In this document: positions 1 through 27,446 of the stretch, piece after piece
Layout of the letters: each line of letters opens with the position of its first letter
Position numbering within the stretch: the first letter of the stretch is position 1
Virus record (IMG/VR): IMGVR_UViG_3300030116_006111
Location: 1-27,446 of that record
DNA length: 27,446 nt
Direction: 5' to 3' (one strand)
DNA from: a virus
Program-made: the position numbers and the translations under genes
The notes under the pieces: model-generated
Database searches by the model: none
Seen by the model: the letters and a program-made list of their open reading frames with translations, nothing else
Told to the model about the DNA's origin: nothing

Positions 1-13
1 GGGTACGCGCGAG
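1..13. repeat. Left copy of 13-bp terminal repeat (probable cos cohesive end)
   Basis: The string GGGTACGCGCGAG opens the window and is repeated exactly as its last 13 bases. Ten of 13 bases are G or C in otherwise AT-rich DNA, with a CGCGCG core at 6-11. Filling in 5' single-stranded cohesive ends before sequencing gives exactly this pattern. Lambda, with a 12-nt overhang and the same terminase type, is the precedent. An assembly overlap of 13 bases is the alternative, but assembler overlaps are usually much longer. Confidence 0.75.
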
Positions 14-91
14 GGCAGGGCTTTTCTAGAAAAATATTTTTTTAAGGCATTTCGTTTCGTTTGGAAGGACGTTTAAATTACAGGGTAAGGT
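14..91. other. Non-coding leader right of cos, candidate terminase-binding (cosB-like) region
   Basis: No gene is seen between the cos repeat and the first start codon. The stretch holds a 12-bp perfect palindrome TTTTCTAGAAAA at 22-33, an A/T tract at 30-44, and a short tandem TTTCG TTTCG at 50-59. In lambda-like phages the small terminase subunit and IHF bind just inside the left end. The palindrome, the bendable A/T tract and the tandem repeat are candidates for such sites, but no consensus was matched. Confidence 0.4.
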
Positions 92-1291
92 ATGAAAGTC
101 AAGGAAATAGAAATTAGAAAAGTGATTCCATATGCGCGGAATCCAAGGAAAAACGAGGATGCGATCTCTAAAGTTGCGGCATCTATTAAAGAGTTTGGAT
201 GGCAACAACCTGTGGTTGTGGATAGCGAAATGGTCGTAATTGCTGGTCACACCAGACTCGCCGCTGCAAGAAGTCTTTCGATGGATAAAGTTCCGATTGT
301 TGTTGCAGACAATCTGTCCCCGTCTCAAGTCAAAGCATACAGGTTGGCAGACAATCGGGTAAGCCAAGAAGCAGAGTGGGATCACGATCTTTTGACTCTT
401 GAATTGAAAGATTTAGTTGGTGAGGATTACGATCTTGATTTAACTGGGTTTAGTGAAGACGAATTATCAGGCTTGCTTGCAGAGCAAACTGAAGGATTAA
501 CTGATCAGGATGCGGTCCCTGATGTTCCTGAGATCCCTGTTACAGTGGAGGGCGATATTTGGGTGCTAGGCAATCATCGTTTGATGTGTGGGGACAGCAC
601 AAGGATTGATGCCATTGAAAAATTGTGCGGTGAACATCGAGTCGACATGTGGCTTACAGATCCACCCTACAACGTAGCATATGTTGGGAAAACGAAGGAC
701 GCATTAAAAATAAAAAACGACCAAATGAAGAATGAACACTTTAGGCAGTTTTTGTGTGATTCTTACTCCGCTGCAAACGCAAATATGAAAGCTGGAGCTG
801 TTTTTTATATCTGGCACGCGGATTCAGAAGGTTATAATTTTCGTGGAGCCGCACACGATATGGGTTGGCAAATAAGGCAGTGTTTAATTTGGAAAAAGCA
901 AACAATGGTCATGGGACGACAGGATTATCATTGGAAACATGAACCCTGTTTATATGGCTGGAAAGATGGGGCAGGACATCTTTGGGCAAGCGACAGAAAG
1001 CAGACCACGATATTGGAATTTGATCGTCCGTCTGTAAGTAAAGATCACCCGACCATGAAGCCTGTCCAGTTGTTCGAATACCAAATACTAAACAATACGA
1101 AGGGTGGAGATTTGATTCTTGATAGCTTTGGTGGATCAGGAACGACTATGATTGCGTCAGAAAAAAATGGTCGTCACTCTCGGCTCATGGAACTAGACGC
1201 AAAATATTGTGATGTAATAATAAAACGCTGGCAAGATTTCACAGGTAAAAAAGCTATTCATGCGGAAACAGGGATAGAGTTTGATGGCTAA
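92..1291 (+). CDS. ParB-like domain fused to beta-class adenine/cytosine-N DNA methyltransferase
   Basis: A 399-residue protein with two recognisable parts. Residues 1-110 match a ParB/Srx-like nuclease fold, with the motif VIAGHTRLAAA around residues 49-59. Residues 150-390 are an N6-adenine/N4-cytosine methyltransferase: catalytic DPPYN at 190-194 comes before the SAM-binding FGGSGTT at 346-352, the motif order of the beta class. This fusion is common in phages and usually stands next to terminase genes, as here. It probably modifies phage DNA to escape host restriction or marks sites for packaging or replication; the target sequence cannot be read from the gene. No partner restriction enzyme is present. 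The start has a weak AAGG ribosome site. The end overlaps the small terminase start by 8 nt, so the two are translated together. Confidence 0.9.
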   Translation: MKVKEIEIRKVIPYARNPRKNEDAISKVAASIKEFGWQQPVVVDSEMVVIAGHTRLAAARSLSMDKVPIVVADNLSPSQVKAYRLADNRVSQEAEWDHDLLTLELKDLVGEDYDLDLTGFSEDELSGLLAEQTEGLTDQDAVPDVPEIPVTVEGDIWVLGNHRLMCGDSTRIDAIEKLCGEHRVDMWLTDPPYNVAYVGKTKDALKIKNDQMKNEHFRQFLCDSYSAANANMKAGAVFYIWHADSEGYNFRGAAHDMGWQIRQCLIWKKQTMVMGRQDYHWKHEPCLYGWKDGAGHLWASDRKQTTILEFDRPSVSKDHPTMKPVQLFEYQILNNTKGGDLILDSFGGSGTTMIASEKNGRHSRLMELDAKYCDVIIKRWQDFTGKKAIHAETGIEFDG

Positions 1292-1826
1292 TCCCGCGAC
1301 CCACTCTTTAGAAACGATTGCAAAATTATTAGACCTTTCGACGAGAAGAGTTCAGCAGCTGTCTAAAGAAGGTGTTATTCCAAGAGTAGAACGAGGTCGT
1401 TATGAGTTGGTTCCAGCTGTAAGAGGGTATATTAAATATTTAAAAGAAAGGAGCCTTAATCCAAACGTAGTTAGTTTTGAAGAAGTAAGAGCAAAAAAAT
1501 TATCTGCAGAAGCAGAATTAACCGTAATCGAGTTGCAGGAAAAAAAAGGCGAACTTGTGAAAACAGAGGATGTTATTGAAAGTTGGGTCAATATCATCGG
1601 CAGTTGTAAAACTAGAATGCTATCTATTCCCGCCAAATTAGCTCCGATTGTTGCTGTGGAAAGTATGCCAGCGGTTTGTAAAACGATTATTGAGGAACAA
1701 ATTGACGAAGCCTTATTTGAATTATCCGAATGGGTATACGAAGAAATCAGAGATGAAGAGCCTGATGGCAACAGTGTCGGAGGCGTTGAAACCACCGCCG
1801 AAACTGACAGTGAGCCAGTGGGCTGA
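1284..1826 (+). CDS. Small terminase subunit (Nu1-like)
   Basis: A 180-residue protein. The N-terminus carries a winged helix-turn-helix like lambda Nu1, with LETIAKLLDLSTRRVQQLSK at residues 9-28 followed by a short wing. Residues 65-90 form a charged helix (EEVRAKKLSAEAELTVIELQ) that probably makes the oligomerisation coiled coil. It should bind the cos region and present the DNA to the large subunit. A TTG three bases upstream would add one residue, but the ATG is preferred. It overlaps the methyltransferase by 8 nt, and its 3' end overlaps the large terminase start by about 60 nt, the usual order for terminase pairs. The assignment rests on HTH type, length and position. Confidence 0.8.
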   Translation: MANPATHSLETIAKLLDLSTRRVQQLSKEGVIPRVERGRYELVPAVRGYIKYLKERSLNPNVVSFEEVRAKKLSAEAELTVIELQEKKGELVKTEDVIESWVNIIGSCKTRMLSIPAKLAPIVAVESMPAVCKTIIEEQIDEALFELSEWVYEEIRDEEPDGNSVGGVETTAETDSEPVG

Positions 1827-3552
1827 TTCAGAAAGAAGGCTTTCGCCAGAATCATCGGCTGAACCTGGAAAGTGGTACACATCTCGCGCAGAATATTTGC
1901 GGGGAATCATGGATGCTTTGAATGATCCATCTGTGAAACAGGTGGTTGTCATGAGTAGCGCACAAGTTGGAAAGACCGAATTTATTTTAAACGCGATTGG
2001 TTTTTTTATTGATCGAGATCCAGCACCCATTTTATGTATTCAGCCAACTTTAGGAATGGGCCAAGCCTTTAGTAAAGAAAGACTTGCACCGATGTTGCGG
2101 GATACTCCCTGCCTGCAAGGTAAGGTTAAAGATCCAAAAACCCGTGATAGCGGAAACACCACGTTACAGAAAACCTATCCAGGGGGAACAATAAGCATTG
2201 CTGGTGCAAACTCAGCGGCTGGATTAGCCAGTAGAGCAATTAGAGTATTGCTTGCTGATGAAATTGATCGCTGGCCTCCAAGTGCTGGGACTGAGGGAGA
2301 TCCATTACGACTAGCGGCAAAAAGAACAACTACTTTTTGGAATAGTAAAATTGTGACGGTTTCGACTCCTACAATCAAAGGCAATTCTAGGATTGAAGTT
2401 GAATATGAGCAGTCCGATCAGAGGGAATACTACGTTCCCTGTAAAGATTGCGGCCAAAATCAAACCTTAAAATGGTCAAATGTACGTTGGGACAAAGATG
2501 ATCCTAGCTCTGCACATTATGTCTGTGATGGTTGCGGTTCAATTTGGAATGATTCCGACAGATATAAGGCTATAAAAAATGGATATTGGGATGCAAATAA
2601 ACCATCAAAGGGGATAGCTGGTTTTCATTTATCTGGCATTTATAGTCCCTGGATTACCCTAGAGGATGCAGTAAAAGATTTTTTGGAAGCTAAAAAGTTA
2701 CCTGAAACCCTCAAGGTGTGGGTGAATACCTTCCTTGGGGAGAGTTGGGAGGATGCGGGAGAAAATCTTAAACACGTTGATTTGCGTTCTAATTCTTTTG
2801 AAGATTCCGATGAAATCGATGATAGGATTGTCGCGGTTACAGCGGGAATCGATACTCAGGATGATCGTTTAGAATATGAAATAGTTGGCTGGGGTAGAGA
2901 TGAAGAAAGCTGGTCTATCGGATACGGTCAAATTTACGGAGACTTATCAACCCCCGCGCCTTGGCAAGATTTAGATGAAGTACTAAAGCAAAAATTTATA
3001 ACTTATACAGGAAGAGAACTTCCAATTCGATCAGCGTGCATAGACTCAGGTGGTCATTACACTCAAGCAGTTTATAATTTTGTAAGACCAAGAGAATCAA
3101 GACGAGTTTTTGCCATCAAGGGTATGGGTGGGGAACAGCGTCCACTGGTATCGAGGCCCACTAGAAATAACATCGGAAAAATCCGATTATTTACAATAGG
3201 AACATTCCCCATAAAAGAATTGCTTTTTTCGCGTTTTCGGATTACAAAGGAGGGGCCAGGGTTTTGTCATTTTCCAGAATCGCGTGATGATGAATATTTT
3301 GCACAACTTACAGACTCAGAAAAGATAGTAACAAAATATTCAAAAGGGTATCCAAGGCGGGAATTTGTCAAGACTAGAAATAGAAATGAGGCGTTAGATT
3401 TACGAGTGTATGCTTATTCGGCACTCTGTATTTTAAACGTCAATTTAAACGCGGTTGCAGATCGGATCGTTAATGAAAATCCTGCTGAAAAAAAACCGAA
3501 AGCACCGCGCCCCATTCGGAAAAAACAAAGTTTTGTGAATTCTTGGCGGTAG
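1765..3552 (+). CDS. Large terminase subunit, GpA family
   Basis: A 595-residue packaging motor and nuclease of the lambda gpA type. The ATPase half has the P-loop variant AQVGKTE at residues 66-72 and a Walker B-like LLADEIDRW ending near residue 170. A four-cysteine zinc ribbon, CKDC at 226-229 and CDGC at 254-257, follows. The nuclease half has acidic residues in AGIDTQDDRLE (Asp about 363) and CIDSGGH (Asp about 427), as expected for an RNase H-like metal site. GpA-family terminases normally cut at cos sites, which agrees with the repeats at the window ends. An open frame reaches back to 1648, but that part overlaps the small subunit. ATG 1765, preceded by GAAGAG at five bases, is the likely start; ATG 1753 is possible. 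Confidence 0.93.
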   Translation: MATVSEALKPPPKLTVSQWADSERRLSPESSAEPGKWYTSRAEYLRGIMDALNDPSVKQVVVMSSAQVGKTEFILNAIGFFIDRDPAPILCIQPTLGMGQAFSKERLAPMLRDTPCLQGKVKDPKTRDSGNTTLQKTYPGGTISIAGANSAAGLASRAIRVLLADEIDRWPPSAGTEGDPLRLAAKRTTTFWNSKIVTVSTPTIKGNSRIEVEYEQSDQREYYVPCKDCGQNQTLKWSNVRWDKDDPSSAHYVCDGCGSIWNDSDRYKAIKNGYWDANKPSKGIAGFHLSGIYSPWITLEDAVKDFLEAKKLPETLKVWVNTFLGESWEDAGENLKHVDLRSNSFEDSDEIDDRIVAVTAGIDTQDDRLEYEIVGWGRDEESWSIGYGQIYGDLSTPAPWQDLDEVLKQKFITYTGRELPIRSACIDSGGHYTQAVYNFVRPRESRRVFAIKGMGGEQRPLVSRPTRNNIGKIRLFTIGTFPIKELLFSRFRITKEGPGFCHFPESRDDEYFAQLTDSEKIVTKYSKGYPRREFVKTRNRNEALDLRVYAYSALCILNVNLNAVADRIVNENPAEKKPKAPRPIRKKQSFVNSWR

Positions 3553-3555
3553 AAT

Positions 3556-4137
3556 ATGGCTAATTTATTCGATACCGATAATGCACCAACACTTGAGCCA
3601 GATAAAATAGTTATCGGTGATCGAGTAACGTGGAGGAAAAAAAACCTCGCAGTCGATTATCCATCATCAGCATATAGTACCGAGTATGTTTCAAAGTTAT
3701 CGACATCACCTACAAGTGAATTTAAGGTTTCTGGTTCTGCGGACGGTAATGACTATTTATTCACAATAGCATCAACTGCGTCTGTAAATTTCGATAACGG
3801 TCATCACCATTGGCAACTAGAGATTGTTAGAACTTCTGATTCTGAAAGGATCGTAATCCAGACGGGTTCCTGGGATGTAATAACGGACCTGGATAATAAT
3901 GTTGATCCTAGAGATCATGCCGAAATCATGGTTGATAAGATTGAAAGTCTGCTGGAAGGTAAAGCAGATGGAGATGTTCAGTCGTATTCAATAGCGGGAC
4001 GATCATTAACAAAATTTTCTCCAGAGGAACTGTTGCATTGGAGGGAATACTACCGTCGCGAGGTAGTTAATAAACATCGTTTGGAAGATATTAAAAATGG
4101 ACGAGCCACAAGCGGCACAATTAAGGTGCGTTTCTAA
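3556..4137 (+). CDS. Head-tail connector-like protein: beta-rich N-terminus plus gpW-like C-terminus
   Basis: A 193-residue protein between terminase and portal, where lambda has the gpW connector. The last 50 residues (SYSIAGRSLTKFSPEELLHW and onward) look like a gpW-type or similar small head-completion domain: a beta hairpin with the 'GRSLTKFS' turn followed by a basic helix. The first 120 residues are different, beta-rich and serine/threonine-rich, with a segment FNDGHHHW-like around residues 80-90, and resemble an immunoglobulin-like or fibre-type sandwich. No family name can be given for that part. Head completion is inferred from the C-terminal domain and position. The stop overlaps the portal start by one base (TAATG). 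Confidence 0.6.
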   Translation: MANLFDTDNAPTLEPDKIVIGDRVTWRKKNLAVDYPSSAYSTEYVSKLSTSPTSEFKVSGSADGNDYLFTIASTASVNFDNGHHHWQLEIVRTSDSERIVIQTGSWDVITDLDNNVDPRDHAEIMVDKIESLLEGKADGDVQSYSIAGRSLTKFSPEELLHWREYYRREVVNKHRLEDIKNGRATSGTIKVRF

Positions 4138-5609
4138 TGGGGTTACTAGATATTTTTAAACGTAAGGAACAACCGAAAATTCGTAAAAGAAATTATGCTG
4201 GTGCGAGAGGTGGGCGTTTATTTGGTGACTTCATCCAATCAAGTAACTCAGCAGATGCAGAACTTAGATTTACCCTGGAGGTCATGCGAAACAGATCGCG
4301 TGAACTTATCAGAGATAATGAATTTGCCAGGAGATACATTCACTTACTTAAAACAAATGTGATTGGAGATCACGGTTTTCATCTGCAAGTCAAAGCCAGA
4401 AATGATGATGGATCATTAGATGGTTTCGGAAATACCGTTATTGAAAATTCATGGAAACGCTGGGGTCGGCTTGGGAATCCTACCTCTGACGGACGGATGA
4501 GTTGGTTTGATTGTCAGCGGTTAGCGATTGAAAGCCTTGCTAGAGACGGTGAAGTTTTCATTAAAAAGGTTTCTGGATCAAGATATAAAGATGGGTTTGC
4601 TCTGCAATTTATTGAAGCGGATCTTGTTGACGAGAAGAAAAACGAAACTCTGCCAAATGGCAACGAAATTCGAATGGGCATTGAGATTGATAGATTTCAT
4701 AAGCCTGTTGCTTATCATGTTCTATCTTCTCATCCAGGTGACAAGTATTTTCATTCTGCGAAATCAAGAAAACATTCACGAGTGCCAGCCGATGAAATAA
4801 TTCACGTTTATATGCCCAATCGAACCCATCAAACTCGTGGTGAGCCGTTTATGGTTTCTGCGATGTCTGCTTTGAAAATGCTAGGGGCATATCGTGAGGC
4901 TGAAGTCATTGCGGCTAGAATTTCAGCATCAAAGATGGGAGTTATTACGACACCGACAGGGGATGAATTTGTTGGGGAGGGATTAGAGAACGAACACACT
5001 CCCGTGATAGATGTGGAGCCTGGGTCTTTCTACCAATTAAACGCAGGTCAGAAACTAGATCCGATTGATTTTGATCATCCGAATAGTTCTTACCCAGAGT
5101 TTGAGTCTGCGATGCTGCGAGGTATTTCATCAGGCTTAAACGTAAGCTATGCAGCCCTATCGAGTGATCTATCTAGCGTTAATTATTCCAGTATTAGACA
5201 GGGTGCGCTAGACGAACGTGACGGATACAGAACTTTGCAGATGTTTATGATTCAACATTTTGTAGAGCCAATTTTTAGAGAGTGGTTAACATCCGCACTT
5301 AGTTTCGGAGATATGAATCTGCCTATCACAAAATTTGATAAGTTTTCGGACAATGCGTATTTCCGCGGAAGAGGATGGAATTGGGTTGATCCCTTAAAAG
5401 AAATAAATGCTGCGGTGATCGGATTACAGAATGGTATCTTGTCAATGCAAGATGTAAGCGCAGCGTACGGTAGAGATGTTGAAGAGACCTTTGCGCAAAT
5501 TTCACGCGATAAAGAGACGGCTGCACAATATGGCCTAAATATGGCGTTTGAGCCGTTTGGCCAGAAGTTACCCGCAGAGCCAATAGTTGAGGGTGGCGAT
5601 GGCGACTGA
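4137..5609 (+). CDS. Portal protein, lambda gpB family
   Basis: A 490-residue portal that forms the dodecameric ring at the capsid vertex through which DNA enters and leaves. The family signature is clear: an N-terminal block LRFTLEVMRNRSRELIRDNE near residue 45, the GDHGFHLQ strand, the DGEVF segment, the central IHVYMPNRTHQTRGEPFM block near residues 222-239 (residues before the crown and clip), and SGLNVSYAALSSDLSSVNYS near 332-351, which is diagnostic of lambda-type portals. Length is close to lambda gpB (533). The start is coupled to the preceding connector gene, and the 3' end overlaps the next gene by 11 nt. Confidence 0.95.
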   Translation: MGLLDIFKRKEQPKIRKRNYAGARGGRLFGDFIQSSNSADAELRFTLEVMRNRSRELIRDNEFARRYIHLLKTNVIGDHGFHLQVKARNDDGSLDGFGNTVIENSWKRWGRLGNPTSDGRMSWFDCQRLAIESLARDGEVFIKKVSGSRYKDGFALQFIEADLVDEKKNETLPNGNEIRMGIEIDRFHKPVAYHVLSSHPGDKYFHSAKSRKHSRVPADEIIHVYMPNRTHQTRGEPFMVSAMSALKMLGAYREAEVIAARISASKMGVITTPTGDEFVGEGLENEHTPVIDVEPGSFYQLNAGQKLDPIDFDHPNSSYPEFESAMLRGISSGLNVSYAALSSDLSSVNYSSIRQGALDERDGYRTLQMFMIQHFVEPIFREWLTSALSFGDMNLPITKFDKFSDNAYFRGRGWNWVDPLKEINAAVIGLQNGILSMQDVSAAYGRDVEETFAQISRDKETAAQYGLNMAFEPFGQKLPAEPIVEGGDGD

Positions 5610-8319
5610 CTTTCCCAATAAAGGTGATGATAAAAAAATCAGTTTGCGCAATAGCGAATATCCGCAATTTGATTATGATTTTTCTGCGAATATAAAAAGG
5701 TATAATCCAGAAGTTTGGCGTTTAGGTGGCAACATTCGGGGGAATGAGGCTTTTAATTTCTGGACAAAAGCACGGAATGAGGAGTTCACGGAGGGAACTT
5801 TAGATTGGATTAAAGAGCGTGAGGCGTGGGCAGCACGTCATTTTGGGGATGGGTCACAGTTTAAAAGTGGGGGTTTGGAGCCTAACAAATCAAACGTAGG
5901 CGGCGTGGTTGCACAAATGAAATGGGGAGTGATTGGGACTCTGGGTGAGCAGGGAATGAAGGATGTGATTCTTGAATTGATAAAAAAACTTGAAGGCAAA
6001 AAAGACGATGAAAGAGGTTTTTCTGATTTAAGTTCATCTATTCAAGAGGGATTAAGGAACAAAGTAAAAGAACACAACGAAGAATATGGGGATGACCCAA
6101 ATAAAAGAACTAACGTCAGAACTCTTGCAGCGGTATTCGAAAGAGGTGTAGGAGCATATCAAAACAACCCTGGAAGCGTTCGACCAGGGGTAACAGGTCC
6201 AGATCAGTGGGCATATGCTCGCGTAAATTCTTTTTTGTTTGCTTTGAGGAATGGAAGATTCCAAGGGGGCAAACATGACACAGACCTACTTCCAGCGGGT
6301 CATCCAGAAAGCACAAAGGAAAGGAATCAGGTTCAAGATATGGAAGAAAGACACGTTCAAGAAGTAGTAGAAGATGATGAGACAGTAACCATCGTTTTCA
6401 AAAAAGCGCATGACGAAACAGAAGAGATGGAAGAGGGTGGTATGGATGAACCCGATGAGGAGCGTATTGATCGGGATGATCTTACTTATCGTTATTCTCA
6501 TATGCACGAAAAAGCCATCGATGAAGATAAACGAACAGTCAGGGTTGGAGTATCTTCAGAGGAGCCAGTAAAAAGGGCTTCTGGAATGGAAATAATTGAT
6601 CATACTAAAGAGAGTATGAATTTAGAATTTTTAAACAGCGGTCGCGCCCCACTGCTCATGGATCATGATATGGAGCGTCAAATCGGTGTAGTAGAATCTG
6701 TGGAGCTAGATGAGGATGCGCGGCGTCTCCGTGCTTTAGTTCGTTTCGGAAGAAGCGAAACGGCCTCTGAGGTTTTCACTGATGTTGTCGATGGTATTCG
6801 ACAAAACATAAGCGTAGGCTATCGGGTTGATGGTCGCGTGGAGCGGGACCACGAGGAAGATCATGAAGATTATTACCGCGTGGCCACCACTCCCATGGAG
6901 ATAAGCCTTGTTTCAATTCCTGCTGATCAGTCAAATCAAGTAGGGGTAGGCAGGTCTGTTTCTGAACCTTTAAAAACCGTAGAAGTTATCTCAGAAAGGA
7001 GTAATGAAATGTCTGAGGAACAAAATGTAGATCTGGAAGCGGTAAAGGCAGAAGCTGCCAAAACTGCCCAGCGAAACGCCAAAGAAATTATGACTTTGGC
7101 TAGAAGACACAACAAAGCTGACTTAGGTGAGGATGCGCTTGGTCGTGGTATTTCTGCTGATCAATTCCGTGGTGAACTTTTGGACGCGATTGGTAATGAA
7201 CCTTTAGAAACTCCAGCCCATGTTGTTGATGCACCTGTAAAGGACCAGCGGGAGTATAGCCTTGGAAGAATGATCAGAGCGCAAGCCTCTGGTGATTGGT
7301 CTGATGCGGGTTTCGAGCGAGAAATGCACGATGAAATTCGGCAGCGAACAGGTAAAGCGGCTAGAGGCTATTATGTGCCTGATTTCGCATGGAGATCAGG
7401 AGCAATGTCAACGGCTGCAACTGGAGCGACAGGCAGTGAAAATGTAACTGACAGTTTCGTGCCAACCATTCACAGAGGCGATATGTTCATCGAGGCACTT
7501 AGAGCAAATGCTGTGATGGCAAATCTCGGTGTGATGTTTATGAGTGGTTTGACTAATCGAATTCAAATCCCAAAATTTAGCACGGGTGCAACGGCTGGAT
7601 TTGTTGAGGAACTTGGCAACGTAGCTGATCAATCTCAAACAGATGCTTCAGTGAATTTACAACCCCGTACGATGGGGGCGTTTGCTGATATATCGAGACT
7701 TTTATTGAAAGAGTCAATTCCAGCTATTGACCAGGTTGTTCAGGATGATTTAATTCGGTCACTTGCCTCCAAACTTGAAGCGGTTGGTATTAACGGATCT
7801 GGTTCATCGGGTGAGCCTACAGGCATTCTTAATGCTGCTGGAGTTGGTGACGTTGATATTTCCGCTGATACTGATGTCGCTGCTTTAACTTGGGCTGATT
7901 TAACTAATTTGGTCAAAACTGTTGAAGATGCTGATGGTATTGTAAATGCGAATACCCTTGGGTGGTTAAGTAATCCAAAGGTCAAAGCAAAGATGGCCAA
8001 TACTGTAAAGGTATCTAGCACGGATAGCATCATGCTTTTGAATGACCCCTGGAATTCAATTTATGGGTATCCTGCTGAGTTTACGACAAACGTACCATCA
8101 AACCTGAACCCAGGTGATGGTGGAACGGATGCAAGTGCGCTCATTTACGGAGATTTCTCTCAGTTGATGGTCGGGTTATTTGGTGCGCCAGATATCTTAA
8201 TTGATGAAACAACTGGTGGCCTTGCGGGAACCGTGAGGATCATTGTTCACCAAGACGTGGATATCGCACTGCGTAATGCTGCATCGTTTGCTAAAACTGA
8301 TGAAGTATCAACTGCTTGA
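5599..8319 (+). CDS. Three-part head polypeptide: unknown N-domain, prohead protease, HK97-fold major capsid protein
   Basis: One uninterrupted 906-codon frame covers three units that phages usually encode apart. Residues about 20-236 are an uncharacterised domain with conserved-looking blocks YNPEVWRLGGNIRGNEAF, SNVGGVVAQMKWGVIGTLG, WAYARVNSFLFALRNGRF and GKHDTDLLPAGHP; I recognise this pattern from phage proteins of unknown role. Residues about 237-296 are an acidic linker. Residues about 297-455 are an HK97-type (S78) prohead protease, with the candidate catalytic His in LLMDHD (His 356) and Ser in PMEISLVSIPAD (436 or 439). From residue 471 comes an HK97-fold capsid protein with a charged helical delta region at 475-500. 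ATG 5599 follows GAGG at six bases; TTG 5587 is less likely. It overlaps the portal by 11 nt. A strong internal ribosome site precedes the capsid part. Confidence 0.9.
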   Translation: MATDFPNKGDDKKISLRNSEYPQFDYDFSANIKRYNPEVWRLGGNIRGNEAFNFWTKARNEEFTEGTLDWIKEREAWAARHFGDGSQFKSGGLEPNKSNVGGVVAQMKWGVIGTLGEQGMKDVILELIKKLEGKKDDERGFSDLSSSIQEGLRNKVKEHNEEYGDDPNKRTNVRTLAAVFERGVGAYQNNPGSVRPGVTGPDQWAYARVNSFLFALRNGRFQGGKHDTDLLPAGHPESTKERNQVQDMEERHVQEVVEDDETVTIVFKKAHDETEEMEEGGMDEPDEERIDRDDLTYRYSHMHEKAIDEDKRTVRVGVSSEEPVKRASGMEIIDHTKESMNLEFLNSGRAPLLMDHDMERQIGVVESVELDEDARRLRALVRFGRSETASEVFTDVVDGIRQNISVGYRVDGRVERDHEEDHEDYYRVATTPMEISLVSIPADQSNQVGVGRSVSEPLKTVEVISERSNEMSEEQNVDLEAVKAEAAKTAQRNAKEIMTLARRHNKADLGEDALGRGISADQFRGELLDAIGNEPLETPAHVVDAPVKDQREYSLGRMIRAQASGDWSDAGFEREMHDEIRQRTGKAARGYYVPDFAWRSGAMSTAATGATGSENVTDSFVPTIHRGDMFIEALRANAVMANLGVMFMSGLTNRIQIPKFSTGATAGFVEELGNVADQSQTDASVNLQPRTMGAFADISRLLLKESIPAIDQVVQDDLIRSLASKLEAVGINGSGSSGEPTGILNAAGVGDVDISADTDVAALTWADLTNLVKTVEDADGIVNANTLGWLSNPKVKAKMANTVKVSSTDSIMLLNDPWNSIYGYPAEFTTNVPSNLNPGDGGTDASALIYGDFSQLMVGLFGAPDILIDETTGGLAGTVRIIVHQDVDIALRNAASFAKTDEVSTA
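6995..7011 (+). promoter_or_regulatory. Internal ribosome binding site and start for the capsid protein
   Basis: AAAGGAG at 6995-7001 stands seven bases before an in-frame ATG at 7009-7011, inside the protease/capsid frame. It is one of the best ribosome sites in the window. The protein that would begin there (MSEEQNVDLEA...) starts exactly where an independent major capsid protein should, at its helical delta region. This suggests that free capsid subunits are made in excess of the full-length fusion. Confidence 0.75.
7009..8319 (+). CDS. Major capsid protein (product of internal start)
   Basis: A 436-residue HK97-fold major capsid protein, in the same frame as the fusion. The order is an N-terminal helical delta/scaffold region (first 100 residues), the N-arm and E-loop region, and the P and A domains. 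Recognisable segments are TDSFVPTIHRGDMFIEALR, the strand block RIQIPKFSTGATAGFVEE, the AFADISRLLLKES helix start, and INGSGSSGEPTGILN, a hallmark of this family. Length fits HK97 gp5 plus delta domain. Processing by the protease encoded upstream would remove the delta region. Whether the fusion, the internal product or both are made needs protein data, but the ribosome site argues that this shorter form is the main one. Confidence 0.7.
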   Translation: MSEEQNVDLEAVKAEAAKTAQRNAKEIMTLARRHNKADLGEDALGRGISADQFRGELLDAIGNEPLETPAHVVDAPVKDQREYSLGRMIRAQASGDWSDAGFEREMHDEIRQRTGKAARGYYVPDFAWRSGAMSTAATGATGSENVTDSFVPTIHRGDMFIEALRANAVMANLGVMFMSGLTNRIQIPKFSTGATAGFVEELGNVADQSQTDASVNLQPRTMGAFADISRLLLKESIPAIDQVVQDDLIRSLASKLEAVGINGSGSSGEPTGILNAAGVGDVDISADTDVAALTWADLTNLVKTVEDADGIVNANTLGWLSNPKVKAKMANTVKVSSTDSIMLLNDPWNSIYGYPAEFTTNVPSNLNPGDGGTDASALIYGDFSQLMVGLFGAPDILIDETTGGLAGTVRIIVHQDVDIALRNAASFAKTDEVSTA

Positions 8320-8328
8320 TGTTAGATT

Positions 8329-8357
8329 GGGAGGGGCTTTGGCCTCTCCCCTTTCTT
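8329..8357 (+). terminator. Stem-loop with U-rich tail after the capsid gene
   Basis: GGGAGGGGC at 8329-8337 pairs with GCCTCTCCC at 8342-8350 (nine pairs, one G-U) around a TTTG loop, followed by CTTTCTTT. This has the form of an intrinsic terminator with an interrupted U tract, placed ten bases after the capsid stop codon. It may terminate partially, lowering expression of the tail genes relative to capsid, or protect the capsid mRNA 3' end. Confidence 0.75.
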
Positions 8358-8368
8358 TGAGGTGAAAT

Positions 8369-8569
8369 ATGAAAATCAAAGTTTTTGAAAAGTGTTACAC
8401 TGGAACAATCGGGAATATGTTCCCTGGTCAAGAATACGAAGTTGATGACGCGATTGGTCAGAAGTTGATTGATAGAAATTTTGCGGAGCCAGCGAAAAAA
8501 ACTCGTAAAAAGAAACAAGCGAACCGTGCTGTAAAAGCAGAAGAGATATCCACACCAGAGGATGAATAA
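8369..8569 (+). CDS. Small head protein of unknown function
   Basis: A 66-residue protein between the major capsid and head-tail joining genes. The first 40 residues form a compact beta-rich segment with the turn MFPGQEYEVDD. The tail is very basic (KKTRKKKQANR) and then acidic. Small proteins of this type, starting 'MKIKV', with a 'PGQ..EV.D..A..LI..G.A' core and a lysine-rich tail, are common at this place in siphovirus head operons, but I know of no proven role. Start ATG follows GAGGTG at seven bases. The stop overlaps the next ATG (TAATG). Confidence 0.7.
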   Translation: MKIKVFEKCYTGTIGNMFPGQEYEVDDAIGQKLIDRNFAEPAKKTRKKKQANRAVKAEEISTPEDE

Positions 8570-8880
8570 TGCCTGTCGAAACCGCATCAGATCGTGCAAT
8601 ATTTTTTGACACTGATGATTTTGGGAGTGCTGCAACTTTCACCCCTAGTGGGGGTTCTGCGTCAACTGTAAATGGAATTTTTGACAGAGAATTTTTTGCA
8701 GCTGACTCAGGTGGAACGGTAGAATTTGCTATTGAGCAACCAAGATTTGTTTGCAGAACTTCTGATGTTTCTGCGGCTGCGGAAGGCGATGCTCTTAGGG
8801 TAAATTCAACGAATTATATTATTAAAGTTGTTGAGGCTGATGGGACAGGCGTTACAACCTTGGTCCTTGAGCAAGTGTAA
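8569..8880 (+). CDS. Head-tail joining protein, gpFII-like
   Basis: A 103-residue beta-rich protein that fits the lambda FII/'phage attachment' family in length, composition and position. It starts with an Asp/Phe-rich segment (IFFDTDDFG), then NGIFDREFFAADSGG, and ends in VVEADGTGVTTLVLEQV, where the DGTG.TTLVL strand is typical. FII proteins form the ring that joins a filled head to a finished tail. The start is coupled by TAATG to the preceding small gene, and the stop overlaps the next start (TAATGG). The family call comes from the sequence pattern and from the neighbouring capsid and tail terminator genes. Confidence 0.7.
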   Translation: MPVETASDRAIFFDTDDFGSAATFTPSGGSASTVNGIFDREFFAADSGGTVEFAIEQPRFVCRTSDVSAAAEGDALRVNSTNYIIKVVEADGTGVTTLVLEQV

Positions 8881-9323
8881 TGGCTCACGTTAGACAAAGC
8901 ATTAGAAACGATATAACAACGGCGTTAACTGGTTTGACAACAACAGGCTCTAACGTCTTTAAAACAAGATTTTATCCGTTAGCGCAAGCAAAACTTCCAT
9001 GCTTAACCATTTATTGTAAATCTGATGCGAGTGAGTATAATACCATAGGCTTGCCTCGCACGGTAATGCATGAAGCAGAATTCGTTGTGGAGGCATACGC
9101 AAAGGCTACTTCTGGAGTTGAGGATACTTTAGATACGATATGCGTCCAAGTTAGGGAGGCTCTATTTACGGACATTACGAGAGGTGGGAATGCGAAAGAT
9201 ACAAGAGTGGTCGATTTTAATTTCGATTTTAACTCTGAAGGAGATCAACCCGTGGCAGTGGGGGTAATCACTGTGATGGTTGATTATGTGACGTTGGAAA
9301 ACGATTTGGAAACTGCTGTCTAA
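8880..9323 (+). CDS. Tail terminator protein, gpU-like
   Basis: A 147-residue protein with the look of the lambda gpU/tail terminator group. It has an N-terminal helix (MAHVRQSIRNDITTALTGL), the TGSNVFKTRFYPLAQAKLPC region, a Tyr/Asp-rich central segment, and VGVITVMVDYVTLEND at the C-terminus, where the final strand pattern is common in this group. It would form the hexameric ring that stops tube growth and binds the head. It lies between the joining protein and the tube protein, as in lambda-like tail clusters. Translation is coupled to the upstream gene. Confidence 0.7.
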   Translation: MAHVRQSIRNDITTALTGLTTTGSNVFKTRFYPLAQAKLPCLTIYCKSDASEYNTIGLPRTVMHEAEFVVEAYAKATSGVEDTLDTICVQVREALFTDITRGGNAKDTRVVDFNFDFNSEGDQPVAVGVITVMVDYVTLENDLETAV

Positions 9324-9338
9324 AAAGGAGATTGTACG

Positions 9339-9725
9339 ATGGCTACCTTTAAAGGAAACGATGGTGTTTTAAAGATAGGATCAAACCAGATTGGTGAGAT
9401 TATTAGTTATAGTATTGAAGAAACAACTGAGGTGATAGACGATACCTCCATGGGCGATACTAGCAGAACTTTTTTCTCTTCTCTAAAAAGTTTTAGTGGA
9501 TCTTGTGAAGTTCATTTTGATGACACAAACGCAGGGCAACTAGATATTCAGAACGGTGAATCTGGTGCTTTGTCGGTACAGATGGAAGGTGATACTTCTG
9601 GGGATCATAAGCTAAGTGGCAACATAATAGTCACAGGGCGAACAATCACAGGAACAATTGACGATACTGTAAAAGCGTCAATAACTTTCCAAGGCAGTGG
9701 GGCATTGACTGAAGGAACCGTTTAA
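9339..9725 (+). CDS. Major tail tube protein
   Basis: A 128-residue protein with the pattern of a siphovirus tube subunit: short N-terminal strand (FKGNDGVLKIG), IGEIISYSIEETTEVIDDTS, then SGSCEVHFDD, and a C-terminal beta segment ending in ASITFQGSGALTEGTV. These strands form the tube beta sandwich that polymerises around the tape measure. A strong AAAGGAG site stands at 9325-9331, suggesting high expression, as expected for the most abundant tail protein. Its place between terminator and chaperone genes is canonical. The length is shorter than lambda gpV because it lacks the extra C-terminal Ig domain. Confidence 0.8.
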   Translation: MATFKGNDGVLKIGSNQIGEIISYSIEETTEVIDDTSMGDTSRTFFSSLKSFSGSCEVHFDDTNAGQLDIQNGESGALSVQMEGDTSGDHKLSGNIIVTGRTITGTIDDTVKASITFQGSGALTEGTV

Positions 9726-9727
9726 TA

Positions 9728-10081
9728 ATGTCTTTAGGTCAAGCGATTGCTAGACGCAATCAAGAAAACCGTGAAGATCGTTTAAAAATTTTAGTTCCTG
9801 GTTATGGTGAAGATGGTGGGGACCTCGTCATATTTTCAACGCCAGTTTCAGCGCGGGATTTAAGACGGATTCAGTCAAAGCATAAGAACTTTCTTCAGGA
9901 TATGCAGATCGAGGGTATGGTTGATCTGATCATTTTAAAGGCACTGGATCAAAACGGAGAAAAGGCTTTTACTCTGGAAGATAAACAAACTTTGCTGGAT
10001 TGTGAAATCGGGATTGTTTCTGAAATTGCTGGCAAGATGTTCGGAACTGATAATGATCTTGAAAGTATTGAAAAAAACTAA
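9728..10081 (+). CDS. Tail assembly chaperone G (zero-frame product)
   Basis: A 117-residue protein just upstream of the tape measure gene, where nearly all siphoviruses encode chaperone G. It is mostly helical and charged, with LKILVPGYGEDGGDLVIFST as the N-terminal beta part and helices from residue 45. It should coat the tape measure protein before tube assembly. The stop codon directly follows a slippery heptamer, so a fraction of ribosomes makes the longer GT form. No strong sequence relative is recalled; the assignment rests on position plus the frameshift cassette. Confidence 0.85.
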   Translation: MSLGQAIARRNQENREDRLKILVPGYGEDGGDLVIFSTPVSARDLRRIQSKHKNFLQDMQIEGMVDLIILKALDQNGEKAFTLEDKQTLLDCEIGIVSEIAGKMFGTDNDLESIEKN

Positions 10082-10224
10082 GAGACGATCCGTTTAGGTA
10101 TAATCTCCTTGCCCTTGCGGATCGTTTACATAAGACGCAACCAGAGATTGAAGATTTAACCCTAGAACAAATCAATGAATGGTTTGCTTATTTTAAAATA
10201 GAGGCTGAGAAAAATGGCAGTTAG
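9728..10224 (+). CDS. Tail assembly chaperone GT, made by -1 frameshift
   Basis: Slipping back one base on A AAA AAC at 10072-10078 continues translation from 10078 to the TAG at 10222-10224. It adds 48 residues after residue 117, for 165 in total. The added part begins LRDDPFRYNLLALADRLH and ends INEWFAYFKIEAEKNGS. The D-P-F-R-x-N-L..LAD and 'I..W.A.F' spacing is typical of T domains encoded after G, and there is no start codon that would give it independently. The T part binds the tube protein in lambda. The frame overlaps the tape measure start by 11 nt. All of this can be read from the sequence; the efficiency cannot. Confidence 0.88.
10072..10127 (+). promoter_or_regulatory. Programmed -1 ribosomal frameshift signal
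   Basis: The heptamer A AAA AAC (10072-10078) lies in the correct phase immediately before the zero-frame TAA (10079-10081). A stem begins four to six bases further on: ACGATCCG at 10085-10092 is a perfect reverse complement of CGGATCGT at 10118-10125. It extends to about 11 pairs with flanking A-U and G-U pairs (10083-10093 with 10117-10127), around a 23-base loop. Slippery site, spacer and downstream stem form a complete stimulatory cassette. Confidence 0.88.
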
Positions 10225-12133
10225 ACCACTACAATTCCCGATAATTGCTGTCGATAAAACTGCCAAAGCCTTTAATCAAATCAGAAATAAATTAAGTGGG
10301 ATTCGTAAAGCGGCGGTAGGTCTCGGCGCGGCGATCAATAGAAACTTAGCAACAGTTGAAAAAGCATTTACGAGAGTAGCAGTTGTAAGTGCTGGTCTTG
10401 CTACATTTTTCGGCGGCGTATTTATTCGCAGAGTAGTGCAAACCAACAAAAGTTTTGAATCATTACAGGCATCGTTGATTACCTTTACTGGGTCAGCACA
10501 GAAAGCTAGAGGGGCTTTTTTAATTCTGCAAGAATTCGCTAAGACAACACCATTTTCATTGCAGGAGGTAGTTGAGGGCTTCAATGTTATGGTCGCTAGA
10601 GGCATTAGACCAACAGAAAAGCAATTAAGAAAATTCGCGGATATTGCTGGAGGTATGTCAAAACCATTCATCCAGTTCGCGGAAGCTATTGCAGATGCTA
10701 CCACAGGAGAATTTGAAAGACTTAAAGAGTTTGGAATCAAAGCTAGTAAAGAGGGAGAAAAAATTACTCTTAGTTTTGATGACCTGACAATGACAGTACA
10801 AAATAATGCTGAAGAGATAACAGGTGCATTAGAAAAAATAGCCCAAATAAAATTTGCTGGTGGCGCGGAAAGACAAGCTAAAACATTAGGTGGTTCTTTT
10901 ACAAACCTAACAGACAATATTGATTCTTTTATGATGAAAGTTGGAGAGGCAGGTTTAAACAAAGAATTATCAAATGCTGCAAAAGCAATTGCTAGACTTA
11001 CTCAAGGCAATAATGCTCTCGCCACAGCTTTTTCAAATACACTGATCAACGCGATGAGAGTTACTGTAGCAGTTGTCAGGTTTTTAATTGATAATCTGCA
11101 AACTCTTGGAATTGCGTTAGGAGTAATAATAGGGGCAAAAGTTGTCAGAGGACTTCTGACTTTGGCAAAAGCAATGGGAACTTTCGCAAAGGTTTCAATA
11201 TTAGCTGCGGCTGCTATTGGGAAAGGGGCGGCAAAGTTTGCATTATTTGGAACTCTTATTGCTGCAACTGCGGCAGGAATAGCTATAGCAACAGGAAAAT
11301 TTGAAGAATTATTGCATGCCATTAAAAGTGTTACCCAGGAATTGGGAATTACAAATTTTGTTCAAGAAAAATTTAAACAGGTAATGGGTTTGTTGGATAT
11401 TGAGGTTGGCAGTGTGGAATCTCAATTACTTGCACTTACTCAAACAGGCAATCAATTTAATGAGACTATTACTAACAATAATAAATCTTTATCAGACTTT
11501 ATAGGAAAAACGGCTAGCGCAAGAAATGAAATAGATTTGACAAAAACATCACTGGCACAATTTATAGAAGAAAATAGCAATCTTGCTAATAATCTTGATA
11601 AAGTTGGTGTGACATCAGTTAATAATCTTACAGATGCGCTTGCGGGGGTTGTTAATGGGACTATATCAGCTAAAGACGCATTTAAAAATATGGCGTCAAG
11701 TATTATCAATGACATTATGAAAATGGTTATTAGAATGCAAATCGCTGTTCCAATTGCGAATGCATTAAACAGAGCATTAGGTGGTTTATTTTCTGGTGCA
11801 ACGGCATCTGCTCCTACAATTCCGACAATTCAATCTGGTGCGCTTCAGATGGGTACGCTGGCAAGTGGTGGTCCCGCGATGGCTGGAAGGCCCTACCTTG
11901 TAGGTGAAAAAGGACCAGAAATAATGGTTCCTAATAGATCAGGAACCGTAATTCCAAATCACGCAATGGGCGGTGGGGTTGTCGTCAATCAAACCTTAAA
12001 CATAGAAACAGGTGTTTCCCAAACAGTTAGGGCAGAGATTGCACAGCTAATGCCTCAGATTGCCGATAATACGAAAGCGGCGGTTCTGGACGCTAGACGG
12101 CGTGGCGGAACATTTGCTAATGGATTTGCTTGA
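10214..12133 (+). CDS. Tail tape measure protein
   Basis: A 639-residue protein that sets tail length and is probably ejected with the DNA. It has an N-terminal basic helical region, an Ala/Gly-rich hydrophobic stretch at about 297-360 (LGIALGVIIGAKVVRGLLTL and onward) typical of tape measures, and polar coiled-coil segments after 370 rich in N, T and S. It ends with the classic C-terminal pattern GRPYLVGEKGPEIMVPNRSG and an IPNHAMGGG tail. At about 1.5 angstrom per residue it predicts a tail near 95-100 nm, short for a siphovirus. No peptidase or lysozyme domain is seen. Its start lies within the GT frame, and its stop overlaps the next ATG (TGATG). Confidence 0.95.
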   Translation: MAVRPLQFPIIAVDKTAKAFNQIRNKLSGIRKAAVGLGAAINRNLATVEKAFTRVAVVSAGLATFFGGVFIRRVVQTNKSFESLQASLITFTGSAQKARGAFLILQEFAKTTPFSLQEVVEGFNVMVARGIRPTEKQLRKFADIAGGMSKPFIQFAEAIADATTGEFERLKEFGIKASKEGEKITLSFDDLTMTVQNNAEEITGALEKIAQIKFAGGAERQAKTLGGSFTNLTDNIDSFMMKVGEAGLNKELSNAAKAIARLTQGNNALATAFSNTLINAMRVTVAVVRFLIDNLQTLGIALGVIIGAKVVRGLLTLAKAMGTFAKVSILAAAAIGKGAAKFALFGTLIAATAAGIAIATGKFEELLHAIKSVTQELGITNFVQEKFKQVMGLLDIEVGSVESQLLALTQTGNQFNETITNNNKSLSDFIGKTASARNEIDLTKTSLAQFIEENSNLANNLDKVGVTSVNNLTDALAGVVNGTISAKDAFKNMASSIINDIMKMVIRMQIAVPIANALNRALGGLFSGATASAPTIPTIQSGALQMGTLASGGPAMAGRPYLVGEKGPEIMVPNRSGTVIPNHAMGGGVVVNQTLNIETGVSQTVRAEIAQLMPQIADNTKAAVLDARRRGGTFANGFA

Positions 12134-12765
12134 TGGCTATTTCGTATCCACTTACTCTTCCAACCGTTTCAGGGATAGCAACCGTCACATTCAGGGCAAC
12201 TAATGTAACTGCTATATCGATGTCACCATTTACGTTTAAGCAACAGGTTGTTTCTCATGCAGGGCAAAGATGGGAGGCAGAGGTCAGCATGCCTCCGATG
12301 AGCAGAGCGGATGCGGAAGAATGGATTTCATTTCTTGTATCATTGAGAGGTCAATTAGGTACTTTTACCCTTGGTGATCCCTCTGGTGCTACGGCTCGCG
12401 GAAGTGCATCAAGTGCGCCAGGAACTCCGTTGGTGAACGGAGCAAGCCAAACTGGAGGCTCTTTAGCCATCGACGGCTGTCCCGCTAGTGCAACAGGATA
12501 TTTAAAAGCTGGTGACTATATTCAACTCGGGAGCGGGTCTAGTGCGACTCTTCACAAAATATTACAAGATGTTAACACACTTTCGGGGGGAGATGTCACT
12601 GTGGATCTCTGGCCGCATATCCGTACTGCGCCAGCGGATAATTCAACGGTTGTCGTTTCAAACGCTGAAGGTTTATTTAGGCTATCACAAAATCAGACTT
12701 CATGGTCGATTGATGAAGCGACGATTTTCGGCGTTACTTTCGCGTGTGTGGAGGCGGTGATATGA
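12133..12765 (+). CDS. Distal tail-like protein
   Basis: A 210-residue beta-rich protein directly after the tape measure. The first 90 residues have the pattern of a distal-tail/tube-like module: MAISYPLTLPTVSGIATVTF, SMSPFTFKQQVVSHAGQRWE, and PPMSRADAEEWISFLVSLRG followed by GTFTLGDPSG. Residues 90-160 hold an inserted Gly/Ser/Ala-rich sandwich (ATGYLKAGDYIQLGSG). The same layout is frequent in siphoviruses with GTA-like tail tips, where it joins the tube to the hub. The ATG is used rather than the TTG three bases before. Its last bases overlap the next start (ATGA). Confidence 0.7.
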   Translation: MAISYPLTLPTVSGIATVTFRATNVTAISMSPFTFKQQVVSHAGQRWEAEVSMPPMSRADAEEWISFLVSLRGQLGTFTLGDPSGATARGSASSAPGTPLVNGASQTGGSLAIDGCPASATGYLKAGDYIQLGSGSSATLHKILQDVNTLSGGDVTVDLWPHIRTAPADNSTVVVSNAEGLFRLSQNQTSWSIDEATIFGVTFACVEAVI

Positions 12766-13394
12766 GTCGCTCTCTTACTACAGGGATTATAGGTGCATTG
12801 ACAGCGGAGGAAATATTTCCGTTTTTTGCCACACGAATTTTTTTTGATACTCAAACCTTAAATTTCTGGACAGGGCTAGGTGATTTAGTAAACAACTCCA
12901 TTACCTACACGGGAACAGGTCAACTTTTGCAGATTTCAGAGATTGCTGAAACAGCAGAAATTAGTGCTAAAGGTGCAACCCTTACTCTGTCAGGCATACC
13001 TTCGAACCTAATATCATTAGCTTTATCAGAACCTTATCAAGGTAGAGAATGCGAAATTTACTTTGGCGCAGTAGATGTAAACAGACATTTTTTGAAAACG
13101 GAGGATGGTTCCCTGCTTTTGTTGGAAAACAGCAGTAGGATAGTTTTAGAAAGTCCAGGCGATGCGGATGAAATCGTTAAGGTTTTTTCTGGGTACATGG
13201 ATCAGATGAACATTGATGAAGGTCCAGAGACATCAACGATAGCTTTGAGTGTAGAAAGTAAATTGATTGATTTAGAACGTCCAAAGGTTTTTAGGTTTAC
13301 TAACTCTAGTCAAAAATCAAGATTTCCAAACGACAAGGGTTTTGAATTTGTTGAGGATCTTCAAGACAAACGATTTAACTGGGGCAGGGCATGA
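12762..13394 (+). CDS. Tail hub/minor tail protein (DUF2163-like position)
   Basis: A 210-residue protein with the pattern of a tail-tip hub component: MSRSLTTGIIGALTAEEIFP at the N-terminus, then a beta segment with FWTGLGDL, and a C-terminal half with VKVFSGYMDQMNIDEGPETS and SKLIDLERPKVFRFTN. The SG.MD and LERPK segments recur in minor tail proteins that precede an NlpC/P60-type peptidase and a J-like protein. GTA and Rhodobacter-type tail clusters have the same gene order, with a DUF2163 hub here; I cannot confirm that family. An open frame reaches up to a GTG at 12744, but ATG 12762 with GGAGG upstream and ATGA coupling is a better start. Confidence 0.6.
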   Translation: MSRSLTTGIIGALTAEEIFPFFATRIFFDTQTLNFWTGLGDLVNNSITYTGTGQLLQISEIAETAEISAKGATLTLSGIPSNLISLALSEPYQGRECEIYFGAVDVNRHFLKTEDGSLLLLENSSRIVLESPGDADEIVKVFSGYMDQMNIDEGPETSTIALSVESKLIDLERPKVFRFTNSSQKSRFPNDKGFEFVEDLQDKRFNWGRA

Positions 13395-13816
13395 AGTGTC
13401 AGGGTTGGGAAAATGCTCTTATGGATTACGTCAATTCAGTCAGAGATGAGCCTTGCAACTGGAACGGTTTTGATTGTTTAACTTTCAGCAATCAAGCGAT
13501 AAAAATTCAAACTGGAAAAGGCTTTGCTGAGGATTGGATTGGTAATTATACATCTCCAGAAAGTGCTTTAAAATTTTATTTAAAGTTAAGAAAACAGCAC
13601 GATAATCAAAATATCATTTGGGGTATTGATCAAATCTTTGAAAGAAGAGATAGCAAGATACCTTTTCGTGGTGATCTAGTCGCGAGGCCACAAGAAAAAT
13701 CAGTATTAGATTATTCTTTCGGAATAGCCATAAGTGATCTTATCGCATTTTCTGCTGATCATGGTCTAATGTTTTTAAAACCCCAAAATCAAGATATTTA
13801 CTGGCAGATACAATGA
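13391..13816 (+). CDS. NlpC/P60-like tail peptidase (DUF6950-like)
   Basis: A 141-residue protein between the hub and the J-like gene, where GTA-type tails carry a cell wall peptidase. Motif FDCLTFSNQ puts the candidate catalytic Cys at residue 29, and SADHGLMF puts a candidate His at residue 124. GDLVARP at 94-100 is the usual strand before the His. Papain-like enzymes of this type cut peptidoglycan cross-bridges during DNA entry. The sequence is divergent from standard NlpC/P60 and closer to the short DUF6950-type proteins. Both ends overlap their neighbours by 4 nt, so it is in the tail operon beyond doubt. Confidence 0.65.
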   Translation: MKCQGWENALMDYVNSVRDEPCNWNGFDCLTFSNQAIKIQTGKGFAEDWIGNYTSPESALKFYLKLRKQHDNQNIIWGIDQIFERRDSKIPFRGDLVARPQEKSVLDYSFGIAISDLIAFSADHGLMFLKPQNQDIYWQIQ

Positions 13817-16401
13817 AATGGTTTCTTGGGATATTATTAGCTTTAGTCGCAACCCCAGCGGCGGCTGATCCCATTTCGATTGCAATTTCAGCGGTCACGG
13901 CTGCTGTTGGTGCGGGTGTGAGTACGGGATTCGCTGCTATAGGTACATCTTTTTTTTCAGCATTTGCCACAAAATTTGCAATTTCAGTTGGATTGTCATT
14001 TCTATCATCAGCACTTTCACCGAAGCCAAAAAGATCAAGCGGATCAACCCAAGCTGGATATCAAGTTGCTGGAATAGGACCAGCACAGGATCATCAGATC
14101 ATTTACGGACAAACAAGAGTTGGTGGTGTAATCGTTTTCAAAGAAACAACGGATAGCAATAAATATTTGCATCTGGTTGTTGCTATCGCTGGTCACGAGT
14201 GTCAGGAAATTACAAGCGTATTTTTTAATGATGAGGTTTTGACATTAGACGGTTCGGGCAATGCAACGGCTCCTGCGAAGTACAATGGGAAAGCCAGGGT
14301 TATTAAACATCTTGGAACTACAACCCAAGCAGCAGATAACACTTTAATCAACGAGTCAAACGGAAAGTGGACAAGTAATCATAGGCTCCAAGGGATTTGT
14401 TATTCTTACATTCGATTAGAGTTTGATGGTGATGCTTACCCCAACGGAGAGCCAGCTATTAGCTTCTTAATCAAAGGTAAAAAAGTCTATAACCCAAATA
14501 CCACTTCTACTGCCTGGTCTGATAATGCGGCTCTTTGCTTGAGGGATTATTTAACCTCAGACTATGGGCTAAACACGGATGACATTGACGATACTCTTTT
14601 CGGAGCAGCGGCAAATATTTGTGACGAAAATGTCAATCTAGCGGCTGGAGGGACAGAAAAAAGATATACTTGTAATGGAGCATTCACGACTGCTGAAAAA
14701 CCTGCTGATGTCATTGATGATCTTTTGACTGCATTAGGAGGTACGATCTGGTATGCACAAGGAAAATGGCGAGTAAAGGCTGGAGCTTACACCAGCCCTG
14801 TATTGTCTTTGAATGAAGATGATTTGAGATCATCAGTTAAGATAATTACCAGACACTCAAGGCGGGATAATTTCAATACTGTAAAAGGTGTTTTCAAGGG
14901 ATCAGAAACTAATTTTATGCCATCTGATTATCCTGCGGTGACATCTCAAACATTCATTAATGTCGACAATGGTGAAGAGAGTGTTTTGGATTTTGAATTG
15001 CCATTTACGGATACCAATACGAGAGCGCAGCGTATTGCAAAGATGGCTTTATTCAGAAATAGAGAACAACTGACGGTTAGCGCGGTATTCGGGTTGAAGG
15101 CTTTTCAAGTTCAAGTTGGTGATATCGTACAATTTACGAATACTAGGGCGGGGTTTTCTGACAAGACGTTTGAGGTGGTTAACTGGAGTTTCAAACCTGA
15201 AACTGATCAAACCTTAAACGTAGAAATGGATCTCAGAGAGATATCCTCAAGCGTATTTGATTGGAATGCAGAGGAAAGTGTATTTGAACAAAACAACACA
15301 ACTCTGTTAGATCCTTTTGTAGTGCCTCCGATTGGTTTAACGGTTGAGTCAACCGCTAGAATCATCAATGAACATCTTACTAACGTTATAATCGTTACTA
15401 CCACAGCAGACTCTCCAGAACAGATTGATCAGGTAGAAGTACAGTTTAAAAAGAGTTCATCAACAATTTTTAAAAATGCTGGTTTTGGAGAGGTGGGAAT
15501 CGTTGAAATATTAGACGTTGAAGATGATACCTTTGACGTAAGAGTGCGGGGAATAAACACGTTTGGTATAAAAGGTGATTTTGTAAGTCAAACGAATTTT
15601 AAAGTTGAAAACTTAGCTGATCCCCCAGCGAATGTAACTGATTTAAGTTTCAATGTTTCTTCTGGTGGTATCTTATTAGAGTGGGAGCCTGTGCCTGATC
15701 TGGATTTAAGTTTTTACCGAATCAGACACTCGTTTGTGGAAACATCAGCAACTTTCGGTAGTGCGATTACTATCGTTGATAAAGTAGCAAGGCCAGCGAA
15801 TAGCGTTATAGTTCCTCCGCAATCTGGAACCTACTTAATAAAGGCATATGACAAAGGAGGTAATCAATCGGTTGCGGCAACCTCCGTGGTTGTTCGTGCT
15901 GTTGATCTTGATACGTTTGGTACAACTCAAAGACAAACTGAGCATCCAGGTTTTAGCGGTTCCAAAACAGGTTGCTCTGTCGCAAGTAATCGTCTCCGAA
16001 TAACTGATCCTTCATCAGCACCATCAACAGCAAGTTATGAGTTTTCTAACTACATAGATACTGGAGCTGTTAGAGTTGCAAAAGTACAAATGGAGATAGA
16101 AAACATTCGATTGGATGATAATCCAGCGGTAACTTTTGATACTCTTTCTGGGAATTTTGATGATCTGCCTGGGTTATTTGATGATCTTACAGGTGGTTCA
16201 TCTTTCAGTGACACTAATGTGATTCAATTTGTTGCTACGACGAATGATGACCCTGCGGGTACTCCATCGTGGAGTGCTTTCAAAAGATTTAGAGCGGGTG
16301 ATTTTAGTGGTAGAGCCTTCAAATTTAAAGTAGAATTACAAAGCACTGCGGATGATATTACACCAGCACTAAATCAACTAGCAGCAACGGTAAGATTCTG
16401 A
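13813..16401 (+). CDS. Central tail/tip attachment protein, J-like
   Basis: An 862-residue protein, the largest tail-tip component. It begins with a stretch that looks like a Sec signal peptide (MKWFLGILLALVATPAAADP) and an Ala/Gly/Ser-rich hydrophobic region to about residue 67. Then come blocks typical of lambda J/GTA g15 relatives: HQIIYGQTRVGGVIVFKET (strand near 94-112), a beta-rich hub domain, and FGLKAFQVQVGDIVQFTNTR near 425-445, where the 'GD.V.V' strand is a hallmark. A fibronectin type III module starts at PPANVTDLSF (about 604). The C-terminal 170 residues are beta-rich with internal FDDLPG/FDDLTG motifs and may contact the host. It should bind the receptor or baseplate fibres. 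Confidence 0.88.
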   Translation: MKWFLGILLALVATPAAADPISIAISAVTAAVGAGVSTGFAAIGTSFFSAFATKFAISVGLSFLSSALSPKPKRSSGSTQAGYQVAGIGPAQDHQIIYGQTRVGGVIVFKETTDSNKYLHLVVAIAGHECQEITSVFFNDEVLTLDGSGNATAPAKYNGKARVIKHLGTTTQAADNTLINESNGKWTSNHRLQGICYSYIRLEFDGDAYPNGEPAISFLIKGKKVYNPNTTSTAWSDNAALCLRDYLTSDYGLNTDDIDDTLFGAAANICDENVNLAAGGTEKRYTCNGAFTTAEKPADVIDDLLTALGGTIWYAQGKWRVKAGAYTSPVLSLNEDDLRSSVKIITRHSRRDNFNTVKGVFKGSETNFMPSDYPAVTSQTFINVDNGEESVLDFELPFTDTNTRAQRIAKMALFRNREQLTVSAVFGLKAFQVQVGDIVQFTNTRAGFSDKTFEVVNWSFKPETDQTLNVEMDLREISSSVFDWNAEESVFEQNNTTLLDPFVVPPIGLTVESTARIINEHLTNVIIVTTTADSPEQIDQVEVQFKKSSSTIFKNAGFGEVGIVEILDVEDDTFDVRVRGINTFGIKGDFVSQTNFKVENLADPPANVTDLSFNVSSGGILLEWEPVPDLDLSFYRIRHSFVETSATFGSAITIVDKVARPANSVIVPPQSGTYLIKAYDKGGNQSVAATSVVVRAVDLDTFGTTQRQTEHPGFSGSKTGCSVASNRLRITDPSSAPSTASYEFSNYIDTGAVRVAKVQMEIENIRLDDNPAVTFDTLSGNFDDLPGLFDDLTGGSSFSDTNVIQFVATTNDDPAGTPSWSAFKRFRAGDFSGRAFKFKVELQSTADDITPALNQLAATVRF

Positions 16402-17318
16402 TGGCAACTCATGATTATGTTATAGGCGATGCAACAACCCCAGTGGTTAGAGCGGATATTAATAACGCTCTAAGTGCTATTGTCACCAATAATTCCAGTG
16501 CAACAGCACCCTCTCCAACTTTCGCGGGGATGTTATGGTTTGATACTACAAACAACCAGCTAAAAATGCGGGATGGGGCAAATGCAAATTTCATAATTAT
16601 TGGTGAATTAGATGTTTCAAATTCGCGATTTAAGTTACAAAGCAATGAGTTAAAAGCAGCATCCGCAGCGGGCATTGATATTTTAAATTCCAGCGGAACA
16701 AAGATTATTGATCTTGAAATTGCTTCAGAGGCAACAGCAAAAACAGGAACAAATAACACAGAACTGATGACACCTTTGAGAGTGCGGCAAGCGTCTCCGA
16801 TACTCCCAGGTATGATTTTCCCTTACGCTGGTCTTTCAGCACCTTCTGATTATCTTTTTTGTCATGGTCAATCATTGAATACAGGCACTTACAATGATTT
16901 ATTTCAAGCACTTCAATATACTTATGGAGGTTCAGGATCTTCATTTTCACTACCTGATTTGCGCGGAAGAGTTATTGCGGGTAAAGATAACATGGGTGGC
17001 AGTTCCGCTGATAGACTTACCTCCCCCATAAATGGTGATACACTGGGGGCTGCGGGAGGAACTGAAAGTCATACTTTGACAGAAGCAGAACTTGCCTCAC
17101 ATACTCATTTTATAGCTAGTAACACTGGTGATACATCTACTGCCCTTAGTGCATCAAATTTTTTATCAAATAAAGGTAATTTTGGTTCGTCAAATAATTA
17201 CATTTTAGCTGGTGTTTCTGGTGGGGCGCAGCACGGAAAGACTTCAAGCACAGGAAGCGGTACAGCACATAACAACGTCCAACCCACATTTATTCTTAAC
17301 TATATCATAAAGACCTGA
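16401..17318 (+). CDS. Tail fibre with collar domain
   Basis: A 305-residue fibre protein. Residues 1-130 are a beta-rich, repetitive stalk region. Residues about 136-190 are a phage tail collar domain: PGMIFPYAGLSAPSDYLFCH, then the GGSGSSFSLPDLRGRVIAG block, the diagnostic pattern of collar and microcystin-dependent-protein families. The C-terminus is rich in Gly, Ser and Thr with His residues (SHTHF, AHNNVQPTF) that in relatives bind metal ions in the trimeric tip. It starts in overlap with the J-like gene and is followed within three bases by the next fibre gene. Function as a receptor-binding fibre is inferred from the family. Confidence 0.9.
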   Translation: MATHDYVIGDATTPVVRADINNALSAIVTNNSSATAPSPTFAGMLWFDTTNNQLKMRDGANANFIIIGELDVSNSRFKLQSNELKAASAAGIDILNSSGTKIIDLEIASEATAKTGTNNTELMTPLRVRQASPILPGMIFPYAGLSAPSDYLFCHGQSLNTGTYNDLFQALQYTYGGSGSSFSLPDLRGRVIAGKDNMGGSSADRLTSPINGDTLGAAGGTESHTLTEAELASHTHFIASNTGDTSTALSASNFLSNKGNFGSSNNYILAGVSGGAQHGKTSSTGSGTAHNNVQPTFILNYIIKT

Positions 17319-17321
17319 ATC

Positions 17322-19547
17322 ATGGCTGACAAAAAGGTTTCTGAATTAGACGCGATTACTGGAGCAAACACAGCAGCAGATGATTTTTTTCTGATCGTAG
17401 ACAGCAGCGGCTCTGTTAGCAAAAAGATAAGTAAAGATGAGTTGAGTAATGCGGTTGGAATCGGTGCAACCGTTGACATTAATGGTGGGACCATTGACGG
17501 CACTACAATCGGCGGGTCCAGTGCCGCTGTGGGTACGTTCACTACTGCGAATGCTACTACCTTAGACACAACAAATATTGAAGTGACAAATATCAAGGCG
17601 AAAGATGGAACCTCAGCTGGATCAATAGCAAATTCAACTGGTGTAGTTACACTTTCATCCTCAGTTTTAACAACTACTGACATAAACGCTGGAACTATAG
17701 ATGGAACTACGATTGGCGGGTCCAGCGCGGCTGTTGGAACTTTCACTACTTTGAATTCCACCACATTAGATTCAACAAATATTGAAGTCACAAATATAAA
17801 AGCTAAAGATGGAACTGCTGCTGGTTCTATTGCTGACTCCACAGGAGTTGTGACTTTAGCTAGTTCAGTTCTTACGGATACCGATATTAACGGTGGAACT
17901 ATTGATAATGTAACTTTAGGTGCTGCAACTGCTGGCGCGGGAACATTTACCAGTTTAAACGCTACAACTGCTGATATTAATGGGGGAACTGTCGACGGTG
18001 CGGATATCACTGTTGGCTCTGGAAAGACACTGAACGTATCAGCGGGAACTCTTACCCTCGCAGACAATCAAATTTCAGGAAATAAAATTGATGGAGGTAC
18101 GATTTCATCATTTGCGTCAACTGGGATAGATGACAATGCTTCTAGCACAGCCATAACAATCGATTCAAGTCAAAGGGTTGGAATTGGAGCAACAAGCGCA
18201 ACAAATGATGCTCTGCTAACTATCAGAGATAGTGGAACCACTAACCCAATGGCGCGAATCTCATTTGATAGTGGGGACTCAGGGGTCACCAATGGCGTGA
18301 AGCTGGGATACACCGCTGCTACCTTCGCCCCCGATTTTGAAATCAGCAATGGTGATGCGGGTATTATTAGATTTTCAACTAATAATACTGAAAGAATTCG
18401 TATAATGAGCGGAGGTAATGTCGGTTTAGGAACTACTGCACCAGATGTACCACTTCATGTAAAAGGTGGGAGTAGTGTAGAATCAGCAATTATAGTTGAC
18501 AGTACAGGCGTCGGTGGTGGACACAAGTACGGCATTCGTCCTGGATCGCCAGGAACTAGCAATGGACATTTTACTATTCATGATGAAGTAAATAATGCAA
18601 CGAGACTAGCTATTACAGATGGCGGACTCGTGTTAATTAACACAACTGCGGCTATTGCTAATCATCAATTAAGAGTTCACGGTGGAAGTTCTACTGGTGC
18701 TATTGCAATTACAGCGGCCACCAACATGAATAGCACAATTAGTTTTGGAGACCCAGCAAATAGCTTAATAGGTCGAATTGAGTACGCCCATAATGGCGAT
18801 CAAATGCGGTTTTTTACAAACGGTAGTCAACGTATGGTTCTTGACCAGTTCGGTCGCCTATTCATACGAAAAACAACTGCAGGTCTTACGCTTTCAGGGG
18901 TTGAAAATAACTTTTCGGCTGACAATGGCTATTTCGCGGTAACCAGCACGGGAGCATCATTTCACTTAAACAGACAAAGTTCAGACGGTGCTCTTGCAAC
19001 CTTTAGGCATAATAATGTGACAGAAGGTAGCATATCTGTATCTGGCACTACTGTATCCTTTAATGGTGGACACCTTTCACGTTGGTCACAAGCCTCAGAC
19101 GGCAACCGCATCGATGGCTTGCTCAAAGGGACGGTCATGACCAATCTGGATCAGATGGCTGTTTGGACCAGTGAGGATGGCAGCACAACTAAAGATAACG
19201 AGCAATTAAACTGCATGGCTGTGTCATCTGAAGAAGGCGATAAAAATGTGGCTGGGGTGTTTGTAAATTGGAATGAAGATAGAAATGAAGACCTGAACGA
19301 CATTTACGCAAGTAGTGCGCAAAACGATATGAATATTGCAATGACAGGCGATATGGTTATTCGCATCGCTAGTGGCACAACAATAGCCCGAGGTGACTTG
19401 CTGATGAGTGCGGGCGATGGCACAGCCAAGCCGCAGGGTGATGACATTGTTCGTAGCAAGACTATTGCAAAGGTCACCAGCACAAATGTTTCATATACTT
19501 ATAGCGATGGGTCATACCTTGTGCCGTGTGTACTAATGGCGTGTTAG
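17322..19547 (+). CDS. Long tail fibre with repeats and self-cleaving (peptidase G2-like) C-terminus
   Basis: A 741-residue fibre. It starts with an adaptor-like segment (KKVSELDAITG...DDFFLIVD), common to fibres that dock onto another tail part. From residue 52 there are two full 68-residue repeats beginning D-I-N-G/A-G-T-I-D-G, then partial copies near 188 and 218: a beta-helix-like shaft. A middle region (260-590) has GIGATS and GLGTTAP motifs also seen in fibre shafts. The last 150 residues (GHLSRWSQASDGNRIDGLLK, GDLLMSAGDGTAKPQGDDIV) resemble the intramolecular chaperone/peptidase G2 group, which cuts itself off after trimerisation. The nearby RSKTIAKVTS segment has the usual form of this domain. 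Host specificity probably lies between shaft and C-terminus. Confidence 0.88.
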   Translation: MADKKVSELDAITGANTAADDFFLIVDSSGSVSKKISKDELSNAVGIGATVDINGGTIDGTTIGGSSAAVGTFTTANATTLDTTNIEVTNIKAKDGTSAGSIANSTGVVTLSSSVLTTTDINAGTIDGTTIGGSSAAVGTFTTLNSTTLDSTNIEVTNIKAKDGTAAGSIADSTGVVTLASSVLTDTDINGGTIDNVTLGAATAGAGTFTSLNATTADINGGTVDGADITVGSGKTLNVSAGTLTLADNQISGNKIDGGTISSFASTGIDDNASSTAITIDSSQRVGIGATSATNDALLTIRDSGTTNPMARISFDSGDSGVTNGVKLGYTAATFAPDFEISNGDAGIIRFSTNNTERIRIMSGGNVGLGTTAPDVPLHVKGGSSVESAIIVDSTGVGGGHKYGIRPGSPGTSNGHFTIHDEVNNATRLAITDGGLVLINTTAAIANHQLRVHGGSSTGAIAITAATNMNSTISFGDPANSLIGRIEYAHNGDQMRFFTNGSQRMVLDQFGRLFIRKTTAGLTLSGVENNFSADNGYFAVTSTGASFHLNRQSSDGALATFRHNNVTEGSISVSGTTVSFNGGHLSRWSQASDGNRIDGLLKGTVMTNLDQMAVWTSEDGSTTKDNEQLNCMAVSSEEGDKNVAGVFVNWNEDRNEDLNDIYASSAQNDMNIAMTGDMVIRIASGTTIARGDLLMSAGDGTAKPQGDDIVRSKTIAKVTSTNVSYTYSDGSYLVPCVLMAC
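17475..17882 (+). repeat. Two tandem 204-bp repeats in the fibre gene, with partial third and fourth copies
   Basis: Copies start at 17475 and 17679 (period exactly 204 bases, 68 codons), with a partial third from 17883 and a shorter copy from 17973. The protein repeats are nearly identical while many synonymous positions differ, so they are old, selected protein repeats rather than a fresh duplication. Confidence 0.85.
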
Positions 19548-19562
19548 AAAGAGGGGAAAACA

Positions 19563-19880
19563 ATGTCAGTAACGTGGACAGTCAATAATCTTGATTTTCA
19601 TAAAAGTTTGAGCGGAAAAAGCAACGTGGTTTTTAACATACATTGGAGTTGTCAAGATCAAGATTCAGATGGAAACACTGGAAGAGTATATGGGACTGTT
19701 GCTATTCCCACTGATGACCTGTCTGGTTTTACTGCATATGCAGATATCAAAGAAACGCTTGCGGTCAAATGGGCAAAAGATGCACTGGGTTCTGAAAGAG
19801 TGTCAGAATTAGAAAGTTTGGTTGCTGCTGAGATTGCAGAAAAAGCAACTCCCAAGCAAGGCACAGGAGTTCCGTGGTAA
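19563..19880 (+). CDS. Small conserved protein following the tail fibres
   Basis: A 105-residue protein, no signal peptide or membrane segment. The N-terminus, MSVTWTVNNLDF, and the central RVYGTVAIPTDDLSGFTAYA, followed by a helix and the ending KQGTGVPW, match a small family I recall downstream of fibre genes in many marine phages. Its function is unknown. Candidate roles are a fibre chaperone or tip accessory protein, because family members stay next to fibre genes; this is inference from position. A strong GAGGGGAA ribosome site precedes the start. Confidence 0.75.
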   Translation: MSVTWTVNNLDFHKSLSGKSNVVFNIHWSCQDQDSDGNTGRVYGTVAIPTDDLSGFTAYADIKETLAVKWAKDALGSERVSELESLVAAEIAEKATPKQGTGVPW

Positions 19881-19895
19881 ATTAAGGAGATTGAA

Positions 19896-20126
19896 ATGGG
19901 AAAAAATGAAAAGACACCCATCTCGATTGAAAACATAGACTATAATTTTGAAGATTTAACAGAAGAACAACAGCGGATGATTAATCACGTTGTTGATCTG
20001 GATCGCAAGTTAAACAGTGCTAGATTTAATCTAGATCAATTACAAGAAGGAAGAAACGCTTTTTTTAATAAGTTAAAAGCGTCTTTGGAGAATAAAGATG
20101 AGTCAGGAGTTAAAGACAGCGGTTGA
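19896..20126 (+). CDS. DUF6447-like small helical protein
   Basis: A 76-residue protein with a short beta segment ISIENIDYNFEDLTEEQQRM followed by a long helix (VDLDRKLNSARFNLDQLQEG, then RNAFFNKLKASLE). The 'I.Y..EDL..E....I..V..LD..L......LQ.GRNA...L' pattern fits the DUF6447-type proteins found near fibre and lysis genes of marine phages. The helix is likely to form a coiled coil. AAGGAG stands seven bases before the start. The 3' end overlaps the next small gene by 29 nt. No function is known. Confidence 0.7.
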   Translation: MGKNEKTPISIENIDYNFEDLTEEQQRMINHVVDLDRKLNSARFNLDQLQEGRNAFFNKLKASLENKDESGVKDSG

Positions 20127-20271
20127 TGTTTCGGCTGCAACCACTGGTGGATTGGTCTGGTTTGAATGGATACATCCGATAGCTGGCTTGTTTACAATCG
20201 TATGGCTCGGAATCTCAATATGGCAATCTCCAACTGTTCAAAAATTATTGAAGAAAGACGATGCTGGCTGA
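20098..20271 (+). CDS. 57-residue single-membrane-segment protein, holin-like
   Basis: A short gene supported by GGAG at 20087-20090, seven bases before its ATG, and by overlaps with both neighbours. The product has an N-terminal polar part (MSQELKTAVDVSAATTGG), one long hydrophobic segment from about residue 19 to 43 (LVWFEWIHPIAGLFTIVWLG and onward) and a short basic tail. The segment has a possible Pro kink and could be one or two membrane passes. Small proteins of this shape in lysis regions are often holins or holin partners. Alternatively it anchors another lysis protein. No enzyme motif is present. Confidence 0.7.
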   Translation: MSQELKTAVDVSAATTGGLVWFEWIHPIAGLFTIVWLGISIWQSPTVQKLLKKDDAG

Positions 20272-20701
20272 ACTTGCAGCTTGCAACGCTGCCTTTGCTG
20301 TCATCAAGCAGTGCGTTCAAAACGGTGGTGAGATTGTTAACGCTGGAAAGGCGATTGCTAAATTTGTTTCTGGTAAAGAGGAACTTCAAAGAAAGGTTGC
20401 TGGCAAAGACAGGTCCAAAGCAAGTTCTTCAGATCTTGAGGCTTTTATGGCCTTGGAGAAAATCAGACAGGAGGAAGAACAACTAAAACAGTTGATGATT
20501 TATACTGGACGCCCAGGTCTTTGGTCAGATTATCAAAAATTTTGCGCTCAGGCGAGGAGAGCAAGGCGCGAAGAAGAAGCAAATAGAGTTAAGAAACGAA
20601 AGAAAAAATTATATTTATTGGCGATTTGTGGGTTAGTATTTTTAGGCTTTGTAGCAATCGCTGGCTTTGTTGGTTTGCTATATTTAAACTCTCAAAGATG
20701 A
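20261..20701 (+). CDS. C-terminally membrane-anchored conserved phage protein
   Basis: A 146-residue protein: N-terminal Ala-rich helical region (MLAELAACNAAFAVIKQCVQ), a charged coiled-coil part with SSSDLEAFMALEKIRQEEEQ, the block YTGRPGLWSDYQKFCAQARR, a strongly basic stretch KKRKKK, then one transmembrane segment at about 116-140 and a short tail. I recognise this layout as a family frequent in marine podo- and siphoviruses, of unknown function. The basic stretch before the membrane segment suggests that the long N-terminal part is cytoplasmic and the C-terminus outside. It overlaps the holin-like gene by 11 nt and the next gene by 4 nt. It could be an anti-holin, inner-membrane spanin-like, or assembly factor. 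Confidence 0.7.
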   Translation: MLAELAACNAAFAVIKQCVQNGGEIVNAGKAIAKFVSGKEELQRKVAGKDRSKASSSDLEAFMALEKIRQEEEQLKQLMIYTGRPGLWSDYQKFCAQARRARREEEANRVKKRKKKLYLLAICGLVFLGFVAIAGFVGLLYLNSQR

Positions 20702-20865
20702 AGCTCGTATTCATGTTGACTGTCATAACGTCATTTAATCATACTATCTCAGAAATTCCATATTCTAGTATGTCTGCTTGCAGAGATGTTCAAAGGCAGA
20801 TTATGCTTCCATACCTCGCGTCCTGTATTCCCAGAATAGTCCCTCAATCAACTAAAGTTTATTAA
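20698..20865 (+). CDS. 55-residue small secreted or membrane protein with two cysteines
   Basis: Starts at an ATG inside the stop region of the upstream gene (ATGA overlap). The first 12 residues (MKLVFMLTVITS) look like a short signal or membrane sequence. The rest has two cysteines (SACRD and ASCIPR, positions 28 and 43) that could form a disulfide in the periplasm. There is no lipobox, so it is not a classic outer-membrane spanin. The pairing with the upstream membrane protein through coupled translation suggests that the two work together. No family function is known. Confidence 0.6.
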   Translation: MKLVFMLTVITSFNHTISEIPYSSMSACRDVQRQIMLPYLASCIPRIVPQSTKVY

Positions 20866-20877
20866 GGAGGTTTTCAA

Positions 20878-21207
20878 ATGACTGCTAAAAAACCAATTCA
20901 AAAAAAGTTTCAAAAGAAAACTAAGTATCAAGGTTATGACCTAGATGGTGATGGTACAATCACCGATGAAGAGTTGGCAATGGCGACTGCGATGAAGGAA
21001 GAAGAAAGCGCACTTCGCAAATCACGCACTCAAAGAAACATGGCTTTATGGACTTTGATTGCAATGGGTGTTTTTACGCTTGCTATGTTTTTTATCCCAA
21101 CCAATCGAGTGACGGTATTGAGTGATATTTCAAATCTGTTTTATCTGAGCGGTGCGGGTATCGTTGGTGCTTATATGGGCATGAGCGCATGGATGTCCAG
21201 AAAATGA
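20878..21207 (+). CDS. Two-membrane-segment protein with an EF-hand loop
   Basis: A 109-residue protein. Residues 1-20 are basic. Residues 21-32 (DLDGDGTITDEE) form a textbook 12-residue EF-hand calcium loop with Asp at positions 1, 3 and 5, Thr at 9 and Glu at 12. Residues 55-73 and 86-106 are hydrophobic membrane segments joined by a short polar turn, so both ends are on the same side. The gene has a near-perfect TAAGGAGG ribosome site. The topology is that of small two-pass holins, and the single EF-hand could make opening depend on calcium. That link is inference. The stop overlaps the next start (ATGA). Confidence 0.75.
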   Translation: MTAKKPIQKKFQKKTKYQGYDLDGDGTITDEELAMATAMKEEESALRKSRTQRNMALWTLIAMGVFTLAMFFIPTNRVTVLSDISNLFYLSGAGIVGAYMGMSAWMSRK

Positions 21208-21359
21208 ATAGTGCTGATATAAACACCGCAGACATTCTTGAGCGAGAGATAGAGTTGCTGAGAGCTAGGGCTGATTCGGAACAAGGAGGAATGGGTAATT
21301 ATTACACCACGATATCTATACTTGAGCAAAGACTCAGAGAACTGCGAGAAGAAGAATAA
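21204..21359 (+). CDS. 51-residue coiled-coil protein
   Basis: Read from an ATG overlapping the previous stop (ATGA) to a TAA overlapping the next start (TAATG). The product is soluble, with two charged helical parts, ADILEREIELLRARADSEQG and ISILEQRLRELREEE, separated by a glycine-containing turn (GGMGNYY). This should make a helical hairpin. Unknown function. The tight coupling on both sides and the non-random heptad pattern argue that it is real. Confidence 0.65.
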   Translation: MNSADINTADILEREIELLRARADSEQGGMGNYYTTISILEQRLRELREEE

Positions 21360-21829
21360 TGCTTGCCTTACTAGGATCAGCCCTTGGTTTTGGAACGTCA
21401 ATTATCCCAGAGATCTTAGGTTTTTTTAAGCAAAAGCAAGCCGATGCACAAGAAATAAAGATGTTAGAGGCTAAGGCAGCATACGCCGAAAAACTCAATG
21501 AATTAGATTTAAAAAAGCTAGATGCCAAAGCAGACATTAGCGAATCGGAGAACATATATAAACATGATCAATCCCTTGACGCTGGAACTTTTGTCAACGC
21601 TCTTAGGGGGAGTGTGCGCCCTGTTATTACTTACCTCTTCGTCTTGATGTATATCGGGGTTAAGTGCGTGATGATTTACGCTTTGATCACTAATCAAAAT
21701 ATTGATTGGACAACTGCAATTCAGACATCGTTCAATGAGGAAGATAGCGCAATACTAGCAACAATAATTTCATTCTGGTTTGGTTCCAGAGCGTTCAGCA
21801 AAGCAAAGGCGTGGCAGCATGATAAATAA
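21359..21829 (+). CDS. Holin, GTA 3-TM superfamily
   Basis: A 156-residue protein with a hydrophobic N-terminus (MLALLGSALGFGTSIIPEIL), a long charged helical segment at about 25-75, a central hydrophobic region beginning RPVITYLFVLMYIGVK (about 86-110) and a last one with SAILATIISFWFGSRAF (about 129-146). The FWFGSR motif and the preceding 'D.A...' segment are hallmarks of the holin family first described in gene transfer agents. It should form membrane lesions that let the endolysin reach the wall. It sits directly before the muramidase and overlaps it by 11 nt. Confidence 0.88.
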   Translation: MLALLGSALGFGTSIIPEILGFFKQKQADAQEIKMLEAKAAYAEKLNELDLKKLDAKADISESENIYKHDQSLDAGTFVNALRGSVRPVITYLFVLMYIGVKCVMIYALITNQNIDWTTAIQTSFNEEDSAILATIISFWFGSRAFSKAKAWQHDK

Positions 21830-22337
21830 TTTTGACCAATGTTTAGAATGGCTCTTAAAGCATGAAGGTGGTTATGTAAATCATCCAGATGACCCTGGAG
21901 GACGCACTAATAAAGGGATCACTGCTAATACTTACGAGGCGTGGCTTGGGCGCGGCGTAAGCGAGGAGATGATTCGTAACATACCAGATGATCACGTTGA
22001 AAAAATCTATCGAGAAAAATTCTGGGATAAAATAAAAGCAGATCATTTACCTCCAGGGATTGATTGGAGTGTGTTCGATTGGTGTGTAAACAGCGGCCCA
22101 TCCAGAGCTGCCAGAGCCTTACAACTCACGGTGGGCGCTGACTCGGATGGTTTTATTGGTCCAGCAACGTTAGATGCTGTAGATAAATCAGACGTTATAG
22201 AAGTAATAGAAGAAATGCACCAAAAGAGACAAAGATTTTATGAGAGTTTAAAAACTTTTGAGACTTTCGGTCGCGGATGGACAAGAAGAAACGATGAAAC
22301 CAAAGAACAGGCGTTAGAACTTGCTAAATCAATCTGA
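21819..22337 (+). CDS. Endolysin: GH108 N-acetylmuramidase with peptidoglycan-binding C-terminus
   Basis: A 172-residue lysozyme. LKHEGGYVNHPDDPGGRTNK at residues 13-32 is the signature of glycoside hydrolase family 108, with catalytic Glu 16 in EGGY. The KGIT segment follows it. WSVFDWCVNSGPSRAARALQ and the DGFIGPATLDAV segment in the second half match the PG-binding domain that accompanies this family. There is no signal peptide, so release depends on the holin. A start at 21780 would add 13 residues within the holin gene; ATG 21819 is preferred. The stop overlaps the convergent minus-strand gene by 14 bases. Confidence 0.95.
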   Translation: MINNFDQCLEWLLKHEGGYVNHPDDPGGRTNKGITANTYEAWLGRGVSEEMIRNIPDDHVEKIYREKFWDKIKADHLPPGIDWSVFDWCVNSGPSRAARALQLTVGADSDGFIGPATLDAVDKSDVIEVIEEMHQKRQRFYESLKTFETFGRGWTRRNDETKEQALELAKSI

Positions 22338-22584
22338 TTTGTCGAGGATCTTCTTGACTTGCTTTAAATAGAATATCCATTAAAAAGTAATCTTTTCCAC
22401 CAATCTTTGATTTCATCTTTTGGCCTGTTGGCTGAAGTTCTCTTAAAACATGGGGAGGTAAATACATCTTTTGATCTTGGTAGGTTATCTCCATTCCACC
22501 TGATTTAATCGCGGAAGCAACCTCGTAATCCCTAACAGAGACGAATTTGCCTTGCCAAAGTTTTGTCACAATCTTCTTGATCAT
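22324..22584 (-). CDS. Small protein of unknown function, end of left operon
   Basis: An 86-residue soluble protein with N-terminal IVTKLWQGKFVSVRDYEVAS, a beta-like segment GGMEITYQDQKMYLPPHVL, and a basic C-terminus with KIGGKDYFLMDILF. The 'LW.GK..SVRDYEV..A...GG..I.Y..Q.M' pattern is one I associate with early regions of other phages, without a known role. It overlaps the start of its operon neighbour by ATGA and converges on the endolysin gene. It is the last gene of the left transcription unit. No terminator is visible after it. Confidence 0.7.
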   Translation of the reverse strand: MIKKIVTKLWQGKFVSVRDYEVASAIKSGGMEITYQDQKMYLPPHVLRELQPTGQKMKSKIGGKDYFLMDILFKASQEDPRQIRLI

Positions 22585-23081
22585 TCTTGTGCCTCATTCA
22601 ATAAATCAATAGGATCAACGCCAAGCAATTTATGACCTAGCTCTACGGCTGCATGGAATATAGGTTGAAAATCATCATGATCTAAATCACCCCAACTAAT
22701 AGACTTAGGTTTTACCTGGGTCCATATTTCTCTTAATTTTTCTAGCTGTTCGGGTGTTATATCTTCAACATCTAAGACAACCATCGTCTTGCCTAGCCTT
22801 TTATGGAACATCCCACTATTTTGCGGAAATTGATGCTCCTCATAATGTCCTGCATATATCTTAACAGCATCAAGTAACGCCTCCATCGAGGCGTAGCGTT
22901 CTTGGTTTTCAAAGATTGTTTTCAGGAGAGCAAAGAACATCCTATGTTGCTCAGGACTGCGTACCTTTTTAATCTCACAGGTCACCAAATCTCCCAACTT
23001 CATTCTAGCAAGCATGGTCCAAGAATCTGGCTCTGTGCCTACCAAAGAACCTTTTTCAGTTCGGCAAAATACTCCTTTCAT
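22581..23081 (-). CDS. DUF1367-like protein of the recombination operon
   Basis: A 166-residue protein. Residues 25-60 (ARMKLGDLVTCEIKKVRSPE followed by QHRMFFALLKTIFENQ) match the 'KLG..V..EI...R....HR.FFALL...FE' core of DUF1367 and of NinB-like early proteins. The rest is helical with a basic and aromatic central part. Relatives occur next to annealing proteins and probably help in recombination or replication; no reaction is known. It is translated in overlap with both neighbours. The assignment rests on this one motif block and on operon context. Confidence 0.6.
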   Translation of the reverse strand: MKGVFCRTEKGSLVGTEPDSWTMLARMKLGDLVTCEIKKVRSPEQHRMFFALLKTIFENQERYASMEALLDAVKIYAGHYEEHQFPQNSGMFHKRLGKTMVVLDVEDITPEQLEKLREIWTQVKPKSISWGDLDHDDFQPIFHAAVELGHKLLGVDPIDLLNEAQE

Positions 23082-23320
23082 CAGAACGGAATCTTGTCAT
23101 CAAGTTCTTCTGTCTTTTCCTCTGTTTGAGGTTTTTCTTGTTTTTCTCTCTTAGGGGAAACTTTTACAGATAACCAGTCTCCTCGGCCATTGTTTTTAGT
23201 CCATGCGGCAAAATCCCATTTCTTGCCTGACTCATCTGTAAAATCTCCTTTCCAGTCGGGTTGCGAGTCTTTGGATTTATATTCATTGCGAAACAATCTT
23301 CCACTATTCTCATAAGCCAT
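23081..23320 (-). CDS. Small protein with SSB-like C-terminal tail
   Basis: A 79-residue protein starting MAYENSGRLFRNEYKSKDSQ, then a beta-rich core with DESGKKWDFAAWTKNNGRGD and WLSVKVSPKR, then a charged disordered linker, ending TEELDDKIPF. The 'GxLFxNxxK..D..PD..G' start and 'W..AW.K' core are shared by small phage proteins I recall from recombination and replication operons. The acidic tail with a terminal IPF is the same as the tip of bacterial single-strand binding protein, which recruits host repair and replication enzymes. This and its position after ERF suggest a role at single-stranded DNA. It shares start/stop bases with both neighbours. Confidence 0.75.
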   Translation of the reverse strand: MAYENSGRLFRNEYKSKDSQPDWKGDFTDESGKKWDFAAWTKNNGRGDWLSVKVSPKREKQEKPQTEEKTEELDDKIPF

Positions 23321-23964
23321 TATAACTGACCTCCGTATTTGACTTCTTCTGCTGTAAGATTTTCTTTCATGCGATCTTTTTCTTTTTCACAAGCTAAGAA
23401 CCATTCAGGTAATTTTTTCTTCATTTCATCCAAAACTTTTTGAGTCTCAGGATTTTTAAAACAGACCATTAACTCATCCATATCGGTGCATCTTTTTAAG
23501 TCGTTACAGATGTCTTCACACGCTTTTTTTAACCGTGTTTTATCTCCTTTTTTAAGAAGACCTACCACGACGTCCTCGACCGACTTCTCTTTATGTTCTA
23601 CTGCAAGTTCCGCATCGTCATCCTCCTCTGAGGCGATACCAACTATTGCAGACATTGAATATCTTCGGGCATAGGTAAGCGCAGATCCGAAAGCCTGCGG
23701 ACCTTTCCGATCAGTGATAATCGGACATCCTGCTGAAACTATCGATTCATCACCTTTCAATAGCTTTGTAACGACCATCGACATCCCCTCAGACGTTTCT
23801 ATGCTCTGCACCAGGGCTATTCCATGTTTTGACAGGATCGGCACTACAGCGTCTCGTATGGCTCCTAAATCCGCATATCTATTTTTAAAGTGAGAGTTTT
23901 GCCTATTAAATGCAGCGTTTCTCATTTCGGCTTGGGCCTTTGCTAATGAATCGACTAAATTCAT
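23320..23964 (-). CDS. ERF-family single-strand annealing protein
   Basis: A 214-residue recombinase. The family pattern is clear: NSHFKNRYADLGAIRDAV at 23-40, ILSKHGIALVQSI at 43-55, and GPQAFGSALTYARRYSMSAI at 88-107, followed by GIASEEDDDAE. These are the core blocks of ERF (P22 Erf type) annealing proteins, which pair complementary single strands during circularisation and recombination. The C-terminal 80 residues are charged and helical. There is no matching exonuclease in the window, so it probably uses a host nuclease. It is third in the left operon and overlaps its neighbours by 4 nt (ATGA) and 1 nt. Confidence 0.93.
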   Translation of the reverse strand: MNLVDSLAKAQAEMRNAAFNRQNSHFKNRYADLGAIRDAVVPILSKHGIALVQSIETSEGMSMVVTKLLKGDESIVSAGCPIITDRKGPQAFGSALTYARRYSMSAIVGIASEEDDDAELAVEHKEKSVEDVVVGLLKKGDKTRLKKACEDICNDLKRCTDMDELMVCFKNPETQKVLDEMKKKLPEWFLACEKEKDRMKENLTAEEVKYGGQL

Positions 23965-24044
23965 GGCAGCACCACCATGCCAATAAACGTAATTACACTT
24001 ACCATCAAAAAATAAGCGATTGTCTCAATTATTCGGTTATTCAT
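23961..24044 (-). CDS. 27-residue membrane peptide micro-gene
   Basis: A 28-codon frame on the minus strand fills the gap between the regulator and ERF genes. Its ATG (24042-24044) overlaps the end of the regulator gene, is preceded by GAGGG, and its TGA overlaps the ERF ATG (ATGA). The peptide MNNRIIETIAYFLMVSVITF, then IGMVVLP, has a polar N-terminus and one 18-residue hydrophobic segment, enough for a membrane pass. Coupling on both sides is hard to explain unless it is translated. Function unknown; small membrane peptides in early operons include superinfection exclusion and toxin-type proteins. Confidence 0.6.
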   Translation of the reverse strand: MNNRIIETIAYFLMVSVITFIGMVVLP

Positions 24045-24219
24045 TTTTCATCCCTCTGTAAAGATCTGGCCTTAAATCTTGCCGTGGAATTCCTGTAAGC
24101 TGTTCAATTTCAACCAACCTGTTGGCTGGAACTTCTTTCCATTGATAAACAGCCATTCGTGAAACACCAAGGTCAGATGCCAGTTTGCTGACGTTGGTTG
24201 TTGCTTTTAGCAATTTCAT
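24037..24219 (-). CDS. Cro/YdaS-like helix-turn-helix regulator
   Basis: A 60-residue protein. Residues 10-27 (VSKLASDLGVSRMAVYQW) are a helix-turn-helix, followed by KEVPANRLVEIEQLTGIP and a short tail DLRPDLYRG; this is the layout of YdaS/Cro-type phage repressors. It is the first gene of the left operon and next to the divergent promoters and palindrome, so it probably binds there and controls both directions. An upstream ATG at 24234 would add MEVTG, but it would lie at the expected transcription start, leaving no leader. ATG 24219 has GGAAG eight bases before it. No full-size CI-like repressor or integrase is present, so lysogeny is not supported. Confidence 0.85.
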   Translation of the reverse strand: MKLLKATTNVSKLASDLGVSRMAVYQWKEVPANRLVEIEQLTGIPRQDLRPDLYRGMKNE

Positions 24220-24240
24220 TCCAGTAACTTCCATTTTAGC

Positions 24241-24269
24241 ACTATCTTATATCACTTTACATTTGTCAA
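24241..24269 (-). promoter_or_regulatory. Leftward sigma70 promoter
   Basis: On the minus strand TTGACA (24269-24264, perfect -35) is followed after 17 bases by GATAGT (24246-24241, -10). Transcription would begin near 24234 and run through the regulator, membrane peptide, ERF and following genes. The half-site ACTTTACA (24254-24261), shared with the palindrome, lies between the two boxes, where a bound repressor would block RNA polymerase. Confidence 0.75.
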
Positions 24270-24293
24270 CCTTAACAAAAATATTTATAAAAA

Positions 24294-24314
24294 GTGTATA
24301 GTTTTACTTTACAC
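24294..24314. promoter_or_regulatory. 21-bp operator-like palindrome
   Basis: GTGTATAGTTTTACTTTACAC is an imperfect palindrome with 8 of 10 symmetric pairs matching (GTGTA...TACAC and TAGT/ACTTT arms). It overlaps the -35 box of the rightward promoter. The string ACTTTACA recurs at 24254-24261 in the leftward promoter. This fits binding of the small regulator encoded next to it. Confidence 0.65.
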
Positions 24315-24335
24315 CTTCTATAAAATATGTATAAT
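24308..24335 (+). promoter_or_regulatory. Rightward sigma70 promoter
   Basis: TTTACA at 24308-24313 and a perfect TATAAT at 24330-24335 are 16 bases apart. The -35 box lies within the operator-like palindrome. Transcription would start near 24342 and read the small early genes, and after circularisation could continue through cos into the packaging and structural genes. Confidence 0.75.
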
Positions 24336-24371
24336 CAGAATCAACAACAAAACAAAGAGGGAAATAAGCCG

Positions 24372-24554
24372 ATGATTGAACCACGCATTAAAAAAACGGG
24401 TCAGGCCTACATTGTAATTTACGAATGGCAGAGTTCAACAGGTGAAATTTTCGAACGCGAAAAGGTTTTTAATCGCGGGGTAAATCATCAGGCTTTTCGA
24501 AAAGCGCAAGAGTTTAAGAAAGAATTAACCAATTTTTTAAAGAAGGAGAAATAA
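24372..24554 (+). CDS. First early right protein, unknown
   Basis: A 60-residue protein, MIEPRIKKTGQAYIVIYEWQ followed by a charged, mostly helical C-terminus with FNRGVNHQAFRKAQEFKKEL. It starts with a beta hairpin and ends with a basic helix, so nucleic acid or protein binding is possible, but no family is recognised. ATG 24372 is used because an in-frame ATG at 24327 lies within the -10 region of the promoter and so before the expected transcript start. GAGGG precedes the chosen start at about ten bases. First gene in the rightward early unit. Confidence 0.6.
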   Translation: MIEPRIKKTGQAYIVIYEWQSSTGEIFEREKVFNRGVNHQAFRKAQEFKKELTNFLKKEK

Positions 24555-24555
24555 A

Positions 24556-24726
24556 ATGATGTTTACAACATGGTGGGCAGATGGTTCTCAAGGCGAAGTA
24601 TTCTATCAGAGCGAGGTGGAAAAGTTTGCTGAAAAATATTCTTTTAGTTCATCTGATTTACTATACTTTCGTGAGGTATTTTTTAAGGATGAATCGGAAA
24701 TAGTTGGGGGAGTTATCGAGATATAA
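24556..24726 (+). CDS. 56-residue early protein, unknown
   Basis: AAGGAG at 24543-24548, seven bases before the ATG, is one of the best ribosome sites in the region. The product MMFTTWWADGSQGEVFYQSE continues as a charged aromatic protein ending VGGVIEI. Its stop overlaps the next start (TAATGG). It is acidic, rich in Phe, Trp and Tyr, with no membrane segment. Such small acidic phage proteins sometimes inhibit host enzymes, but nothing specific can be seen here. Confidence 0.6.
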   Translation: MMFTTWWADGSQGEVFYQSEVEKFAEKYSFSSSDLLYFREVFFKDESEIVGGVIEI

Positions 24727-24977
24727 TGGAAATAATTGATTTAGAGTGTTATACGCCAAAGCTCGATTTTATCGAGTGGTCTGACGGAAGCGGAAGTCAA
24801 ATCTATCATCACAAAACTTTAGATCATGTTTGTTGGGTTGACTTAACTAAGGATGAGTTAATCTCTCTTAAACAAAAGAAAGAGAGGTGGGAGAAGTTTA
24901 GAAAGCAATATGCTGAAGATATTAAAAATGGCGTCGAGCATGAAATAGACATTCCTGGATTAACAAGGCGGAAATAA
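24726..24977 (+). CDS. 83-residue early protein, unknown
   Basis: Begins MEIIDLECYTPKLDFIEWSD with a beta-rich N-terminal part, then SQIYHHKTLDHVCWVDLTKD, and a long basic/acidic helix (KQKKERWEKFRKQYAEDIKN) in the C-terminal half. One-base overlaps (TAATG) with both neighbours place it in the small early operon. Two His, two Cys and a Trp in the central part could make a metal or nucleotide site, but no known motif is complete. Family not recognised. Confidence 0.6.
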   Translation: MEIIDLECYTPKLDFIEWSDGSGSQIYHHKTLDHVCWVDLTKDELISLKQKKERWEKFRKQYAEDIKNGVEHEIDIPGLTRRK

Positions 24978-25141
24978 TGTACAAACTGGGTGAAGAAAGA
25001 ATTTTTTGTTTAGCTGAAGGATCAGACATTATCGAAAAAAAGGGGATTATTGTTGGAAGGACAAGAGAAGAAACACCTTTTTATGATTTTAAAGTTGGCG
25101 ACGAAATCTTTCATCACATTCCAGAAAATGGCATTCGATGA
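24977..25141 (+). CDS. 54-residue early protein, SH3-like fold possible
   Basis: Starts in overlap with the previous stop (TAATG). The product, MYKLGEERIFCLAEGSDIIE then GIIVGRTREETPFYDFKVGD and EIFHHIPENGIR, has the strand pattern of a small SH3/KOW-like barrel, of the kind seen in phage proteins that bind nucleic acid or host enzymes. No exact family is recalled. Its last bases overlap the next start (ATGA). The strand pattern and coupling support a real gene. Confidence 0.55.
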   Translation: MYKLGEERIFCLAEGSDIIEKKGIIVGRTREETPFYDFKVGDEIFHHIPENGIR

Positions 25142-25332
25142 AGTTTTATTTCAGTATACCTTGCCTCGAATGTAACGGACTTGGTGAGTTTGAACCTTTT
25201 GACCCTGGTAAACCTATTGTCAAATGTGATTGCGAAGAAGGCAATATATATCTCACCGAAACTTTTGATTGCGAAGAAGATTTAAAACGTGACTATCCAG
25301 ATGCTTATATCGAGTCGGTAAGAGATGATTGA
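25138..25332 (+). CDS. Small zinc-ribbon-like protein
   Basis: A 64-residue acidic protein. CLECNGLGEFEPFD at 9-22 resembles one CxxCxGxG half of a DnaJ-type zinc site, and CDCEEG at 30-35 supplies two further cysteines, so a single zinc ion could be bound. The C-terminal half is acidic (FDCEEDLKRDYPDAYIESVR). This is a common type of early phage protein without an assigned role. It is the last gene before the non-coding leader with the terminator. Confidence 0.65.
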   Translation: MKFYFSIPCLECNGLGEFEPFDPGKPIVKCDCEEGNIYLTETFDCEEDLKRDYPDAYIESVRDD

Positions 25333-25341
25333 AATATATTC

Positions 25342-25371
25342 TTGCTTTCAAAATCTTAGGAAAGGTATTAC
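25342..25371 (+). promoter_or_regulatory. Possible weak promoter before the leader
   Basis: TTGCTT at 25342-25347 and TATTAC at 25366-25371 are 18 bases apart. Both boxes deviate from consensus, and the same stretch also holds AGGAAAGG, which is better explained as a ribosome site for the short frame at 25373. This call is weak. Confidence 0.25.
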
Positions 25372-25372
25372 A

Positions 25373-25459
25373 ATGAAAACGACAAATTCATTATTGCCAC
25401 CTCCCTCTCGCCAATTATGGCGAAAACTGCCCTGCCTCTACGGAGGTGGGGCTTTTTAG
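25373..25459 (+). CDS. Possible 28-residue leader peptide containing PPP
   Basis: ATG 25373 follows AGGAAAGG at 25358-25365 by seven bases. The frame reads MKTTNSLLPPPSRQLWRKLP, then CLYGGGAF, and stops at TAG 25457-25459, inside the terminator's U tract. The three proline codons (25397-25405) coincide with the strand that can pair against the terminator stem. PPP slows ribosomes unless EF-P helps, so translation could influence the RNA fold. It could also be an accidental open frame; 28 codons is short. Confidence 0.35.
   Translation: MKTTNSLLPPPSRQLWRKLPCLYGGGAF
25397..25449 (+). promoter_or_regulatory. Candidate antiterminator pairing with nested hairpin
   Basis: CCACCTCC at 25397-25404 is the perfect reverse complement of GGAGGTGG at 25442-25449, and the latter is the right half of the terminator stem. 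The two pairings cannot coexist. A separate hairpin, TCGCC AATTAT GGCGA at 25408-25423, sits between them. This is the form of an attenuator, though no ligand or factor is known. Confidence 0.55.
25429..25457 (+). terminator. Intrinsic terminator upstream of the NinG-like gene
   Basis: GCCCTGCCTC at 25429-25438 pairs with GAGGTGGGGC at 25443-25452 (ten pairs, two G-U) around a UACG tetraloop closed by C-G, one of the most stable RNA tetraloops. TTTTT follows at once (25453-25457). It is the clearest intrinsic terminator in the window and separates the small early genes from the replication and late genes. Confidence 0.92.
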
Positions 25460-25467
25460 TTTAAGTG

Positions 25468-25893
25468 ATGGTAAAGATAGCTGTAAAAACACCCGACAAG
25501 CATTTCTCGCAATTGGTAAGGCAGAGAGCCAGATGGAAGTGCGAATCTTGCGGGAAGCAGTATGAACCGAATTCTGCTGGATTACACTGTAGCCATTTTT
25601 TTGGCAGGGCAAGCAAATCAACAAGATGGATGCAAGATAATGCGGCGGCGCACTGTTTTTACTGTCATCAGAAGTTGGGAGCAAACCCTGTATTATTTAG
25701 GGATTGGATTGTTAATCGACTAGGGGAGGAGAGAGTCAATCAACTTCAACGATTACATAACACACCCATCAAACTAACAAAACAGGATCTCATAGATATA
25801 AACGCAGATCTTAGAGAACAACTAAAAGAGCAAAAGATTGGGGAAGATTTTGAAACCCCAGCGATAATTTTAATAAAAGTGAGGGATACATAA
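25468..25893 (+). CDS. NinG/Rap-like HNH-type recombination protein
   Basis: A 141-residue protein with a metal-binding core: CESC at 25-28, HCSH at 40-43 and HCFYCH at 62-67, followed by GANPVLFRDWIVNRLGEERV. This 'C..C...HCSH.....H..C..CH' arrangement and the downstream 'F.DW...RLG' helix are those of lambda NinG (Rap) relatives, HNH/Holliday-junction-type endonucleases. It would help process recombination intermediates, in keeping with the ERF protein of the left operon. Start: ATG 25468 (GTG 25465 is possible). No good ribosome site stands close before it; the stop of the 28-codon frame is only eight bases upstream, so re-initiation is possible. Confidence 0.82.
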   Translation: MVKIAVKTPDKHFSQLVRQRARWKCESCGKQYEPNSAGLHCSHFFGRASKSTRWMQDNAAAHCFYCHQKLGANPVLFRDWIVNRLGEERVNQLQRLHNTPIKLTKQDLIDINADLREQLKEQKIGEDFETPAIILIKVRDT

Positions 25894-26091
25894 ATGCTGA
25901 GAATGAGAACAAATTTTCAACCACTTATAACGAAAGACGGTAAGTGTATAGAATGTCTTGATGAACACGTTGTTTATGTAGAAGATAACGAGATGGATGC
26001 TTGTTTACTTTGCACTCAACGTTCAGAAATTCAGTATCAAGAATATCAACATTGGCTTTCCAAACAAGAGGAGGCTAATGATGAAAATTAA
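25894..26091 (+). CDS. Small four-cysteine protein, unknown
   Basis: A 65-residue protein with CIEC at residues 18-21 and CLLC at 37-40, so it can bind one zinc ion in a ribbon. Between them lies LDEHVVYVEDNEMDA. The C-terminus is a helix (EIQYQEYQHWLSKQEEANDE). It begins directly after the NinG-like stop codon and overlaps the initiator gene by 11 nt. A role near replication is suggested by position only. Confidence 0.6.
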   Translation: MLRMRTNFQPLITKDGKCIECLDEHVVYVEDNEMDACLLCTQRSEIQYQEYQHWLSKQEEANDEN

Positions 26092-26749
26092 AAATTGGAG
26101 AAAATTCCAGCACTTTAAAGACAGAAATCCACCTTGGATAAAGTTACATCGAGAAGTCTTGTATCAACGTGATATCAACGTGATATCAGACTGTTCCTTT
26201 CGTTTGTTAATTAACCTCTGGCTGCTTGCAAGCGAAGATGAAACCAAAGAGGGCATACTTCCACCACTAGAAGATATTGCATGGCGTTTACGCATTGAGG
26301 AAAAGAAACTTATTCAATCATTACAAGAACTTACTGAATGGGTGGAGCAGGATGATATCGAAGTGATATCAAAGCGATATCAACTTGGACCCACAGAGAC
26401 AGAGAAGAGTAGAGTAGAGACAGAAACTCTGTCGGTTCGTAAACGAACACGACAACCATACACGAAGGACTTTGAAGAGTTTTGGAAACATGCAAGCGTG
26501 ATGTTTCATAAAACCCCTGCAGGGGTGAAAGGTGAGGCATTTACTGAGTGGCAGAAAGATCCACCTGATAGGGAGATAGCGAAACAAAGATGGAAAAGCT
26601 ATTATTTGCAGTGCAAGAAAACGGACACCAACACAAAGCATATTTGTCGATGGTTAAAGGCTAGAGGTTGGGATACTGACTACGGAGATCAAAAACCCCA
26701 AAACAATACCTGGGGAAATGAAACAGTTAAGATATCACAGTTTGGATGA
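26081..26749 (+). CDS. Replication initiator, lambda O-like
   Basis: A 222-residue protein. The first 90 residues (WRKFQHFKDRNPPWIKLHRE, then FRLLINLWLLASEDE and GILPPLEDIAWRLRIEEKKL) have the pattern of a winged-helix N-domain of phage replisome organisers (O/DnaD-like). The C-terminal half has QPYTKDFEEFWKHASVMFHK and a Trp/Arg-rich end (ICRWLKARGWDTDYG), the usual DnaD/helicase-recruiting tail form. DNA inside the gene carries two clusters of 11-bp repeats, as lambda O does. ATG 26081, six bases after AAGAGGAGG, is preferred to upstream starts at 25997 or 26078. No helicase loader (P-like) gene is visible, so it probably recruits a host loader or helicase directly. Confidence 0.85.
   Translation: MKIKNWRKFQHFKDRNPPWIKLHREVLYQRDINVISDCSFRLLINLWLLASEDETKEGILPPLEDIAWRLRIEEKKLIQSLQELTEWVEQDDIEVISKRYQLGPTETEKSRVETETLSVRKRTRQPYTKDFEEFWKHASVMFHKTPAGVKGEAFTEWQKDPPDREIAKQRWKSYYLQCKKTDTNTKHICRWLKARGWDTDYGDQKPQNNTWGNETVKISQFG
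26160..26192. repeat. Iteron cluster A in the initiator gene
   Basis: Three tandem 11-bp units read TGTATCAACGT, GATATCAACGT and GATATCAGACT. The consensus is GATATCAACGT. The period of 11 is not a multiple of three, so the repeat is not a protein repeat; it has to be maintained for the DNA sequence. Confidence 0.8.
26354..26386. repeat. Iteron cluster B in the initiator gene
   Basis: Three more direct 11-bp units, GATATCGAAGT, GATATCAAAGC and GATATCAACTT, of the same type as cluster A and 194 bases from it. They probably form initiator-binding sites of the replication origin, with the region between (AT-rich TTGTTAATTAACC at 26205-26217) as a melting candidate. Confidence 0.8.
26419..26526. 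other. Three inverted repeats downstream of the iterons
   Basis: GACAGA AAC TCTGTC at 26419-26433, GTTCGT AA ACGAAC at 26435-26448 and the 14-bp perfect palindrome ACCCCTGCAGGGGT at 26513-26526 all lie in the initiator coding sequence, within 110 bases. Inverted repeats beside iterons are a usual part of phage and plasmid origins; a role is inferred. Confidence 0.6.
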
Positions 26750-26752
26750 GCC

Positions 26753-27370
26753 ATGTTAGAATTCAAGATAGAACCAAATTACGCAGAGTTTCAAAAAGGT
26801 TTATTAGAGTGGCAACGTAAGCAAGTTCCGTTTGCCCTATCACAAACAATAAACAGCACCTTGTTTTCAGTGCGTAAGCATATCGTCAATAAAACTTTTA
26901 AGAGGGCGTTTGACGTAAAAAATAAAAGGTTTCCTTCTGCTACCTGGAGGGTAGAGAAAGCAACGAAACGAAAGCTGAATGGTAGGCTTTATGATTTTCT
27001 TACAAATGCAAATTTACAACTACATGAAGAAGGTGGACTAAAAAAACCTAGGGGGAATCATATAGCGATACCCCAAGAGCAGAAACGCTTAAAGTCTGGT
27101 CGCGTCCCTAAAGGCAAAACTCCAAGAGAAATATTAAAACAAAAGAGATATTTCTATGCACAAATGCCAAGCGGTAAAAAAGGTATTTGGAAAAGAATTA
27201 CAAAGAAACGACTCCCAATTAGATTGATATATTCCTTTACTGAGCAAGCCAAGATAGAAAAAACATTTCCTTTCTACCGAGATGCTAACAAGGTTGCTGA
27301 TAGAACGTACCGCAGACACTTTGAGATTGCGTTTGCTAAAGCGTTAAGGACAGCAAGGAGACGATATTAA
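26753..27370 (+). CDS. Minor tail/neck protein, gpZ-like
   Basis: A 205-residue strongly basic protein. The segment QVPFALSQTINSTLFSVRKH at about 24-43 and the C-terminal block IYSFTEQAKIEKTFPFYRDA followed by a basic helix match the general form of gpZ/tail completion proteins: a helix with 'A..INS....VR', a basic middle, and 'Y.F...A.I...F.F...A......R.F..AF..AL'. These complete tails or join them to heads in lambda-like phages. The place is odd, next to replication genes. In the circular form, however, it immediately precedes cos and the packaging block. A nucleic acid-binding protein is the alternative reading of the basic composition. Confidence 0.5.
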   Translation: MLEFKIEPNYAEFQKGLLEWQRKQVPFALSQTINSTLFSVRKHIVNKTFKRAFDVKNKRFPSATWRVEKATKRKLNGRLYDFLTNANLQLHEEGGLKKPRGNHIAIPQEQKRLKSGRVPKGKTPREILKQKRYFYAQMPSGKKGIWKRITKKRLPIRLIYSFTEQAKIEKTFPFYRDANKVADRTYRRHFEIAFAKALRTARRRY

Positions 27371-27446
27371 TGCAAAGAGAAAAATTTTCTACGGTGGCAC
27401 AAAAAAAGGTACTGTCTATAGCGTTTTGTTGCGGGGTACGCGCGAG
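27370..27446 (+). CDS. Short frame running into cos (partial at window edge)
   Basis: Starts by TAATG overlap with the preceding stop and is still open at the window end after 25 codons (MQREKFSTVAQKKVLSIAFC...). If the ends are joined with the 13-bp repeat counted once, it continues RAGLF and stops at TAG 27-29, giving 30 residues. The short length and position over cos leave it uncertain whether it is translated. Confidence 0.3.
   Translation, partial: MQREKFSTVAQKKVLSIAFCCGVRA
27434..27446. repeat. Right copy of 13-bp terminal repeat (probable cos cohesive end)
   Basis: GGGTACGCGCGAG, identical to bases 1-13, ends the window. Together they define a probable 13-nt 5' cohesive end, filled in at both termini. 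In the circle there would be a single copy between the morphogenesis gene and the methyltransferase gene. Confidence 0.75.

Follow-up and report, generated by a model that had tools for sequence, protein, structure and literature searches.

What does an additional region do in front of a prohead protease that is itself fused to a major capsid protein? This question is raised by a single open reading frame of 906 codons on the plus strand of the window (the whole stretch of viral DNA analyzed, 27,446 nucleotides), which runs from the ATG at 5599 to the stop codon at 8317-8319; an in-frame TTG at 5587, upstream of this ATG, would give 910 codons if used as the start. The original prediction had placed three units in this frame, and this is borne out by the ORF itself, by matches to Pfam, PHROG, and NCBIfam models, and by 190 related frames. 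Reading these sequences, we propose, at a probability of about 0.5, that the capsid gene at this locus is nested, giving two products, and that its N-terminal cassette is exchangeable. The relevant features, all on the plus strand, are as follows.

4137..5609, +: lambda-family portal gene (Pfam PF05136, E = 5e-94), with an 11-nt overlap with the start of the fusion
5599..8319, +: 906-codon frame with module A, module B, S78 protease, delta-like segment, and HK97 capsid protein, an order shared by 190 related frames
5599..5997, +: module A (residues 1-133), all-helical, swapped for A' in relatives; basis, alignment, model, and swaps
6031..6318, +: module B (residues ~145-240), DUF5824-like, helical; basis, Pfam PF19141, survey, and model
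6334..6486, +: acidic linker at the junction of modules and protease, net charge -17
6487..6963, +: S78 prohead protease; basis, Pfam, NCBIfam TIGR01543, and motif positions
6996..7001, +: Shine-Dalgarno-like AAGGAG, 7 nt 5' of the internal ATG
7009..8319, +: predicted second product of 436 aa, starting at the internal ATG (Met471), with delta-like segment and capsid protein
7009..7317, +: delta/scaffold-like segment (residues 471-~573) between the protease and capsid matches; approximate boundary
7318..8316, +: HK97-type major capsid protein (residues ~574-906); basis, Pfam PF05065 and TIGR01554

Protease and capsid protein in one frame

The Pfam Peptidase_S78 model (PF04586) matches residues 347-450 (E = 1.3e-8; 35.6 bits against a cut-off of 21), and the Phage_capsid model (PF05065) matches residues 627-899 (E = 9.2e-30; 104.4 bits against 24.2; model positions 10-277 of 280), in keeping with the NCBIfam matches TIGR01543 and TIGR01554 in the same frame. 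The PHROG family phrog_617, “major head protein,” covers residues 298-903 (E = 5e-111), leaving about 297 N-terminal residues outside. The protease carries the motifs PLLMDHD at residue 351 and NISVGYR at residue 403; from knowledge of the S78 family, we take His356 (codon at 6664) and Ser405 (codon at 6811) to be the likely catalytic residues. As the His motif (PLL..H) is kept in 189 of 190 relatives and the Ser motif in all 190, their conservation suggests that the fusion protease is active. The segment that sits between the two matches, residues 471-~573, is delta-like and, by analogy with the delta domain of HK97, could act as a delta or scaffold segment. A tripartite protease-scaffold-capsid gene is present in Salmonella phage Gifsy-2.

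With residues 1-249 as the query, 594 related stretches were found in viral contigs, and we retained the 80 best; among these, 50 contig-complete frames and a further 10 that run off the 3' end of their contigs have the order A-B-protease-capsid. In all, 190 related frames start with A or A' and contain both the protease and the capsid protein, these contig counts including many related contigs. The recurrence of the fused frame in many independent IMG/VR contigs excludes a sequencing error or frameshift as the source of the fusion, and no hidden stop need be invoked between its parts.

The joining of a protease to a capsid protein is itself known, as the original prediction had stated: there is an NCBIfam model for it, and it has been reported in Rhodobacter and Paracoccus phages (PMC8601537; PMC6536676), with Lactococcus phage c2 cited for such a fusion in the Paracoccus phage paper. 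Like the window, these fusions (NF045541; phrog_617; phages phiHAP-1, VP882, and ep3; the Rhodobacter RcC cluster) encode an S78-type protease and, after it in the same frame, an HK97-type capsid protein; unlike the window, seven distant members have none of the modules A/A', B, C, and D described below ahead of the protease. The cut-off of the NF045541 model, which describes the prohead protease/major capsid protein fusion, is not reached by the window (140.1 bits against 525, over model positions 1-291 of 634).

Among cultured phages, the CRP-822-type Roseobacter phages (PMC12629253) are nearest and have an identical gene order, namely, terminase, portal, fusion, head, and tail genes. In the window, the order is a gpA-type terminase gene, a small gene, the portal gene, and the fusion gene, and by this order of packaging and head genes with a fused capsid gene, taken alone, the window fits the CRP-822-type group. 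CRP-406 and CRP-822 are 60-64% identical to the window over the protease-capsid part; these phages differ from it in having A' in place of A, and CRP-822 also has B and C. The main text of the paper on the CRP-822-type phages contains neither “protease” nor “fusion” (PMC12629253). In the open-access literature that we searched, the cassette and the nested start look undescribed, in contrast to the joining of protease and capsid protein.

Modules ahead of the protease

The region ahead of the protease had been described as one uncharacterized domain of about 215 residues. The region is indeed uncharacterized, but it comprises two separable modules, A (residues 1-133) and B (residues ~145-240), and residues 172-214 of the latter match DUF5824 (PF19141) marginally (E = 1.3e-5; 25.8 bits against a cut-off of 25). 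This match is confined to 43 residues, about one-third of the model, and among relatives it falls below the cut-off in L003, L055, and L077 and above it in L041. That A and B are two modules follows from the occurrence of each without the other. In a Methanohalobium MAG contig (L084), A precedes what we read from the sequence as a prohead protease, with B not recognizable; conversely, B is found in many loci after A', and T4-like phage proteins carry it too, behind an N-terminus that looks like a nucleotidyltransferase. The AlphaFold model of A and B together is all-helical, with a mean pLDDT of 80.

Profiles were built for A, A' (a module of about 100 residues), B, C (“RPYPNEHAARI...”), the Cys-rich D, the protease, and the capsid protein, and every frame in 251 loci was searched with them. 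Modules B, C, and D are optional in these frames, B being optional where A' is present. Module D (KCANCVAFD...GYCWMHHFKC.SARTCHTWAKGG), an insert found between module C and the protease in L077 and L081 and present also in L064, has no match in Pfam, NCBIfam, or PHROGs and looks like a small iron-sulfur or metal-binding domain.

Module A likewise has no match in Pfam, NCBIfam, or PHROGs, known scaffold domains included. A sequence search against solved structures gave no match (best E of 1 for A2 and 2.1 for A4), and Foldseek found none with E < 1 in the PDB. The top structural match of module A is the C-terminal ORFan domain of Mimivirus R596 (3td7; PMC3509050), with Z of 6.9, 118 aligned residues, an rmsd of 4.5, and 10% identity, for a fold class in which helical background Z can reach about 13; with no sequence match between the two, this chance-range resemblance of a predicted model is a lead only. 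Structure matches of A'-B-C (VIA) were weak, the best (Z = 5.1) falling on module C. In a local hhalign comparison without realignment, A and A' (the phrog_2859 region) aligned over 53 columns with E of 0.0043 (control pairs, 0.13-0.42) and a probability of only 8%; they share GG..G, RH, G, and W columns and a similar order of helices and may be distantly related.

Because the modules recall polyvalent proteins and MuF-portal fusions, in which shuffled domains are borne by head proteins for which packaging is predicted (PMC5512222), they could be anti-host effectors injected at infection. Such packaged multidomain proteins are already known, and the exchangeable modular arrays of the fusion resemble them (PMC5512222). 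Nevertheless, we consider an effector role unlikely: the effector domains described for polyvalent proteins were not found in the window fusion, and in Pfam, NCBIfam, and PHROGs the modules matched no described effector, enzyme, or anti-defense family, but only DUF5824 and one uncharacterized PHROG. The strong conservation of A and B also fits an arms race poorly, identities being 76% and 73%, respectively, at a capsid identity of only 38%, values that are inflated by the selection of loci on the N-terminal region. In the range of 60-90% capsid identity, A' and the protease are conserved to about the same degree. As many loci were chosen by N-terminal similarity, we do not take greater conservation of the N-terminus than of the rest to be a fact free of selection.

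Exchange of the first cassette

Every frame with an intact 5' end, a protease, and a capsid protein among the 251 loci starts with A or A', never with both. The original prediction had suggested surveying related phages for the domain. When loci were picked by protease-capsid similarity alone, all 61 with an intact N-terminus carried A (1 locus) or A' (60 loci); hence, the region is not unique to the phage of the window. On a capsid tree of 174 tips (FastTree), the minimum numbers of changes are 11 for A/A', 25 for B, and 21 for C, counts that errors in the tree could inflate.

The exchange is seen most directly in L055 (A-B-C) and L227 (A'-B-C), the protease-capsid parts of which are 93.5% identical. 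At the DNA level, the two are 84.5% identical up to the gene start and 83.8% identical from within B onward, with about 460 nt in one replaced by about 367 nt in the other between these points, so that the swapped stretch begins at the start codon and extends into module B. A second pair, L078 and L219, shows the same pattern. The window itself, with its near-identical relatives L004 and L092 set aside, is about 80% identical over the protease-capsid part to A'-B frames such as L094 and L096. Judging from these alignments, module A is a cassette exchanged for A' among relatives. Divergent capsid types are also joined to similar N-termini, which suggests that the capsid part has been exchanged too. 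Between the window and the A/B-fronted frames of L027 and L043, for example, the capsid halves are about 35-38% identical and the N-termini 65-80% identical.

A conserved internal start signal

The ATG at 7009 (Met471) is preceded by AAGGAG at a spacing of 7 nt; by contrast, GAGG is all that precedes the start of the gene itself at 5599. In the alignment column of Met471, ATG is present in 184 of 190 rows, and a Shine-Dalgarno-like motif of at least 4 nt precedes it in 182 of these 184; the motif is seen at 0-4% in five other conserved Met columns and at 71% at the gene's first codon. When the best ATG anywhere in the protease-capsid linker is taken, 189 of 190 relatives have the motif, against about 93 expected from sampling synonymous codons with the same peptides and codon usage, an observed value helped by the choice of the best ATG; the test on the Met471 column is the cleaner one. 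Of 109 distinct cases, 97 have 6-8 nt between motif and ATG, and the motif falls in each of the three codon phases, with differing peptides. This clustered spacing and the independence from phase and peptide point to selection acting on the RNA at the internal start. The predicted unpaired probability is 0.53 at internal starts versus 0.41 at other ATGs, with a value of 0.68 in the window. At the same site, CRP-822 and CRP-811 have AAGGAG and CRP-406 has GGAGG, the corresponding Met being residue 537 in CRP-822 and residue 356 in CRP-406, and in relatives the linker Met is followed by an acidic helical stretch. A comparable linker ATG was found in only one, VP882, of the seven distant protease-capsid fusions checked, from which the internal start appears to be tied to the window's phage group rather than being general to such fusions.

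We regard the internal start as very likely to be real, and, because an equivalent start is found in 189 of 190 relatives, the gene probably also yields a 436-residue capsid precursor alone. The alternative is a single product, with each capsid subunit made as a 906-residue chain that is trimmed later and with the internal ATG unused. This would agree with the frame being open throughout and with the reporting of other phages' protease-capsid fusions as single proteins (PMC8601537; PMC6536676), but it leaves unexplained a strong, position-specific start signal conserved at the RNA level across varying peptides and codon phases, and about 560 extra residues per subunit would be expected to crowd the prohead; we hold it to be improbable.

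A second product would bear on where the extra region goes. It had been predicted to be carried inside the capsid by virtue of its linkage to the protease and capsid protein; the reasoning is sound, but it assumed one product, and with the separate capsid precursor implied by the ATG at 7009, the extra region need not ride on every capsid subunit. A role as an internal scaffold, also suggested for it, becomes the weaker option, since a delta-like segment is already present in both predicted products, the internally started one included, making a further scaffold of A and B less necessary.

A possible second internal start lies ahead of the protease (“M..RHI.NV.ET”; e.g., residue 136 of CRP-406, L090), with the motif in 109 of 137 cases versus 62 expected. 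We make no claim for it: the window has no Shine-Dalgarno-like motif at its Met248, and the Lys/Glu-rich peptide partly explains the signal.

Proposed nested gene and its function

From the sequences, we infer two products, their ratio, their placement in the prohead, release by cleavage, and roles for the modules, as follows. Initiation at 5599, with its weak GAGG, would give the 906-residue polyprotein with A, B, the S78 protease, the delta-like segment, and the capsid protein, and initiation at 7009, with AAGGAG at 7 nt, would give the 436-residue delta-capsid precursor, probably in excess, leaving the full fusion as the minor, protease-bearing product. The shared capsid part would put few polyproteins among many plain precursors in the prohead shell, and this coassembly would bring the protease and modules A and B inside the prohead. 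At maturation, the protease would cut off the delta segments and release itself and the modules. The A/A' and B modules would then most likely be inner-head proteins, which may stay in the head or exit with the DNA.

If so, an abundant group of marine phages meets a dosage problem, that of few proteases and many capsid subunits, by means of a single nested gene, and the capsid protein itself loads other proteins into the head, suggesting a natural route for loading proteins into phage heads. More tentatively, we suggest that the capsid domain of the rare long product serves as its address label, by which the protease and an exchangeable small-protein cassette are taken into the head, that most of the shell comes from the internal start, and that A/A', B, C, and D constitute a mobile inner-head family of bacterial and archaeal tailed viruses.

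Other settings of the modules

The other contexts of the modules bear on whether they act as free inner-head proteins or as parts of assembly, and we give the former about an even chance. A' is found at the N-terminus of protease-capsid proteins in Synechococcus phages S-CBS1/3, within the protease of Pontimonas phage phiPsal1, within portal-MuF proteins of haloarchaeal viruses HRTV-4 and HRTV-28, at the C-termini of portal-like proteins (L240, L244, and L250), and, in a Vibrio phage, on a protein encoded between the MuF and capsid genes. Its structure matches in BFVD comprise prohead proteases, XkdF, portal, gp29-like, ParB, and other proteins. In Salinibacter phages, A and B stand ahead of a protease-like region (weak in Pfam, E = 0.08) without a capsid protein. 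The presence of A' on portal-MuF, protease, and protease-capsid proteins and of A on the proteases of L084 and the Salinibacter phages argues for an inner-head role. Against this, A' is also free-standing, in phages PaBG, SCTP-2, and S-CBS4 and on a Rhodobacter plasmid, and lone copies in jumbo phages and alphaproteobacterial plasmids, remote from head genes, indicate that inner-head placement is not its sole context.

With the slot filled in all relatives, an assembly role is equally compatible with this distribution. A/A' and B might act before maturation, for instance, as an element that binds the portal or nucleates assembly and recruits the polyprotein to the portal vertex. The occupancy of the slot in 61 of 61 relatives would fit this, as would the module's position at the portal/protease junction in unrelated viruses (at the portal C-terminus in L240, L244, and L250, in portal-MuF proteins, and at the protease N-terminus) and the conservation of A and B, which is no less than that of the protease. 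However, ep3, phiHAP-1, VP882, Mica, RcCronus, Alexa, and S-LBS1 have short N-termini before the protease, A' stands free away from head genes, and A and A' are interchangeable despite very different sequences; we therefore consider an assembly role rather unlikely. Whichever role they have, the A/A'/B/C family lies at the portal-protease-capsid junction in many bacterial and archaeal tailed viruses, making the exchangeable cassette a concrete target.

In a prophage-like contig (L085, ~8000-8300), module A spans the junction of portal and MuF, the match being divided over two overlapping frames and interrupted by a stop; a search for A' in 195 genomes of the same phylum gave no match and was uninformative. 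In L245 (3814-4341), A' forms the C-terminus of a small protein encoded between the protease and capsid genes and is preceded by a block, YSVVSNHPECEGYAVVKSDTNELLGCHKT, which we take to be one that also occurs in other phage head proteins. BFVD places A' on a ParB-like protein as well. In the window, the stretch 92-1291, just 5' of the terminase genes, encodes a DNA N6/N4 methylase with a fused ParB N-terminal domain. Further downstream, 17322-19547 encodes a protein of 741 residues with an imperfect repeat block (DINGGTIDGTTIGGSSAAVGTFTT...), which is probably tail-fiber-like.
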